From: Roseitranquillus sediminis
GTDB lineage: Bacteria > Pseudomonadota > Alphaproteobacteria > Rhodobacterales > Rhodobacteraceae
Direction of reading: 5' to 3'
DNA: 64,000 nucleotides
Assembly: GCF_016918935.1 (NCBI RefSeq)
Contig: NZ_JAFFOB010000007.1
Location: 186,001-250,000 of the forward strand
In this document: positions 1-64,000 of the stretch, piece by piece
Layout of the letters: every line of letters begins with the position of its first letter
Numbering within the stretch: the first letter of the stretch is position 1
Made by a program: the position numbers and the translations under genes
The notes under the pieces: model-generated
What the model was told of the DNA's origin: nothing
The model's database searches: none
Seen by the model: the letters and a program-made list of their open reading frames with translations, nothing else

Positions 1-498
1 CTTCTCATGCGTCGCCGCGTTCGTGATGACGCTCGCCCGGCCCACCTCGGACCCCGTTCCCGCGGTCGTCGGCACTGCGATGACCGGCGCGATGGCGTCG
101 GCGTTCGCGCGCGTCCACCAGTCGCCGACGTCCTCGAAGTCCCAGACCGGGCGCGTCTGCCCCGCCATGAAGGCCACCGCCTTGCCGAGGTCGAGCCCCG
201 AGCCGCCGCCGAACGCGATCACGCCGTCGTGCCCGCCGTCGCGGTAGGCCGCCACGCCCGCCTCCAGGTTCGCCTCGTTCGGGTTCGGGTCCACCTCGGC
301 AAAGAGGGCCCGGCCGAAGCCCGCCTCGTCCAGCAGGCCCAGCGCCCTCTCAGTGACCTCGAGCGTCGCCAGAACCCGGTCCGTCACCAGCAGCGGCCGC
401 GTGATGCCGGCCTCGGCGCATGCGCCCGCAAGCTCGGCAACGCGGCCGGCGCCGAACCGGATCTGCGTGGGATAGGACCAGGTGCCGGTCAAGGTCAT
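1..498 (-). CDS. Iron-containing alcohol dehydrogenase (N-terminal part)
   Basis: Only the first 166 residues are in the window; the gene runs off the left edge. It begins with ATG at 498. The glycine-rich dinucleotide-binding stretch GGGSGLDLGKA lies at about residues 97-107 and the family signature PTTAGTGSEVGRASVI at about 143-158. Both are typical of group III Fe-dependent alcohol dehydrogenases, which interconvert alcohols and aldehydes or ketones with NAD(P). Most metal-binding His residues would be downstream and cannot be checked. The start overlaps the aldehyde dehydrogenase stop (ATGA), so the two are probably translated together. Substrate is unknown. Confidence 0.9.
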   Translation of the reverse strand, partial: MTLTGTWSYPTQIRFGAGRVAELAGACAEAGITRPLLVTDRVLATLEVTERALGLLDEAGFGRALFAEVDPNPNEANLEAGVAAYRDGGHDGVIAFGGGSGLDLGKAVAFMAGQTRPVWDFEDVGDWWTRANADAIAPVIAVPTTAGTGSEVGRASVITNAATHEK

Positions 499-1874
499 GC
501 CGTCACTCGCTTCAGGTGATATGATTTCGGCCGCGTCAGGTTGTGGAAGCCGATCACGCCCAGCGCACCGCCGCGCCCGGTCTCCTTGCACCCGGTCCAG
601 CAGAGCGCCGGGTCGAGATAGTCTGCGCGGTTCATGAAGACGGTCCCGGTCTCCAGCCGCTCGCCCAGCGCAGCGGCGCGGTCGGTGTCGGCGGTCCAGA
701 GCGATGCGGTCAGGCCGTAGCGGCTGTCGTTCATTAGCCGCAACGCCTCGTCGTCGCTGTCGACCGGCATGATCCCCACGACGGGGCCGAAGCTCTCGTC
801 GCGCATCACGCTCATCTCGTGGGTCACGCCGGTCAGGATCTGCGGCGAGAGGTAGGCGCCGCCGTCGTCGGCCTGCAACCGGGGCAGGTGCGCGGTGGCG
901 CCCGCCGCCATCGCTTCCTCGACTTGACGCCGCACCGCGTCAGCGAAGCGCCGGCTCGCCATCGGCCCCAGCGTCGTCTCCGGGTCGAGCGGATTGCCGA
1001 GCCGCAGCTTGCGCACCTCCGCCACCGCCGCCTCGACGAAGTCGTCGTAGCGCGCACGGTGGACGTAGATCCGCTCGATCCCGCAGCAGCACTGGCCTGA
1101 GTTGTACATTGCCCCGTCCATCAGCGTGACGGCCGCCGCGCCGAGGTCGGCGTCCTCCATGACATAGCCCGGGTCCTTGCCGCCGAGCTCCAGCCCCAGC
1201 GGCGTGAACGTTCCCGCCGCGGCCCGCTCGATCGCCCGGCCGCCCTCGATCGAGCCGGTGAAGTTCACGAAGTCGAACGCGCGCGCCGCGATCAGGCGCT
1301 CGGTGGTCGCGTGGTCCAGGAACACGTTGGCGAAGACGTCCTCCGGCACCCCCGCCTCGACGAAGGCGCGCACCAACCGCTCACCCGCCAGCAGAGTCTG
1401 CGTCGCGTGCTTGATCACCACTGCGTTGCCCGCGATCAGCGCAGGCGCGACCGTGTTGATCGCGGTCAAATAGGGATAATTCCAGGGCGCCACCACCAGC
1501 ACCAGCCCGTGCGGCTCGCGCCGGACCTCCCGGCGAAAGCGCTCGCTGCCCTCCACCTGCATCGGCGCGAGCGCGGTGGCGGCGATGCGGCTCACGTACT
1601 CCGTTCGCTCGCGAACCCCGCCGAACTCGCCGCCGTGGCGGACGGGACGGCCCATCATCCAAGCGAGCTCCGGCACGATCTCGTCGTTCATCGCGCCGAG
1701 CCGCTCCATGCCGTTCAGCACGAGGTCGACACGCTCGTCCATCGGGCGCGCGGCCCAGCGCCTCTGCGCGGCGCGCACCCGGCGCACCAGCGCTTCGGCC
1801 GCGTCGAACGGGAGCGCCTCGCGCTCGGCGAAGACCGAACCATCCACCGGCGAGACGCACTTGAGCATGGTCAT
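495..1874 (-). CDS. NAD(P)-dependent aldehyde dehydrogenase
   Basis: The protein has 459 residues and belongs to the ALDH superfamily, which oxidises aldehydes to carboxylates in the cytoplasm. Visible motifs are PWNYP (about 130-134, oxyanion Asn), LELGGKDP with the general-base Glu (about 228-235), NSGQCCCGIER holding the catalytic Cys (about 258-268) and ESFGPV (about 360-365). The ATG at 1874 is chosen because AAAGGAGG stands nine bases upstream; a longer in-frame extension exists but lacks ALDH similarity. It follows the glutamine-synthetase-like gene and overlaps the Fe-ADH start, suggesting one catabolic unit. The substrate could be an amino-aldehyde, but this is inference from neighbours. 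Confidence 0.93.
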   Translation of the reverse strand: MTMLKCVSPVDGSVFAEREALPFDAAEALVRRVRAAQRRWAARPMDERVDLVLNGMERLGAMNDEIVPELAWMMGRPVRHGGEFGGVRERTEYVSRIAATALAPMQVEGSERFRREVRREPHGLVLVVAPWNYPYLTAINTVAPALIAGNAVVIKHATQTLLAGERLVRAFVEAGVPEDVFANVFLDHATTERLIAARAFDFVNFTGSIEGGRAIERAAAGTFTPLGLELGGKDPGYVMEDADLGAAAVTLMDGAMYNSGQCCCGIERIYVHRARYDDFVEAAVAEVRKLRLGNPLDPETTLGPMASRRFADAVRRQVEEAMAAGATAHLPRLQADDGGAYLSPQILTGVTHEMSVMRDESFGPVVGIMPVDSDDEALRLMNDSRYGLTASLWTADTDRAAALGERLETGTVFMNRADYLDPALCWTGCKETGRGGALGVIGFHNLTRPKSYHLKRVTA

Positions 1875-2014
1875 CCCGAAGCTCCTCCTTTCGTTCGACT
1901 GCGATGTCGCAAATGCCTGCCGCCCGTGCAATGGCGCCGGCGAGACCCACCGGGTCTCGCCCGCCGCGCCGAGGGCGCCTTCAGGCCCCTCCGAGGCGCG
2001 GCGCCCCCGGGCTG

Positions 2015-3379
2015 TCAGGCGAGCTCGAAGCCGCGCGCGATCTCCCAGTCGGTCACGGCGGCATCGAACGCCTCCTGCTCCCACTCGGCGGCGCGAACGT
2101 AGTGCTCGACCACCGCGTCCCCCATCGCCCGGCGCAGCAGCGCGGAGCCGCGCAGCGCCTCGGTCGCGGCACGCAGGGTCAGCGGAATCTCCGGCGCGTC
2201 GGCAGCGTTCTCGTAGGCATCGCCGCGCACCGGTGGCGACAGCTCCAGCCCCTCCTCCAACCCTGCGATACCTGCCGCGAGCAGCGCCGCGAGCGCGAGG
2301 TACGGGTTGAGGTCAGACCCGCCGATCCGGCACTCGATCCGCACCGACGCCGTCCCCTCGCCCACAAGCCGGAAGCCGGCCGTCCGGTTGTCCACCGACC
2401 AGACGCAGCGGGTCGGCGCGAAGGTCCCCTTGCGGAAACGCTTGTAGCTGTTGACGTAGGGCGCAAGGAACACGGTCGCCTCCGGCGCGCCGCGCAGGAG
2501 GCCGGCCAGGAACGAGCGCCCGGTGGCCGACAGCCCGTGCTCCGCCTCCGGGTCGTGAAACGCCGGAGTCCCGCCCTTCGTCAGCGACAGGTGGACGTGG
2601 CTCGCGCTGCCGACCCGGTCGGCGCGCCACTTGGGCAGGAAGCTTGCCGTCGCGCCGTTCGCCCACGCGATCTCCTTCGCCGCGTGCTTGGCGATCGTGT
2701 GGTAGTCCGCCGCCAGCAGCCCCTCGCCATAGCGCAGGTTCAGCTCGGCCTGCCCGATCTCGGCCTCGCCCTTGGTTCCCTCGACGGGGATGCCGGCGGC
2801 GACCAGGTGGTTGCGCAGCGGGCGCAGGATCCCCTCCTCCTTCGTCGTCTGGAAGATGTGGTAATCCTCGCTGTAGCCCGAGATCGGGTCCAGCTTGTGC
2901 CCGCCGCGCCGGATCTCCTCCGCCGTGCCGCGAAACAGGAAGAATTCCAGCTCCGTCGCCATGGCCGCCCCGTAGCCCAGCGCCTCGAGCCGCTCGAGCT
3001 GGCGCTTGAGCATCTGCCGCGGGCTGTGCGGCACCGGCTCGTGGGTATGGTGGTCGAGCACGTCGCAGAGCACCATCGCCGTGCCGTCGAGCCAGGGCAC
3101 CAGGCGCAGGGTGTCGAGGTCCGGGCGCAGCACATAGTCGCCGTAGCCCTTGCGCCAGCTCGTGGCGGCGTAGCCCTCGACCGTGTACATCGGCAGGTCG
3201 GTCGCCAGCAGGTAGTTGCAGCAATGGCTCTCACGGTGGCCCGAGCCGAGGAAGTGCGAGACGTGGAGGCGCTTGCCCATCAGCCGGCCCTGCATGTCGA
3301 CCATGCAGATCAGGACCGTATCGATCTCGCCCGCCTCGGCCGCCTTGCGCAGCCCGTCCATCGTCAGATTGGCCAACAT
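2015..3379 (-). CDS. Glutamine synthetase family ligase (gamma-glutamylamine synthetase-like)
   Basis: A 454-residue ATP-grasp-like ligase of the glutamine synthetase fold. The metal-binding ELEFFLF strand is at about 143-149, followed by NLRYGE, a GSASHVHLSL loop and the C-terminal RIECRIGGSDLNPYLAL segment. It lacks the GlnA adenylylation context and resembles PuuA-type enzymes that join glutamate to amines, rather than housekeeping GlnA. The ATG at 3379 follows GGGGGACGGAG; a TTG nine codons earlier is an alternative. Its neighbours, a FAD oxidoreductase and an aldehyde dehydrogenase, match the logic of a gamma-glutamyl amine pathway (glutamylate, oxidise the amine, oxidise the aldehyde). 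The exact amine cannot be read from sequence. Confidence 0.85.
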   Translation of the reverse strand: MLANLTMDGLRKAAEAGEIDTVLICMVDMQGRLMGKRLHVSHFLGSGHRESHCCNYLLATDLPMYTVEGYAATSWRKGYGDYVLRPDLDTLRLVPWLDGTAMVLCDVLDHHTHEPVPHSPRQMLKRQLERLEALGYGAAMATELEFFLFRGTAEEIRRGGHKLDPISGYSEDYHIFQTTKEEGILRPLRNHLVAAGIPVEGTKGEAEIGQAELNLRYGEGLLAADYHTIAKHAAKEIAWANGATASFLPKWRADRVGSASHVHLSLTKGGTPAFHDPEAEHGLSATGRSFLAGLLRGAPEATVFLAPYVNSYKRFRKGTFAPTRCVWSVDNRTAGFRLVGEGTASVRIECRIGGSDLNPYLALAALLAAGIAGLEEGLELSPPVRGDAYENAADAPEIPLTLRAATEALRGSALLRRAMGDAVVEHYVRAAEWEQEAFDAAVTDWEIARGFELA

Positions 3380-3440
3380 TCTCCGTCCCCCGGCGCTTTT
3401 CCCCAAGCTCTAGCGATGGCCGCGGGCGAGCGCCACCCGC

Positions 3441-4460
3441 TCAGAGGCTCGCCTCGACGCGGAACGGCGTGGGGATCGCGTCACGGTTGCGGACGACGAG
3501 GTCTGCCATCAGCCGGCCAACCTCGACCGCCACGCCGAAGCCGATCTTGAATCCGCCGTTGGCGACGTAGTGGCCCGGCCGGTCTGGCCACGTGCCCAGC
3601 ATCGGCGCGCGGCTTCGGGCGCGGGGGCGGATGCCTGCCCAGCGCCTGAGAACCGGCGCACCGGCGAGCGCGGGGCATATCGCGCGGGCGCGGGTAATCA
3701 CCTCGTCGAGCTGCGCGTCCGGCTCGGGCGTCGTCCAGTCCCGCTCCGTCGTCGAGCCGACGCCGACGGTGGCGTCCTCGTGCGGCACGATGTAGATCCC
3801 GTCCGCCTGAACCTGCGGGAATCCGCGCGCATCGAAGCCCAGCGTCGCCGCCTGCCCCTTGATGCCCCGCCCCGCCTCGCGCGCCCTGCGGCGCGACAGG
3901 TCGGCAAGTCCGGCATGGCCGGCGGCCCAGACAACAGCGCCCTCGTCGCGGGCCTCGGGCACGATCTCCACGCCGCACCGCCGCAGCGCCTCGGCCAGGC
4001 TCAGCGTCGCCCGCGCCGGATGCAGCCGGGCCGAGAGCGTGTCGCGCACGGCAAGTCCGGTCGCAGAGGGCGCCCAGTCGTCCGCCTCCACCAGCGTCCA
4101 CGCCCCGGCCTCGCCCCAGTTGCGCGCCGCCTCGCGCGCAAGCTCCCGCGCCCGCGCCACCGCATCGGCGTCGGGCAGCGGCCGCACCCGCGGCACCGGG
4201 CCATAACCGGAACGCAGGCCCGTGACGGCGTCGACCTCGGGCCAGAATGTGCGGGCGGCGACGAGCGAGCGGAGCTGGAACGCCTTGACCTCGGACCAGC
4301 GGTCCGGGCTATGCGGCGATAGCGCGCCGACGAGGCCGCCGGAGGCACCCGCCGCGACGCCCGCCGGATCGACCACGCGCACCCGCGCCCCGGCCTTCAG
4401 ACAGAACCACGCCACGCTGAGGCCAAATATCCCGGCGCCCCGGACCGTCACCGTTGTCAT
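3441..4460 (-). CDS. FAD-dependent oxidoreductase of the DAO family (MnmC2-like candidate)
   Basis: The protein has 339 residues. The N-terminal FAD-binding GAGIFGLSVAWF motif (residues 8-19) is followed by the ASGGLVGALSPH loop near 39-50. The C-terminal part contains GVGSTTERDW and RWAGIRPRAR, typical of glycine/D-amino-acid-oxidase-like enzymes. It is divergent from mnmD, 52 bp away. In enterobacteria a related FAD domain is fused to MnmD as MnmC, where it removes the carboxymethyl group from cmnm5U34 of tRNA. A role in tRNA modification is therefore plausible. The alternative is an amine oxidase step with the glutamine-synthetase-like gene 61 bp downstream. I cannot decide between them. 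Confidence 0.75.
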   Translation of the reverse strand: MTTVTVRGAGIFGLSVAWFCLKAGARVRVVDPAGVAAGASGGLVGALSPHSPDRWSEVKAFQLRSLVAARTFWPEVDAVTGLRSGYGPVPRVRPLPDADAVARARELAREAARNWGEAGAWTLVEADDWAPSATGLAVRDTLSARLHPARATLSLAEALRRCGVEIVPEARDEGAVVWAAGHAGLADLSRRRAREAGRGIKGQAATLGFDARGFPQVQADGIYIVPHEDATVGVGSTTERDWTTPEPDAQLDEVITRARAICPALAGAPVLRRWAGIRPRARSRAPMLGTWPDRPGHYVANGGFKIGFGVAVEVGRLMADLVVRNRDAIPTPFRVEASL

Positions 4461-4512
4461 TGCCGCCGCCCTCGCCCATTGTCCGCCGCGACACGCTTAG
4501 GACGAAACGCCG

Positions 4513-5181
4513 GTGACGGACCAGACTGCCGGACTGGGCTGGACCGCGGGGGGCGTCCCCGTCTCCACCCGGTTCGACGACCCCTACTTTTCGTTGGAGG
4601 ACGGATTGGCCGAGGCGCGGCACGTCTTTCTGCGCGGCAACGGCCTGCCGGGCCGGTTCCGCCCGGGCTTCCGCATCGGCGAGCTCGGCTTCGGGACCGG
4701 GCTGAACGTCCTCGCCGCCTGGCGCGCCTGGCTCGACGCCGACCTCGGGGGGCCGCTCGAAGTGACGAGCTTCGAGGCATGGCCGCTGACGGCCGACGCC
4801 ATGGAGACCGCACTTGCGGCCTTTCCCGAGCTGGCACCGCTCGCGTCGGAGCTGACCACGGCATGGCGCGCGGGGCGGCGCATGATCGAGACGCCGACGC
4901 TGCGGCTGACGGTGATCGTCGGCGACGCCCGCCGCACGGTGGGAGCCTGGGACGGGCAGGTGGACGCCTGGTTCCTCGACGGCTTCGCGCCCGCACGCAA
5001 CCCCGAGCTCTGGGAGACCGCGCTGATGCGGGAGGTGGCACGCCACACCGCCCCCGGCGGGACCGCTGCGACCTACAGCGCGGCCGGCGCCGTGCGCAGG
5101 GCGCTAACGGAGGCGGGATTTTCCGTCGAGCGCCGCGCTGGTTTCGGACGCAAGCGGCACATGACCGTGGCGCACCTTTGA
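4513..5181 (+). CDS. mnmD: tRNA (mnm5s2U34)-methyltransferase MnmD
   Basis: A 222-residue SAM-dependent methyltransferase of the MnmC N-domain family (DUF752), which makes mnm5(s2)U34 in the wobble position of tRNAs. Visible landmarks are FDDPYFS at 21-27, the SAM motif GELGFGTGLN at 56-65 and the family signature FLDGFAPARNP at 154-164. The start is GTG at 4513. In Escherichia coli this domain is fused to a FAD oxidoreductase; here it stands alone, with a DAO-family oxidoreductase encoded divergently. The stop codon overlaps the presumed TTG start of the downstream permease. Confidence 0.92.
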   Translation: MTDQTAGLGWTAGGVPVSTRFDDPYFSLEDGLAEARHVFLRGNGLPGRFRPGFRIGELGFGTGLNVLAAWRAWLDADLGGPLEVTSFEAWPLTADAMETALAAFPELAPLASELTTAWRAGRRMIETPTLRLTVIVGDARRTVGAWDGQVDAWFLDGFAPARNPELWETALMREVARHTAPGGTAATYSAAGAVRRALTEAGFSVERRAGFGRKRHMTVAHL

Positions 5182-6059
5182 GCGCGCCCCAAAACAACCG
5201 CCTCGGTATCTGGCTGATGATATCGACGACGCTGGTCTTCTCGCTGCAGGACGCCGTGTCGCGCTATCTCGCGGGCGAGTACAACGTGTTGATGGTGGTG
5301 ATGATCCGGTACTGGTTCTTCGCCGCCTTCGTCGTGACCGTGGCGTCTCGCCGCGCCGGCGGCATCCGCGCGGCCGCCGCGACGCAGATGCCCATGCTCC
5401 AGATCTCTCGCAGCCTGCTGCTGGCGGGCGAGATCTGCGTGATGATCGCGGCGTTCGTGCTGCTCGGGCTGATTGCAAGCCACGCGGTCTTCGCCTGTTA
5501 CCCGCTCCTGATAACCGCGCTGGCCGGGCCGATCCTGGGCGAGCGCTCGGGCTGGCGCCGTTGGACGGCGGTGGCGGCGGGGTTCGCGGGCGTCCTGGTG
5601 ATCCTGCAGCCGGGGACGGGCGCGCTGGCACCGGCGGCGGCGGTGCCGCTGCTCGCCGCGACACTGTTCGCGCTCTACGGCCTCCTGACGCGCTACGTCG
5701 GACGCCTGGACAGCGCCGCCACGTCGTTCTTCTGGACCGGCACGGTCGGCGCTGTCGCGATGACCTGCGTCGGCGTCTGGTACTGGGAGCCGATGGCCCG
5801 CGCGGACTGGATCTGGATGGCGCTGCTCTGCATCTCGGGCTCGGGCGGCCATTTCCTGCTCATCAAGACCTACGAGGTGGCCGAGGCGACCGCCGTGCAG
5901 CCGTTCGCCTACTTCCAGCTCGTCTTCGCGGCGGCGCTGGGGATCCTCGTCTTCGGCGAGACGCTGGAGCTGAACGTCGTGATCGGTGCGACGATCGTTG
6001 TCGCCGCCGGCCTCTTCACGCTGGCGCGGGCGCGCAAGGTCGCCGCCGCGGACCCCTAG
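5178..6059 (+). CDS. EamA/DMT superfamily membrane transporter
   Basis: About 293 residues, nearly all hydrophobic, with the two EamA repeats of about 140 residues and roughly ten transmembrane helices. These proteins sit in the inner membrane and export or import small metabolites; the substrate here is unknown. TTG at 5178 overlaps the mnmD stop (TTGA) and gives the N-terminus LSAPQNNRLGIWLM; ATG at 5217 is the other possible start but would shorten the first helix. The proline/glycine-rich turn after GETLELNVVIG near the end is typical of the second EamA domain. It lies between mnmD and lysC on the same strand, so it may be cotranscribed. Confidence 0.85.
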   Translation: MSAPQNNRLGIWLMISTTLVFSLQDAVSRYLAGEYNVLMVVMIRYWFFAAFVVTVASRRAGGIRAAAATQMPMLQISRSLLLAGEICVMIAAFVLLGLIASHAVFACYPLLITALAGPILGERSGWRRWTAVAAGFAGVLVILQPGTGALAPAAAVPLLAATLFALYGLLTRYVGRLDSAATSFFWTGTVGAVAMTCVGVWYWEPMARADWIWMALLCISGSGGHFLLIKTYEVAEATAVQPFAYFQLVFAAALGILVFGETLELNVVIGATIVVAAGLFTLARARKVAAADP

Positions 6060-6125
6060 CCGGGCTTGCCGGAATGCCGGCCGCTCCGTATGAAGCGGCG
6101 CGTCAGGGACAGGGGACGCGGGGCG

Positions 6126-7364
6126 ATGCCGCTTCTGGTGATGAAATTCGGCGGCACCTCTGTCGCCACGCTGGACCGCATCCGGCGCGCAGCAAAGCGC
6201 GTGGGCCGCGAGGTGGCGAACGGCTACGACGTCATCGTCATCGTCAGCGCCATGGCCGGCAAGACCAACGAGCTGGTCGGCTGGGTCGAGGAGACGTCGA
6301 AGTTCTTCGACGCGCGCGAGTATGACGCGGTGGTGTCGTCGGGCGAGAACGTGACGGCCGGCCTGATGGCGCTGACGCTGCAGGAGATGGACGTGGCGGC
6401 GCGGTCCTGGCAGGGCTGGCAGGTGCCGCTCAGGACCACCTCCGCGCACAGCGCGGCGCGGATCGTCGAGATCCCGACCGACAACATCAGCGGCCGCTTC
6501 GCGGACGGGATGCAGGTGGCCGTGGTCGCGGGTTTTCAAGGCGTCAGCCCGGAGGGGCGGATCACGACGCTCGGTCGCGGCGGATCGGACACCACCGCCG
6601 TCGCCTTCGCCGCCGCCTTCGGAGCCGAGCGCTGCGACATCTACACCGACGTCGACGGCGTCTACACCACCGACCCGCGGATCAGCTCCAAGGCGCGGAA
6701 GCTCGACCGGATCGCGTTCGAGGAGATGCTGGAGCTCGCTAGCCTCGGCGCCAAGGTGCTGCAGACCCGCTCGGTCGAACTCGCGATGCGCTACGGCGTG
6801 CGCGTGCGGGTGCTGTCGAGCTTCGAGGACAACGACGAGAACGCGGGCACCATCGTCTGTGCCGAGGAGGACATCGTGGAAAGCAGACCTGTCTCCGGCG
6901 TCGCCTACAGCCGCGACGAGGCCAAAATGACGCTGATGTCGGTCGCGGACCGGCCTGGCATCGCCGCCGCGATCTTCGGCCCGCTGGCCGATGCGGGTGT
7001 CAACGTCGACATGATCGTGCAGAATATCTCGGAGGAAGGTCGCACCGACATGACCTTCTCCTGCCCGGTGGGCGACGTGGCGCGGGCCGAACGCGCGATG
7101 AACGAGGCAAAGGAGCGGGGCGAGATCAACTTCAGCGGCCTCGTCGCCGACACCGACGTCTGCAAGGTGTCGGTCGTGGGCATCGGGATGCGCTCGCAGT
7201 CGGGGGTGGCCGCGCAGATGTTCCGGGCGCTGCGCGACGAGGGCATCAACATCAAGGTCATCACAACTTCCGAGATAAAGATCAGCGTTTTGATCGATCG
7301 CAAGTATATGGAACTGGCGGTGCAGGCGCTCCATGATACCTTCGGGCTCGACCGGGCGGCCTGA
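6126..7364 (+). CDS. lysC: Aspartate kinase
   Basis: A 412-residue cytoplasmic enzyme that phosphorylates aspartate, the first step to lysine, threonine, methionine and diaminopimelate. The kinase domain starts with MKFGGTS (residues 6-12) and includes GRGGSDTTAVA and the DVDGVYTTDPR loop. The last 150 residues form tandem ACT domains (KMTLMSVADRPGIAAAIF and VCKVSVVGIGMRSQSGVA), the usual site of lysine/threonine feedback. ATG at 6126 gives the family N-terminus and has a G-rich upstream stretch; an upstream in-frame ATG at 6066 adds 20 unrelated residues. ptsP follows 20 bp downstream, an arrangement known in Rhodobacterales. Confidence 0.96.
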   Translation: MPLLVMKFGGTSVATLDRIRRAAKRVGREVANGYDVIVIVSAMAGKTNELVGWVEETSKFFDAREYDAVVSSGENVTAGLMALTLQEMDVAARSWQGWQVPLRTTSAHSAARIVEIPTDNISGRFADGMQVAVVAGFQGVSPEGRITTLGRGGSDTTAVAFAAAFGAERCDIYTDVDGVYTTDPRISSKARKLDRIAFEEMLELASLGAKVLQTRSVELAMRYGVRVRVLSSFEDNDENAGTIVCAEEDIVESRPVSGVAYSRDEAKMTLMSVADRPGIAAAIFGPLADAGVNVDMIVQNISEEGRTDMTFSCPVGDVARAERAMNEAKERGEINFSGLVADTDVCKVSVVGIGMRSQSGVAAQMFRALRDEGINIKVITTSEIKISVLIDRKYMELAVQALHDTFGLDRAA

Positions 7365-7384
7365 GCCCGCGCGTCAGGGGACCG

Positions 7385-9625
7385 ATGGCCGAAGCGACCG
7401 AGAGCGAGAGCCGCAAGCTGCTGGGCCGCCTGCGTGAGGCGCTGGCCGAGGACAGCGCCGGGCAGGCGCGCCTCGACCGGGTGGTGCAGATCATCGCCTG
7501 CTCGATGGCGACGGAGGTCTGCTCGATCTACCTCTTCCGCGACAGCGACACGCTGGAGCTCTGCGCGACCGAAGGGCTGAAGCCCGAGGCGGTTCACCAC
7601 ACCCGGATGCGCCTCGGCGAGGGCCTTGTAGGCCGTGTCGCCCGCACCGGGCAGATCATCAACGCGCCCGACGCGCCGGCCGAGCGCGGCTTTCGCTACA
7701 TGCCGGAGACGGGCGAGGAGAGGTTCTCGTCCTTCCTTGGCGTGCCAATCCAGCGGCTGGGCGAGCGGCTGGGCGTCCTCGTCGTCCAGTCCAAGTCCAA
7801 CCGCGAGTACACTGACGACGAGATCTACGCGCTGGAGGTCGTGGCCATGGTGCTGGCCGAGATGACCGAGCTCGGCGCCTTTCTGGGTGAGGGCGAGGCG
7901 CTGAGAGCGCGGCACCAGCAGCCGGTGGTCTTCCGCGGCGTCATGGGTCAGGAGGGCACCGCGATTGGTCACGTCTGGCTCCACGAGCCGCGCGTGGTCG
8001 TCACCAATCCCATCGCGGAGGACCCGCAGCGCGAGCTGGAGCGGCTGCGCGTGGCCATGGAGACGTTGCGCCGCACCGTCGACGGCATGGTCAACGCCGT
8101 CTCGCTGGTCGAGGGCGAGCAGCGCGAGGTGCTGGAGACCTACCGCCTCTTCGCGAACTCGCGCAGCTGGCTCAGCCGGATGGAGGAGGACATCTCGCGC
8201 GGCCTTTCCGCCGAGGCCGCCGTGGAGAAGGAGCAGTCGTCGGCCCGTACCCGGATGAAGCAGGTGCCGGACCCTTACCTGCGCGAGCGCCTGCACGACC
8301 TCGACGACCTGTCGAACCGCCTGCTGCGCATCCTGACCGGCCAGGGCAACGAGACCGGCGCGGAGATGCCGGAGGACCCGATCCTGGTCGCGCGCAACAT
8401 CGGGCCGGGTGAGCTGCTGGACTACGGTCGCAAGCTGAGGGGCGTGGTGCTCGAGGAAGGTTCGGTCGGCAGCCATGCCACGGTGGTGGCGCGGGCGCTT
8501 GCGATCCCGCTGGTCATCAACGCCGCCGGCATCACGACCGAGGCATTGAACGGCGACCTCATCACCGTCGACGGCGACCACGGCATCGTCCACCTCCGCC
8601 CCGAGGAGAACGTCCGGACGGTCTTCCGCGACAAGCTGGCGATGGACGCCAAGGCGCAGCGGCGCTATGACGACCTGCGGGACCAGCCGGCGCGGACGCT
8701 CGACGGGCGGGTGATCGAGCTGCACATGAACGCGGGCCTGATGGCCGACCTGCCGTCGCTGCACGGCTCGGGCGCCGAGGGTGTCGGCCTATTCCGCACC
8801 GAACTTCAGTTCCTGACCCGCAACAAGGTGCCGCGGCGTGGTGCCTTGGCCGCCCTTTACGCCCGGGTGATGGACGCCGCCGAGGGCAAGCGCGTCGTGT
8901 TCCGCACCCTCGACATCGGGTCGGACAAGGTGCTGCCCTACATGAAGCCGCAGGACGAGCCGAACCCGGCGATGGGCTGGCGCGCGATCCGTGTCGGCCT
9001 CGACAAGAAGGGCGTCATGCGGATGCAGCTGCAGGCGCTGATCCGCGCCGCGGGCGGGCGGCCGCTGACGGTGATGTTCCCGTTCATCGCCCAGTTCGAG
9101 GAGTTCAAAGAGGCGCGGCAGCACCTGCTCAGCGAACTCGAGCGGGAGGACAAGCTGGGCCACGTCCTGCCCGAGAGCGTCGAGATTGGCGCAATGCTCG
9201 AAACGCCCAGCATGGCCTTCGCGCCGCGGCAATTCTTCGAACTCGCGGACTTCATCTCGATCGGCGGCAACGACCTGAAGCAGTTTTTCTTCGCCGCCGA
9301 CCGCGAGAACGAGCGTGTGCGGCGCCGCTACGACACGCTGAACGTGAGCTTCCTCACCCTGATCGAGACGATCGTGGTGCGCTGCATCGGCACCGGCACG
9401 CCGCTTTCGTTCTGTGGCGAAGATGCGGGAAGGCCGCTGGAGGCGGTTTGCCTGACGGCGATGGGCGTGCGGTCGCTGTCGATGCGGCCAGCGTCGATCG
9501 GCCCCGTGAAGAGCCTTCTCAGGCGCGTCGACATCGAGGAGGCAAAGAAGGTGATCGATCGCGCCCGAGCGAGCGGCGAGCAGTCCGTGCGCTCGGCCGT
9601 CGCCGAATGGCTCAGGAACGCCTGA
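7385..9625 (+). CDS. ptsP: Phosphoenolpyruvate-protein phosphotransferase PtsP (EI-Ntr)
   Basis: A 746-residue cytoplasmic enzyme that starts the nitrogen phosphotransferase relay by taking phosphate from PEP. Order of domains: a GAF sensor domain (about 1-160), a PEP-utiliser N domain, the swivelling phosphohistidine domain with His364 in GSHATVVARA, and the PEP-binding TIM barrel (GVGLFRTELQFLTR; GGNDLKQFFFAADRENE). The GAF domain separates it from sugar-PTS enzyme I. The start at 7385 is the first ATG after the lysC stop. Its likely downstream partner PtsN is encoded at about 58 kb; no HPr-like gene is in the window. A hairpin follows the stop codon. Confidence 0.95.
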   Translation: MAEATESESRKLLGRLREALAEDSAGQARLDRVVQIIACSMATEVCSIYLFRDSDTLELCATEGLKPEAVHHTRMRLGEGLVGRVARTGQIINAPDAPAERGFRYMPETGEERFSSFLGVPIQRLGERLGVLVVQSKSNREYTDDEIYALEVVAMVLAEMTELGAFLGEGEALRARHQQPVVFRGVMGQEGTAIGHVWLHEPRVVVTNPIAEDPQRELERLRVAMETLRRTVDGMVNAVSLVEGEQREVLETYRLFANSRSWLSRMEEDISRGLSAEAAVEKEQSSARTRMKQVPDPYLRERLHDLDDLSNRLLRILTGQGNETGAEMPEDPILVARNIGPGELLDYGRKLRGVVLEEGSVGSHATVVARALAIPLVINAAGITTEALNGDLITVDGDHGIVHLRPEENVRTVFRDKLAMDAKAQRRYDDLRDQPARTLDGRVIELHMNAGLMADLPSLHGSGAEGVGLFRTELQFLTRNKVPRRGALAALYARVMDAAEGKRVVFRTLDIGSDKVLPYMKPQDEPNPAMGWRAIRVGLDKKGVMRMQLQALIRAAGGRPLTVMFPFIAQFEEFKEARQHLLSELEREDKLGHVLPESVEIGAMLETPSMAFAPRQFFELADFISIGGNDLKQFFFAADRENERVRRRYDTLNVSFLTLIETIVVRCIGTGTPLSFCGEDAGRPLEAVCLTAMGVRSLSMRPASIGPVKSLLRRVDIEEAKKVIDRARASGEQSVRSAVAEWLRNA

Positions 9626-9631
9626 AACGCA

Positions 9632-9658
9632 GGAAGGCCGCCCGTAGGACGGCCTTCC
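9632..9658. terminator. Hairpin between convergent ptsP and the repeat-protein gene
   Basis: A nine-base stem GGAAGGCCG/CGGCCTTCC encloses a nine-base loop that can form two more pairs. It starts 7 bp after the ptsP stop and lies 20 bp from the stop of the gene on the other strand, so it could terminate both. There is no clear T-run in either direction, which lowers the confidence. Confidence 0.6.
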
Positions 9659-9677
9659 GAAAGCGGTATGAGCGCTC

Positions 9678-10178
9678 TTATTGGTTGAGCACCGCGCGGA
9701 TACGATCTTCCTCGACACTCTCCGAGTCGCTGCTGGTATCGATGATGTAGAGCTCAGTCAGCTGCTCATCGGTCAGCGTTGCAACATCCACCTCAACTTC
9801 ATAGGTCTCGAGCATCTGCGACACCAGAGCGCGCAGCTGATTGCGCGGAAGCGTTACCGACACGGGCTCGACGTCCTCATCACCCTCCATCACGCGATAT
9901 GTGCGGATGCGGTTCGGTCTCGGCTCATTCCCAGCCACCTCGTCAATGACACGGTCTACACGCTCACGCTGGACGCTGCTCGAGTCCGTGCTGGTGAAGA
10001 TGAAGTAAAGCTGCGAAACCTGCTCCGAGGTCAGATCGTCAACCGTCACGTCGGTCGCGCCATACTCCGACAGCTCCTGCGAGACGAGTTCACGCAGCTG
10101 AGCGGTGTCGGCGTCTTGCGCAAAGGCAGCGCCAGTGGTGGCAAGCGCCAGTGCGGTGCTCAGCAGAATCCGTTTCAT
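9678..10178 (-). CDS. Secreted protein with two internal repeats, function unknown
   Basis: I do not recognise the family. The 166-residue product starts MKRILLSTALALATTGAAFA, a clear Sec signal peptide likely cut after AFA (residue 20). The mature part is two copies of a domain of about 50 residues (27-78 and 114-164). They share the pattern QLR-LVSQ-L, LT-EQ---LY-I-TS-DS-SV---R---V. The copies are joined by a short basic/acidic linker (RPNRIRTYRVMEGDEDVE). The mature protein is strongly acidic and has no Cys. The ATG at 10178 is preceded by GGAAGGA at good distance. It stands alone between convergent ptsP and an EcsC gene. Probably periplasmic; no enzymatic motif is visible. Confidence 0.8.
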   Translation of the reverse strand: MKRILLSTALALATTGAAFAQDADTAQLRELVSQELSEYGATDVTVDDLTSEQVSQLYFIFTSTDSSSVQRERVDRVIDEVAGNEPRPNRIRTYRVMEGDEDVEPVSVTLPRNQLRALVSQMLETYEVEVDVATLTDEQLTELYIIDTSSDSESVEEDRIRAVLNQ

Positions 10179-10307
10179 GTCAATCCTTCCTTCCATTGGC
10201 TTAAAGCGCGCGCCATGCGGCCAGCCCCACAGCGTTTACGGTGCGATAACAATCGACGCACGAATCGGTTCCGCAGCGAGCCGGTCCTGGCGAAACGGTG
10301 GAATTTT

Positions 10308-11102
10308 TCAGGGCCGCTGAGCCTGCAGGCCGTCAGACGCCTCGCCCAGGCGCATGCGGAACTCCTCGACCAGCGTGGCGTGGTCGTAGTCGCTCTCGAT
10401 CGCCAGCCGCTTCAGGCCGAAGTAGACGTGCGCCATCTCCTGGTAGTAGCTGGTGAAGGACCAGTTGATCGCGGCGCCCGCCGCGGCGCCCAGCACCGGC
10501 ACCGCCTGGGCCGCCAGCTTCTGGCCCAGCACCGCACCTAGACGCGGCGCAAGCCTCGTGATCAGCCCGCTGATCGAGGCGCCGGTCAGCGATACCCGCG
10601 CGGCGAGAAAGGCGACGTCAGCCCCGTCGTCCCGCTCGAGCGGGCCGGAGGCTGCGAACACCTGCAGGCAATCCATTCGCACGGCCGGATCGGCGGGATC
10701 GAAGCCGTGCTCGGAGGCGATCCCCTGTATTGCGCGGAGCAGGACGGTGGTGGTGACCGGCAGTTCGGCCATGGCGGTTGGCAGGCCGCCCATTCCGCCC
10801 ACCGCGCCCATCGCCGTCGTGAGGGCGGTGTTGAGCCAATCGCTCGTGTCCGGCACGCGGCTACGCGACCGGGCGGCGGCGTCCGCGGCGATCTCGAGCG
10901 CTCGGCGCGTTGCGCCCTCGAGGTTCAGACGAACCTCGGCCGGCAAGCGCCGCAGCAGGGTCTCCGCGCGCCCGCCGAGCATCGTGATGACCTGCATCCC
11001 GACCCCTTCGGCCGCTCGGTGGCGCCGCACCAGATCGTCCAGCGCCCGCGACGTCGCCTCGTCAAGGGGACCGCTCACCGTCATGTCTCCAGCCTTCGTC
11101 AT
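10308..11102 (-). CDS. EcsC family protein
   Basis: A 264-residue protein of the EcsC family, named after a Bacillus protein encoded beside an ABC transporter; the biochemical role is unknown. The N-terminal half is helical and charged. The centre has Gly/Ala-rich amphipathic segments (GAVGGMGGLPTAMAELPVTTTVLLRA...) followed by LGQKLAAQAVPVLGAAAGAAINW, the typical EcsC pattern, and the C-terminus carries YYQEMAHVYFGLKRLA. The ATG at 11102 overlaps the stop of the acetyltransferase gene (ATGA); a second ATG at 11084 is possible. Confidence 0.85.
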   Translation of the reverse strand: MTKAGDMTVSGPLDEATSRALDDLVRRHRAAEGVGMQVITMLGGRAETLLRRLPAEVRLNLEGATRRALEIAADAAARSRSRVPDTSDWLNTALTTAMGAVGGMGGLPTAMAELPVTTTVLLRAIQGIASEHGFDPADPAVRMDCLQVFAASGPLERDDGADVAFLAARVSLTGASISGLITRLAPRLGAVLGQKLAAQAVPVLGAAAGAAINWSFTSYYQEMAHVYFGLKRLAIESDYDHATLVEEFRMRLGEASDGLQAQRP

Positions 11103-11617
11103 TCCGGAAGAATGGGGCCGCGCGTCTCCGGCGGCAAGCCATCGCACCAGCGCCGGACCTCGCCCGCCACACCGCTCCATGCGCCGGGCACCAGCGCGTG
11201 GCCGAGGACACGGTCGGGATTCGTCGGTGGCGGCATCTCGACGCCGCTGAGCCGCTCGAAGCCGAAGCGCCCGTAGTAGGGCGCGTCGCCCACCAGCATC
11301 ACGCGCTCCCACTCGGGTGCCGCGCGCGCCATGGCCTCGCGGATCAGCAGCCCGCCCAGCCCTTCGCCCTGCCGCGTCGGGTGCACCGCGACGGGCCCGA
11401 GCAGCAGCGCCGGCGCCGCGCCCACCCGCACCGGCCAGTGCCGGATCGCCGCGGCCAGCGCGCCCCGGTCCCGAGCCACGAGGCAGAGCGGTGCCACCGG
11501 AGGAACTCCATCCCGCAGGCGATAGGAGGAGAGCGCTTCGCGCCCGGGCGCGAAGCAAAGGTCATAAAGCGCCTCGACCTCCCACCAGTCGCGCTCGGTT
11601 TCCTCGTGGAGTTGCAC
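11099..11617 (-). CDS. GNAT family N-acetyltransferase
   Basis: A 172-residue acyl-CoA-dependent acetyltransferase of the YhbS-like branch. The acetyl-CoA site is seen in LLGPVAVHPTRQGEGLGGLLI, with the R/Q-x-x-G-x-G/A loop, and the C-terminal GDAPYYGRFGFE segment is typical of this branch. The start is GTG at 11617. The substrate is unknown. It is translationally coupled to the EcsC gene downstream and divergent from the flavin reductase gene. Confidence 0.88.
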   Translation of the reverse strand: MQLHEETERDWWEVEALYDLCFAPGREALSSYRLRDGVPPVAPLCLVARDRGALAAAIRHWPVRVGAAPALLLGPVAVHPTRQGEGLGGLLIREAMARAAPEWERVMLVGDAPYYGRFGFERLSGVEMPPPTNPDRVLGHALVPGAWSGVAGEVRRWCDGLPPETRGPILPE

Positions 11618-11689
11618 CGCCTGCCCCAGTTGAAGCTGGAATCGCCCCTAGCACGCGTCTAGGTGCATTTGGAACTGCAAGGAGACCAG

Positions 11690-12298
11690 ATGTTCTACCG
11701 CCCGGAGGATGGCCACGGCCTGCCGCACAACCCGTTCAACGCCGTCGTCTCGCCACGGCCGATCGGCTGGATCGCGACGCGCGGCGCCGACGGGTCTGAC
11801 AATCTCGCGCCCTACTCCTTCTTCAACGCCGTCGCCTACGTGCCACCGCAGGTGATGTTCGCCTCGACCTCGGCCAAGGAGGATCGCGACGGCACCAAGG
11901 ACAGCGTCTCGAACATCCGCGACACGGGCGTCTTCTGCGTCAACATCGTCGAGTATGCCATGCGGGACGTGATGAACGTCTCCTCTGGCCCGTGGCCGCG
12001 CGAGGTGGACGAGTTCGCCAAGGCCGGCATCGAGCGGGCGGACTGCCATACGATCCCCTGCTCGCGCGTGGCGGGTGCACCGGCCAACCTCGAGTGCCGC
12101 CTGACGCAGATCGTAAAGCTTCCGGGCGAGGCGAATTTCGTCGTTTTTGGCGAGGTCGTGGGCGTCCATCTGCGCGACGACTGCATCGTGGATGGCCGCT
12201 TCGACGTGCTGCGGTACGAGCCGCTGGCCCGGCTCGGCTACCGCGACTATGCGCGGGTGAGCGAACTGTTCAGCCTCAAGCGCCCGGGAGAGAGCTAG
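11690..12298 (+). CDS. Flavin reductase-like FMN-binding protein
   Basis: A 202-residue protein of the flavin reductase/DIM6-NTAB family. The conserved features are SPRPIGWIATRG near residue 30, the phosphate-binding NLAPYSFFNAVAYVPPQVMF stretch and the TGVFCVNIVEY segment. These proteins bind FMN and use NAD(P)H to reduce flavin or act as flavoprotein oxidoreductases; partner and substrate are unknown. ATG at 11690 is chosen since AAGGAG stands seven bases upstream. It precedes a VOC gene by about 60 bp and mtnP after that, all on one strand. Confidence 0.9.
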   Translation: MFYRPEDGHGLPHNPFNAVVSPRPIGWIATRGADGSDNLAPYSFFNAVAYVPPQVMFASTSAKEDRDGTKDSVSNIRDTGVFCVNIVEYAMRDVMNVSSGPWPREVDEFAKAGIERADCHTIPCSRVAGAPANLECRLTQIVKLPGEANFVVFGEVVGVHLRDDCIVDGRFDVLRYEPLARLGYRDYARVSELFSLKRPGES

Positions 12299-12360
12299 GC
12301 GCCTTTCCCCTGCCGCCCGCTTGGCCTAGGGTGCGGCCTGTTTTTCCAGAGGAGCACCGG

Positions 12361-12774
12361 ATGGCCGACGCAGAACGAGCCGAGAGCGTATTCATCAACC
12401 TGCCCGTCGGCGACGTCGCGCGCTCGCAGGCGTTTTTCGAGAGCCTCGGCTTCGAGGCCGACCCGCGCTTCTCGGCCGAGGATCGCGCCGCCTGTATCGT
12501 GCTCTCCGGCACCGTGTCGGCCATGCTTTTGAGCCGAGAGACGTTCGGCGCCGTCTCTCCGAAGCCGGTGGCCAACACGGCGACCATGTCGGCCGTGCTG
12601 ACCTGCCTGCGCGTCGACGGGCGCGAGCGGATCGACCGGATCATGGACGCCGCTCTCGAGTCCGGCGCGACCGAATCGCGGCCGCCCCGCGACCAGGAGC
12701 GCGTCTACTCCCGTGCCTTCGAGGACCCCGACGGCAACGTATGGGAGCTCCTCTGGGTCGATGGCGATGCCTGA
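12361..12774 (+). CDS. VOC (glyoxalase/bleomycin-resistance fold) family protein
   Basis: A 137-residue protein with two beta-alpha-beta-beta-beta modules of the vicinal oxygen chelate superfamily. It begins FINLPVGDVARSQAFFESLGF and ends AFEDPDGNVWELLWVD, where the last Glu is a usual metal ligand; an Asn stands where another VOC ligand often lies. Members include glyoxalases, dioxygenases and fosfomycin/bleomycin resistance proteins. No specific activity can be assigned. GGAG lies upstream of ATG 12361. The stop overlaps the start of mtnP by several bases, so the two are coupled. Confidence 0.88.
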   Translation: MADAERAESVFINLPVGDVARSQAFFESLGFEADPRFSAEDRAACIVLSGTVSAMLLSRETFGAVSPKPVANTATMSAVLTCLRVDGRERIDRIMDAALESGATESRPPRDQERVYSRAFEDPDGNVWELLWVDGDA

Positions 12775-13666
12775 CGCCTTCCTCGGCGTCATCGGAGGGT
12801 CGGGCCTCTACGACATCCCGGGCCTCGAGGAGGCGCGGTGGCAGCGGGTCGAGACACCTTGGGGCGAGGCCTCCGATCAGATCCTGACAGGTCTCCTCGA
12901 CGGTCTTCGGATCGCGTTCCTGCCGCGGCACGGACGCGGCCACCGCCTCAGCCCCTCGACCGTGCCTTACCGCGCCAACGTCGACGCGTTGAAGCGGATC
13001 GGCGTCACCGACCTCGTCAGCGTCTCGGCCTGCGGCTCCTACCGCGAGGACTTGGCGCCGGGCGACTTCGTCGTCGTGGACCAGTTTGTCGACCGGACGA
13101 GCGGGCGCGACCGCTCCTTCTTTGGCACCGGCTGCGTCGCGCATGTCAGCCTCGCGCACCCGACCTGCGCCCGGCTGGGCCGGCTCTGCGCCGAAGCGGC
13201 CGAAGAGGCCGGCGCGCGGGTGCATCGCGGCGGCACCTACCTCGCCATGGAGGGGCCGCAGTTCAGCACGGCGGCGGAATCGCGCCTCTTCCGCGAGGCC
13301 TTCGGCTGCGACGTCGTGGGCATGACCAACATGCCCGAGGCGCGCCTCGCCCGCGAGGCGGAGGTCTGCTATGCGAGCGTCGCGATGATCACCGACTACG
13401 ACAGCTGGCACCCCGGCCATGGTGCCGTCGAGGTTGCGGACATCCTGCGCGTCCTGTCGGACAACGCGGCCAAGGCGACGCGCCTCGTCGCAGCAATGCC
13501 GCAAAGGCTGCCGCGCGAACGGGCGCCGTGCGACGAGACGTGCGACCGGGCGCTCGACCACGCCATCCTCACCGCGCCCGCTGCCCGCGACCCTCAGGTG
13601 ACCGCGCGGCTGTCGGCGGTGGCGGGACGAGTCCTCCACGGCGGTCCTGGTACGCCGAGACCGTGA
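12761..13666 (+). CDS. mtnP: S-methyl-5'-thioadenosine phosphorylase
   Basis: A protein of about 301 residues that cleaves methylthioadenosine with phosphate to adenine and methylthioribose-1-phosphate, in methionine salvage and polyamine metabolism. Family motifs are VIGGSGLYDIPG at the N-terminus, FLPRHGRGH, AMEGPQFSTAAESRLFR in the middle and MTNMPEARLAREAEVCYA with ITDYDSWHPGH, which hold the phosphate and base sites. ATG codons at 12761 and 12767 are both in frame and overlap the VOC gene end; either could be used. Other methionine-salvage genes are not nearby. Confidence 0.95.
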   Translation: MAMPDAFLGVIGGSGLYDIPGLEEARWQRVETPWGEASDQILTGLLDGLRIAFLPRHGRGHRLSPSTVPYRANVDALKRIGVTDLVSVSACGSYREDLAPGDFVVVDQFVDRTSGRDRSFFGTGCVAHVSLAHPTCARLGRLCAEAAEEAGARVHRGGTYLAMEGPQFSTAAESRLFREAFGCDVVGMTNMPEARLAREAEVCYASVAMITDYDSWHPGHGAVEVADILRVLSDNAAKATRLVAAMPQRLPRERAPCDETCDRALDHAILTAPAARDPQVTARLSAVAGRVLHGGPGTPRP

Positions 13667-13811
13667 TACCCGCTCCGGTTTAGCCCGACGCGATAACGGG
13701 ACGTTGCGACCGCCAGCGAAATGAATGGCGACAGGATGCAACCATTCGTGAAACGGCGCGTTAGCCCTTCATCTGCTGCTTGCACAGTTCGGATGCACAC
13801 CGACACTCGCA

Positions 13812-13843
13812 GACGGGCATGTTCGTCATCGGGCATGCCCGTC
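13812..13843. terminator. Perfect 10-bp inverted repeat at the end of the FAD oxidase gene
   Basis: GACGGGCATG and CATGCCCGTC are separated by 12 bases. The right arm overlaps the stop codon of the minus-strand FAD dehydrogenase. It lies in the 175-bp gap between convergent mtnP and that gene. A transcription end is the simplest reading, but there is no T-run. Confidence 0.4.
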
Positions 13844-15257
13844 ACGCGTTCCTGAGCATCGCTCCTGGGTTCATTATGCCGAGCGGATCGAGCGCGGCCT
13901 TGATCCGGCGCATCGCGTCCAGCTTCGCAGGGTCCCCGTAGCGCTCCAGATCGTCCACCTTCAGCCGCCCCACGCCATGTTCCGCACTGAACGAGCCCTC
14001 GTGCGACTGCACGAGGTCGTGGATGACGCGGCTGATCTCGGCCGCGCGAGGCCTGTAGGCGTCGCGCTTCTCGCCCTTCGGCGGGAAGATGTTGTAGTGC
14101 AGGTTGCCGTCGCCGAGATGGCCGAAGACGTTGATGCGGAAGGGACCGAGCGCCTCGACCGCCGGGCCGGCTGCGTCGAGGAAGCGCGGAACCTCGCCCA
14201 GCGGCAGGCTGATGTCGTGCGACGCGATAGCCCCGATCTCGCGGTTCGCCTCCGGGATGGTGTCGCGCAGAGTCCAGAAATCCTGCCGCTGCGCGCCGCT
14301 CTGGGCGATGACGCCGTCGAGGGCGAGATCCCGCTCGAAGGCGTCCGCGAAGAGCTCCTCCAACACCGCGTCCGGATCCTGGCCCGCCGGCAGACCGAGG
14401 TCGATCAGCACGCACCATTCCGGTGCCTCATCGAAGGGCTGCCGCACGTCGAAGCCCATCTCGCGCAGGAACTTCAGCCCCACGCCCGAGATCAGCTCGA
14501 AGGCGGAGATGCCGCCCGCCATCATATCCTGCGCGAGACCCAGGAGGTCGAGCGCGGTATCCGGCCCCGGTACCACGATCATTGCCGCTCCCTCGCGCGC
14601 GGGACGCGGAAAGAGCCGCAGCGCTGCGGCGGTGATGATGCCGAGCGTCCCCTCGGCCCCGACGAGGAGGTGCCTGAGGTCGTAGCCGGTGTTGTCCTTT
14701 CGCAGGCGCCGCAGTCCGTGCCAGATCTGTCCGTCCGGCAGCACCGCCTCGAGCCCCAGCACCAGGTCGCGCGCATTGCCGTAGCGCAGCACATTGGCGC
14801 CGCCCGCGTTGGTGGCAAGCAGCCCACCTATCCGCGCCGACCCCTGGCTGCCGAGCGAAAGGGGAAAGAGACGCTCCGCCTCCTGCGCCGCCGCCTGGAC
14901 GTCGCTGAGCACCGCGCCCGCCTCGGCCACGATCACGTTCTCGCGCGGCAGGACCTCGCGCACCGCACGCATCCGCTCGAGGGAAAGGACCAGCGGCGCC
15001 GGCCCGTCCTGCAGGAGTTGCCCACCCACCAGCCCGGTGCCGCCGCCATAGGGCACCACGCCAACCCGCGCCTCGCCCGCGACACGAATGGCCTCGGCCA
15101 CTTCCTCGGTGTTCGCGGGCGCCACGACAAGACCGGCCTGCCCGCGCCAGGTGCCTCGCGGCTCGGAGAGGTAGGCCGCCGGGTCGCGGAACGCGGCCTC
15201 CGGCAGGCGCGCCCTCAGCCGCTCGCACAGCGCGTCGTCTACGGGATTGAGGCTCAC
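13842..15257 (-). CDS. FAD-linked D-2-hydroxyacid dehydrogenase (GlcD/D-2-hydroxyglutarate type)
   Basis: A 471-residue flavoprotein with an N-terminal FAD-binding_4 (PCMH) domain and a C-terminal FAD-oxidase_C domain. Visible landmarks are VVPYGGGTGLVGGQ, GSARIGGLLATNAGG, DLRHLLVGAEGTLGIITAA, and the metal-site FGHLGDGNLHYN, ending with KAALDPLGIMNPGAML. The family oxidises D-lactate, glycolate or D-2-hydroxyglutarate and passes electrons to a carrier such as an electron-transfer flavoprotein or quinone. Which substrate is used cannot be told. The GTG start at 15257 overlaps the stop of the MBL-fold gene (GTGA). Confidence 0.9.
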   Translation of the reverse strand: MSLNPVDDALCERLRARLPEAAFRDPAAYLSEPRGTWRGQAGLVVAPANTEEVAEAIRVAGEARVGVVPYGGGTGLVGGQLLQDGPAPLVLSLERMRAVREVLPRENVIVAEAGAVLSDVQAAAQEAERLFPLSLGSQGSARIGGLLATNAGGANVLRYGNARDLVLGLEAVLPDGQIWHGLRRLRKDNTGYDLRHLLVGAEGTLGIITAAALRLFPRPAREGAAMIVVPGPDTALDLLGLAQDMMAGGISAFELISGVGLKFLREMGFDVRQPFDEAPEWCVLIDLGLPAGQDPDAVLEELFADAFERDLALDGVIAQSGAQRQDFWTLRDTIPEANREIGAIASHDISLPLGEVPRFLDAAGPAVEALGPFRINVFGHLGDGNLHYNIFPPKGEKRDAYRPRAAEISRVIHDLVQSHEGSFSAEHGVGRLKVDDLERYGDPAKLDAMRRIKAALDPLGIMNPGAMLRNA

Positions 15258-16066
15258 TCCGCCGCCAGCCGTTCGGGTTCCAGAACTACCACGGTGGGCC
15301 GGTCGGGCAGGGTCCTGAGGCTCACGACAAGGCTCGACTCGCCGGGCCGCTCGATCTGGAATTCGTCCGACATTCCGATCAGAAAGCGATCGAGCGACCC
15401 GCGCCCGAACCAGTGCATCGGGATCACGACGGACGAGCGCAGCCGCTGGAGCGTCCTGATCATTGTCGGCAGGTCGAGCGTGAGGCCGCCATCGACGGGC
15501 GCCATGACGACGTCCAGCCGGCCCAGCGCCGCGTACTGCGCCGCATCCGGCTCGTGGTGAAGGTGGCCGAGATGGCCGATGCAGAGCCCCTCGACCTCGA
15601 AGACGAAGATCGAGTTGCCGTACTTCTCGACGGTATCGCCCCACGAACGGATGTCGGTCGGCACGTTGCGCACCAGCATCTCGCCCAGGTCGAGGTAATG
15701 CTCGTTCGGGGCGGCCCCGTCGCCCCAGCCGCGCAGTGCGTGCGGGATCGCCGGATCGGGATTCGGGGTCCAGTGCGTCCCGTGGGCGTGGTTCATGGTA
15801 ACGACGTCGGGGACAAGAGCGGTCGTCCCGATGAAGCCCGTGTAGTCGGTCACCGCGGAGAGGCCGCGCGGCGTCTGCAGCAGGAACATCGCGTGATCGA
15901 TGTAGCTAATCCTGACGGAGAAATCCGGCACCGGCTCCGTGTAGGAGGCAGGCTGCACGTAGCGCAGCCCCGGCGCCTCGGCGATGGCGATGCAATGGCT
16001 GGGGCGGCGCTCCTGCGCCGCCGCCGCGCCGGCGGCGAGGATCAGAAAGAGCGTGAGGCGGATCAT
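15254..16066 (-). CDS. Exported metallo-beta-lactamase-fold protein with an altered metal motif
   Basis: A 270-residue protein with an N-terminal signal peptide (MIRLTLFLILAAGAAAAQ), so probably periplasmic. The fold resembles UlaG-type MBL hydrolases: SYIDHAMFLLQTPRG, then VTMNHAHGTHW in place of the usual HxHxDH, GHLGHLHHEP, and a late VVIPMHWF His. The canonical Asp of the first metal motif appears replaced by Thr (HAHGTH), so metal binding and hydrolase activity are uncertain. It is coupled to the FAD dehydrogenase downstream. The function is unknown. Confidence 0.82.
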   Translation of the reverse strand: MIRLTLFLILAAGAAAAQERRPSHCIAIAEAPGLRYVQPASYTEPVPDFSVRISYIDHAMFLLQTPRGLSAVTDYTGFIGTTALVPDVVTMNHAHGTHWTPNPDPAIPHALRGWGDGAAPNEHYLDLGEMLVRNVPTDIRSWGDTVEKYGNSIFVFEVEGLCIGHLGHLHHEPDAAQYAALGRLDVVMAPVDGGLTLDLPTMIRTLQRLRSSVVIPMHWFGRGSLDRFLIGMSDEFQIERPGESSLVVSLRTLPDRPTVVVLEPERLAAE

Positions 16067-16114
16067 GCGGTCTCCAGACTGACAGCGCGGATCATAGCAC
16101 GCTCCGGCGCAACG

Positions 16115-16699
16115 TCAGCCCACGTCGGTGCGCCCGCGCCTGTCACGCCGCAGGTTCGCGTAGAGCACATGGTTCCGCCATCGCCCGGCGATCTGCAGAT
16201 AGCTCTGCGCGACGCCCTCGTACTTGAAACCGCAGCGCTCCAGCACCCCGCGGCTGGCGGCGTTCTCCGGCAGGCAGGCGGCCTCCAAGCGGCTGAGGTC
16301 CAGCGCGTCGAACGCATGCTGCACCGTCGCGCCCAGCGCCTCGGCCATGTAGCCGCGCCGGGCAAAGGGCTCGCCGATCCAGTAGCCGAGCGTGCCCGCC
16401 TGCGCCGGCCCGCGCCGGATGTTGTCGAGCGTGATGGCGCCCAGCAGCGCCTCGTCGCTGCGCCGCACCAGGAACAGCGGCAGCGACGTGCCGCCGTTGA
16501 TCGACCGGTTCGACCAGTAGACGCGGTTGGTGAAGGAACGCCGGGTCAGGTGGTCCTCGGCCCAGACCGGCTCCCACGGTGTCAGGAAACCCGCCGAGGC
16601 TTCGCGCAACGTACTCCAGGCGCGGAAGTCCGCGTGCTGCGGCGGCCTCAGGATCAAGCGCTCGGTCAGGATACGGACCCGCTGTCCGACCCGGATCAT
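16115..16699 (-). CDS. GNAT acetyltransferase of the RimJ/RimL type
   Basis: A 194-residue acetyltransferase resembling ribosomal-protein-Ser/Ala N-acetyltransferases (RimJ family). Features are TERLILRPPQHADFRAW near the start, GTLGYWIGEPFARRGYMAEAL with the acetyl-CoA loop in the middle, and LEAACLPENAASRGVLERCGF before the end. The target is unknown; RimJ acts on S5 in Escherichia coli, but this family is broad. ATG at 16699 shares one base with the M16 stop (TGATG); GTG at 16702 is also possible. It ends the long minus-strand run that starts at ctaC. Confidence 0.88.
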   Translation of the reverse strand: MIRVGQRVRILTERLILRPPQHADFRAWSTLREASAGFLTPWEPVWAEDHLTRRSFTNRVYWSNRSINGGTSLPLFLVRRSDEALLGAITLDNIRRGPAQAGTLGYWIGEPFARRGYMAEALGATVQHAFDALDLSRLEAACLPENAASRGVLERCGFKYEGVAQSYLQIAGRWRNHVLYANLRRDRRGRTDVG

Positions 16700-17961
16700 C
16701 ACGCGGCGAGGCCTTCTCGGATGGCGTCGAGATCCGGCGCCGCCGCGCCCGGCCCGTAGAGCGCGAGCGCCACGCCGCGGCTGCCCGTCATCTCGGCCGA
16801 GAGCCGCCGGACGTCGTCGGCGGTCACCGCGTCGATCCGCGCGACGGTCTCCTCCAGCGAGGGAACCCTGCCCCAGATCGCGACCATCCGTGCCAGCCGC
16901 TCTGCGCGCGAGGACGGACTCTCGAGCCCCATCAGCAGGCCGGCCTTCATCTGTGCCCGCGCGCGAGAGACCTCGGCCTCGTTCAGGTCGCCGGCGAAGC
17001 CCGCGATCTGGTCCAGGGTCAGCCGCGCGAGGTCGGCGATCTGGTCCTCTCCGGTACCGGCATAGACGGTGACGTGCCCGCCGTCGGCATAGGCTCCGGC
17101 CTGCGCGAAGATCGTGTAGCAGAGCCCGTGCCGCTCACGCACCTCTTGGAAGAGGCGCGAGGACATGCCGCCGCCCAGCGCCGAAGCGTAGACCTGCGAG
17201 ACGTAGATGTCGTCGTCGCGGTAGCTCGGCGCGTCGATGGCGAGGGCGAAGTGCACCTGCTCCAGTGGTCTGATCTCGCGTCGCTCTCCCCCGGTGAAGC
17301 GAGCTGGCTCGGGGCGCTCGACCTTGCGCGGAGCAAGGTGTCCGAACGTGCGTTCGGCCGCGGCGACGATCGCGTCGTGGTCGACCGCACCCGCCGCGGC
17401 TAGGATCATCTGGTCCGGCGCGTATCGTTCGGCGACAAAAGTCGTCAGGTCGTCGCGCCCGAAGGCGCCGACCCTCTCGGCAGGCCCGAGGATCGAGCGG
17501 CCTATCGGCTGGCCGGGATAGGAGACCTCCTGCAGCCAGTCGAAGACGATGTCATCCGGTGTGTCGAGCACCTGCCCGATCTCCTGGAGGATCACGCCCC
17601 GCTCGACCTCGATCTCGCGCGGCTCGAACATCGGGTCGAGGAGGATGTCGGCGATGACGTCGAGCGCCAGCGGCACGTCGTCCTCCAGCACGCGGGCGTA
17701 GTAGGCGGTGGTCTCGCGGCTGGTGTAGGCGTTGAGGTAGCCGCCGACGTCCTCGATCGCCTCGGCGATCTGGCGCGCGTTGCGGCGCCGCGTGCCCTTG
17801 AACGCCATGTGCTCGAGAAAGTGCGCGATCCCGTTCTGCTCGACGCGCTCGTGCCGGCCGCCAGCGCTGATCCAGACGCCGAGCGAAGCGGAGGCGAGAC
17901 CCGGCATGCGCTCGGTCACGATGCGGAAGCCGTTGGAGAGTGTGGCGATCTGGACGTTCAC
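16699..17961 (-). CDS. M16 family zinc peptidase (processing-peptidase-like)
   Basis: A 420-residue protein with two M16 domains. The inverted zinc motif HFLEHMAFKGT (HxxEH) is at about residues 47-57, and the distal Glu lies in the following helix near 124-131 (EIEVERGVIL). The C-terminal domain includes GGGMSSRLFQEVRERHGLCYTI, a strong M16 signature. This is the bacterial relative of the mitochondrial processing peptidase beta subunit. Its substrates are not known. The start overlaps the end of thrC, and this thrC-M16 pairing is common in Rhodobacterales. Confidence 0.93.
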   Translation of the reverse strand: MNVQIATLSNGFRIVTERMPGLASASLGVWISAGGRHERVEQNGIAHFLEHMAFKGTRRRNARQIAEAIEDVGGYLNAYTSRETTAYYARVLEDDVPLALDVIADILLDPMFEPREIEVERGVILQEIGQVLDTPDDIVFDWLQEVSYPGQPIGRSILGPAERVGAFGRDDLTTFVAERYAPDQMILAAAGAVDHDAIVAAAERTFGHLAPRKVERPEPARFTGGERREIRPLEQVHFALAIDAPSYRDDDIYVSQVYASALGGGMSSRLFQEVRERHGLCYTIFAQAGAYADGGHVTVYAGTGEDQIADLARLTLDQIAGFAGDLNEAEVSRARAQMKAGLLMGLESPSSRAERLARMVAIWGRVPSLEETVARIDAVTADDVRRLSAEMTGSRGVALALYGPGAAAPDLDAIREGLAA

Positions 17962-19346
17962 GAGCTGCGACGCTCCCGTATCAGGGTCTTCAGGGCGGTG
18001 AGGTCGTTCGGCGCCCGAACCACCCGTTCTGGCCGCTCCATCAGGTCAGCCATGCGCGGCGGCAGCGGCGGACGATGCCCGGTGGCCCGCTCAACCGCAT
18101 CGGGAAATTTCGCGGGGTGCGCGGTGGCCAGCGTCACCATCGGCACCGCGGGGTCCAGTCGCTCGGCCGCGACCTTGGCGCCGACGGCGGTGTGGGGGCA
18201 GATAATCTGCCCGGTCTCGCGCCGGACGCGCGTGATCGTCGCCGCGGTCTCGTCCTCGTCGCAGCGGCCGCTATCGAAGTCCTCGCGCAGCCGCGCCAGC
18301 GCCCCTTGGCTCAGGTCGAAGCCGCCCGCGCGCAATTCGAACATGAGCTGCGAGACGGCAGGGCCGTCACGGTCGTAGACTTCGAACAGCGCGCGCTCGA
18401 AATTCGAGCTGACTTCGATGTCCATCGACGGGCTGATCGTCGGCGCAACCCCTGCCTTCTGATGCGCACCGCTCGTCAGGGTGCGATGCAGGATGTCGTT
18501 GCGATTGGTGGCCACGACCAGCCGGTCGATCGGCAGTCCCATACGCTTGGCGATGAGCCCCGCAAATATATCGCCGAAATTGCCCGTTGGCACCGTGAAG
18601 CTGACGCGCCGGTGGGGTGCGCCGAGGGCGACGGCCGCGGTGAAATAGTAGACGGTTTGCGCCAGCACTCGTGCCCAGTTGATCGAGTTGACGGCCGCCA
18701 ATCCGACCTCGTCGCGGAACGTGGCGTCGGCGAACATCTCCTTCACCGCAGCTTGGCAGTCGTCGAAGTCGCCATCAACGGCGACCGCATGCACGTTCGC
18801 CTCGTCCGGCGTGGTCATTTGACGGCGCTGCACGTCGCTGACGCGGCCGTAGGGGAAGAGGATGAAGACGTCGACGTTCTCGAGCCCGCGGAACGCCTCG
18901 ATCGCAGCACTTCCGGTGTCGCCGCTGGTCGCGCCGACGATGGTGATGCGCTGCTTGCGCCGGGTCAGAACCTCCTGGAACATCCGGCCGATCAACTGCA
19001 TCGCGAAGTCCTTGAAGGCCAGCGTCGGCCCGTGGAACAGCTCGAGCAGGAAGTGCCCGGGCGCGAGCTGCACCAGCGGCGCGCGGGCGGCGTGGCCGAA
19101 GTCTCGGTAGGCGTCCTCGATCAGGCGGCGCAGGGTCGCCTCGTCGAACGTCTCGCCGACGAAGGGGCGAATGACGCGGAACGCCGCCTCCTCGTACGGC
19201 ACGCCCGCCAGCGCCCGGATGTCGCGCGCATCGATGTGCGGTACCGCAGCAGGCACGTACAGACCGCCGTCGCGTGCGAGGCCGGTTAGCATCGTGTCCT
19301 CGAAGATAAGTTCCGGGGCCTGCCCCCGCGTCGACACGTACCGCAT
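17958..19346 (-). CDS. thrC: Threonine synthase
   Basis: A 462-residue PLP enzyme that converts O-phosphohomoserine to threonine. The N-terminus MRYVSTRGQAPELIFEDTML fits the family, and the PLP lysine lies in GPTLAFKDFAMQLIG; ATSGDTGSAAIEA is the phosphate-binding loop and VPTGNFGDIFAG the cofactor-site loop. ATG at 19346 is preferred on homology and an upstream GAGGGA; a GTG at 19358 overlaps the SURF1 stop and is an alternative. It sits behind the oxidase assembly genes, so a shared transcript is likely. Confidence 0.95.
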   Translation of the reverse strand: MRYVSTRGQAPELIFEDTMLTGLARDGGLYVPAAVPHIDARDIRALAGVPYEEAAFRVIRPFVGETFDEATLRRLIEDAYRDFGHAARAPLVQLAPGHFLLELFHGPTLAFKDFAMQLIGRMFQEVLTRRKQRITIVGATSGDTGSAAIEAFRGLENVDVFILFPYGRVSDVQRRQMTTPDEANVHAVAVDGDFDDCQAAVKEMFADATFRDEVGLAAVNSINWARVLAQTVYYFTAAVALGAPHRRVSFTVPTGNFGDIFAGLIAKRMGLPIDRLVVATNRNDILHRTLTSGAHQKAGVAPTISPSMDIEVSSNFERALFEVYDRDGPAVSQLMFELRAGGFDLSQGALARLREDFDSGRCDEDETAATITRVRRETGQIICPHTAVGAKVAAERLDPAVPMVTLATAHPAKFPDAVERATGHRPPLPPRMADLMERPERVVRAPNDLTALKTLIRERRSS

Positions 19347-19354
19347 CCGATCCC

Positions 19355-20029
19355 TCACTCAGGCCGCTGCCTGATACGCCACAGAAGCAGGCCTGTCATC
19401 CCGGCCCACGCCGCGGCAAGGCTGAACCACGTCAGCGCGTACTCGAGGTGATTGTTCGGGATGCCGGTGGTGTCGATCGGCTGCGGGATGGCAGGATCTC
19501 CAGAGATCTCGCGGGCGACGACGAGAATGGGCTCCGTCTCGAGCGACTCGGCCATTGCCGACACGTCGCGCGCGTACCAAAGTCCGGCAGCGGGGTCGGG
19601 CTCCGGAGTGAACCCGTCCACCTCGTCCGGCCAGTGCAGGTTGCCGCGGACAGTTGCGGAGCCAGTATAGTCGAGCGCCTCCGTGGCGGCGTCCTGCGGC
19701 ACGATTCCGCGATCCACCATGATGCGGCGCCCGTCCGCGGTCAGAAATGGCGATATCAACCGGTAGGCGGGCCCGACGCCGCTGACGGCCGTCAGAACGC
19801 GCGCAGGTGGCGGCAGCAATCTTCCGCTGACCTCGACGGGGAGGAATCGATCGGCAGACGGATCTGGCTCGCGTGGCAGCGGCACCGGGACGGCCGACAG
19901 CCGCGACTCGATCTCGGCAAGAACCTCGCTCTTCCAGTAAAGCCGCTGCAACTGCCAGCTTCCCAGCGCAATCAGGATGGCGCAGCCGATCGTTCCGAAG
20001 AGGAGAGGAAGGATCGCGCGGCGCATCAT
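19355..20029 (-). CDS. SURF1 family cytochrome oxidase biogenesis protein
   Basis: A protein of about 224 residues with one transmembrane helix at each end: LPLLFGTIGCAILIALGSW at the N-terminus, directly followed by the family motif WQLQRLYWK, and YALTWFSLAAAWAGMTGLLL at the C-terminus. The segment between is periplasmic. SURF1 binds haem a and helps insert it into subunit I of cytochrome c oxidase. The NNHLEYALTW motif near the end is diagnostic. ATG at 20029 is chosen; TTG at 20047 would add six residues. It lies 75 bp after ctaE in the oxidase operon. Confidence 0.93.
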   Translation of the reverse strand: MMRRAILPLLFGTIGCAILIALGSWQLQRLYWKSEVLAEIESRLSAVPVPLPREPDPSADRFLPVEVSGRLLPPPARVLTAVSGVGPAYRLISPFLTADGRRIMVDRGIVPQDAATEALDYTGSATVRGNLHWPDEVDGFTPEPDPAAGLWYARDVSAMAESLETEPILVVAREISGDPAIPQPIDTTGIPNNHLEYALTWFSLAAAWAGMTGLLLWRIRQRPE

Positions 20030-20104
20030 CGGGGACGCGGGACGCAAGGAGCGCGCAGCCGCGCCGCGCGCTCCAGAAATCTCACGAAGCTCATCGGGAC
20101 GCCG

Positions 20105-20896
20105 TCAGGAGCCCCAGATGTATATCGCCGCGAAGAGAAACAGCCAGACGACGTCGACGAAGTGCCAGTACCAGGCAGCCGCCTCGAAGCCCACGTGCTT
20201 CTCCGGCGAAAAATGTCCCCTCATCAGTCGCAGGAGACAGACGAAGAGGAACACCGTGCCGATGATGACGTGCACGCCGTGAAATCCCGTCGCCATGAAG
20301 AAGTTGGCGCCGTAGATGTTGCCGGAGAAGCCGAACGCCGCGTGGCTGTACTCGTACGCCTGGAAGAAGGTGAATAGGACGCCCAGCACTATGGCCAGGA
20401 TCAGGCCGTTGCGCATGTCCGTGCGGTTGTTCTCGTGCACCAGGGCGTGGTGCGCCCAAGTCGCCGCTGCACCCGAACAGAGAAGGATCAGCGTGTTGAT
20501 CAGCGGGAGGTGCCAAGGGTCGAACGTCTCGATCGACGGGGGCGGCCACTGCCCTTCGGAAAAGGCTTCCATCGGGTACATGGCGTGCTTGAAGAACGAC
20601 CAGAACCACGCCGCAAAGAACATGACTTCGGACATGATGAAGAGGATGAATCCGTAGCGCAGGCCGATCCGCACGACGGGAGAGTGATCCCCCTGGGCCG
20701 ACTCGGCGACCACGTCGCTCCACCAGGCGAACATGACATAGGCCACCACAACCGCGCCGATCAGGAACGTCCACGGGCCGGAGCCGTGCATCCAGATCAC
20801 GCCGCCGAACAGCATGATGAATCCCCCGACGGCGCCGAGGAACGGCCAGACCGACGGATGCAGGATGTGATAGTCGTGGTTCTTTTCGTGCGCCAT
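20105..20896 (-). CDS. ctaE: Cytochrome c oxidase subunit III
   Basis: A 263-residue polytopic membrane protein with seven transmembrane helices. Conserved segments are [16 protein letters not shown] at the N-terminus, [20 protein letters not shown] with the helix-III Glu, and [19 protein letters not shown]; it ends in [20 protein letters not shown]. It is part of the aa3-type oxidase that reduces oxygen in the inner membrane. Subunit I (ctaD) is not in the window. It starts 11 bp after the ctaG stop. Confidence 0.97.
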
Positions 20897-20907
20897 CTCT
20901 GCTTCCC

Positions 20908-21486
20908 CTATTGGACGGCTTTCTGGACCGCCGGGTCCGTCGATTCAAGGGCCGCATGCTCCTGCGGCAGGTCGATGTGGTAGAAGGTGTAGGATAGCGT
21001 GATCTGCCGCACGTACTTGGCATCACGGTCGTCGACGATGGCCGGGTCGATGTAGAAGGTCACCGGCATTTGCACGGTCTCGCCCGGCTGCAGCACCTGT
21101 TCAGTGAAGCAGAAGCAGTCGATTTTGGTGAAGAAGCCGCCGGCGTCGAAAGGGCTGACGTTGTAGCTGGCCTGGCCAGCGACCGGCCGGTCGGTCGGGT
21201 TCGACGCCTCGTAGAAGGCGAGGCCGGTCTCGCCGACGCGGACCTCCATCTCACGCTGCGCGGGGCGGAAGGTCCACGGCATGTCGCGCTCGAGCGACGC
21301 ATCGAAGCGCACGGTGATGGTCTGGTCGAGGATCCGGTCGGAGCCCTGGGAGGCGACGCTTGTCGCGCCTCCGTAGCCGGTGACGCGGCAGAACCAGTCA
21401 TAAAGCGGGACCGAGGCCCAGGCGAGCGACCCCATGAAGAGAACCGTGCCCACCGTGAGGGCGAGCGTCTTGCGCGGTCCGTTCAC
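20908..21486 (-). CDS. ctaG: Cytochrome c oxidase assembly protein CtaG (Cox11)
   Basis: A 192-residue copper chaperone that builds the CuB site of oxidase subunit I. A single N-terminal transmembrane helix ([19 protein letters not shown]) is followed by [12 protein letters not shown] with one conserved Cys. The copper-binding pair is in the IDCFCFTEQ motif, and the periplasmic Ig-like domain ends with [11 protein letters not shown]. Start is GTG at 21486, overlapping the stop of the small upstream gene (GTGA). Confidence 0.95.
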
Positions 21487-21668
21487 CGATCGTCCTCCAC
21501 CAGTTGCGGGCGCAGGGCGTGGTCATAGCCCTCCATGCTCTCGCCCGTGGTGATCTTCACGACGGAGAGGCCGAAGACGACGCCGATCAGCGCCACCAGC
21601 ACCAACCCCAGCCCGACGTTCCGCGACCTGCGGCGCCGGTGCATCTCATGCTCGACCTTCAGCGCCAT
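21483..21668 (-). CDS. Small single-helix protein of the oxidase operon
   Basis: A 61-residue protein with a basic N-terminus (MALKVEHEMHRRRRSRN), one transmembrane helix (VGLGLVLVALIGVVFGLSVVKI) and a short periplasmic tail. A protein of this size sits between ctaB and ctaG in other Rhodobacterales and in Paracoccus. Its exact role is not settled; an assembly or subunit role in the oxidase is inferred from position. ATG at 21668 shares one base with the ctaB stop (TGATG), and its own stop overlaps ctaG, so it is coupled on both sides. Confidence 0.85.
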   Translation of the reverse strand: MALKVEHEMHRRRRSRNVGLGLVLVALIGVVFGLSVVKITTGESMEGYDHALRPQLVEDDR

Positions 21669-22594
21669 CAGACCCAGCCTGCCGTGCGCAGGGCCGCGTC
21701 GCATAGCAGCGCTCCAAAATGCAGGAAGAGGTAGTAGAGCGAGGTGCGGAACACCGCCTTCTCGACGGCGTAGCGGTCATCCTCGGCCTGCGCCTCGTCG
21801 CGGCGGGCGATCCGCAGCGCGCCGAGCAGGAACTGCGCGTTGAGGACGAGGGCTGCAACAAGAGTGACCGGCCCGCCGATCGAGCTGACCGCGAGCGCCA
21901 GCGAGACCGGGACCAGCAACAGCGTGTAGACCAGGATGTGCCGCCGCGTGATACGCCGCCCGTGCGTCACCGTCAGCATCGGTACACCGGCATCGTCGTA
22001 GTCGGATCGCATGAAGAGGGCGAGCGCCCAGAAATGCGGCGGCGTCCACATGAAGATCAGCATGAACATCATGGCCGACTCGATCGAGACGCCACCCGTC
22101 GCCACGGCCCAGCCAATCATCGGCGGGAACGCCCCCGCGGCACCGCCGATCACGATGTTCTGCGGCGTCAATCGCTTGAGCCACATTGTGTAGACGACGG
22201 CATAGAAGAAGATCGTGAAGCCGAGCAGCGCGGCCGCGAACAGGTTCGCCGCGAGCGCCAGCATCACCACGGCAAAGCCCGACAGTGCAAGCCCGAGCGA
22301 GAGCGCGTCGCCCGCGGTCAGGCGACCGGACGGCACGGGCCGTCCGCGAGTTCGCTTCATCAGCTCGTCGATGTCGGCGTCCCACCACATGTTGAGCGCG
22401 CCAGATCCCCCCGCTCCGATGGCGATGAAGAGGATGGCGGCGAAGGCCACCATCGGGTGCACCGGCACCGGGGCCACTAGCAGTCCGACCGCTGCGGTGA
22501 ACACCACGAGCGACATGACCCGGGGCTTGAGCAGGGCCACGTAGTCGCCGAACTGCGCCTCGCCCTGGAGCCGGTCGTAATCCACGTCGCTCAT
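21668..22594 (-). CDS. ctaB: Protohaem IX farnesyltransferase (haem O synthase)
   Basis: A 308-residue UbiA-type prenyltransferase with about nine transmembrane helices, which adds a farnesyl group to haem B to make haem O, the precursor of haem A. The N-terminus DYVALLKPRVMSLVVFTA and the Asp-rich site NMWWDADIDELMKRTRGRP are characteristic; the second polar site is MRSDYDDAGVPML. ATG at 22594 lies 16 bp after the ctaC stop. The upstream in-frame extension is out of the ctaC end and is rejected. Confidence 0.95.
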   Translation of the reverse strand: MSDVDYDRLQGEAQFGDYVALLKPRVMSLVVFTAAVGLLVAPVPVHPMVAFAAILFIAIGAGGSGALNMWWDADIDELMKRTRGRPVPSGRLTAGDALSLGLALSGFAVVMLALAANLFAAALLGFTIFFYAVVYTMWLKRLTPQNIVIGGAAGAFPPMIGWAVATGGVSIESAMMFMLIFMWTPPHFWALALFMRSDYDDAGVPMLTVTHGRRITRRHILVYTLLLVPVSLALAVSSIGGPVTLVAALVLNAQFLLGALRIARRDEAQAEDDRYAVEKAVFRTSLYYLFLHFGALLCDAALRTAGWV

Positions 22595-22610
22595 ACGGGA
22601 ACCCGCCGCC

Positions 22611-23474
22611 CTACTCGGCCGACGCCACGTCGATGGCGCGCGGCTTGCCCGCGTACTGCTCGATCGCGCTGTCGAGCCACGCCTCATATGCCTCGGGGCT
22701 GACGACCTTGACGGTGATCGGCATGAAGGCGTGGTCGATCCCGCAGAGTTCGGAGCATTGGCCGAAGTAGACGCCCTCCTGGTCTGCCTCGAACCAGAGT
22801 TCCGCCAGGCGTCCGGGAACCCCGTCCTGCTTCACGCCGAACGCCGGGATGGTCCATGAATGGATCACGTCGGCGCCGGTGACCTGAACGACGACTGTCG
22901 CGCCCGTGGGGACCACGACCGCCGTGTCGGTGGCGAGCCGATACTCGTCCTGCGTGTAGCCATAATCCTCTAGCTCTTCCCGCGTCAGCATGAAGCTCTC
23001 GAACCCGAACTCGTGATCCGGATACTCGTAGCCCCAGTACCACTGATAGCCGGTGGCCTTGATGGTGACGTCGGCCTCCGGAATCTCCTGCTGCTCGAAA
23101 AGAACCGGGAGCGAGAAGGCGCCGATGAAGACGAGAACGATGATCGGCACGATCGTCCAGGCGATCTCGATGGGCGAATTGTGGGTGAAGCGCGCGGGAA
23201 CGGCGTTGCGATTCTGGCTGTAGCGGAACGCCACCCAGCCGAGCAGCGCGGTGATCAGCAGGACGATTGCGGTGATGATCACCAGCACCATGTTGTCGAG
23301 CCAGTGCAGGTCGCGCGCGATGTCGGTAACGGCCGGCTGGAAGCCCATCTCGCCCTGCAATGGCTTGCCGATGATCGGCAGGTCCTCCAGACCGTCCTGA
23401 GCCCGCGCCGCGCCGGTCGCGATGAGGGTTGCCGCCGAGGCAAGGGCGAGAGTCTTCGGTGCCATCGTCTTCAT
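22611..23474 (-). CDS. ctaC: Cytochrome c oxidase subunit II
   Basis: A 288-residue membrane-anchored subunit carrying the CuA centre that accepts electrons from cytochrome c. A signal peptide (to about residue 26, ATGAARA) and two transmembrane helices precede the periplasmic cupredoxin domain. The CuA ligands lie in VIHSW and [14 protein letters not shown] (Cys, Glu, Cys, His, Met). WYWGYEYPD is the aromatic electron-entry stretch. ATG at 23474 has GGACAGG just upstream; ATG 23465 is an alternative. It is the first gene of the oxidase operon and is divergent from tldD. Confidence 0.96.
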
Positions 23475-23602
23475 CCTGTCCGAAGGTAGGCCGCGCCGAG
23501 CGGGCCAGGCGTTGTGTGTCGCGCGCTTAAAACCATATATGCCGCGGGCGAACAAGGCGCAGGATTGCGGCAATCGGCCGCCGCGGCGCCTCCGAGAGGA
23601 GC

Positions 23603-25030
23603 ATGAGCATGACCGACGGCCCTTTCCGCCCTTTCGAGCGCGATCTCGACGAGCATATTGCGCTGACCCTCCTGAGGGAGGCGGTGAGCGGTGGCGACGA
23701 TGGCGAACTGTTCCTCGAGCGGCGCCATTCGGAGGTGCTGGTCTTCGACGACGGCCGCATCAGGACCGCAAGCTACGACGCTGCCGAGGGGTTCGGACTG
23801 CGCGCCGTTCGGGGCGAGACGGCGGGCTATGCCCATTCGACCGATATCTCGGAGGCGGCACTGCGGCGGGCCGCCGAGACGGCGCGGCTGGCGGTCGGCG
23901 ACGGCGGCGGCAAGATCGCGGACGCGCCCCCACCCACGAACCGCCGACTCTACACCGACGCCGATCCGCTCGATGACGCCGCATTCCCGCTCAAGGTCGA
24001 TACGCTGGCCGAGATCGACGCCTTCGCCCGCGCGCTCGACCCGCGGGTGCGGCAGGTCTCCGCCACGCTCGCCGCGTCGCTGCAGGAGGTCGAGATCCTG
24101 CGGCCGGAGGGTCACAGGGTACGAGACGTGCGGCCGATGACTCGCCTCAACATCAGCGTGATTGTCGAGGAGAACGGCCGGCGAGAGAGCGGCAGCCACG
24201 GCAGCGGCGGGCGCACCGGCATCGCCGGGCTGATCGCGCGGGATACGTGGGAGGCGTCGGCGCGGGAGGCGCTTCGCATCGCGCTCGTGAACCTGCGTGC
24301 GGAACCGGCCCCCGCGGGCGTCATGGACGTGGCGCTCGGCGCCGGCTGGCCCGGCATCCTGCTGCACGAGGCGGTCGGGCACGGGCTGGAGGGTGATTTC
24401 AACCGTAAGAAATCCTCGGCCTTCGCCGGACTGATGGGTCAGCGCGTCGCCGCGCCGGGCGTCACCGTTCTCGACGACGGGACGATCCCGGATCGCCGCG
24501 GCTCGATCAGCGTCGACGACGAAGGGACGCCGTCGAACAGGACGGTGCTGATCGAGGACGGGATCCTCGTCGGCTACATGCAAGATCGTCAGAACGCCCG
24601 GCTGATGGGTGTGAGTCCCACCGGCAACGGCCGCCGCGAAAGCTTCGAGCACGCGCCGATGCCGCGCATGACCAACACCTACATGCTGGCGGGCGGGTCG
24701 GACCCCGCCGACATCGTGGCCGACGTGCCGGACGGCATCTACGCCGTCGGCTTCGGCGGCGGTCAGGTCGACATCACGAGCGGCAAGTTCGTTTTTTCCT
24801 GCACCGAGGCCTATCGCGTGCGGAACGGCAAGATAGGCGCGCCGGTGCGCGGCGCGACGCTGATCGGCGACGGCGCGACGGCGCTGCAGAAGATCCGCGG
24901 TATCGGTAACGACATGACGCTCGACCCGGGGATCGGCAATTGCGGCAAGGCGGGCCAGTGGGTGCCGGTCGGGGTCGGGCAGCCCACGCTGCTGGTCGGC
25001 GGGCTCACGGTGGGCGGATCGGCCGCCTGA
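23603..25030 (+). CDS. tldD: Metalloprotease TldD
   Basis: A 475-residue subunit of the TldD/TldE protease. In Escherichia coli this complex processes peptides such as microcin B17 and the CcdA antitoxin. The zinc motif is [11 protein letters not shown] with His255, Glu256 and His260; a later Cys in FVFSCTEAY is the usual third ligand. GAGAGGAG precedes the ATG at 23603. TldE is not in this window. The gene is divergent from ctaC and is followed by dprA. Confidence 0.95.
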
Positions 25031-25095
25031 GCGGCGTTTATACTCTGTTAAGCATGCGGCCTCTAGAGACGGCGCTGCAAGTTGGCGAGGTCAGG

Positions 25096-26253
25096 ATGGT
25101 CGCGGAAATCCCCACTTCCGAGAACTCCCTCACCCCACCCACCTCAGCGGAAGCGCAGCTTGACTGGCTTCGCCTCTTGCGCTCGCGCCGGGTCGGCCCG
25201 GCGACCTTCTTTCGCCTGATGGCCGAGCATGGCAGCGCGGCCGCCGCTCTGGAGGCGCTGCCAAGGGTCGCGCAGGCGGCCGGCGCGACGGGCTATGCTC
25301 CCTGTCCGCCCGGCGTCGCGGCGGCCGAGCTACGCGCAGGGCGCGCGGCCGGCGCGCAATTCATCGCTTGGGGCAGCCGAGGATATCCATGGGCGCTGAC
25401 CGAGCTGGCCGACCCGCCGCCGATCCTCTGGACTCTCGGCGACGTGCGGCTGCTGGAGCGACCGATGGTCGCGCTCGTCGGGGCCCGCAACGCCTCGAGT
25501 CTCGGGCTGCGGATGACGCGGGCCCTGGCGCACGACCTGTCGCAGGCGGGCTGGGTCGTCGTCTCCGGCCTCGCCCGTGGCGTGGACGCCGCGGCGCACG
25601 AGACGGCGCTGGCCGGCGGCACGGTTGCCGCGATGGCGGGCGGCGTCGACGCCGTCTACCCGCCCGAGAACGAGGGGCTGGCGCAGCGGATCGCAGAGCA
25701 GGGGCTCCTGCTCTCGGAGCAGCCAATGGGCATGAAGCCGACGGCACGGCACTTTCCCCGGCGCAACCGCATCGTCTCCGGCCTCGCCCGCGCCGTCGTA
25801 GTGGTGGAGGCCGCGGCGAAGTCCGGCAGCCTCATCACCGCGCGCAATGCCCTCGACCAGGGACGCGAGGTGCTCGCCGTTCCGGGCCATCCGTTCGACG
25901 CCCGTGCCGCAGGCTGCAACGGCCTGATCCGCGATGGCGCCGTGCTCGTCCGCGACGCCCGCGACGTCCTGGAAGTGCTGGGTGAGGCGCAGCCCGCGCG
26001 GCGTCCCGCCACCGCACCGACGCCCGGACGTACGACTCCGCGACAGGACAAGGGCCCCGCGCGACCACCTGCCGCGACCGCGGGCGACCTCCACGCCGCG
26101 ATCCTGTCGCGGCTCGGGCCGAGCCCGGTCGCTGAGGACCAGCTTATCCGCGACCTCGGCCTTACGGCGGCGGAGGTGTCGCCGGAACTCACGTCGCTGG
26201 AGCTCGAAGGGCGCATCCAGCGCCAGCCGGGCGGCCTTCTGTCACTGGCCTGA
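25096..26253 (+). CDS. dprA: DNA-processing protein DprA
   Basis: A 385-residue protein that loads RecA onto incoming single-stranded DNA during transformation. A short N-terminal SAM-like helical domain (DWLRLLRSRRVGPATFFRLM) precedes the Rossmann-like core: VALVGARNASSLGLRM, VSGLARGVDAAAHETAL, GGVDAVYPPENEGL, RNRIVSGLARAVVVVEA and AVPGHPFDARAAGCN. The C-terminus is a winged-helix (DprA_WH) after a Pro/Thr-rich linker. ATG 25096 follows GAGGTCAGG; ATG 25054 is an upstream alternative close to a TATACT element. Whether the organism is competent cannot be judged. Confidence 0.93.
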   Translation: MVAEIPTSENSLTPPTSAEAQLDWLRLLRSRRVGPATFFRLMAEHGSAAAALEALPRVAQAAGATGYAPCPPGVAAAELRAGRAAGAQFIAWGSRGYPWALTELADPPPILWTLGDVRLLERPMVALVGARNASSLGLRMTRALAHDLSQAGWVVVSGLARGVDAAAHETALAGGTVAAMAGGVDAVYPPENEGLAQRIAEQGLLLSEQPMGMKPTARHFPRRNRIVSGLARAVVVVEAAAKSGSLITARNALDQGREVLAVPGHPFDARAAGCNGLIRDGAVLVRDARDVLEVLGEAQPARRPATAPTPGRTTPRQDKGPARPPAATAGDLHAAILSRLGPSPVAEDQLIRDLGLTAAEVSPELTSLELEGRIQRQPGGLLSLA

Positions 26254-26342
26254 TCCCCCGCCAGAAGCCGGATTGACAAGGCGCGGGGGTAGCCCACATC
26301 TTGCGCCGCCGTCGCCCCCGGCGCCAATTCGGAAGGACTCCC

Positions 26343-28928
26343 ATGCCCGTCGTCGTCGTCGAGTCGCCTGCCAAGGCCAAGACAATCAACAAGTATCTTG
26401 GCGACGACTACACCGTGCTGGCGTCCTACGGGCATGTGCGCGACCTGCCGCCCAAGGATGGCTCCGTCGATCCAAACCAGCAGTTCGAGATGCTGTGGGA
26501 GGTGGCGTCGGACAGCCAGAAACACGTGCGCGCGATCGCAGAGGCGCTAAAAAAGGACCCCGCCCTGATCCTCGCCACCGACCCCGATCGCGAGGGCGAG
26601 GCGATCTCGTGGCACCTGCAGGAGGCGCTGACCAAGCGCCGGGCACTCAAGAAGGACACGCCGGTCAGCCGCGTGGTCTTCAACGCCATCACCAAGGCCG
26701 CCGTGACCGAGGCGATGAAGAACCCGCGCGGCGTCGACATGGAGCTGGTCGAGGCCTACCTCGCCCGCCGCGCGCTCGACTACCTCGTGGGCTTCAAGCT
26801 CTCGCCCGTGCTCTGGCGCAAGCTGCCCGGCGCCAAGTCGGCGGGCCGGGTGCAGTCGGTCTGCCTGCGCCTGATCGTCGAGCGCGAGATGGAGATCGAG
26901 GCGTTCCGGCCGCGCGAGTATTGGTCGGTGACCGCGCTTCTCGAGACGCCGCGCGGCCAGACCTACGAGGCGCGCCTCGTCACCCTCGCCGGCAAGAAGC
27001 TCGACCGCTACGACATCGGTGACGGCACCGCGGCCGAACTGGCGGTGCAGGCTGTCACCTCACGCGATCTGATCGTGCAGTCGGTCGAGGCGAAGCCTGC
27101 CAGCCGGAACCCGGCGCCGCCCTTCATGACCTCGACGCTCCAGCAGGAGGCGTCGCGCAAGTTCGGCTTCGGCGCCCGGGCGACGATGTCGGCGGCCCAG
27201 CGGCTCTACGAGGCGGGTCTCATCACCTACATGCGGACCGACGGCATCGACATGGCGCCCGAGGCAGTCATGGCGGCGCGCGACGCGATCAAGGACCGCT
27301 ACGGCGCGGACTACGTCCCGAAGAGCCCGCGGATGTACAAGAACAAGGCGAAGAACGCGCAGGAGGCGCACGAGTGCATCCGGCCGACGGACATGGCGCT
27401 GGCGCCCGACAAGCTGCGGGTATCCGAGCCGGATCAGCGCAAGCTCTACGACCTGATCTGGAAGCGGACGCTGGCGAGCCAGATGGAGGCCGCGCGGCTG
27501 GAGCGCACGACCGTCGAGGTCGGCAGCGCGGATGGCGAGGTCGGGCTGCGCGCGACGGGTCAGGTCGTGCTCTTCGACGGCTTCCTCAAGGTGTACGAGG
27601 AGGGGCGTGACGAGCCGGCCGACGACGAAGACAAGCGTCTGCCGCAGATCCATCAGGGTGAGGCGGCGAAGAAGCAGTCGGTCACGCCGGAGCAGCATTT
27701 CACCCAGCCGCCGCCGCGTTATACCGAGGCGACGCTGGTCAAGAAGATGGAGGAGCTAGGAATCGGCCGCCCCTCGACCTATGCCTCGATCGTCACCACG
27801 ATCCAGGACCGCGGCTATGTCCGCAAGGACAAGAACCGGCTGATCCCCGAGGACAAGGGGCGGCTGGTTACCGCGTTCCTCGCCAACTACTTCCGGCGCT
27901 ACGTCGAGTACGACTTCACGGCGGACCTCGAGTCCCAGCTTGACGATGTGTCAGCAGGCGACCGGGACTGGAAGGAGGTGCTCGACCGCTTCTGGCGCGA
28001 CTTCTCCGCCGCGCTGGCCGAGACGTCCGACCTCCGCATCGGGGAGGTGCTGGAGAAGATTGACGAGGTCCTCGCTCCGCACCTCTATCCCCCGCGCGAG
28101 GACGGCACCGACCCGCGCCTCTGCCCGAACTGCGGGCAGGGTCGGCTCAACCTCAAGACGGCGCGCTCGGGCGGCGCCTTCATCGGCTGCTCGAACTACC
28201 CCGAGTGCCGCTACACGAGGCCGCTTTCCGCGCCGGGCGGCGAGGACGACGCCATCGGCCCGGACGGGAAGCTGCTCGGCCACGACCAGGGCGACCCGAT
28301 CAGCCTGCGCACCGGCCGCTTCGGTCCCTACGTCCAGCGCGGCGAGCCCACGGAGGAGCAGCCGAAGCCGCCGCGCGCCAGCCTGCCCAAGGGCTGGTCG
28401 GTGGAGGACATCGACCTAGAGAAGGCGTTGATGCTTCTCTCCCTCCCTCGCGAGATCGGCCCGCATCCCGAGGACGGCGAGCCGGTCGAGGCCGGCATCG
28501 GCCGCTACGGCCCCTACGTCAAGCATGGACGAACCTATGCAAATCTGCCTGAAGTGGAGGAGGTCTTCACCGTCGGTATGAACCGCGCGGTCGAGGTCCT
28601 GGCCAGCAAGCCCGGCCGCGGTCGGACGGCTGCCAAACCGCTGCGCGAGCTAGGCGACCATCCAGAGAAGGGCGGTGCAATTTCGGTGTTGGCCGGTCGC
28701 TACGGGCCCTACGTGAAGTGGGAGAAGGTCAACGCGACGCTGCCCAAAGACGTGGAGCCGGCGGACCTGACGCTGGAAGAGGCCGTGCGCCTCGTCGAGG
28801 AGAAGGCTGCGAAGAAGGGCGGCCGCAAGAAGGCGACGCCACCGGCCAAAAGCAAGAAAGCGCCTGCGAAGAAGACGCCTGCGAAGAAAGAGGCCACGGA
28901 GGCGAAGCGGAAGTCAGGCAGCGGCTAG
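26343..28928 (+). CDS. topA: DNA topoisomerase I
   Basis: An 861-residue type IA topoisomerase that relaxes negative supercoils. The Toprim domain starts PVVVVESPAKAKTI and has TDPDREGEAI; the active-site Tyr is Tyr296 in LITYMRTDG. A C4 zinc finger (CPNC...CSNYPEC) follows the core, and then three repeats with a GRYGPYV/GRFGPYV signature. The last 40 residues are a Lys/Ala/Pro tail (KKAPAKKTPAKK), typical of alphaproteobacterial enzymes and likely to contact DNA. GGAAGGA lies before the ATG at 26343. It is convergent with the peptide transporter operon. Confidence 0.96.
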   Translation: MPVVVVESPAKAKTINKYLGDDYTVLASYGHVRDLPPKDGSVDPNQQFEMLWEVASDSQKHVRAIAEALKKDPALILATDPDREGEAISWHLQEALTKRRALKKDTPVSRVVFNAITKAAVTEAMKNPRGVDMELVEAYLARRALDYLVGFKLSPVLWRKLPGAKSAGRVQSVCLRLIVEREMEIEAFRPREYWSVTALLETPRGQTYEARLVTLAGKKLDRYDIGDGTAAELAVQAVTSRDLIVQSVEAKPASRNPAPPFMTSTLQQEASRKFGFGARATMSAAQRLYEAGLITYMRTDGIDMAPEAVMAARDAIKDRYGADYVPKSPRMYKNKAKNAQEAHECIRPTDMALAPDKLRVSEPDQRKLYDLIWKRTLASQMEAARLERTTVEVGSADGEVGLRATGQVVLFDGFLKVYEEGRDEPADDEDKRLPQIHQGEAAKKQSVTPEQHFTQPPPRYTEATLVKKMEELGIGRPSTYASIVTTIQDRGYVRKDKNRLIPEDKGRLVTAFLANYFRRYVEYDFTADLESQLDDVSAGDRDWKEVLDRFWRDFSAALAETSDLRIGEVLEKIDEVLAPHLYPPREDGTDPRLCPNCGQGRLNLKTARSGGAFIGCSNYPECRYTRPLSAPGGEDDAIGPDGKLLGHDQGDPISLRTGRFGPYVQRGEPTEEQPKPPRASLPKGWSVEDIDLEKALMLLSLPREIGPHPEDGEPVEAGIGRYGPYVKHGRTYANLPEVEEVFTVGMNRAVEVLASKPGRGRTAAKPLRELGDHPEKGGAISVLAGRYGPYVKWEKVNATLPKDVEPADLTLEEAVRLVEEKAAKKGGRKKATPPAKSKKAPAKKTPAKKEATEAKRKSGSG

Positions 28929-28951
28929 GCCCGGTCGCCGCGCGTCGGGCC
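28928..28951. terminator. Possible terminator between convergent topA and the peptide ABC operon
   Basis: A six-base stem GGCCCG/CGGGCC with a 12-base loop starts at the topA stop codon. The whole gap between the two convergent genes is only 37 bp. There is no T-run, so this is a weak call. Confidence 0.3.
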
Positions 28952-28965
28952 GTCAGTCCGAAGCC

Positions 28966-29922
28966 TCAGTTCTCCGGGAAGAAGCAGGCGGCCGGGTGCG
29001 GCTCGCCCTCCAGCCACGGACGCTCCGCCCGGCATTTCTCCTGCGTCTTCCAGCAGCGTGGCGCGAAGGGGCAGCCCGGCGGCACGGCCAGCGGCGACGG
29101 CAGTTCGCCCTGCAACTTGATCCGCTGCTTGCGCAGCGCGGGGTCTGCGCTTGGCGTCGCTGAGAGCAGCGCCTTGGTGTAAGGGTGCCGCGGCGCCGCA
29201 AAGACCTCGTCCTTCGGCCCCGCCTCGACCGGCCGCCCGAGATACATCACCACCACGTCGTCGGCAATGTGCTTCACCACCGACAGGTCGTGCGAGATGA
29301 AGAGGTAGGCGAGCTGCAGCCTCTCCTGCAGGTCGATCAGCAGGTTCAGGATCTGGCTCTGGATCGAAAGGTCGAGCGCCGAGACCGGCTCGTCCAGCAC
29401 CAGGAGCTTCGGCTCGAGCATGAGCGCCCGCGCTACGGCGATCCGCTGCCGCTGGCCGCCCGAGAACATGTGCGGGTAGCGGTCGTAATGCTCCTCCCGC
29501 AGGCCGACGAGGCGCATCATCTCGCGCGCCTTCTCTTGGCGCTCCTTGGCACTCATGTCGCGTCGGTTGATCTTGAGCGGTTCCTCAAGGATCGCGCCGA
29601 CCCGCTGACGCAGGTTGAGCGAACCGTAGGGGTCCTGGAACACGATCTGGACGTGGGTGCGCAACTCGGCCCAGCGGTCCGGCGTGGCCTCGATCCCGTC
29701 GATCGTCAGCCGCCCCGACGTCGGCTCTTCGATGAGCGTGATCATGCGGGCGAGCGTGGACTTGCCGCAGCCGGATTCGCCCACGATGGCGAGCGTCTTG
29801 CCGGGGGCGAGCGTGAACGATGCGCCGGCGACCGCGCGCACCGTCTGAGGTCTGGAGAACATGCCGCCGCCGACCTCGTAGTCGCGGCCCAGATCCTCGG
29901 CGATGACGACGGGGGCGTTCAT
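28966..29922 (-). CDS. Peptide ABC transporter ATP-binding protein (DppF/OppF type)
   Basis: A 318-residue cytoplasmic ATPase. Walker A is GESGCGKST, the signature motif FSGGQRQRIAVARAL and Walker B LLVLDEPVSALD, followed by the H-loop ISHDLSVV. The C-terminal oligopeptide/dipeptide extension has CPFAPRCWKTQEKC, which resembles the Cys motif that binds an iron-sulfur cluster in some OppD/F-type proteins. It drives the importer encoded by the four genes upstream and overlaps the preceding ATPase gene by ATGA. Peptides or nickel-type substrates are possible. Confidence 0.93.
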   Translation of the reverse strand: MNAPVVIAEDLGRDYEVGGGMFSRPQTVRAVAGASFTLAPGKTLAIVGESGCGKSTLARMITLIEEPTSGRLTIDGIEATPDRWAELRTHVQIVFQDPYGSLNLRQRVGAILEEPLKINRRDMSAKERQEKAREMMRLVGLREEHYDRYPHMFSGGQRQRIAVARALMLEPKLLVLDEPVSALDLSIQSQILNLLIDLQERLQLAYLFISHDLSVVKHIADDVVVMYLGRPVEAGPKDEVFAAPRHPYTKALLSATPSADPALRKQRIKLQGELPSPLAVPPGCPFAPRCWKTQEKCRAERPWLEGEPHPAACFFPEN

Positions 29923-30899
29923 GCGGTCTCGACCTCGGCGGGCACGTTCAGGGGATAGTGGCAGCGGGCAAAGCCGATGGCCGGCGGCTGCACCGGCGGC
30001 GGCACCTGGCGGCAGCGCTCGTCGGCGAACTTGCAGCGCGGCGAGAACAGGCAGCCGACCGGCTTGTCGTGCTGCCCCGGCACCACGCCGGGGATGGTGG
30101 GCAGCCGGCGCTCGGTAGCGCGCTCCGGCAGGGCCGCGAGCAGCGCCGCTGTATAAGGGTGGTGCGGCCGGGCGAAGAGGTCGGTGACAGGCTGGTCCTC
30201 GACCTTCTGCCCGGCGTACTGCACCGCCACCCGCTCCGCCGTCTCGGCCACCACGCCCATGTCGTGGGTGATTAGGATCAGCGCCATCCCCGTCTCCTTC
30301 TGGAGATCGGTCAGCAGGTCGAGGATCTGCGCCTGGATCGTCACGTCGAGCGCCGTGGTCGGCTCGTCCGCGATCAGCAGCCGCGGCTTGCAGGCGATCG
30401 CCATGGCGATCATCACCCGCTGGTTCATGCCGCCCGAGAGCTGGTGCGGGAACGCCTTGAGCCGCCGCTCGGGGTCCGGGATGCCCACCATCTCGAAGAG
30501 CTCGACCGCGCGCGCCTGCCGGCCCTTCTTGTCGAGGTCGAGATGCTGCTTCAGCGCCTCGCGGATCTGGAAGCCGACGGTGAAGCAGGGGTTCAGCGAC
30601 GACATCGGCTCCTGGAAGATCATCGCAATGTCCTTGCCGATCAGCCGACGCCGCGCCGGGCCCGATAGGCTGCGCAGGTCGGTGCCGTCGAACTCCATCC
30701 GCTCGGCGGTGATCGTGGCGGTCCAGGGCAGGAGGCCCATCGTCGCCAGCATTGAGACGGACTTGCCCGAGCCGGACTCGCCGACGATCGCCAGGATCTC
30801 GCCGCGGTCGATGTCGACGTCGACGCTGTCCACCGCCCGGAACGCTCCGGAGGCGGTCGCGAACTCTACCGTAAGGTTTCGGATCGTCAGCAGCGCCAT
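29919..30899 (-). CDS. Peptide ABC transporter ATP-binding protein (DppD/OppD type)
   Basis: A 326-residue ATPase partner of the downstream DppF-like protein. Walker A GESGSGKSV, signature LSGGMNQRVMIAMAI, Walker B RLLIADEPTTALD and the C-terminal CLFSPRCKFADERC Cys motif are visible. ATG at 30899 lies two bases after the permease stop. The first residues MALLTIRNLTVEF fit the family, so longer in-frame extension upstream is rejected. Confidence 0.93.
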   Translation of the reverse strand: MALLTIRNLTVEFATASGAFRAVDSVDVDIDRGEILAIVGESGSGKSVSMLATMGLLPWTATITAERMEFDGTDLRSLSGPARRRLIGKDIAMIFQEPMSSLNPCFTVGFQIREALKQHLDLDKKGRQARAVELFEMVGIPDPERRLKAFPHQLSGGMNQRVMIAMAIACKPRLLIADEPTTALDVTIQAQILDLLTDLQKETGMALILITHDMGVVAETAERVAVQYAGQKVEDQPVTDLFARPHHPYTAALLAALPERATERRLPTIPGVVPGQHDKPVGCLFSPRCKFADERCRQVPPPVQPPAIGFARCHYPLNVPAEVETA

Positions 30900-30901
30900 C
30901 G

Positions 30902-31810
30902 TCAGCTCCGCTTCAGCTTGGGGTCGAGGGCGTCGCGCAGGCCGTCGCCCATGAGGTTGATCGCGAGCACGGTCACCAGGATTGCGAGGCCCGGGAACGT
31001 GACCACCCACCAGGCGCGGAGGATGAACTCGCGCGCCTCGGCCAGCATGGTGCCCCATTCCGGCGTCGGCGGCTGCGCCCCCATGCCGAGAAAGCCCAGC
31101 GCCGCGGCGTCGAGAATGGCGGTCGAAAAGCTCAGCGCCGCCTGCACGATGATCGGCGCCAGGCAGTTCGGCAGCACCGTCACGAACATCAGCCGCGGCA
31201 ACCCGGCCCCCGCCACCTTGGCCGAGGTGACGTAGTCCTTCGTCCGCTCGTTTATGACCGAGGCGCGGGTGAGCCGGACGTAGTGCGGCTGCAGCACCAG
31301 CGCGATCGCAATCATCGCGTTGATCAGCGACGGCCCGAGGATCGCCACCAGCACGAGCGCCAGCAGCAGCGTCGGGAAGGCCAGGATGATGTCCATCAGC
31401 CGCATGATCAGCGTGTCGAGCCACTTGGGTGCGAAGCCCGCCAGCAGGCCCATTATCACGCCGCCCGTCGCCGCGACCACCACGACCACGATGCCGACGA
31501 AGAACGAGAACCGCGCTCCGTGGATCAGGCGCGAGAGCATGTCGCGCCCCAGCGGATCGGTGCCGAGCGGGAACTGCCAGCTGCCCCCCGCCTGCCAGAA
31601 CGGCGGCTGCAGGACGTGCTGCCGGAATTGCGCCGTCGGGTCGTAGGGCGCGATCAGGTCGGCGAAGACGGCGACGAAGGCAAAGACCGCGAACACATAG
31701 AGGCCCATGACGGCGCCGCGGTTCTCGCGGAAATAGCGCCAGAACTCGGACAGGCGGCCGGGGCGGCGCGTCGGGACGGTGCGGGCGATCTGTGAGGATG
31801 CGTCGGCCAT
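30902..31810 (-). CDS. Peptide ABC transporter permease (DppC type)
   Basis: A 302-residue inner-membrane permease with about six transmembrane helices. After a cytosolic N-terminus (SEFWRYFRENRGAVMGLYVF) comes the LGTDPLGRDMLSRLIHGARFS motif that is diagnostic for the DppC/OppC branch, and the EAA loop lies in TSAKVAGAGLPRLMFVTVLPN. It pairs with the DppB-like permease upstream, with which it shares a TGATG overlap. Confidence 0.94.
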   Translation of the reverse strand: MADASSQIARTVPTRRPGRLSEFWRYFRENRGAVMGLYVFAVFAFVAVFADLIAPYDPTAQFRQHVLQPPFWQAGGSWQFPLGTDPLGRDMLSRLIHGARFSFFVGIVVVVVAATGGVIMGLLAGFAPKWLDTLIMRLMDIILAFPTLLLALVLVAILGPSLINAMIAIALVLQPHYVRLTRASVINERTKDYVTSAKVAGAGLPRLMFVTVLPNCLAPIIVQAALSFSTAILDAAALGFLGMGAQPPTPEWGTMLAEAREFILRAWWVVTFPGLAILVTVLAINLMGDGLRDALDPKLKRS

Positions 31811-32817
31811 CAGCGCTTGCGGATCTTGGGGTTGATGAGGCCGTAGAGCAGATCCACTGTCAGGTTCACGATCATCACCATGAGCGCGATCAGCAGGAGC
31901 CCGCCCTGCACCACCGGATAGTCGCGGCGGAAGATCGAATCGACCATCCACTTGCCGATGCCGGGCCAGGAGAAGATCGTCTCGGTCAGGATTGCGCCAG
32001 CGAGTAGCGTGCCGACTGAGAGGCCGATCACGGTGACGACCGGGATCATCGCGTTCCTGAGCGCGTGGAGTCCGTTGACCCGCGCGGGGCGCAAGCCCTT
32101 GGCCCGCGCGGTGCGGATGTAGTCCTCGCTCAGCACCTCGAGCATGGCCGAGCGGGTCTGTCGCGCGATCACCGCGAGGGGAATGGTGCCCAGCACGATC
32201 GTGGGCAGGATCAGGTGCTGCACCGCCGACGTGAACGCGCCGGCCTGACCGGAGAGCAGCGAGTCGATCAGCATAAATCCCGTAACGTCATCGAAGAAGT
32301 ACATGAGGCTCATCCGCCCCGACACCGGTGTCCAGCCGAGGTTCCCCGAGAACACGATGATGAGCAGCAGCGCCCACCAGAAGATCGGCATCGAGTAGCC
32401 CACCAGCGCCGTGGACATCAGTGCCCGGTCGAAGAACTTGCCGCGGTAGACGGCGGCGATGACGCCCGCCGGCAGGCCGATCAGCGTGGCAAAGATGATC
32501 GCGCAGATCGAGAGCTCGAGCGTCGCGGGAAAGAGCGTGAAGAATTCGTCCCAGACCGGGCGGTTGGTGATGAACGAACGGCCGAGGTCGCCCTGCACCA
32601 CGCCGGTCAGGTAGTCCCAGAACTGCAGGTAGAGCGGCTGGTCGAAGCCGAAGCGCTGGACGAGCTCGTCGTAGCGCTCCTGCGTCATCCCACGCTCGCC
32701 GGCCATGACGATGATCGGGTCGCCCGGCAGGACGCGGATGAAGGCGAACGAGATCAGCGTCACGCCGACGAAGGTCGGCACGAAGGTGATGAGGCGTGCG
32801 AGGATGTAGCGCAGCAT
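31810..32817 (-). CDS. Peptide ABC transporter permease (DppB type)
   Basis: A 335-residue permease with six transmembrane helices. The N-terminus MLRYILARLITFVPTFVGVTL, the FIRVLPGDPI motif and the EAA loop YIRTARAKGLRPARVNGLHALRN are typical of DppB/OppB. LGRSFITNRPVWDEFF is the conserved periplasmic loop. ATG at 32817 shares one base with the stop of the preceding shortened M24 gene, so translation of the two is coupled. Confidence 0.94.
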   Translation of the reverse strand: MLRYILARLITFVPTFVGVTLISFAFIRVLPGDPIIVMAGERGMTQERYDELVQRFGFDQPLYLQFWDYLTGVVQGDLGRSFITNRPVWDEFFTLFPATLELSICAIIFATLIGLPAGVIAAVYRGKFFDRALMSTALVGYSMPIFWWALLLIIVFSGNLGWTPVSGRMSLMYFFDDVTGFMLIDSLLSGQAGAFTSAVQHLILPTIVLGTIPLAVIARQTRSAMLEVLSEDYIRTARAKGLRPARVNGLHALRNAMIPVVTVIGLSVGTLLAGAILTETIFSWPGIGKWMVDSIFRRDYPVVQGGLLLIALMVMIVNLTVDLLYGLINPKIRKR

Positions 32818-33260
32818 CAGCCGACGACCCTCAGTTCGCGCGCGAAGGTGGTAAGTGAGCGGCAGCCACCCTCCGTCACAAGGACGTCGTCCTCTATCCT
32901 GATGCCGAATGCGCCTTCGCAGTGCAGGCCGGGTTCGTCGGTGAAGACCACGCCTGGCTCCAGTTCCTGATGATTGCCGCGCATGATCCAGGGCGCGGCG
33001 AAGGCGCCGGCGTAGCCGTCCTGATCGCGCCAGTCGAAGATCTCGCCCTCGAAACCGACTGCAGCCCAAGAGCCCAGCTCGAGGTTCGGCACGATGGCAG
33101 CGGGCGCCCCTTCGGCAGGGACGACAAGCAAAAGCGGCCGCTCGTGCGACATGAAGTCGTGGCCGGTCAGGCGGGCGATGTTCGGCCCCGGCACCAGGGC
33201 CACGGCGTCGACACCCAGCTGCCGCGCCACGGAAATAATCTCGGGATAGCGGTCGGACAT
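32817..33260 (-). CDS. Internally deleted M24 (Xaa-Pro dipeptidase-like) protein
   Basis: A 147-residue ORF with a strong GGAGGAA site upstream of ATG 33260. Residues 1 to about 87 match a creatinase/prolidase N-terminal domain (ARLTGHDFMSHERPLLLVVP). Residues from about 89 match the very end of an M24 catalytic domain (WIMRGNHQELEPGVVFTDEPG, RIEDDVLVTEGG, SLTTFARELRVV). About 230 residues expected between them are absent, including the two Asp and the His metal ligands; only the two last Glu ligands (Glu109, Glu123) remain. The reading frame stays open. It cannot be an active M24 peptidase as known. It is coupled to the DppB gene, so its translation may still matter. Read it as a gene remnant or as a small derived protein. 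Confidence 0.75.
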   Translation of the reverse strand: MSDRYPEIISVARQLGVDAVALVPGPNIARLTGHDFMSHERPLLLVVPAEGAPAAIVPNLELGSWAAVGFEGEIFDWRDQDGYAGAFAAPWIMRGNHQELEPGVVFTDEPGLHCEGAFGIRIEDDVLVTEGGCRSLTTFARELRVVG

Positions 33261-33276
33261 CCGCTTCCTCCGTTTT

Positions 33277-33303
33277 GGCCGGCGGGACTTGGCCCCGCCG
33301 GCC
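33277..33303 (-). other. GC-rich hairpin after the solute-binding protein gene
   Basis: A perfect ten-base stem (GGCCGGCGGG/CCCGCCGGCC) with a seven-base loop lies in the 52-bp gap between the binding-protein gene and the rest of the operon. On the transcribed strand it is followed by AAAA, not U, so it is unlikely to be an efficient terminator. Similar stems after binding-protein genes often protect the upstream mRNA and give extra binding protein; that reading is inference. Confidence 0.6.
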
Positions 33304-33312
33304 GGCCTCGCG

Positions 33313-34902
33313 TCACTGCGAGAGGCTGACCTCGTCAAAGATGTGGCCGCCGAGCGGGTGGACCTTGTAGCCCTCGACCTCGGGCCGCACCGGCATGAAC
33401 ACGACGGAGTGTGCGATCGTCGCCCACGGCGCCTGCTCCTTGAAGACCACCTGCGCCTCCTCGTAGAGCGCCGCACGCTCCTCCTGGGTCGGCAGGGTCT
33501 TCGCCTCCATCACCAGCTCGTCGAATGGCTCGTGGCACCACTGCGCCCGGTTCGCGCCGCCGACCGCGTCGCAGCTCAGCAGCACGGCGAGGAAGTTGTC
33601 CGGATCGCCGTTGTCGCCGGTCCAGCCCAGCAGCACCGCACCGTCACGATCCACGTCCGACGACCGCTCAAGGTACTCGCCCCACTCGTAGGAGACGATG
33701 TCGACGTCGACGCCGATCTCGGAGAAGTCCTCCTGGATCAGTTCAGCCATCCGCCGCGCGTTGGGGTTGTAGGGCCGCTGCACCGGCATCGCCCAGATGT
33801 TCATCGCGAGATCCGTCACGCCCTCCTCCTCGAGGATCTGGCGCGCCTGCTCGGGATCGTACGGATCGTCCTCGACCGCCTCGTTGTAGGACCACATCGT
33901 CGGCGGAATCGGGTTCTTGGCGATCTGCCCGGAGCCCTGGAACACGACGTCGATGATCGCCTGCTTGTCGATCGCCATGTTGAGCGCCTGGCGCACCCGC
34001 GGGTTGTCGAACGGCTCCATCTGAGTGTTGTAGGCCAGATAGCCGACGTTGAGACCTTCCTGCTCCAGAACCTCGATGTCCGGGTTCTCCTGCATCGCAG
34101 CGACATCGGCGGGGTTCGGATAGGGCATCACGTGGCACTCACCCGCCTGCAGCCGCTGGTAGCGGACCGAGGCGTCGGGCGTGATCGCGAAGACGAGGTT
34201 CTCTACCTTCGGCAGGCCCTCTTCCCAGTAGTTCTCGTTGGCTGCGTAGCGGATCACCGCGTCGGTCTGGTAATCGACGAACTGGAACGGCCCGGTCCCG
34301 ATCGGACGCTGGTTCAGCGCCTCGGGGGTGCCGGCCTCGACCATCGCGTCGGCGTATTCCTTCGACATGATCGACGCGAAATCCATCGCGAGGTTGGCGA
34401 TGAACGGCGCCTCCGGCCGGCTCAGGTTGAACCGCACCGTCATGTCGTCGACCTTCTCGATCGTCTCGATCAGGTCGGGCATCGACATCGAGTTGAAGTA
34501 TTCCCACGAGCCCGCGTACTCGTGGTACGGGTTCTCCGCGTCCATCTGCCGCTCGAACGTGAAGATCACGTCGTCGGCGTTCAGCTCCCGCGTCGGCGTG
34601 AACTGGTCATTGGAGTGGAACTGGACGCCGGGCCGCAGGGTGAAGGTGTAGCTGGTGCCGTCCTCCGACACCTCCCAGCTCTCGGCAAGACCGGGGACGA
34701 CCTCCGTCGTACCGGTCACGAACTCGACGAGTTGGTTGTAGACCGTATGCGACGACGCGTCGAAGGTCGTGCCGGCGGTATAAAGCGCCGGGTCGAAGCC
34801 CTCGGGCGAGCCTTCCGAGCAGTAGACGAGCGTCTGCGCGCCCGCCGTTCCGGCGAAAAGCGCCAGGGCGATGCCGGGCGCGAGTATGTGGCGGATCTTC
34901 AT
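33313..34902 (-). CDS. Peptide ABC transporter substrate-binding protein (SBP family 5)
   Basis: A 529-residue periplasmic protein with a signal peptide (MKIRHILAPGIALALFAGTAGA). The mature N-terminus QTLVYCSEGSPEGFDPALYT and segments such as VRFNLSRPEAPFIANLAM and NPRVRQALNMAIDKQAII are typical of DppA/OppA-like proteins. GGGAGG stands seven bases before ATG 34902. As first gene of a five-component importer operon it sets the specificity, probably di- or oligopeptides, although this family also carries nickel, haem or sugars in some cases. Confidence 0.93.
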   Translation of the reverse strand: MKIRHILAPGIALALFAGTAGAQTLVYCSEGSPEGFDPALYTAGTTFDASSHTVYNQLVEFVTGTTEVVPGLAESWEVSEDGTSYTFTLRPGVQFHSNDQFTPTRELNADDVIFTFERQMDAENPYHEYAGSWEYFNSMSMPDLIETIEKVDDMTVRFNLSRPEAPFIANLAMDFASIMSKEYADAMVEAGTPEALNQRPIGTGPFQFVDYQTDAVIRYAANENYWEEGLPKVENLVFAITPDASVRYQRLQAGECHVMPYPNPADVAAMQENPDIEVLEQEGLNVGYLAYNTQMEPFDNPRVRQALNMAIDKQAIIDVVFQGSGQIAKNPIPPTMWSYNEAVEDDPYDPEQARQILEEEGVTDLAMNIWAMPVQRPYNPNARRMAELIQEDFSEIGVDVDIVSYEWGEYLERSSDVDRDGAVLLGWTGDNGDPDNFLAVLLSCDAVGGANRAQWCHEPFDELVMEAKTLPTQEERAALYEEAQVVFKEQAPWATIAHSVVFMPVRPEVEGYKVHPLGGHIFDEVSLSQ

Positions 34903-35304
34903 CCATGCCTCCCTTATCGAACTGTCGTCCGACACCCGGGCGGTGCAACGTCCCGGCGGCGCCATGCAAGTTCGGACGCGGCCGGGAGGGTATGAACCCC
35001 GGTATCGATGGACACGGGTCGTCTTAACACCCGCGTAGGCGCTATGCCATCGCCACGGGCTCCAGATATCGTCAGGTCACTTGGCCGTTTCCTCACCAAC
35101 CTCCGCAGGAGATCTGCCCTCGGGGGCGCGATGCGCGACCATTGGAACATCGCTGCGAATAGCGCCCCATTCCTGCGGCCTCGCCTTCACCGAGCTTGCC
35201 TCGAGCACACCTGACCGTAGCGATAGTTCAAGGGAGAAGGGTCGCGCTAAAGTTGCCTGTCAGCGCTTCATCCCGTGAATTAGAGCGCCACGCGCTTGCC
35301 CCGA

Positions 35305-35336
35305 TGTCGACGTGTCGACGTGTCGACGTGTCGACG
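35305..35336. repeat. Four exact tandem copies of the octamer TGTCGACG
   Basis: Four head-to-tail copies of TGTCGACG, each containing the palindrome GTCGAC, with no mismatch. Flanks are CCGA and ACGG. No gene covers it. It may be a simple microsatellite or a cluster of regulator sites; nothing in the sequence tells which. Confidence 0.85.
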
Positions 35337-35448
35337 ACGGCCGCCAAGAATTCTTGCGTAACATCGTCAATACGGTCCGGCCCTCCTGCCGCAAGTGCAC
35401 ATGCAGCGGGTGATCCTCAGATTTTGTCGAGGCGGCCCAGCGTCTCGA

Positions 35449-35553
35449 TCAGCCCGTCGCCGAAAGACGTCGGTCCGGAACTAGGACGCCACGCTCCCTC
35501 ACCAGCTTCACCGGCTGACTCTGGAACTCTCGGCCGAACGTCCGTTCCTTCAT
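35449..35553 (-). pseudogene. Remnant of an IS3-type transposase OrfA (N-terminus only)
   Basis: Starting at ATG 35553 the minus strand encodes 34 codons beginning MKERTFGREFQSQPVKLVRE and then RGV. This resembles the start of IS3-family OrfA proteins, where K-x-R-x-F-x-x-E-F-K-x-x-A-V-x-L-V-x-E-x-G is usual. After RGV the similarity ends and a stop follows at 35449. No DDE domain or second orf is present. The call rests on about 23 residues, so it is tentative. Confidence 0.45.
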
Positions 35554-35572
35554 CTGATGTCCCAAGCTCCAT

Positions 35573-35596
35573 GGACACAAACTCATGTTCGTGTCC
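35573..35596. repeat. Inverted repeat upstream of the transposase remnant
   Basis: GGACACAAAC and GTTCGTGTCC form a ten-base stem with one G-T or A-C type mismatch and a four-base loop (TCAT). It begins 20 bp before the ATG of the OrfA-like remnant and could be part of the end of the old element or its promoter region. Confidence 0.5.
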
Positions 35597-35701
35597 ACGA
35601 AACCGGCGGCAGGCAATTCCACGGCCTCTTGGCCGACAGAATGGCTCGTACCTTAAGGCACGGAAAGGTACCTGACGTTTCCGCCCTTTCTACTGTCGCA
35701 T

Positions 35702-36790
35702 TCAGTCGAGCCAGCCGGCAACGTTTGCCTCGATCACCCGGGCCAGCGCGTCAATATGAGCGTCGTCGTCGTTGAGGCAAGGGATGTAGGTGAAGCACTC
35801 GCCGCCGGCGTGCTCGAAGCTTTCCCTGATCTCCTCCTGGATCTCCTCCAGCGTCTCGACGCAGTCGGCCGAGAAGGCCGGCGCGATGACCGCGATGCGC
35901 TTCTTGCCCGCTTGCGCCAGCCGCGCGACTTCTTCGACCGTATATGGCTTCAGCCATTCTTCCGGGCCGAAACGGGACTGGAAGGTGGTGACGATGTCGG
36001 TGTCGGCCCAGCCGAGCCGCTCCTTGAGGAGGCGCGTCGTCTTCTGGCACTGGCAATGATAGGGATCGCCCTCCATCAGATAGCGCACGGGAACGCCGTG
36101 ATAGGAGCAGACCAGTATGTCGGGGCGCGGATCCGTCGCGGCATAGGTGTGCTCGACCGAACGGGCCAGCGCCTCGATGTAGGCGGGATCCTCGAAGTAG
36201 GCCGGCACGGTGCGAACCGCCGGCTGCCACTTCAGCTCCATGAGAGCGCGGAACAGCTGGTCGTTTGCTGTCGCGGTCGTGGCACCCGCGTATTGCGGGT
36301 AGAGCGGGAAGAAGACGATGCGGTGGCACCCCTGTTCGACGAGCGCTGCCACGCGGGAGCGGGTCGAGGGATTGCCGTAGCGCATGCAGTAGTCGACGAC
36401 GACGCAGTCGCCATAGCGCTCCTTCATGCGCTGGGCGATTTTGTCGGTTTGCGCCTTGGTGGTCGTCGCGAGGGGGCTCTCGCCGCGGCTTTCGTTCCAG
36501 ATCGAGCGGTAGGCTGCGCCAGAGGAAAACGGACGCTTGGTCAGGATGATGCCTTGTAGGATCGGCTGCCACTTCCAGCGCGGGTAGTCGATGACGCGCC
36601 TGTCGGACAGGAACTCGTTCAGGTAGCGCCGCATCGACCAGTAATCGTAGCCGTCCGGTGTGCCGAGGTTGGCAACCAGGACGCCCACGCGCTCTTTGGG
36701 GACGCGGGGATGGTCGGCGGGCGCATGAGCGGGACGGGACGCGCCTTCGACGTCGCCCATGGAAGGTGTGCCCGGCTTGGCGTCCAGCAT
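35702..36790 (-). CDS. hemH: Ferrochelatase
   Basis: A 362-residue enzyme that inserts ferrous iron into protoporphyrin IX, the last step to protohaem. The N-terminal 35 residues are extra and charged, as in many alphaproteobacteria. Core features are VLVANLGTPDGYDYWSMRRYLNEFLSD, FFPLYPQYAGATTATAND, CSYHGVPVRYL with the catalytic His, and IAPAFSADCVETLEEIQEE with the conserved Glu. GAGGA lies before ATG 36790. It serves the same haem needs as the cta genes but is not linked to them. Confidence 0.96.
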   Translation of the reverse strand: MLDAKPGTPSMGDVEGASRPAHAPADHPRVPKERVGVLVANLGTPDGYDYWSMRRYLNEFLSDRRVIDYPRWKWQPILQGIILTKRPFSSGAAYRSIWNESRGESPLATTTKAQTDKIAQRMKERYGDCVVVDYCMRYGNPSTRSRVAALVEQGCHRIVFFPLYPQYAGATTATANDQLFRALMELKWQPAVRTVPAYFEDPAYIEALARSVEHTYAATDPRPDILVCSYHGVPVRYLMEGDPYHCQCQKTTRLLKERLGWADTDIVTTFQSRFGPEEWLKPYTVEEVARLAQAGKKRIAVIAPAFSADCVETLEEIQEEIRESFEHAGGECFTYIPCLNDDDAHIDALARVIEANVAGWLD

Positions 36791-36847
36791 GTCGTAGTTC
36801 CTCGCCTCTCGGATGATGCTCCGGAAATAACCGCGTCCGCGGCTCCG

Positions 36848-37690
36848 TCAATCGCCCTCGGGCGCGACCGAATCGCCGGCGCCGTGTTCGCTCGTGCCCA
36901 GCGCGTCGGCCAGACGGGCCGTCGCGCTGCCCGGCCGAAGTGGCTGCGGCTGGTCCTCGGACGGACCCCAGCCGGTCAGCCAGACGATCTCGAATGTGGC
37001 TCGAACGCGGCCGGGACCGGTCGAATAGCTTGAGGCGTAGATCCGGTTCGCCTCATCGAAGATGGCGCGCCGGGTGGGCCGGCGACGCCGCATCGCGAGC
37101 GCATTCTGCTCTCCCATCGCGCGAAGGTCGCACATCAGATGCCAGGCGGAGCGATAGTTGACGTTTATCGTGGCGCTGTCGGCTACCGGCAGCGCCAGCC
37201 CCGCCCGCTGCAACAATGCGCCGAGGTCCCGGATCTCGCCCATCGGCAGCACGCGCGGCGAGAGACCGCCGGTGAGCCGCGCTTCCGCCTCGGCCAGGGA
37301 TGCCCGCAGTTCCGTCAGGGTCTGCCCGCCGAAGAGCGCCGCAAGCAGCAGGCCGTCGGGACGAAGCGCCCGCCGCGACTGCACCAGCTGACCCACGGGA
37401 TCGTTCGCCCAATGCAGCGCCAGCGCGTGGATCACGAGGTCATGCGCACCCTGTTCCAGCGCCAGCGTCTCGTCCGGCGGCACGACGTGCGCCGCAGGCA
37501 GCCGCGCGCGCCATAGTTCCGGCCATGGCGTGACGACGGCGACATCCGTAAACGCCCTGTTAACCTCGTTCAGCCTTTCCTGCGCCTCGTCCGCGACAGC
37601 CTCGTGCAGGAAGAGCGCCGGAGCGGCACGCGCCCGCCGGCGATTCCGCACGAGGGCTGGGAGGTCCACGAGGTCGGGCGGCTTCTGCAT
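36848..37690 (-). CDS. Class I SAM-dependent methyltransferase (NDUFAF5-like)
   Basis: A 280-residue protein. The N-terminus PPDLVDLPALVRNRRRARAAPALFLHEAVADEAQERL, followed by a shortened SAM-binding core and HDLVIHALALHWANDPVGQL, matches the bacterial relatives of the mitochondrial complex I assembly factor NDUFAF5. In mitochondria that protein hydroxylates an arginine of a complex I subunit; the bacterial role is not proved. ATG at 37690 is followed 17 bp away by the divergent comF gene, so both may share a control region. Confidence 0.8.
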   Translation of the reverse strand: MQKPPDLVDLPALVRNRRRARAAPALFLHEAVADEAQERLNEVNRAFTDVAVVTPWPELWRARLPAAHVVPPDETLALEQGAHDLVIHALALHWANDPVGQLVQSRRALRPDGLLLAALFGGQTLTELRASLAEAEARLTGGLSPRVLPMGEIRDLGALLQRAGLALPVADSATINVNYRSAWHLMCDLRAMGEQNALAMRRRRPTRRAIFDEANRIYASSYSTGPGRVRATFEIVWLTGWGPSEDQPQPLRPGSATARLADALGTSEHGAGDSVAPEGD

Positions 37691-37707
37691 GGAGGCTGAG
37701 GTAGGAG

Positions 37708-38451
37708 ATGGCGATGGGATTGCAAAGCGGCGCCTTGCTGAGGCGCGCCGTCGACCTGATCCTGCCACACCAGTGCGCGGCGTGCCGCGAGATCGTCGAG
37801 GGGGGCGGCATGCTCTGCGGCGCCTGCTGGCGTCAGACCCCCTTCGTGACCGGACTCGTCTGCGACGGCTGCGGTGTGCCTCTGCCGGGCGAATGCGGCG
37901 ATACGGTTCACTGCGACGAATGTCTCGCCCACCCGCCGGCGTGGGACCATGGACGAGCTGCTACCATCTATCGCGACGTGGCGCGCAGGCTGGTGCTCGG
38001 GCTGAAGCATGGCGACCGGCTTGACCTCGTCGGTCCCGCTTCCGAGTGGATGGCGCGGGCGGCCCAGCCGCTTCTCCGGCCGGAAACGATCGTCGTGCCG
38101 GTGCCGGTACACCGCTGGCGACTCATTCGCCGCCGCTACAATCAGGCAGCGTTGCTCGGCCGTGGTTTGGCGCGCAGGTGCGGGCTCGACTGGCACCCCG
38201 ATGCGCTGGTCCGCGCCCGCTCCACCGGCTCGCAGGACCACAAGTCGCGAGAGGAGCGTTTCGCCAACGTCTCGGGCGCGATCGAGGTCAATCCGCGCCG
38301 GGCGCGGGCGCTCGCCGGACGCGACGTCCTGCTGGTGGACGACGTCATGACCTCTGGCGCGACGCTGACGGCCTGCACCGAGGCACTTCGGCAGGCGTCC
38401 GCCGCGAGCGTGTCGGTCGTGGTGCTGGCGAGAGCGGCGCGCGACGCCTAG
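37708..38451 (+). CDS. comF: ComF family phosphoribosyltransferase-like protein
   Basis: A 247-residue protein with an N-terminal double zinc ribbon (CAACREIVEGGGMLCGACW, then CDGCGVPLPGECGDTVHCDEC) and a C-terminal PRTase domain with the PRPP loop VLLVDDVMTSGATL. ComF proteins are linked to DNA uptake in competent bacteria. GAGGTAGGAG precedes ATG 37708; ATG 37714 is also in frame. dprA, another uptake-related gene, is 12 kb away, but neither proves competence. grxC follows closely. Confidence 0.92.
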   Translation: MAMGLQSGALLRRAVDLILPHQCAACREIVEGGGMLCGACWRQTPFVTGLVCDGCGVPLPGECGDTVHCDECLAHPPAWDHGRAATIYRDVARRLVLGLKHGDRLDLVGPASEWMARAAQPLLRPETIVVPVPVHRWRLIRRRYNQAALLGRGLARRCGLDWHPDALVRARSTGSQDHKSREERFANVSGAIEVNPRRARALAGRDVLLVDDVMTSGATLTACTEALRQASAASVSVVVLARAARDA

Positions 38452-38480
38452 ATAATCCGGAGAGGGTCGAGAGGAAAACG

Positions 38481-38738
38481 ATGCAGTCAGTCGAGATCTA
38501 CACGTCGCCGCTCTGCGGATTCTGTCATGCGGCGAAGAGGCTGCTCTCCGAGAAAGGCGTGAGCTTCTCGGAGCACAACGTCATGGGCGATCCGGAGCGC
38601 CGGCAGGAGATGATGCGCCGCGCGAACGGCCGACACACGGTGCCGCAGATCTTCATCGGCGCGACGCATGTCGGCGGCTGCGACGACCTCTATTCGATGG
38701 AAAGGTCCGGCAAGCTCGACGCTCTGCTCGCGAGCTGA
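38481..38738 (+). CDS. grxC: Glutaredoxin 3
   Basis: An 85-residue dithiol glutaredoxin that reduces disulfides with glutathione. The active site is Cys12-Gly-Phe-Cys15 in SPLCGFCHAAKRLL, and the glutathione-binding TVPQIFIGATHVGGCDDL motif is complete. The CGFC site in place of CPYC is common in this bacterial group. GAGAGGA precedes ATG 38481. It lies 29 bp behind comF on the same strand and is convergent with ubiG, with only nine bases between the stops. Confidence 0.94.
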   Translation: MQSVEIYTSPLCGFCHAAKRLLSEKGVSFSEHNVMGDPERRQEMMRRANGRHTVPQIFIGATHVGGCDDLYSMERSGKLDALLAS

Positions 38739-38747
38739 GGCCGGGTG

Positions 38748-39488
38748 TCAGGCTGGTCGAAGGCTGGTCGTCACGTAGTTCACGCCAAGATCGCGGCGCG
38801 AGAGGCGCCAGCTCCAGGTCGCCGGATTGAAGAGGAAGCCGGTGCGGTCGACCGGATCGAGGCCCGCGCGGCGCAACAGGTCGTAGAGCTCATCCGGCGT
38901 GATGAACTTGCGCCACTCGTGCGTGCCCTTGGGCAGCCAGCGCATGACGAATTCCGCGCCGACGATTGCCATGGCGTAGCTGCGCGGGGTGCGGTTGATG
39001 GTCGAGCAGACCATCAGGCCGCCGGGCCGCAGGAGGTCGCGGCAGGCCGTGAGGTAGGTCAGCGGATCGGCCACATGCTCGACCACCTCCATATTCAGGA
39101 CCACGTCGAACGTCTCGCCGGCCGCCGCCAGGTCCTCGGCGGTGGTGTGGCGGTAGTCGATATCGAGACCTTGCGCCTCGGCGTGGACCTGCGCGACGGG
39201 GATGTTGCGCGCGGCGGCATCGGCGCCCACGACGCTCGCGCCGAGACGGGCCATGGGCTCGGACAGCAGGCCGCCACCGCATCCGATGTCGAGCAAGCGC
39301 AGCCCTTCGAACGGGCGCGCAGTGGAGAGGTCGCGGCTGAACTCGGCGGCGACCTGCGACGTGATGTAGTCGAGCCGACAGGGGTTCAGCATGTGCAGCG
39401 GCTTGAACTTGCCGGCGGGATCCCACCACTCGTCCGCCATGGCCTGGAACTTCTCGATCTCGCCCGCGTCGATCGTGCTGCCGGTCAT
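38748..39488 (-). CDS. ubiG: Ubiquinone biosynthesis O-methyltransferase UbiG
   Basis: A 246-residue SAM-dependent enzyme that carries out both O-methylations in ubiquinone synthesis. The N-terminus has [23 protein letters not shown], typical for UbiG; SAM motif I is [20 protein letters not shown] and the post motif is [16 protein letters not shown]. The C-terminus holds [18 protein letters not shown]. It is divergent from the proline iminopeptidase gene with a gap of 70 bp. Confidence 0.96.
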
Positions 39489-39558
39489 ACTGTCACTCCC
39501 GTCGATTTAGCCGCGCGATGCATGGCGTCCGCTGCGCAGGCCTTTATATAGTTCTCGA

Positions 39559-40533
39559 ATGGACCCGCTTTCGGGACATAAGGGCGCGGCGGCATTCCTA
39601 TATCCTCCGCTCGACCCGTTCGACCAGCGCATCCTGGACGTTGGCGACGGGCACCGGATCTATGTCGAGCAGTGTGGCAAGCCGGACGGCGTGCCGGTGA
39701 TCGTACTGCACGGCGGTCCTGGCGGCGGATGCAGTCCGGCTATGCGGCGCTACTTCGACCCATCTGTCTACCGTGTCGTGCTCTTCGACCAGCGCGGCTG
39801 CGGCCGTTCCCGGCCCCACGCCAGCGTCGAGGCGAACACCACCTGGCATCTGGTGGCGGACATCGAGCGTATCCGCACGACGCTCGGCATCGACAGGTGG
39901 CTGGCGTTCGGCGGCAGCTGGGGCGCGACGCTGGCGCTGATCTACGCGCAGACGCATCCCGACCGGGTGCGGCATTTGATTCTACGCGGCATCTTCCTGA
40001 TGACCCAGTCCGAGCTCGCCTGGTTCTACGGCGGCGGCGCCGGACAGTTCTGGCCGGATGTCTGGGCGCGCTTTACGCACCTCATCCCCGAGGACGAGCG
40101 GGCCGACCTGATCCGCGCCTACAATCGGAGGCTCTTCTGCGGTGACGCCAGTGTCGAGACGCGCCACGCCCGCGCCTGGGCCGCGTGGGAGAACACGCTG
40201 GCCTCCATCGCGAACGACGGGCCGGGCAGCGAGAGCCCGTCCGATTATGCCCGGGCATTCGCAAGGCTTGAGAATCACTACTTCGTCAACGGCGGCTTTC
40301 TCGAGGGCGACGGTCACATCCTGGGGAACATGCATCGCATCAGCGACGTTCCGGGCACGATCGTGCAGGGCCGCTACGACATGATCTGCCCCCCGCTGTC
40401 CGCCTACAGGCTGCACCAGAGCTGGCCCGGCTCGGTGCTTAGGACGATTCCGAGGGCGGGACACGCGCTGAGCGAGCCGGGGATCAGCCGCGAGCTCGTG
40501 CGGACGACGGATCAGCTGAGGGACGTCGTGTAG
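39559..40533 (+). CDS. pip: Proline iminopeptidase (prolyl aminopeptidase)
   Basis: A 324-residue alpha/beta-hydrolase of peptidase family S33 that removes N-terminal proline from peptides. The N-terminus YPPLDPFDQRILDVGDGHRIYVEQCG is family-specific; HGGPGGGCSP forms the oxyanion region, the nucleophile is the Ser of FGGSWGATLAL, and the acid and base lie in QGRYDMICPP and RAGHALSEP. There is no Shine-Dalgarno sequence before ATG 39559, and a TTTATATA element ends nine bases upstream, so the message may be leaderless. Confidence 0.94.
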   Translation: MDPLSGHKGAAAFLYPPLDPFDQRILDVGDGHRIYVEQCGKPDGVPVIVLHGGPGGGCSPAMRRYFDPSVYRVVLFDQRGCGRSRPHASVEANTTWHLVADIERIRTTLGIDRWLAFGGSWGATLALIYAQTHPDRVRHLILRGIFLMTQSELAWFYGGGAGQFWPDVWARFTHLIPEDERADLIRAYNRRLFCGDASVETRHARAWAAWENTLASIANDGPGSESPSDYARAFARLENHYFVNGGFLEGDGHILGNMHRISDVPGTIVQGRYDMICPPLSAYRLHQSWPGSVLRTIPRAGHALSEPGISRELVRTTDQLRDVV

Positions 40534-40536
40534 GGG

Positions 40537-40565
40537 TTGCGGCAGCTGGCACCGGCGCGTATATG
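40537..40565 (+). promoter_or_regulatory. Candidate sigma-70 promoter for rimP-nusA-ylxR-infB
   Basis: TTGCGG at 40537-40542 and TATATG at 40560-40565 are 17 bp apart, close to the sigma-70 consensus. It begins three bases after the pip stop codon and would give a leader of about 85 nt before rimP. Confidence 0.6.
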
Positions 40566-40619
40566 CGCCATGACAGCGGCGCGTCGGCCTCCACCCCCGA
40601 CGCTCCACCGGGAAAGCAT

Positions 40620-40643
40620 GACGGGCCGCGCGCCCGTCTTTTT
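40620..40643 (+). terminator. Intrinsic terminator in the rimP-nusA leader
   Basis: A perfect seven-base stem GACGGGC/GCCCGTC with a five-base loop is followed directly by five T residues. It ends 13 bases before the rimP ATG and lies downstream of the promoter candidate. It can end pip transcription, but there is no room for another promoter after it, so rimP-nusA transcripts must read through it. This makes it a candidate attenuator. Confidence 0.8.
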
Positions 40644-40656
40644 GTGTCTGGACTCC

Positions 40657-41259
40657 ATGAACGACCTCGTCGCCAAAGCCAGCATCGACCGCCGCCTCGC
40701 CGAGATCATCACGCCGGTGGTCGAGGGGATGGGCTACGAGCTGGTGCGCGTGCGCCTGCTGGGCGGCAAGACCAAGACGGTACAGGTCATGGCCGACCGG
40801 CCGGACGGCAGGATCGAGGTCGACGACTGCGCACGCATCTCGACGGCGCTGAGCGCCACGCTCGACGTCGAGGACCCGCTGGAGGACGCCTATACCCTGG
40901 AAGTTTCCAGCCCCGGGATCGACCGGCCACTCACGCGTCTCAAGGACTTCGTGGCATGGGAAGGCTATGAGGCGAAGATCGAGACGACCGAGATGATCGA
41001 CGGCCGCCGGCGATTCAAGGGAGTGCTGGCAGGTGTCGAAGATGACGAGGTCCTGATCGAGATCGAGGAAGGTACGGTCGGACTGAAGTTCGACTGGCTG
41101 AGCGACGCCAAGCTCGTCCTGACCGACGACCTGATCCGCGACGTCCTCAGGAGCCGCAAGGAAGCGGGCCAGATCGACGAGGCCCAGTTCGACGAAGTCA
41201 TCACCGAATTGCCCCAAGAGGGCGACGCCGACGACGCCGGCGATACGAAGGAGCACTGA
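40657..41259 (+). CDS. rimP: Ribosome maturation factor RimP
   Basis: A 200-residue protein needed for 30S subunit assembly. The N-terminal domain has [21 protein letters not shown] and the conserved [21 protein letters not shown] helix, followed by [14 protein letters not shown]; the C-terminal SH3-like domain follows. A 25-residue acidic tail is typical of the alphaproteobacterial forms. ATG 40657 lies 13 bases behind the leader terminator and has only a weak Shine-Dalgarno element. It is the first gene of the rimP-nusA-ylxR-infB operon; nusA starts three bases after its stop. Confidence 0.94.
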
Positions 41260-41262
41260 TAG

Positions 41263-42888
41263 ATGGCCATCACATCAGCCAACCAGCTCGAGCTTCTGCA
41301 GACCGCCGAGGCGGTCGCGCGCGAGAAGATGATCGACCCGGCGCTGGTCGTCGAGGCGATGGAGGAGAGCCTCGCTCGCGCCGCGAAGTCGCGCTACGGC
41401 GCCGAAATGGACATCCGCGTGTCGATCGACCGCAAGACCGGCCGGGCCACCTTCACCCGCGTCCGCACCGTAATCGGCCCCGAGGACGAGCTGGAAAACT
41501 ACCAGGCGCAGCTGACCGTCGAGCAGGCGAAGCAGTTTCTCGACGACCCGAAGCCCGGCGACGAGATCCGCGACGAGGTGCCGCCGGTCGAGATGGGCCG
41601 GATCGCCGCGCAGTCGGCCAAGCAGGTGATCCTGCAGAAGGTCCGCGAGGCCGAGCGCGACCGCCAGTACGAGGAATTCAAGGACCGCGCCGGAACTATT
41701 ATCAACGGCCAGGTCCGCCGCGAGGAATACGGCAACATCATCGTCGACGTTGGCGCCGGCGAGGCGATCCTGCGCCGCAACGACAAGATCGGCCGCGAGA
41801 GCTATCGCCCGAACGACCGCATCCGCTGCTATGTCAAGGACGTGCGGCGCGAGGCGCGAGGGCCGCAGATCTTCCTCAGCCGCACGGCGCCGGAGTTCAT
41901 GGCGGAGCTCTTCAAGATGGAGGTGCCGGAGATCTACGACGGCATCATTGAGATCAAGGCCGTGGCCCGCGACCCCGGCAGCCGGGCGAAGATCGGGGTG
42001 ATCAGCTATGACTCGTCGATCGACCCGGTCGGCGCCTGCGTCGGCATGCGGGGCAGCCGCGTGCAGGCGGTCGTGAATGAACTGCAGGGCGAGAAGATCG
42101 ACATCATCCCGTGGAACGAGGATCTGCCGACTTTCCTCGTGAACGCGCTGCAGCCGGCCGAGGTCAGCAAGGTCGTCCTCGACGAGGAGGCGGAGCGCAT
42201 CGAGGTGGTGGTGCCGGAAGAGCAGCTCAGCCTCGCCATCGGCCGCCGCGGCCAAAACGTGCGTCTGGCGAGCCAGCTCACCGGTCTCGACATCGACATC
42301 ATGACGGAGGAGCAGGAGAGCGCCCGACGCCAGGCCGAGTTCGAGGAGCGTACGCGCCTCTTCATGGACAAGCTCGACCTCGACGAGTTCTTTGCGCAGC
42401 TTCTTGTCTCCGAAGGCTTCACCAACCTCGAGGAGGTGGCCTACGTCGACCTCGACGAGCTCCTCGTGATCGACGGCGTGGACGACAGCACCGCGGAAGA
42501 GCTGCAGGCTCGTGCCCGCGATCACATCGAGGCGCAGAACAAGGCGGCGCTGGAGAATGCGCGGGCGATGGGCGTCGAGGAGAGCCTCATCGCGTTCGAA
42601 GGCCTGACACCGCAGATGCTCGAGGCGCTGGCCAAGGACGGCATTAAGACGCTGGAGGAGTTCGCGACCTGCGCCGACTGGGAGCTTGCCGGCGGCTGGA
42701 CCACGGTCAACGGCGAGCGCGTCAAGGACGATGGCATCCTCGAGCCGTTCGAGGTGTCTCTCGAGGAGGCGCAGGACCTGGTGATGACCGCGCGAGTGCT
42801 GCTTGGCTGGGTCGATCCCGACGAGCTTGCGCCACAGGACCCCGCGGACGCGGAGGAAGGCGGCGAATCGGAGGAGGCCGAAGCCTGA
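41263..42888 (+). CDS. nusA: Transcription termination/antitermination factor NusA
   Basis: A 541-residue RNA polymerase-binding protein that affects pausing, termination and antitermination. The N-terminal domain (to about 125) is followed by S1 ([21 protein letters not shown]), KH1 and KH2 ([25 protein letters not shown] and [20 protein letters not shown]), then helix-hairpin-helix-type repeats and an acidic tail. ATG 41263 is three bases after rimP. In other bacteria NusA influences transcription of its own operon, which fits the terminator in the leader. Confidence 0.96.
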
Positions 42889-42895
42889 GGTCGGC

Positions 42896-43516
42896 ATGTC
42901 GCGGGGCGGGCGGATGAAGGTGCGTGACGAGTCGGAGCGGAGTTGTATCGTCACCCGCGAGGCGCAGCCGAAGCGGGGGCTGATCCGCTTCGTCGTGGGT
43001 CCGGACCAGGTTCTGGTGCCCGACGTTCTGGAAAAGTTGCCGGGACGGGGTATATGGGTATCGGCGGAGCGCGAGGTCTTGCGTACGGCCATGGCCAAGC
43101 GGCAATTCGCGCGCGCCGCGCGGGCCCCGGTTGAAGTGCCGGACGACCTTCTGGAGCAGGTCGAGGGCGTTCTGGTCCGCCGGCTGGTCGACGGCATATC
43201 GATGGCGCGAAAGGCGGGGCTGGCAATCGCCGGCTTCGAGAAGGTCAAGGACTGGCTTGCCAAGGGCGAGGCGCGTGTCCTCCTGCAGGCAAGCGATGGT
43301 TCAGTGCGAGGCAAGTCCAAGCTCTGGACGCCCACGGGCGGTCGGTTTTTCGGCTGCCTGACGGCACAGGAATTGGGTTTGGCTTTCGGACGTGAACATG
43401 TGATACATGCGGCGCTCGCGGCGGGTGGACTCACGACACGGATCGTTGAGGATGCCGCGCGGCTTTCGGGCGTTCGCGAAGATGGCGGTGGCAAGTCCAC
43501 TGGAAAGGACGAATAG
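42896..43516 (+). CDS. YlxR (DUF448)-L7Ae fusion RNA-binding protein
   Basis: A 206-residue protein with two parts. Residues 1 to about 100 are YlxR/DUF448 with ERSCIVTREAQPKRGLIRFVV and GRGIWVSAE; residues about 100-190 are an L7Ae/L30e-like fold (VRRLVDGISMARKAGLAIAGFEKV). In Firmicutes these are two separate genes (ylxR, ylxQ) between nusA and infB; here they are one chain. Its role is thought to be RNA-related but is poorly defined. ATG 42896 is seven bases past the nusA stop, and infB starts six bases after its own stop. Confidence 0.88.
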   Translation: MSRGGRMKVRDESERSCIVTREAQPKRGLIRFVVGPDQVLVPDVLEKLPGRGIWVSAEREVLRTAMAKRQFARAARAPVEVPDDLLEQVEGVLVRRLVDGISMARKAGLAIAGFEKVKDWLAKGEARVLLQASDGSVRGKSKLWTPTGGRFFGCLTAQELGLAFGREHVIHAALAAGGLTTRIVEDAARLSGVREDGGGKSTGKDE

Positions 43517-43522
43517 ACCATA

Positions 43523-46006
43523 ATGAGCGATACAGACGGCAAGAAGACACTCGGCTTGCGTGGCGGTCCGCGGTCCGGCTCGGTCAAGCAGAGCTTCAGC
43601 CATGGCCGGACGAAGAACGTCGTCGTCGAGACCAAGCGCAAGCGGGTCGTGGTACCTAAGCCCGGGGCTGAGAAGGCCGGCGCTACTGGCGGCTCCACCC
43701 CACGGGTGTCGAGCGATCCGGCGAAGCGGCCAGCGGGAATCAGCGAGGCCGAACTTGAGCGGCGCATGAAGGCGCTGGCCGCGGCGAAGGCGCGCGAGGC
43801 CGACGAGGCCGAGCAGCGCCGTGCCGAGGAGCAAGCCCGCGCCGAGGAGCGCGAACGGCGTCGCGCCGAGGCGGAAGCGAAGGAACGCGAAGAGCGCGAG
43901 CGTGAGGAGCGCGCGCGCCAGAAGGCCGAGGAGGAAGAGCGCCAGAAGGCCGAGGCCGAGGCGCGTGCCCAGCAGGCCGAGGCTGCAGCGGCCGAGCCCG
44001 CCGCAAGCGAGCCGCGCGCCGCGCCCAAGGCGCCGGTCAACCCGCGCAAGGTCGATCGTGAGCGCGACGACCGTCGCGACGTCAAGGGCGGCAAACTCGG
44101 CGGCGGCGACCGGCGCACCGGCAAGCTCACGCTGAACCAGGCGCTCTCGGGTGAGGGCGGGCGGCAGCGTTCGCTCGCCGCGATGAAGCGCAAGCAGGAG
44201 CGTCAGCGTCAGAAGGCGATGGGTGGGCGCCAGCAGCGCGAGAAGGTCATGCGCGACGTCCAGCTGCCCGAAGCGATCACCGTACAGGAACTGGCCAACC
44301 GCATGGCAGAGCGCGTGGCCGACGTGGTCAAGGCGCTGATGCAGAACGGCATCATGGCGACCCAGAACCAGACCATCGACGCCGATACCGCCCAACTCAT
44401 CATCGAGGACTTCGGCCACAAGGTCGTGCGCGTCAGCGCCTCCGATGTGGAGCAGGTGATCGACACCGTCGGCGACAAGCCCGAGGACCTCCGCCCGCGG
44501 CCACCGGTCGTGACCGTGATGGGGCACGTCGACCACGGCAAGACCTCACTTCTGGACGCGATCCGCAAAGCCAAGGTGGTGGCGGGCGAAGCTGGCGGCA
44601 TCACGCAGCACATCGGCGCCTATCAGGTCACGACCGACGACGGCGCGACGCTGACGTTTCTTGATACGCCCGGCCATGCCGCCTTTACCTCAATGCGGGC
44701 GCGGGGCGCGCAGGTCACCGATATCGTGATCCTCGTCGTCGCCGCGGATGACGCGGTGATGCCGCAGACGGTCGAGGCGATCAACCACGCCAAGGCAGCG
44801 GGCGTGCCGATGATCGTGGCGATCAACAAGATTGACAGGCCGGCGGCGAATCCGACGAAAGTCCGGACCGACCTGCTGCAGCACGAGGTGGTAGTGGAGA
44901 AGATGTCGGGCGACGTGCTCGATGTAGAGGTCTCCGCGATCAATGGCACCGGGCTCGACTCGCTTCTCGAGGCGATCGCGCTGCAGGCCGAGGTACTGGA
45001 GCTGCAGGCCAACCCGAACCGGGCGGCGCAGGGCGCGGTGATCGAGGCGCAGCTCGACGTGGGTCGCGGCCCCGTCGCAACCGTGCTCGTCCAGAACGGC
45101 ACGCTGAAGCGCGGCGACATCTTCGTCGTGGGCGAGCAGTGGGGCAAGGTCCGTGCTCTCGTCAACGACAAGGGCGAGCGCGTCAACGAAGCCGGTCCTT
45201 CGGTGCCGGTCGAGGTGCTCGGCCTCAATGGTACGCCTGAGGCGGGCGACGTCCTGAACGTGGTCGAGACCGAGGCGCAGGCACGCGAGATCGCGGAGTA
45301 CCGCGCAAATGCCGCGAAGGACAAACGCGCTGCCGCCGGCGCCGCGACGACGCTTGAGCAACTGATGGCGAACGCCAAGGCGAGCGAGAACGTCACAGAG
45401 ATGCCGATCCTCGTGAAGGCCGACGTGCAGGGCTCGGCCGAGGCGATTGTTCAGGCGATGGAGAAGATCGGCAACGAGGAGGTTCGCGTCCGCGTTCTTC
45501 ACTACGGCGTCGGCGCCATCACCGAGACTGATGTGGGGCTCGCCGAGGCATCGGGCGCGCCGATAATCGGCTTCAACGTCCGCGCCAATGCTTCCGCGCG
45601 CAACACCGCCAACCAGAAGAGCGTCGAGATCCGGTACTATTCGGTGATCTACGACCTGGTGGATGACGTGAAGGCAGCGGCGTCCGGCCTGCTCAGCGCC
45701 GAGGTTCGCGAGAACTTCATCGGCTATGCCGAGATCAAGGAAGTCTTCAGGGTCTCCAACGTCGGCAAAGTAGCGGGTTGCCTCGTCACCGAGGGCGTGG
45801 CGCGCCGGTCGGCCGGCGTGCGCCTCCTGCGCGACAACGTCGTGATCCACGAGGGCACGCTGAAGACGCTGAAGCGCTTCAAGGACGAGGTGTCCGAGGT
45901 GCAGTCCGGCCAGGAATGCGGCATGGCCTTTGAAAACTACGAGGACATCCGCGCGGGCGACGTCATCGAGATCTTCGAGCGCGAAGAGGTCGAGCGGACG
46001 CTCTGA
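43523..46006 (+). CDS. infB: Translation initiation factor IF-2
   Basis: An 827-residue GTPase that brings initiator tRNA to the ribosome. The N-terminus ([20 protein letters not shown]) is the alphaproteobacterial IF2 start. Residues of about 75-175 form a charged Ala/Glu/Arg-rich helix. The IF2_N module ([21 protein letters not shown]) precedes the G domain, with G1 GHVDHGKT, G3 DTPGHAAF and G4 NKID. C1/C2 domains end the protein. It is the last gene of the operon and is followed by a strong terminator; rbfA, often next in other genomes, is absent here. Confidence 0.97.
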
Positions 46007-46017
46007 CGGGAAAAGTG

Positions 46018-46043
46018 AAAGGGACGGCGCCAGCCGTCCCTTT
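46018..46043 (+). terminator. Intrinsic terminator after infB
   Basis: An eight-base GC stem GGGACGGC/GCCGTCCC with loop GCCA is extended by AAA/TTT to eleven pairs. It starts 12 bases after the infB stop. The A and T flanks could let it work in both directions; the gene on the other strand ends about 30 bp away. Confidence 0.85.
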
Positions 46044-46073
46044 CAACTCGTGTCCATGTGCCTGTGCCGGGGG

Positions 46074-46208
46074 TCAGGCAGTTCCGCCGACGGGCACGCC
46101 CTTGAAGACGTGAGCCCCAACCTTCACGGCGACCTTCCCATCCGCAAGATTGCGAACGAAGATCCCCTGAACCGAAACACAGCTCCCGATGATGATCGTG
46201 CGCAGCAT
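46074..46208 (-). CDS. Small conserved-looking protein of 44 residues
   Basis: ATG 46208 has GGAGA seven bases upstream and opens a frame of 44 codons, starting MLRTIIIGSCVSVQGIFVRN and ending GAHVFKGVPVGGTA. It has a hydrophobic first third, one Cys and alternating Val/Gly strands (DGKVAVKVGAHVF), like a small beta-rich domain. I recall similar short hypothetical proteins in related bacteria but cannot search. It stands alone between infB and mutT, with its own AT-richer upstream region. Function unknown; a longer in-frame version from 46271 is less likely. Confidence 0.65.
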   Translation of the reverse strand: MLRTIIIGSCVSVQGIFVRNLADGKVAVKVGAHVFKGVPVGGTA

Positions 46209-46263
46209 TCTTGCTCTCCATGGGTCGTCCACCTTCAGTATGAAGGCGGAGTTTTCACAAATC

Positions 46264-46277
46264 ACTAACAAATTAGT
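46264..46277. promoter_or_regulatory. Palindrome upstream of the 44-residue ORF
   Basis: ACTAA and TTAGT are separated by CAAA, in an AT-rich patch 56 bases before the small ORF start. It may be an operator or part of the promoter; no regulator can be named. Confidence 0.35.
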
Positions 46278-46340
46278 CGCAAAGCCGACACTGTTGCCGA
46301 GATATCAGGCAATCAGTCATCTTGCTGAACCTGTACTTCG

Positions 46341-46739
46341 TCAGAGCCAGTCGCGCAGGATCGGGATCAGCGGCAGATCTGCGGGCGGCATCGCATATCC
46401 GCTCATGTCAGTAGGTCGCACCCATCGCAAGGTCTGCCCCTCACGCCCGTGCGGCTGACCCTGCCAGCGGCGGCACGCGAAGAGCGGCATGAGAAGGTGG
46501 AAATGCTCGTACTCGTGCGAGGCGAAAGCCAGCGGCGCCAGGCAGCTCTGCCAGGTTTCGACCCCGAGCTCCTCCCGCAATTCGCGCATCAGTGCGGCTT
46601 CCGGCGTCTCGCCGCGCTCGACCTTGCCGCCAGGAAATTCCCACAGGCCGGCCAGTGGCTTGTCCTCAGGCCGCTGGCTCAAGAGCACGCGGCCGTCCGC
46701 GTCAATCAGCGCGACGGCCGACACGAGAAGAAGATTCAT
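46341..46739 (-). CDS. mutT: 8-oxo-dGTP diphosphatase MutT
   Basis: A 132-residue Nudix hydrolase that removes oxidised dGTP and so prevents A-to-C mutations. The Nudix box is complete: GKVERGETPEAALMRELREELGV, with the REx2EE glutamates. The FPGG sequence precedes it and YEHFHLLMPLFACRRWQG is typical of MutT. The start ATG 46739 overlaps the argJ stop (ATGA), a pairing that is common in Rhodobacterales. Confidence 0.93.
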   Translation of the reverse strand: MNLLLVSAVALIDADGRVLLSQRPEDKPLAGLWEFPGGKVERGETPEAALMRELREELGVETWQSCLAPLAFASHEYEHFHLLMPLFACRRWQGQPHGREGQTLRWVRPTDMSGYAMPPADLPLIPILRDWL

Positions 46740-47995
46740 GAACGGTAGTCGGCGTTGATCTCGATGTAGCGCTGCGTCAGGTCGCAGGTCCACATTGTGG
46801 CGGCACCGCCGCCGAGTCCCAGGTCCACACCGATCACCAGCTCGCTGCGCTTCATGTAGACGGCGCCAATCTCCTCGCGGTAGCTGGGGGAGATCCAGCC
46901 GTTCTCGGCCACCACCGAATCGCCGAAGCGGATCGACAGCCGGTCACGATCGGCTTCCGCGCCGGACTTGCCCACCGCCATGACGATCCGTCCCCAGTTC
47001 GGATCCTCACCGGCGATGGCCGTCTTGACGAGGGGCGAGTTGGCGATGGCAGATGCCACCTTGCGCGCGTCTGCGTCACTGCGCGCTCCGGTCACGGCGA
47101 CCTCAACGAACTTCGTCGCGCCCTCGCCGTCGCGCACGATCTGATGCGCAAGATCGCGCATGACGTTGTGCAGCGCCTGGGCGAAGGCTCGGCCGGCCTC
47201 GGAGCCCTGTTCGGAGATCATCGGCGCGCCGCTCTGTCCCGTGGCCGCGCACAGCACGGTGTCGGACGTCGAGGTGTCACCGTCGACGGAGATCGCGTTG
47301 AAGGTCGTGTCGTTGGCGGCCGACAGGATCGCCTGCAACGTCGACCGCTCTACCGCTGCATCGGTGAAGACGTAGGCGAGCATGGTGGCCATGTCCGGCG
47401 CAATCATGCCGGAGCCCTTGGCAATGCCGGCAATCCTGACGGTGGTGCCGTTGATCGCAACCTCCGCCGCGGCGCCCTTGGGAAAGGTGTCAGTGGTCAT
47501 GATCGCGCGGGCGGCTTCGCCCAGCGACGCTTCGTCCAACGCCTCCGCGAGCTCGTCCATGACGGCCTCGATCCGCTCTGCGGGCAGCGGCTCGCCGATG
47601 ACGCCCGTCGAGCAGGTGAAGACTCTCTCCGCCGCCGTGCCGAGACGGCGCGCCGCGGCTTCGGCGACACGCGATACGGCCGCCACGCCTGTGGCGCCGG
47701 TAAAGGCGTTGGCGTTGCCCGAGTTCACCACGATCGCCGCGCCGTCCGCAGCCGTGCTCCCGATCTTCGCCTCACAATCGAGAACCGGCGCGGCGCGGGT
47801 AGCCGAGCGCGTGAAGACGCCGGCGACGGTCGTGCCGGCGGCGAGCGCGCAAAGCATGACGTCGGTGCGCCCCTTGTAGCGGACCCCCGCCTGCGCCACG
47901 GCAAACCGGGCCCCCGCGATGACCGGCAGGTCCGGAAAAGTCCCAGGTGCCAGCGGCGAAACCGCCGCCGACGCCTTTACCTTCGCGTCGGCCAT
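46736..47995 (-). CDS. argJ: Bifunctional glutamate N-acetyltransferase / amino-acid acetyltransferase
   Basis: A 419-residue enzyme of arginine synthesis. It moves the acetyl group from N-acetylornithine to glutamate, and some forms also use acetyl-CoA. The precursor cuts itself before the Thr nucleophile in APDMATMLAYVFTDA to give alpha and beta chains. VNSGNANAFTG, FTCSTGVIGEPLP and GEDPNWGRIVMAVG are other family motifs. The gene begins seven bases after the parvulin stop, on the same strand. Confidence 0.95.
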   Translation of the reverse strand: MADAKVKASAAVSPLAPGTFPDLPVIAGARFAVAQAGVRYKGRTDVMLCALAAGTTVAGVFTRSATRAAPVLDCEAKIGSTAADGAAIVVNSGNANAFTGATGVAAVSRVAEAAARRLGTAAERVFTCSTGVIGEPLPAERIEAVMDELAEALDEASLGEAARAIMTTDTFPKGAAAEVAINGTTVRIAGIAKGSGMIAPDMATMLAYVFTDAAVERSTLQAILSAANDTTFNAISVDGDTSTSDTVLCAATGQSGAPMISEQGSEAGRAFAQALHNVMRDLAHQIVRDGEGATKFVEVAVTGARSDADARKVASAIANSPLVKTAIAGEDPNWGRIVMAVGKSGAEADRDRLSIRFGDSVVAENGWISPSYREEIGAVYMKRSELVIGVDLGLGGGAATMWTCDLTQRYIEINADYRS

Positions 47996-48002
47996 GTCCG
48001 CG

Positions 48003-48887
48003 TCAGTCGAGAAGCGTCGTGTCGTTCAGCACGCTCGGATCGATACCCGAGACGTCCTGCCGCTCGACCTCGGCGCCTGAAATCGCCTGGTCCACCGTCT
48101 GCTGCACCGCGTCCATCTGGATCTGCTGCGCCAGCGTCGAACTCGCCTCTTCCAGCGATGGCGGCGTCTGCTCGCGCTGCTCGTTAAGCTTCACGAGGTG
48201 CCAGCCGAATTGCGTCTGCACCGGCTCCGAGACCTCGCCGGCCTCGAGGTCCGCAACCGCTTCCTCGAATTCGGGCACCATCATGCCGGGACCGAACCAG
48301 CCAAGCTCGCCACCACTGGGGCCCGAGGGACCAGTGGAATGCTCCTGCGCGAGTTGTGCGAAGTCCGCGCCCTCCTCCAGCTGCGTCTTCAGCTGCCGGG
48401 CCTCCTCCTCGGTCTCCACGAGGATGTGCGAGGCGTTGTACTCCGGGGTGGGCTCGGCGTCGGCATAGGTGGCGTCGTAGGCCTGCTGCAGCGCCTCGTC
48501 AGTGATCGACGCCTGCACGGCCGAGGCCAGCACCTCGTTCGCCATCAGTGCGCGCCGCTCGTTCTCGACGACGAGCTCGACCCGCTGCGACGCGCTCTCC
48601 GCCTGCTGCGACAGCGCCTCCTGCTGGATCAGCTGGTCGAGCACACCCTGGAACAGCTGATCTTGAGGAATCTGGTTGTACTGCTCGGGCAGGCGGCTGC
48701 GCATGGCAATCATATGGCCGAGGGTGATGTCGGTGCCGCCCACCGTGGCCACAACCGTCGACGGGTCGGCGCTTGCACCAGCCTCGGGAGCGGGAGACGT
48801 CGCTCCGGCCGCGTCCTGGGCGGCCGCGGGAAGGCCGAACGTCAGGCAAAGGGCCGAGGTCAGTGCGAGTCGTGTCAGTCGGGTCAT
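48003..48887 (-). CDS. Parvulin-type peptidyl-prolyl isomerase, periplasmic
   Basis: A 294-residue chaperone/isomerase with a signal peptide (MTRLTRLALTSALCLTFGLPAAAQ), then an acidic linker, a helical SurA/PrsA-like N-domain and one PpiC rotamase domain. The rotamase landmarks are ASHILVETEEEA, GGELGWFGPGMMVPEFEEAV and VQTQFGWHLVKL. It probably assists folding of exported proteins. It is divergent from secA with a gap of about 160 bp that holds the secA promoter, a functional match with protein export. Confidence 0.92.
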   Translation of the reverse strand: MTRLTRLALTSALCLTFGLPAAAQDAAGATSPAPEAGASADPSTVVATVGGTDITLGHMIAMRSRLPEQYNQIPQDQLFQGVLDQLIQQEALSQQAESASQRVELVVENERRALMANEVLASAVQASITDEALQQAYDATYADAEPTPEYNASHILVETEEEARQLKTQLEEGADFAQLAQEHSTGPSGPSGGELGWFGPGMMVPEFEEAVADLEAGEVSEPVQTQFGWHLVKLNEQREQTPPSLEEASSTLAQQIQMDAVQQTVDQAISGAEVERQDVSGIDPSVLNDTTLLD

Positions 48888-48918
48888 CAGCTTCCTCCGG
48901 GTCGCGCGGGGCGCGACG

Positions 48919-48946
48919 TTGACAGTGTCAGGTGGCCCCCTTAAAT
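48919..48946 (+). promoter_or_regulatory. Candidate sigma-70 promoter for secA
   Basis: A perfect TTGACA at 48919-48924 is followed after 16 bp by TTAAAT at 48941-48946. It lies about 100 bp upstream of the secA ATG and points toward it. Confidence 0.65.
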
Positions 48947-48967
48947 CGCGATAGTTCGCGAGGGGGC
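48935..48967. promoter_or_regulatory. Inverted repeat overlapping the secA -10 element
   Basis: GCCCCCT (48935-48941) pairs with AGGGGGC (48961-48967), and inside it CGCGA pairs with TCGCG around a TAGT loop. The repeat covers the -10 box and the start region, so it may be an operator or an RNA structure at the 5' end of the transcript. Confidence 0.45.
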
Positions 48968-49046
48968 GCGTTTCCGGCGTTTCTATGGTGCCGGCCCGGA
49001 CGGGGCAAGCGGCGTCGCCCTCACCATCCCGTCAGGCGGAGACGAA

Positions 49047-51740
<2,694 letters not shown>

Positions 51741-51743
51741 GCT

Positions 51744-52119
51744 TCATTTGCCGCGGCCGAGCGCCTTGAGCGCGATGCGGGCGGACTTGACCTCGGCTGC
51801 GTGGATCAGGCTTCGGGGCAGCTCGCCGCCTTCGGAACGATCGGGCGTCGCCAGGCTCTCGACCCGCTGCGACTGCAACATCTGATCCTCGTGGCCGTAC
51901 GTCTCGTCCTTTGCAATCGCAAGCGCGAGGCCGCCAGCTCCTTCGATGCAGCCGAACGCCTGCAGGTCCGAGGCGCTGTCGCCGACATCTATCATCTGGT
52001 TGAACGGAGCGTGCCGCTCACTCCTCGACACATCAACCCATCCACCGCCAAGCCGCGAGGGTCCGGTCGAAGTCGAAGACCAACATCATGCGGGGGACGT
52101 AGAGACGGGTGGCAGTCAT
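51744..52119 (-). pseudogene. Decayed HAD-family phosphatase
   Basis: ATG 52119, with GGAG just upstream, opens MTATRLYVPRMMLVFDFDRT and then LAAWRWMG before a stop at 52033. VFDFDRTLA is HAD motif I with both catalytic Asp. In another frame, from about 52010, comes APFNQMIDVGDSASDLQAF (motif IV, metal Asp pair) and a normal-looking C-terminus that ends RIALKALGRGK. The cap and central domain, about 170 residues, are missing, and the two ends are out of frame. Intact relatives would be about 280-300 residues. The gene is surely not functional as a phosphatase unless the sequence is wrong. Confidence 0.8.
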
Positions 52120-52173
52120 TGGCGCTCCGCGTCTCGCGATGAGACTAGGACGCGGCACCAGCCGTGCCAGTTT

Positions 52174-52914
52174 TCAGATCAGGCCGGCGCTGCGAAACGA
52201 CAGCTCCCGCGATTTTCCCACGATCAGATGGTCGTGCAGGACGATGCCAAGGGCATCGGCCGCATCGCGCACCCGGTGGGTCATCGCGACGTCAGCCTCC
52301 GACGGCGTCGGGTCGCCCGATGGGTGGTTGTGCACGAGAATCAACGCCGACGCATTCAGCTCCAGCGCCCGTTTGACGACCTCGCGCGGATAGACGGGTA
52401 CGTGATCGACCGTGCCCCGCGCCTGCTCCTCGTCGGCGATGAGCACATTCTTGCGGTCGAGGAACAGCACGCGAAACTGCTCCGTCTCCCGGTGCGCCAT
52501 GGCCGTGTGGCAGTAGTCGACGAGCGCGCTCCACGACGACATGACGGGGCGTCCGATCACCCGGCTGCGCGCCATTCGGTGCGCAGCCGCCTCCACCACC
52601 TTCAGCTCCAGCGCCACCGCGTCGCCCGCGCCCGGCACCGCACGGAGCCGGTCGAGCGGCGCGGCGATGACCCGATTGAAATCGCCGAAGGTCTCGATCA
52701 GCCGCCGCGCAAGCGGCTTCACGTCCTGCCGCGGGATGGCCCGGAACAGCACCAGCTCCAGAAGCTCGTAATCGGGCATTGCCGCGGCGCCGCCGCTCAG
52801 AAATCGCTCGCGAAGACGCTTTCGGTGGTCGCGCATGTAGGATGGCAATCGTGCCGCCCCCTCGCCCGCCACCTCCTCGTTCTCGCCGAAGAGGCCGTGA
52901 GCCCGCTCCGTCAC
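52174..52914 (-). CDS. radC: RadC family protein with JAB metalloprotease-like domain
   Basis: A 246-residue protein. The N-terminal helix-hairpin-helix part ([43 protein letters not shown]) precedes the JAB/MPN domain with [15 protein letters not shown] and the metal motif [14 protein letters not shown]. It was once described as a DNA repair protein; that role is now doubted and the function is unclear. Start is GTG 52914, seven bases after the dnaJ stop, so it may be cotranscribed with dnaKJ. Confidence 0.93.
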
Positions 52915-52921
52915 GTCCGCG

Positions 52922-54070
52922 TCACCCCTTCATACCGTCCCAGAAGCTCTTCACCTTCGAGAAGAAGCTTGAGGATTCAGGATTGTTGTCCTCGCTCAGC
53001 CTGTCGAACTCGCGCAGGAGCTCCTTCTGACGCGACGTCAGGTTGACCGGCGTCTCGACCGCCAACTCAATGTACATGTCGCCCTGAGCGCCACCACGCA
53101 GCTGTGGCATGCCCTTGCCGCGCAGGCGCATCTGCCGCCCGGTCTGGCTCCCTGCCGGGACCTTCACTCGGCTGCGCCCGCCGTCGATCGTCGGCACCTC
53201 GACGTCGCCACCCAGCGCGGCATCCGTCATCGATACCGGCACCCGGCAATGCAGGTTCACGCCGTCGCGCCGGAAGAGCGGATGCTCCGTCACCTCGACA
53301 AAGATGTAGAGATCGCCCGCAGGCCCCCCGCGCAGCCCTGCCTCGCCCTCGCCGGCCAGCCTGATGCGGGTGCCGGTCTCAACGCCCGCCGGCACGTTGA
53401 CCGACAATGAGCGCTCGCGCTGCACCCGCCCCTGACCGCCGCATGCACGGCACGGGTTCTTGACGATCTGGCCCAGCCCGCCGCAGGTCGGGCAGGTCCG
53501 CTCGACGGTGAAGAACCCCTGCTGCGCCCGCACCTTGCCCATGCCCGAGCAGGTCGGGCACGTTTGCGGCTCGGCACCGCCCTCGGCGCCGGATCCGTGG
53601 CACGTGTCGCAGGGTACGGATGTCGGAATGCTGATGGTCTTGCGGACGCCGCCATAGGCCTCTTCCAGCGTCACCCGCATGTTGTAGCGCAGGTCGGCAC
53701 CGCGCGTGGCGCGTTGCCCGCCCCGGCCGCGACCGCCCATCATGTCGCCGAAGAGATCATCGAACACGTCCGAGAACGCGCTCGCGAAATCGCCGCCCTG
53801 ATAGGCGCCGCCGCGGGCGCCGGCCCCCATTCCCCCCATGCCGCCGTCGAAGGCGGCGTGGCCGAAGCGGTCGTAGGCGGCCTTCTTCTCGGGGTCCTTC
53901 AGGACCTCGTAGGCCTCGTTCGCTTCCTTGAACTGGGTCTCGGCGTCCGGCGCATCCTTGTTGCGGTCGGGATGGAGCTCCTTGGCCTTCTTGCGATAGG
54001 CCTTCTTGATCTCCTCCTCCGATGCGCCTTTGGCGACCCCGAGGACGTCATAGAAATCGCGTTTCGCCAT
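52922..54070 (-). CDS. dnaJ: Chaperone protein DnaJ
   Basis: A 382-residue type I J-protein that delivers substrates to DnaK and stimulates its ATPase. The J domain (1-70) has the HPD motif in LHPDRNKD; a Gly-rich stretch follows, then four zinc repeats [24 protein letters not shown] and CRACGGQG, and the C-terminal substrate domains. ATG 54070 gives [12 protein letters not shown]. It is 73 bp downstream of dnaK with a hairpin between the two. Confidence 0.97.
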
Positions 54071-54092
54071 AGGCTTGCATGTCTCCGGCAAT

Positions 54093-54127
54093 GGCAAGGG
54101 CCGACCCGTCGCGGGGCCGGCCCTGCC
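54093..54127 (-). other. Hairpin between dnaK and dnaJ
   Basis: GGCAAGGGCCG and CGGCCCTGCC pair with one bulged base, and an inner CCCG/CGGG pair closes the loop. It lies in the 73-bp dnaK-dnaJ gap and may act as a partial terminator or processing site that keeps DnaJ lower than DnaK. No U-run follows. Confidence 0.5.
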
Positions 54128-54143
54128 AACGTCAGGTCACCCC

Positions 54144-56063
<1,920 letters not shown>

Positions 56064-56170
56064 TGCTCTTGTCCTCTCTTCGGCGATGTGTTGGCTGCGG
56101 ACCCGCGGTGCGGCATCCGCCTCCGATCCCAGCCCGCGGGCGACGCCGCTGCCCCGCCCGGGATGCGGGG

Positions 56171-56202
56171 CAGATATAGGAACAGGGTTTTGGGGCTGCA
56201 AG
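56171..56202 (-). promoter_or_regulatory. Heat-shock (sigma-32) promoter of dnaK
   Basis: On the minus strand CTTG (56202-56199) is followed after 18 bp by CCTATATCTG (56180-56171). This fits the alphaproteobacterial sigma-32 consensus CTTG-N17/18-CYTATNTNNG at every fixed position. The start site would be about 100 bases before the dnaK ATG. Confidence 0.8.
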
Positions 56203-56219
56203 CGGACTGATGGATCACC

Positions 56220-56840
56220 ATGATCGCGCCTGAGCTGTCACCGACGCTGACTCTGAACGGCGTCCATGTCTGGAAGGGGTGGCTGACGCCCGACGCGCAG
56301 GCGTCGATGGCGGCGGACATCGCGCAGGTTGCCGAGGCCGCGCCGCCATTCCGCCTGACGACGCGGTGGGGGCGGCAGATGTCGGTCGAAATGACCGCCG
56401 CCGGCCGCTACGGCTGGTTTTCCGACCGCCGGGGTTACCGCTACGTGGACCGCCACCCACAGGGTACCGAATGGCCGCCGATCCCGGCTTCGGTGCTTGC
56501 GGTGTGGCGGGAGCTCGCCGGTACCGAGCGCCAACCCGACTGCTGCCTAGTCAACCGCTATCGAGAGGGTGCGCGAATGGGGCTCCACCAGGATCGCGAC
56601 GAGAGCGACTTCACGCAGCCCGTCCTCTCGATCTCGCTCGGCGACGATGCCCTGTTCCGCGTGGGCGGGACCGAGCGCGGTGATCCCACGCGCAGCGTCT
56701 GGATCGGCTCCGGCGACGTCCTTCGGATCGCAGGCGCTGCCCGGCTGGCCTTCCACGGCGTCGATCGCACTCGCTTCGGCTCCTCCTCCCTCCTCCCCGG
56801 AGGCGGCCGCATCAACCTGACGTTGCGCGTCGTGGATTAG
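56220..56840 (+). CDS. alkB: Alpha-ketoglutarate-dependent DNA/RNA demethylase AlkB
   Basis: A 206-residue Fe(II)/2-oxoglutarate dioxygenase that repairs 1-methyladenine and 3-methylcytosine. The iron ligands are His123 and Asp125 in GLHQDRDE and His179 in LAFHGVDR; 2-oxoglutarate binds the Arg of RINLTLR near the end. The [14 protein letters not shown] segment is a strong AlkB signature. The start at 56220 lies 18 bp from the dnaK -35 element, on the other strand. No Ada gene is near. Confidence 0.93.
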
Positions 56841-56981
56841 GCGCCGAAGCGGCACAACTTTGGGCACAAATGGCAGACTTCCGCCCGCAGATGCTGTAGA
56901 GCGGCCGGAAATGAGACCGCCAGTCCGTCGGGCGGCATGATCCGAGCATCCGGCGCTCGGGAGCGGCAAGAGGAGACTGCA

Positions 56982-57869
56982 ATGACGAAGAGCGTGACGA
57001 AGGCCGTATTTCCCGTGGCTGGCCTCGGCACCCGCTTCCTGCCGGCGACGAAGTCGATCCCGAAGGAGATTATGACCCTCGTTGACCGACCGCTGATCCA
57101 GTACGCCATCGACGAGGCGCGCGCCGCCGGCGTCGAGGACTTCATCTTCGTGACCTCGCGCGGAAAATCTGCACTCGAGGACTATTTCGATCGGGCCCCT
57201 GAACTGGAGGCCGCGCTCGAGGCCAAGGGCAAGGACGAACTCCTCGAGGTACTGGAGCGCACAAACATGGGCTCAGGCGCCATCGCGTATGTCCGCCAGG
57301 CCGAGCCGCGGGGACTCGGGCACGCCGTCTGGTGCGCGCGCAAACTCCTCGGGGACGAGCCGTTCGCGGTGATCCTGCCGGACGACGTCATCGCCGCGGA
57401 CCCGCCCTGCCTTGAACAGATGGTACGCGACTACGATGGCGGGTGCATGGTTGCGACGATGGAGGTGCCGAGGGACAAGACCAGCGCCTACGGCATCCTT
57501 GAGGTGGACGACGACCAGGCGCGCCTCGCCACGGTGCGGGGAATGGTGGAGAAGCCGCAGCCCGAGGACGCGCCGTCGAACCTGGCAGTCATCGGCCGCT
57601 ACATCCTGACCCGAGACGTCCTCGATACGCTGGATGGACAGAGCGCTGGCGCGGGCGGCGAGATCCAGCTGACCGACGCGATAGCGGCGGAGATCGACGC
57701 TGGCCGCTCCGTCCGCGGCCATCGGTTCCGTGGCCAGCGCTTCGATTGTGGCTCCAAGGCGGGCTTCCTGCAGGCGACCGTCGCATTCGGCCTCGCGCGG
57801 CCCGAACTCGAGGACGAGTTCCGCAACTACCTGCGGGAGGTCGTGACGGCAGGCACCACCGCCCACTAG
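56982..57869 (+). CDS. galU: UTP-glucose-1-phosphate uridylyltransferase
   Basis: A 295-residue enzyme making UDP-glucose for surface polysaccharides. The nucleotide loop is FPVAGLGTRFLPATKSIPKE; other motifs are LPDDVIA, EKPQPEDAPSNLAVIGRY and GGEIQLTDAI. AAGAGGAG precedes ATG 56982. No other sugar-nucleotide genes are near. It is convergent with ptsN; the two stops are 23 bp apart. Confidence 0.96.
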   Translation: MTKSVTKAVFPVAGLGTRFLPATKSIPKEIMTLVDRPLIQYAIDEARAAGVEDFIFVTSRGKSALEDYFDRAPELEAALEAKGKDELLEVLERTNMGSGAIAYVRQAEPRGLGHAVWCARKLLGDEPFAVILPDDVIAADPPCLEQMVRDYDGGCMVATMEVPRDKTSAYGILEVDDDQARLATVRGMVEKPQPEDAPSNLAVIGRYILTRDVLDTLDGQSAGAGGEIQLTDAIAAEIDAGRSVRGHRFRGQRFDCGSKAGFLQATVAFGLARPELEDEFRNYLREVVTAGTTAH

Positions 57870-57892
57870 CGTCGGCTCGGCGGGCGGCGGCG

Positions 57893-58357
57893 TCAGGCCG
57901 CCTTACTCGCCGGCGCCTCAGTGAGGATCGCGTGCAGCGTCAGCGGGTTGTCATTGGCCCTGAGCTTACCGCAGACACCGCTGTCACGCATCGTTCGCGA
58001 GACCAGCGCCAGCGCCTTGAGATGCTCCACACCGGCATCCTCGGGCGCGAAGAGACCGAAGGCAAGATCCACCGGCTGCCGGTCCACGGCGTTGAAATTC
58101 ACTCCCTTTTCGACGCGAAAAAAAATTCCGATGACCCGGCTGATCCCGCGGATGCGCGCGTGCGGCAGCGCCACACCGTGCCCCACACCGGTCGGACCGA
58201 GGTTCTCGCGTTCGAGCAGCGCATTCACGGCATGACCCGCGTCGATGCCATAGCAGGCAGCCGCCACGTCGGACAGCTCCTGAAGCAGCCGCTTCTTGCT
58301 CGAGAACGTGCCGACAACCTTGACGGCATCGGGTTTCAGGATTTCGCTCAATTCCAT
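57893..58357 (-). CDS. ptsN: PTS IIA-like nitrogen regulatory protein PtsN
   Basis: A 154-residue EIIA-Ntr protein, the end acceptor of the nitrogen PTS relay, which controls potassium, nitrogen and carbon functions by its phosphorylation state. The phosphorylated His is His66 in GVALPHARI. MELSEILKPDAVKVVGTFSSKKRLLQEL is the usual N-terminus, so ATG 58357 is preferred to upstream starts that overlap hpf; no strong Shine-Dalgarno precedes it. Its phosphodonor route would begin with PtsP, encoded at 7.4-9.6 kb. Confidence 0.94.
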   Translation of the reverse strand: MELSEILKPDAVKVVGTFSSKKRLLQELSDVAAACYGIDAGHAVNALLERENLGPTGVGHGVALPHARIRGISRVIGIFFRVEKGVNFNAVDRQPVDLAFGLFAPEDAGVEHLKALALVSRTMRDSGVCGKLRANDNPLTLHAILTEAPASKAA

Positions 58358-58407
58358 TAGCGCACCGGTCTGCTTGCTGTGAGCGAAGGCCAAAAAGGCC
58401 TTCCGCA

Positions 58408-58977
58408 TCAGGTCGGGTCGATCCACCCGATGTTACCGTCTTCACGACGGTAGACGATGTTCACTGCGGCATTCTGTCCCTCGTTGCGGAACACCAGCAC
58501 TGGTGCCCCCTGCAACTCCATCTGCATCACCGCCTCGCCAACCGAGAGCGACGGTATCTTCGTCTGCATCTCGGCAATGATGATCGGCTGCAGCGATTCC
58601 GGCTCCGACTCGTCCTGGCCGTCGCCGGAGGCCAGGATATAGGACGACGCGCCGATCGACTCAACAGGCCGCGCGCGCGAGCGATGATGGTCCTTCAGAC
58701 GCCGCTTGTAACGGCGCAGCTGCTTTTCCATCTTGTCCGTGCAGAGGTCGAAGGCCGCGTAGATCTCGGTAGCATGTGCCTTGGCCTGCGTCGTCAGCCC
58801 GGTCGAGAGGTGCACGATGGCCTCGCAGCAATATTCGTGCGCGTCCTTCGAGAAGATCACCTGCGCGTCCGTCGGCCGGCCCGCGTACTTGCCCATCACG
58901 GACGTGAGCGTATCGCGCACGTGGGTCTGTAGCGCTTCGCCGATGTCGATTTGCCGTCCGCTGATCTGGAAGTTCAT
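58408..58977 (-). CDS. hpf: Ribosome hibernation promoting factor, long form
   Basis: A 189-residue protein with the N-terminal S30AE/YfiA domain (1 to about 105, QISGRQIDIGEALQTHVRDTL, ending in basic RRYKRRLKDHH) and the C-terminal dimerisation domain (IPSLSVGEAVMQMELQGAPVLVFRNE). Long HPF joins two ribosomes into 100S particles in resting cells. TGAGGA precedes ATG 58977. It is cotranscribed with ptsN. Confidence 0.95.
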   Translation of the reverse strand: MNFQISGRQIDIGEALQTHVRDTLTSVMGKYAGRPTDAQVIFSKDAHEYCCEAIVHLSTGLTTQAKAHATEIYAAFDLCTDKMEKQLRRYKRRLKDHHRSRARPVESIGASSYILASGDGQDESEPESLQPIIIAEMQTKIPSLSVGEAVMQMELQGAPVLVFRNEGQNAAVNIVYRREDGNIGWIDPT

Positions 58978-59093
58978 CGCTTGTCCTCAGGTGAAATGGG
59001 GCCCGGCCTCCGAGCGCGATCGATGCGATTGACACTGCCCGGGACGCAGGGTGTCGCGATGCCATCTTGTAGAGGATCGCAGATCATCTGAAC

Positions 59094-59123
59094 ATTTGGC
59101 GGCATCGGTCCGAGCAATGTCAA
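59094..59123 (-). promoter_or_regulatory. Possible promoter for hpf-ptsN
   Basis: A perfect TTGACA (59123-59118 on the minus strand) is followed by a weak -10 candidate CCAAAT at 18 bp. It is in the 152-bp gap between lptB and hpf, about 110 bases before hpf. The -35 is good but the -10 is poor. Confidence 0.35.
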
Positions 59124-59129
59124 CTCCGA

Positions 59130-59891
59130 TCAACCTATCCGGAAATCGCGTCCAAGGTAGACCCGCCGCACCTTTTCGTCGCGCACGACCTCGTCGCTCG
59201 TCCCGCTCATCAGGACCTGGCCCTCGTGCAGGATGTAGGCACGGTCGACGATGTCGAGCGTCTCCCGCACGTTGTGGTCGGTGATCAGCACGCCGATGCC
59301 GCGCGTCTTCAGATCCGCGACCAGACCGCGGATCTCGCCGACGGCAATCGGGTCTACGCCGGCGAAGGGCTCGTCGAGGAGCAGGTACTTGGGATCCGCG
59401 GCCAGGCACCGCGCGATCTCCACCCGCCGCCGCTCGCCACCGGAAAGTGCCAGCGCCGGCGTCCGCCGGAGGTGGCCGATCGAGAACTCCGACAAGAGCA
59501 CCTCGAGCCGGTCGCTCCGCCGCGCCCGGTTCGGGACGGCGACCTCTAGGATCGCCATGATGTTGTCCTCGACGCTGAGGCCGCGGAAGATCGAGACTTC
59601 CTGCGGCAGATAGCCGATGCCGAGGCGTGCGCGGCGATACATCGGCAGGAGCGTCACGTCGCGCCCGTCGACCACGACCTGCCCGCCTTCGGGCGAGACG
59701 AGGCCAGCGATGGCATAGAAGCATGTGGTCTTGCCCGAGCCGTTCGGCCCAAGCAGCGCCACGACCTCGCTCCGCTGCAGCGAGAGCGAGACGTCGCGGA
59801 TCACGGGCCGCTTTCGATAGCTCTTGCGCAGGCTCGTGACCCTCAGTCCCGCATCGCCTTGCGAGATCGCAAATGGGCGCGCCGCCTTCAC
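59130..59891 (-). CDS. lptB: LPS export ABC transporter ATP-binding protein LptB
   Basis: A 253-residue ATPase that powers LPS extraction by LptFG. Walker A is GPNGSGKTT, the signature LSGGERRRVEIARCL, Walker B YLLLDEPFAGVDP and the H-loop ITDHNVRETL, a typical LptB sequence. Start is GTG 59891, overlapping the lptA stop (GTGA). It completes the rnd-lptC-lptA-lptB series. lptF and lptG are outside the window. Confidence 0.96.
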   Translation of the reverse strand: MKAARPFAISQGDAGLRVTSLRKSYRKRPVIRDVSLSLQRSEVVALLGPNGSGKTTCFYAIAGLVSPEGGQVVVDGRDVTLLPMYRRARLGIGYLPQEVSIFRGLSVEDNIMAILEVAVPNRARRSDRLEVLLSEFSIGHLRRTPALALSGGERRRVEIARCLAADPKYLLLDEPFAGVDPIAVGEIRGLVADLKTRGIGVLITDHNVRETLDIVDRAYILHEGQVLMSGTSDEVVRDEKVRRVYLGRDFRIG

Positions 59892-60376
59892 TGCTGGTCC
59901 GGCTGAAAGATCGTGCGCACGCGGCCCTCCATCGTGCCGGTGCCAGTTTCGAGGTTCACGAACAGGCGCTCGCCCGCGATGATGCTGTTGCCCTGCGTGA
60001 CGATCACGTCGCCGCTCAGGGTGATCGTTCCGTCGGTGACCGAATAGATGGCCTCCTGGCCCTCCACCGCCTCGCCGCCGCTCGTCATTGTGACGCCGCC
60101 GCTGGCGTGCATACGGTCGATCCCGCCGTTCGCCGCGTCGCCGGTGCCGTATTCCACCCGAACCTCGGGCGCGGTCAGCCGCATCTCGCCCTGCACGACG
60201 ACGACATCGCCGCTGAAGACCGCCACGCCGCCGTTCTGGTCGACCTCGAGCCGTTCAGAGGTGACCTCGACCGGCAGACCGGGATCCTGCCGCATCACGC
60301 CGAAGTCCACGCTGGCGCCCTGCCCCCAGACGGGACCCGCCAGAAACATCGTCAGCAACAGCGCGCGCAGGTTCAT
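59888..60376 (-). CDS. lptA: LPS transport periplasmic protein LptA
   Basis: A 162-residue periplasmic protein with signal peptide MNLRALLLTMFLAGPVWGQ. The OstA/LptA jellyroll is visible as VEVTSERLEVDQNGGVAVFSGDVVVVQGEMRL and the repeated GTITLSGDVIVTQGNSIIAGERL pattern. It forms the periplasmic bridge for LPS between LptC and the outer membrane. It starts 16 bp after lptC. Confidence 0.93.
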   Translation of the reverse strand: MNLRALLLTMFLAGPVWGQGASVDFGVMRQDPGLPVEVTSERLEVDQNGGVAVFSGDVVVVQGEMRLTAPEVRVEYGTGDAANGGIDRMHASGGVTMTSGGEAVEGQEAIYSVTDGTITLSGDVIVTQGNSIIAGERLFVNLETGTGTMEGRVRTIFQPDQQ

Positions 60377-60392
60377 GACGGGACCCTCCTGA

Positions 60393-61001
60393 TCATGGGG
60401 TGTATACCAGTCGGACGCCCTCCTCGAAAACCATCCGATCGGGGTCGTCCATCTCGCCGCCGCGCATGATCGTCATCGCCCCGGCAGCGAGGTCCCCCAG
60501 CGGACCCGTCACGTCGACGGGACCAGGGGAAACGATTCGCGTCCAGTCGAGCTGCGCGGTCAGCAGGTTGGTCTTCATCCGAAAGCCGTCGGACGTTTCG
60601 ATGTCGACCTCGCCCTCGAGCACCACGCGCGAGTCGCGGCTGGCCAGCGTTCCCGCCGCCGCCGTCACGTTGATCGTCCGGCCTTCGCTCAGCTCGAAGC
60701 GGGCGTTCAGTGCCTCGGCCGTGATGTGCTCCGAGCCCGGCTCCTCCGGGCGCAACAAGTCCGCCGTCACCTGGATTGCCGTGCCGTCGCGCGTGACGCC
60801 ACTGTAGTGGGGTGCGACGGTGACCTCTCCGCCGGTGACCTCGCTCTCGACGATGCGCGAGAGTGGTACCGTCTCGTCGAGGTCGACCTCCCGCGAGAAC
60901 AGGAACAGCGTCGACAGGATCGCCAGCGCCGCCATCGGGAGCAGGATCTTCAGCCACGAGACGGCCCACGAATAGCGGTCCTGATACGCCACGTCCCCCA
61001 C
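60393..61001 (-). CDS. lptC: LPS export protein LptC
   Basis: A 202-residue protein with one N-terminal membrane helix (WLKILLPMAALAILSTLFLFS) and a periplasmic jellyroll domain that takes LPS from LptFG and passes it to LptA. Repeated strands such as VTRDGTAIQVTADLLRP and GRTINVTAAAGTLASRDSRVVLEG fit the DUF1239/LptC family. Start is GTG 61001, immediately after the TAG stop of rnd. Confidence 0.9.
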   Translation of the reverse strand: MGDVAYQDRYSWAVSWLKILLPMAALAILSTLFLFSREVDLDETVPLSRIVESEVTGGEVTVAPHYSGVTRDGTAIQVTADLLRPEEPGSEHITAEALNARFELSEGRTINVTAAAGTLASRDSRVVLEGEVDIETSDGFRMKTNLLTAQLDWTRIVSPGPVDVTGPLGDLAAGAMTIMRGGEMDDPDRMVFEEGVRLVYTP

Positions 61002-61613
61002 CTAGTGAGAGAAGATATCCTGCTCCGGCCAGCCCATCACGTCGAGCTCGGCGCGAAACGGGAGGAACTGGAAGCACGCCTGCGCCACCTCCATCCGGCC
61101 CTCGCGCACCAGCCGCTCGTCCAGCGCCCGCTTGAGCCGGTGCAGGTGCAGCACGTCCGAGGCGGCATAGTCGAGCTGCGCGTCGCTCAGCCTTTCGGCC
61201 CCCCAGTCGCTCATCTGCTGCATCTTGGAGATGTCGACCTCCGCGAGCTCGTTCAGCAGGTACTTGAGCCCGTGCCGGTCTGTGTAGGTTCGCACCAGCT
61301 TCGAAGCGATCTTCGTGCAGTAGACCGGCTGCGCCAGCATTCCGAAGGCGTGGTACATGACTGCGATGTCGAACCGGCCGAAGTGAAAGAGCTTCAGCAC
61401 CGTCGGATCGCCCAGCAGCCACACGAGGTTCGGCGCCTCGGTCTGGCCCTTCTCGACCTGGACCATGTGCGCCTCGCCGTCGCCCGCCGAGAGCTGCACG
61501 AGGCAGAGCCGGTCGCGGTGCGGGTTCAGGCCCATCGTCTCGCAGTCGATCGCCACCACCGGCCCGAGGTCGAGCCCGTCGGGAAGGTCGCGCTGGTGCA
61601 GGTGATTGGCCAA
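61002..61613 (-). CDS. rnd: Ribonuclease D (exonuclease domain only)
   Basis: A 203-residue DEDDy 3'-5' exonuclease. Exo I is VVAIDCETMGLN, Exo II LFHFGRFDIAVMY and Exo III YAASDVLHLHRLK. The HRDC domains of the Escherichia coli enzyme are absent, as usual in short alphaproteobacterial forms. TTG at 61613 is chosen because CGGAG stands upstream and homologous proteins begin (M)ANHL. It probably trims RNA 3' ends; a link to LPS genes is positional only. Confidence 0.9.
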   Translation of the reverse strand: MANHLHQRDLPDGLDLGPVVAIDCETMGLNPHRDRLCLVQLSAGDGEAHMVQVEKGQTEAPNLVWLLGDPTVLKLFHFGRFDIAVMYHAFGMLAQPVYCTKIASKLVRTYTDRHGLKYLLNELAEVDISKMQQMSDWGAERLSDAQLDYAASDVLHLHRLKRALDERLVREGRMEVAQACFQFLPFRAELDVMGWPEQDIFSH

Positions 61614-61679
61614 GGCGTGCTCCGGGTCGGATTTCCGGCCACTGGTACAGAGACGCCCGGTTCGGCGCAAGCTGGCGGC

Positions 61680-62780
61680 TTAGTCCGCCTGCGCCACCTC
61701 GCCAATGTCGGCCTGCGCCACGGCGACGGATTTCATCACGAGATGGCAGGCTGCGCCGGGGATGAGCTCCAGCGCATCGGCCGATCTTCGGGTGACGCGG
61801 GCAAGTAGCAGGTCCTGCCCGGCACGGAACTGCACGATCACCCCGCCGCCGGCGCCGCGCCTGACGGTGGCTACTTCGGCCGGCAGGATGTTCAGCGCCG
61901 AAAGGCCCTCGGGGCGCCCGCGCGCCACGATGACGTCCTTCGCCTCGATCCGGATCCGCAGCGACACGCCCGGCTCCACCTCGAGCCGCGGCATGAAGAT
62001 GGGGCCTGCCGACAAGGCGACCTCGGTCAGCCCGTCAGGGTGATGCCGCACCACGCGCCCGACCAGCATCGCGCCCGCCTCACGGACACCCAGAGTCGGC
62101 ACCGCCTCCGGGTCCGACAGCACCGCAGCAGCTGGCCCCGCGCGCACCACACGCCCTCGGTCAAGCGCCACGACCGTCGTGGCCAGCCGCGCCACCTCGG
62201 CGACGGAGTGGCTGACGTAGAGGATGGGCACCTCCGTCTGGTCCCGAATCCGCTCGAGATACGGCAGGATCTCCGCCTTCCGCGCCTCGTCGAGCGCCGC
62301 CAGCGGCTCGTCCATCAGCAGGAGCTGCGGCCGCGAAAGCAATGCACGACCCAGCGCCACCCGCTGTTTCTCGCCGCCCGACAAGGCGCCCGGCCGCCGC
62401 GCCAGCAGGTGCTCGAGTCCGAGGAGTCGGACGACCCGCTCGAAGCTCGCGCCGTCTGCGGCGCCCCGCGCGAACCACCGGCCGTAGAGCAGGTTGCGCC
62501 GCACGGTGAGATGCGGAAAGAGCCGCCCCTCCTGAAACACGTAGCCCACGCGCCGCAGATGCGGCGGCAACCACACACCGGCGGCCGTGTCGAAGAGCAC
62601 GGTCCCGTTTATCGACGCCCGGCCACTCTGCGGCCGCAGCAGCCCCGCGAGCGCGTTCGCGACCGTCGTCTTGCCGGAACCCGAGCGCCCGAAAAGCACC
62701 GTGACGCCCGCCGGCGCCTCGAAGGCGACGTCGAGCGCGAAGTCCTTGAACCGGTGGCTGAGGGCGACGTCCAGCGTCAC
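61680..62780 (-). CDS. modC: Molybdate ABC transporter ATP-binding protein ModC
   Basis: A 366-residue ATPase. Walker A is GRSGSGKTT, signature LSGGEKQRVALGRALLS and Walker B LLLMDEPLAALD. The C-terminal 70 residues form a TOBE/Mop domain (GLSALNILPAEVATVRRGAG) that binds molybdate and can sense it. Start is GTG 62780, overlapping modB (GTGA). Molybdate feeds molybdopterin enzymes. Confidence 0.95.
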   Translation of the reverse strand: MTLDVALSHRFKDFALDVAFEAPAGVTVLFGRSGSGKTTVANALAGLLRPQSGRASINGTVLFDTAAGVWLPPHLRRVGYVFQEGRLFPHLTVRRNLLYGRWFARGAADGASFERVVRLLGLEHLLARRPGALSGGEKQRVALGRALLSRPQLLLMDEPLAALDEARKAEILPYLERIRDQTEVPILYVSHSVAEVARLATTVVALDRGRVVRAGPAAAVLSDPEAVPTLGVREAGAMLVGRVVRHHPDGLTEVALSAGPIFMPRLEVEPGVSLRIRIEAKDVIVARGRPEGLSALNILPAEVATVRRGAGGGVIVQFRAGQDLLLARVTRRSADALELIPGAACHLVMKSVAVAQADIGEVAQAD

Positions 62781-63475
62781 GTTCCGCGCACCCGCCGCGC
62801 CACGCGCGTCGCCACGAACTCCGACGCCAGCAGCGCCACCATCGCGATGATGATCGAAACGAGGACGAGGCGCATCGCCGCCGCCTCGCCGCCAGGCACC
62901 TGCAGGAAGGCATAGACGGCGGAGGCGAGCGTCTGGGTCTGACCGGGAATGTTCGAGACGAAGGTGATCGTCGCGCCGAACTCGCCCATCGCCTTGGCGA
63001 ACGCCAGAATGGCGCCCGCAACGACGCCAGGCAGGATCAGCGGCAGCGTGACCGTCAGAAAGACCCATGCGCGGGAGGCACCGAGCGTGGCGCCCGCCTC
63101 CTCCAGCCGAGGGTCCACCGCCTCGATCGAGAGGCGGATCGCGCGAACCATCAGCGGAAACGCCATCACGCCCGCCGCCAGCGCGGCGCCGGTCCAGCGA
63201 AAGGCGAGTACGATGCCCAGATGCTCGTCCAGCATGCTGCCCACCGGCCCTTGCCGCCCGAACGTCAGCAGGAGCAGGTAGCCTGTCACCACCGGCGGCA
63301 GGATCAGCGGCAGGTGGACCAGCCCGTTGAGCAGCTGCCGCCCGGGAAACCGCCACCGGGCCAGCGCGTGGGCGACGAAGATGCCCAGCGGCAGGCTGAC
63401 CAGCGTCGCCCAGAACGAGACGCGCATCGACAGCGCGACCGCCGCCCACTCCTGCGGACCGAGCCAGCCGCTCAT
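62777..63475 (-). CDS. modB: Molybdate ABC transporter permease ModB
   Basis: A 232-residue permease with five to six transmembrane helices. The EAA loop is EEAGATLGASRAWVFLTVTLP, and AMGEFGATITFVSNIPGQT is diagnostic for ModB/CysT-type permeases. ATG 63475 lies inside the end of modA with a small overlap of stops and starts. Confidence 0.95.
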   Translation of the reverse strand: MSGWLGPQEWAAVALSMRVSFWATLVSLPLGIFVAHALARWRFPGRQLLNGLVHLPLILPPVVTGYLLLLTFGRQGPVGSMLDEHLGIVLAFRWTGAALAAGVMAFPLMVRAIRLSIEAVDPRLEEAGATLGASRAWVFLTVTLPLILPGVVAGAILAFAKAMGEFGATITFVSNIPGQTQTLASAVYAFLQVPGGEAAAMRLVLVSIIIAMVALLASEFVATRVARRVRGT

Positions 63476-63479
63476 GACC

Positions 63480-64000
63480 TCATTCGCCGATCGCCATGAA
63501 GCCCTGCCGCTCGAAGGCGGCACGGGCGGCGTCCGAGCTCAGAAAATCGAGGAAGGACACGGCCGCGGCAGCTTCGCTTCCGCTCGTGACGGCGGCGGGA
63601 TAGACGATTGGCGGATGCGCCTCGGGCGGGAACGTCGCAACCACTGCCACGCCGTCGGCGGCGGCGGCGTCGGTGGCGTAGACGATACCGTAGGGGGCCT
63701 CGCCCAGCGACACGAGCGCCAGCGCCGCGCGCACGTTGTCGGTCTGCGCGACTCGCGGCGCAACACTCTCCCAAACCCCGAGCGTTACCAAGGCCGCCTT
63801 GCCATAAATCCCGGCCGGTACGCTGTCGACCATCGCCATCGCGAGGCGGCGGTCGCCCAGCAGCCCCGCAAGGTCTAGGTCGGGTCCGAGATCTACGGCG
63901 CCGTCCGTCGCATCATGCGCAATCAGGACCAGCCTATTGCCCAGCAGGTCGCGCCGCGTCTCTTCCCGAATGTGCCCCCCGGCCTCGAGCGCGTCCATCC
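63480..64000 (-). CDS. modA: Molybdate ABC transporter substrate-binding protein ModA (partial)
   Basis: The C-terminal 173 residues of a periplasmic type II binding protein; the N-terminus with its signal peptide lies beyond the right edge. LLGNRLVLIAHD, GDRRLAMAMVDSVPAGIYGKAAL, VRAALALVSLGEAPYGIVYATDA and the C-terminal FLDFLSSDAARAAFERQGF are typical of ModA. It is the first gene of the modABC operon. Confidence 0.93.
   Translation of the reverse strand, partial: MDALEAGGHIREETRRDLLGNRLVLIAHDATDGAVDLGPDLDLAGLLGDRRLAMAMVDSVPAGIYGKAALVTLGVWESVAPRVAQTDNVRAALALVSLGEAPYGIVYATDAAAADGVAVVATFPPEAHPPIVYPAAVTSGSEAAAAVSFLDFLSSDAARAAFERQGFMAIGE

Follow-up and report, generated by a model that had tools for sequence, protein, structure and literature searches.

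A conserved rimP leader in Rhodobacteraceae combining a terminator with a candidate antiterminator strand

In the window, which is the whole 64,000-nucleotide stretch of Roseitranquillus sediminis DNA that was analysed, the rimP-nusA-ylxR-infB operon is preceded by a compact leader that probably acts as a termination/antitermination attenuator, and for which we infer NusA as the most likely modulator. The putative promoter, a hairpin (P2) and the terminator of this leader are supported by their conservation and position in relatives. Besides the promoter and terminator of the original prediction, the leader has the P2 hairpin, a nearly invariant linker and a 5' strand (P1) that is complementary to part of the terminator. 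The features of the locus are as follows.

40537-40542, plus strand: -35-like element TTGCGG, read from the sequence; most relatives have TTGCAG
40560-40565, plus strand: -10-like element TATATG, at a 17-base spacer from TTGCGG, from the sequence and relatives
40574-40580, plus strand: P1, candidate 5' antiterminator strand CAGCGGC, with pairing core GCGGC at 40576-40580
40581-40603, plus strand: P2 hairpin with UCCA in the loop at 40590-40593, from covariation
40604-40611, plus strand: linker UCCACCGG, in which CCACCG is nearly invariant in relatives
40620-40638, plus strand: P3, terminator stem-loop GGGC...GCCC, with arms GACGGGC/GCCCGTC (7 bp) and loop CGCGC
40625-40629, plus strand: P1', GCCGC, the strand complementary to P1; it overlaps both the upper end of the terminator 5' arm and the loop
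40639-40643, plus strand: T tract of the terminator, five Ts, read from the sequence
40657-41259, plus strand: rimP (Pfam RimP_N)
41263-42888, plus strand: nusA (Pfam NusA_N and KH_5), 3 bases after rimP
42803-43516, plus strand: ylxR (Pfam YlxR), given by its ORF bounds, with the 5' end overlapping nusA
43523-46006, plus strand: infB (Pfam IF-2)

The leader lies in an intergenic region of 123 bases (40534-40656). The gene upstream, called pip in the original prediction, is an alpha/beta hydrolase by Pfam, points in the same direction as rimP and stops 4 bases upstream of the -35-like element. Transcription would start at about 40571-40574, some 85 bases before rimP. The layout proposed originally, a TTGCGG-17-TATATG promoter followed by a perfect 7-bp GC stem and five Ts that end 13 bases before the rimP ATG at 40657, was found as described, and these 13 bases (40644-40656) indeed provide no room for a promoter between terminator and gene in the window. 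A NusA-feedback attenuator is expected to control nusA itself, and by Pfam the operon includes it.

Simple pattern counts in the surroundings did not distinguish the leader. A scan of 7.5 kb for terminator-like sites gave 3 against 3.5 ± 2.1 in shuffled sequences, which is chance level, and the same scan found no consensus sigma-70 promoter where 0.8 were expected. The folding stability of the whole leader was ordinary as well (z of -0.78; 49 of 200 shuffles equally stable). Under a strict rule that required 7 Watson-Crick pairs, an arm with 6 or more G/C and 5 or more T among the 6 bases that follow, the rimP-leader terminator was the single match when both strands of the 64-kb window were searched, and dinucleotide shuffling of the 123-base intergenic region produced no match in 2000 trials. 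Rfam searched at gathering score over the whole window returned no match for the leader. The best Rfam match of 40574-40645 was a SorX-like small RNA (E = 0.14; 16.5 bits, where the gathering score is 46.6), which was taken as chance; the two resemble each other in architecture, with a hairpin, a C-rich linker and a terminator. A leader peptide was also considered and rejected: an in-frame ATG at 40618 lies inside the terminator region and is absent from those relatives' leaders that were read.

Conservation was assessed on 110 rimP loci, 30 from family genomes including the window's own and 80 from other genomes that belong to Rhodobacteraceae or are so labelled; the window is thus one of the loci counted, and the set contains one duplicate (L040 = L002). 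The original prediction stood to fall if close relatives lacked the stem. A terminator upstream of rimP was present in all 110 loci by a loose pattern and in 106 by a strict pattern, the four failures having mismatched or longer loops. In the relatives, 12 to 81 bases separate the T run from the matched rimP start. The promoter is kept too: of the 109 loci with readable sequence, 104 have TTG(C/A) and a TATAT-like box separated by a 17-base spacer, and these relatives support the reading of TTGCGG-17-TATATG as a promoter. In principle the hairpin could be the ordinary terminator of the pip-like gene, which runs in the same direction and ends just before the -35-like element, with rimP being served by an unrecognised promoter. 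However, leader and promoter are retained although no more than 22 of the 110 loci have a pip-like gene in the 350 bases upstream, and the leader therefore belongs to rimP rather than to that gene. Together with the lack of promoter space after the terminator, this largely refutes the pip-terminator explanation, which we consider extremely improbable. The attenuator reading fared well in the comparison, since the terminator persists with different upstream neighbours and shows the signature published for the rimP-leader.

From 110 reference leaders an alignment (A1) of 108 was made, leaving out L076 and L112, of which the start was wrongly set; L004 (masked Ns), L111 (without a -10 element) and the duplicate L040 had been lost before the references. 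A covariance model built from the 108 leaders (R1) matched 372 of 394 family genomes, and 336 of the 347 good ones. In the 80 loci outside the window's set it gave exactly one match above chance each, upstream of rimP, with one extra match on the reverse strand at E = 0.007. The window's genome also had one match above chance, the next ones being at E = 0.016 and 0.36. Within A1 the linker (columns 47-52) is identical in 102 to 108 of the 108 leaders per column, and columns 68, 69, 84 and 85, which belong to the GGGc...gCCC signature of the terminator, are invariant (108/108).

The two hairpins differ in what covariation can say about them. All seven pairs of P2 changed on both sides among the 108 leaders, with 90.2% of the cells paired. 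The terminator is nearly invariant, so covariation tells little about it; in about 24 of the 108 rows A1 places it one base out of register, and these rows are scored as unpaired. A coaxial extension of P1:P1' into the 5' arm of P2 appeared in one truncated fold and was rejected, as P2 covaries as a hairpin, and a pseudoknot between terminator and P1 was set aside as unlikely from the loop length. A possible pairing of the P2 loop with the ribosome-binding site was a further hypothesis. Six leaders (L085, L090, L092, L093, L105 and L109) have a shorter P2 in which the UCCA loop is missing; P1, linker and terminator are kept.

The pairing of P1 with P1' was examined in several ways. In the 108 leaders 96.7% of the cells were paired and 2 of the 5 pairs had changed on both sides. 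When P1 was shuffled, the seven pairs in 36 distinct combinations gave 191 of 252 paired against 181.9 ± 2.8, a value reached in 18 of 20,000 shuffles, whereas the five core pairs gave a marginal excess (160 of 180 against 156.2 ± 1.8; 958 of 20,000 as high). Compensated P1/P1' combinations were GAGGC/GCCTC (L066), ACGGC/GCCGT (L095, L099), TCGCGGC/GCCGCGA (L029), GAGCGGC/GCCGCTC (L115) and TAGCGGC/GCCGCTA (L247). Four leaders (L171, L183, L186 and L188) use the shifted register CAACAG/CTGTTG, and GCGG, no longer needed there, is altered in three of them. These L171-type leaders are over-represented because the 30 divergent genomes were chosen by weak R1 score among the matches listed. In a set of 140 leaders, with L198 left out as it has no rimP downstream, GCGG in P1 and CCGC in P1' were associated (115, 11, 4 and 10 of 140), with an odds ratio of 26 when kinship is ignored. 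Conservation of the terminator loop ends with the P1 complement, columns 73, 74 and 75 being identical in 103, 99 and 76 of 108 leaders.

Folding of the growing transcript agreed with such a pairing. In minimum-energy folds of the window leader, which include no kinetics, P1:P1' forms as soon as GCCGC has emerged and is lost to the terminator when the whole of its 3' arm is present. Truncated folds had at least 4 P1:P1' pairs in 123 of 140 leaders versus 680 of 1400 controls with a shuffled 5' end, a comparison made against a GC-rich background. By the criterion applied, full-length minimum-energy folds displayed the terminator in 114 of 140 leaders and not in 26. Duplex energies over all leaders averaged -10.85 for own pairs versus -10.46 for shuffled ones, with 0 of 300 shuffles as low. 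The 23 leaders with an unusual P1' paired better with their own P1 (-6.63) than among themselves (-5.92; 38 of 3000 as good), but a consensus-type P1 paired better still (-7.62), 2998 of 3000 random draws being as good as or better than the own P1; 3 parse failures and windows that take in part of P2 blur this test. When P1 and P1' were compared by independent pairs on a tree, from which L187 was left out, there were 6 to 7 pairs only, with a median p of 0.63 to 0.69, and another such test 3 pairs only. Several leaders, e.g. L014, L015, L025 and L189, have only 3 to 4 contiguous P1:P1' pairs. Taken as a comparative result, the function of P1:P1' as an antiterminator is likely, supported but not proven.

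These data bear on a rival explanation, in which NusA alone reads a bare rimP-leader terminator and sets read-through at its hairpin, and P1 and P2 are spacer and initial transcribed sequence without antiterminator function. This corresponds to the published view for most species according to PMC2965389. P1 coincides with the presumed start of the transcript, so its conservation could serve initiation, and a terminator without the P1 module occurs in 9 of 19 non-family rimP loci as well as in the family loci L252 to L254. Against it stand the compensatory changes in P1 and P1', loop bases that are conserved only where P1 pairs, the co-occurrence of GCGG and CCGC with its odds ratio uncorrected for kinship, and the fact that members without P1 have terminator loops without CCGC. 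On balance we regard the bare terminator as unlikely and prefer the attenuator with a P1:P1' antiterminator.

The distribution of the module was followed beyond the family and among divergent members. Among 385 genomes of the class 27 matched R1, of which 5 lie inside the family; the other 22 matches were weak (E of 5e-6 to 9e-3), and of 7 weak matches that were checked (L203 to L209) only L206 had rimP downstream. At the 19 non-family rimP loci a terminator was present within 350 bases in 9, with GGG...CCC in 8, and 9 is an undercount because the starts were set by homology. The terminator is therefore widespread, and the P1-P2-linker module is a family feature. Twenty-two family genomes had no R1 match, and 8 of the 11 that were re-examined have rimP. 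Five of these loci (L247 to L251) have P1-like pairing and a terminator-like hairpin, with variations: the hairpin of L247 is without a T run, that of L250, which is from the same genome as L115, lies further up, and those of L248, L249 and L251 stand before rimP, as do the hairpins of L252 to L254. The latter three are AT-rich family members with the terminator only and loops without CCGC. The AT-rich leaders L252, L253, L254 and L116 were likewise seen to have a terminator before rimP, and neither P1 nor a GCCGC loop.

One relative has two leader modules in a single operon (L246; G269:C122:3500-8000, minus strand, about 2830-1870). Here the module before rimP is the weaker one (46.8 bits), and a complete module of 78.6 bits, with its own promoter TTGCAGACTC-17-TATAT, lies between rimP and nusA at a distance of about 100 bases from the nusA ATG. 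Fourteen relatives had more than one R1 match, and among those examined (L230 to L236) only G269 had the pair at rimP/nusA. The second module before nusA is a hint at NusA feedback from one case that could be an assembly fault. A separate observation in the window's genome is a terminator-like GC hairpin with six Ts at L137 (minus strand, about 840-790), which ends about 8 bases before the ATG of another gene and possibly is another leader attenuator.

The copy directly before nusA suggests that the module is portable. It is conceivable, if rather doubtful, that the leader is a family-wide portable RNA switch with a 5'-end antiterminator, in which a dedicated effector, either a protein or an RNA, would be bound by linker and P2, and the ~70-nt terminated RNA would possibly act in trans. 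Another proposal has P2 and the CCACCGG linker bind an effector other than NusA, for instance a small molecule, a ribosomal protein, IF-2 or RimP, to which the switch would answer. It would account for a linker that is identical in nearly all leaders yet unpaired in both main structures, and for a P2 that is kept by covariation. Against it stand the absence of any match to a known binding motif in Rfam and the six leaders in which P2 is shorter and has no UCCA loop, and we consider it quite unlikely. The linker itself may perhaps be a protein-binding site.

The preferred attenuator would work as follows. Transcription would begin at the conserved promoter, so that P1 (CAGCGGC) forms the first bases of the RNA and could pair with P1' (GCCGC); the polymerase reaches P1' ahead of the terminator 3' arm. 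As long as P1:P1' is paired, full closure of the terminator would be blocked; the two structures cannot both form fully because the pairing draws on the top of the 5' arm and on the loop. After synthesis of the 3' arm, P1:P1' could be displaced by the terminator, and RNA polymerase would stop 13 bases before rimP. Expression of the operon would then be set by the share of polymerases that escape, which amounts to a balance of short, terminated RNA against operon transcript. NusA favours hairpin-dependent pausing and termination. By favouring closure of the hairpin, NusA would repress its own operon, and it is plausible, in line with the proposal in PMC2965389 for such leaders, that read-through sets the amounts of NusA and IF-2. 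We consider NusA the most likely modulator because nusA is in the operon, because of this general role in termination, and because repression by NusA of the E. coli rimP-nusA-infB operon is cited in PMC2965389.

A terminator before rimP has precedents. In B. subtilis the ylxS (rimP) leader reportedly has a terminator before rimP-nusA with NusA-dependent termination and NusA feedback. The rimP-leader terminator with its GGGc...gCCC stem was named the most ubiquitous attenuator by Naville and Gautheret (2010, PMC2965389), who, in their treatment of this leader, took the absence of a visible antiterminator as an argument for a protein regulator such as NusA and assigned a tandem terminator plus antiterminator only to some Gammaproteobacteria. 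The window leader resembles it in the terminator between promoter and rimP, at 13 bases from the gene within a published range of 4 to 130, and in the stem signature (ACGGGC/GCCCGT). The published account describes no larger conserved element outside some Gammaproteobacteria, whereas P1, P2 and the linker are found family-wide here, and because of their conservation we consider the window leader a variant of the published rimP-leader. As far as sequence comparison goes, the new elements are the covarying hairpin, the CCACCGG linker with its near-invariance, and a 5' strand that is conserved and can pair with the terminator top. A search of open-licence papers at listing level returned nothing on a rimP leader in Rhodobacteraceae.

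The gammaproteobacterial rimP leader (RF01770, name and accession as given in PMC5955585) is alike in gene, terminator and proposed antiterminator structure. It is described with two tandem terminators, the first of the form CCCg...cGGG, while the window has one in 40534-40656, and the RF01770 covariance model had no match up to E = 10 in 40480-40760, nor at gathering score over the window. The E. coli metY-rimP-nusA-infB operon, for which PMC6511841 gives terminators t1 and t2 upstream of rimP, likewise encodes NusA within the operon. It differs by a metY tRNA gene and several promoters before the terminators, where the window has one promoter and a compact leader.

The switching of the rimP-leader was left open in 2010, when no antiterminator was visible, and the family now provides a short and conserved candidate for one. 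Its leader is a compact system for asking whether the level of NusA sets termination before its own gene, and it bears on the balance of the transcription and translation factors NusA, IF-2 and RimP. If the P1:P1' pairing is true, the leader would represent an RNA family that is absent from Rfam and occurs in about 94% of the sampled genera of one bacterial family.
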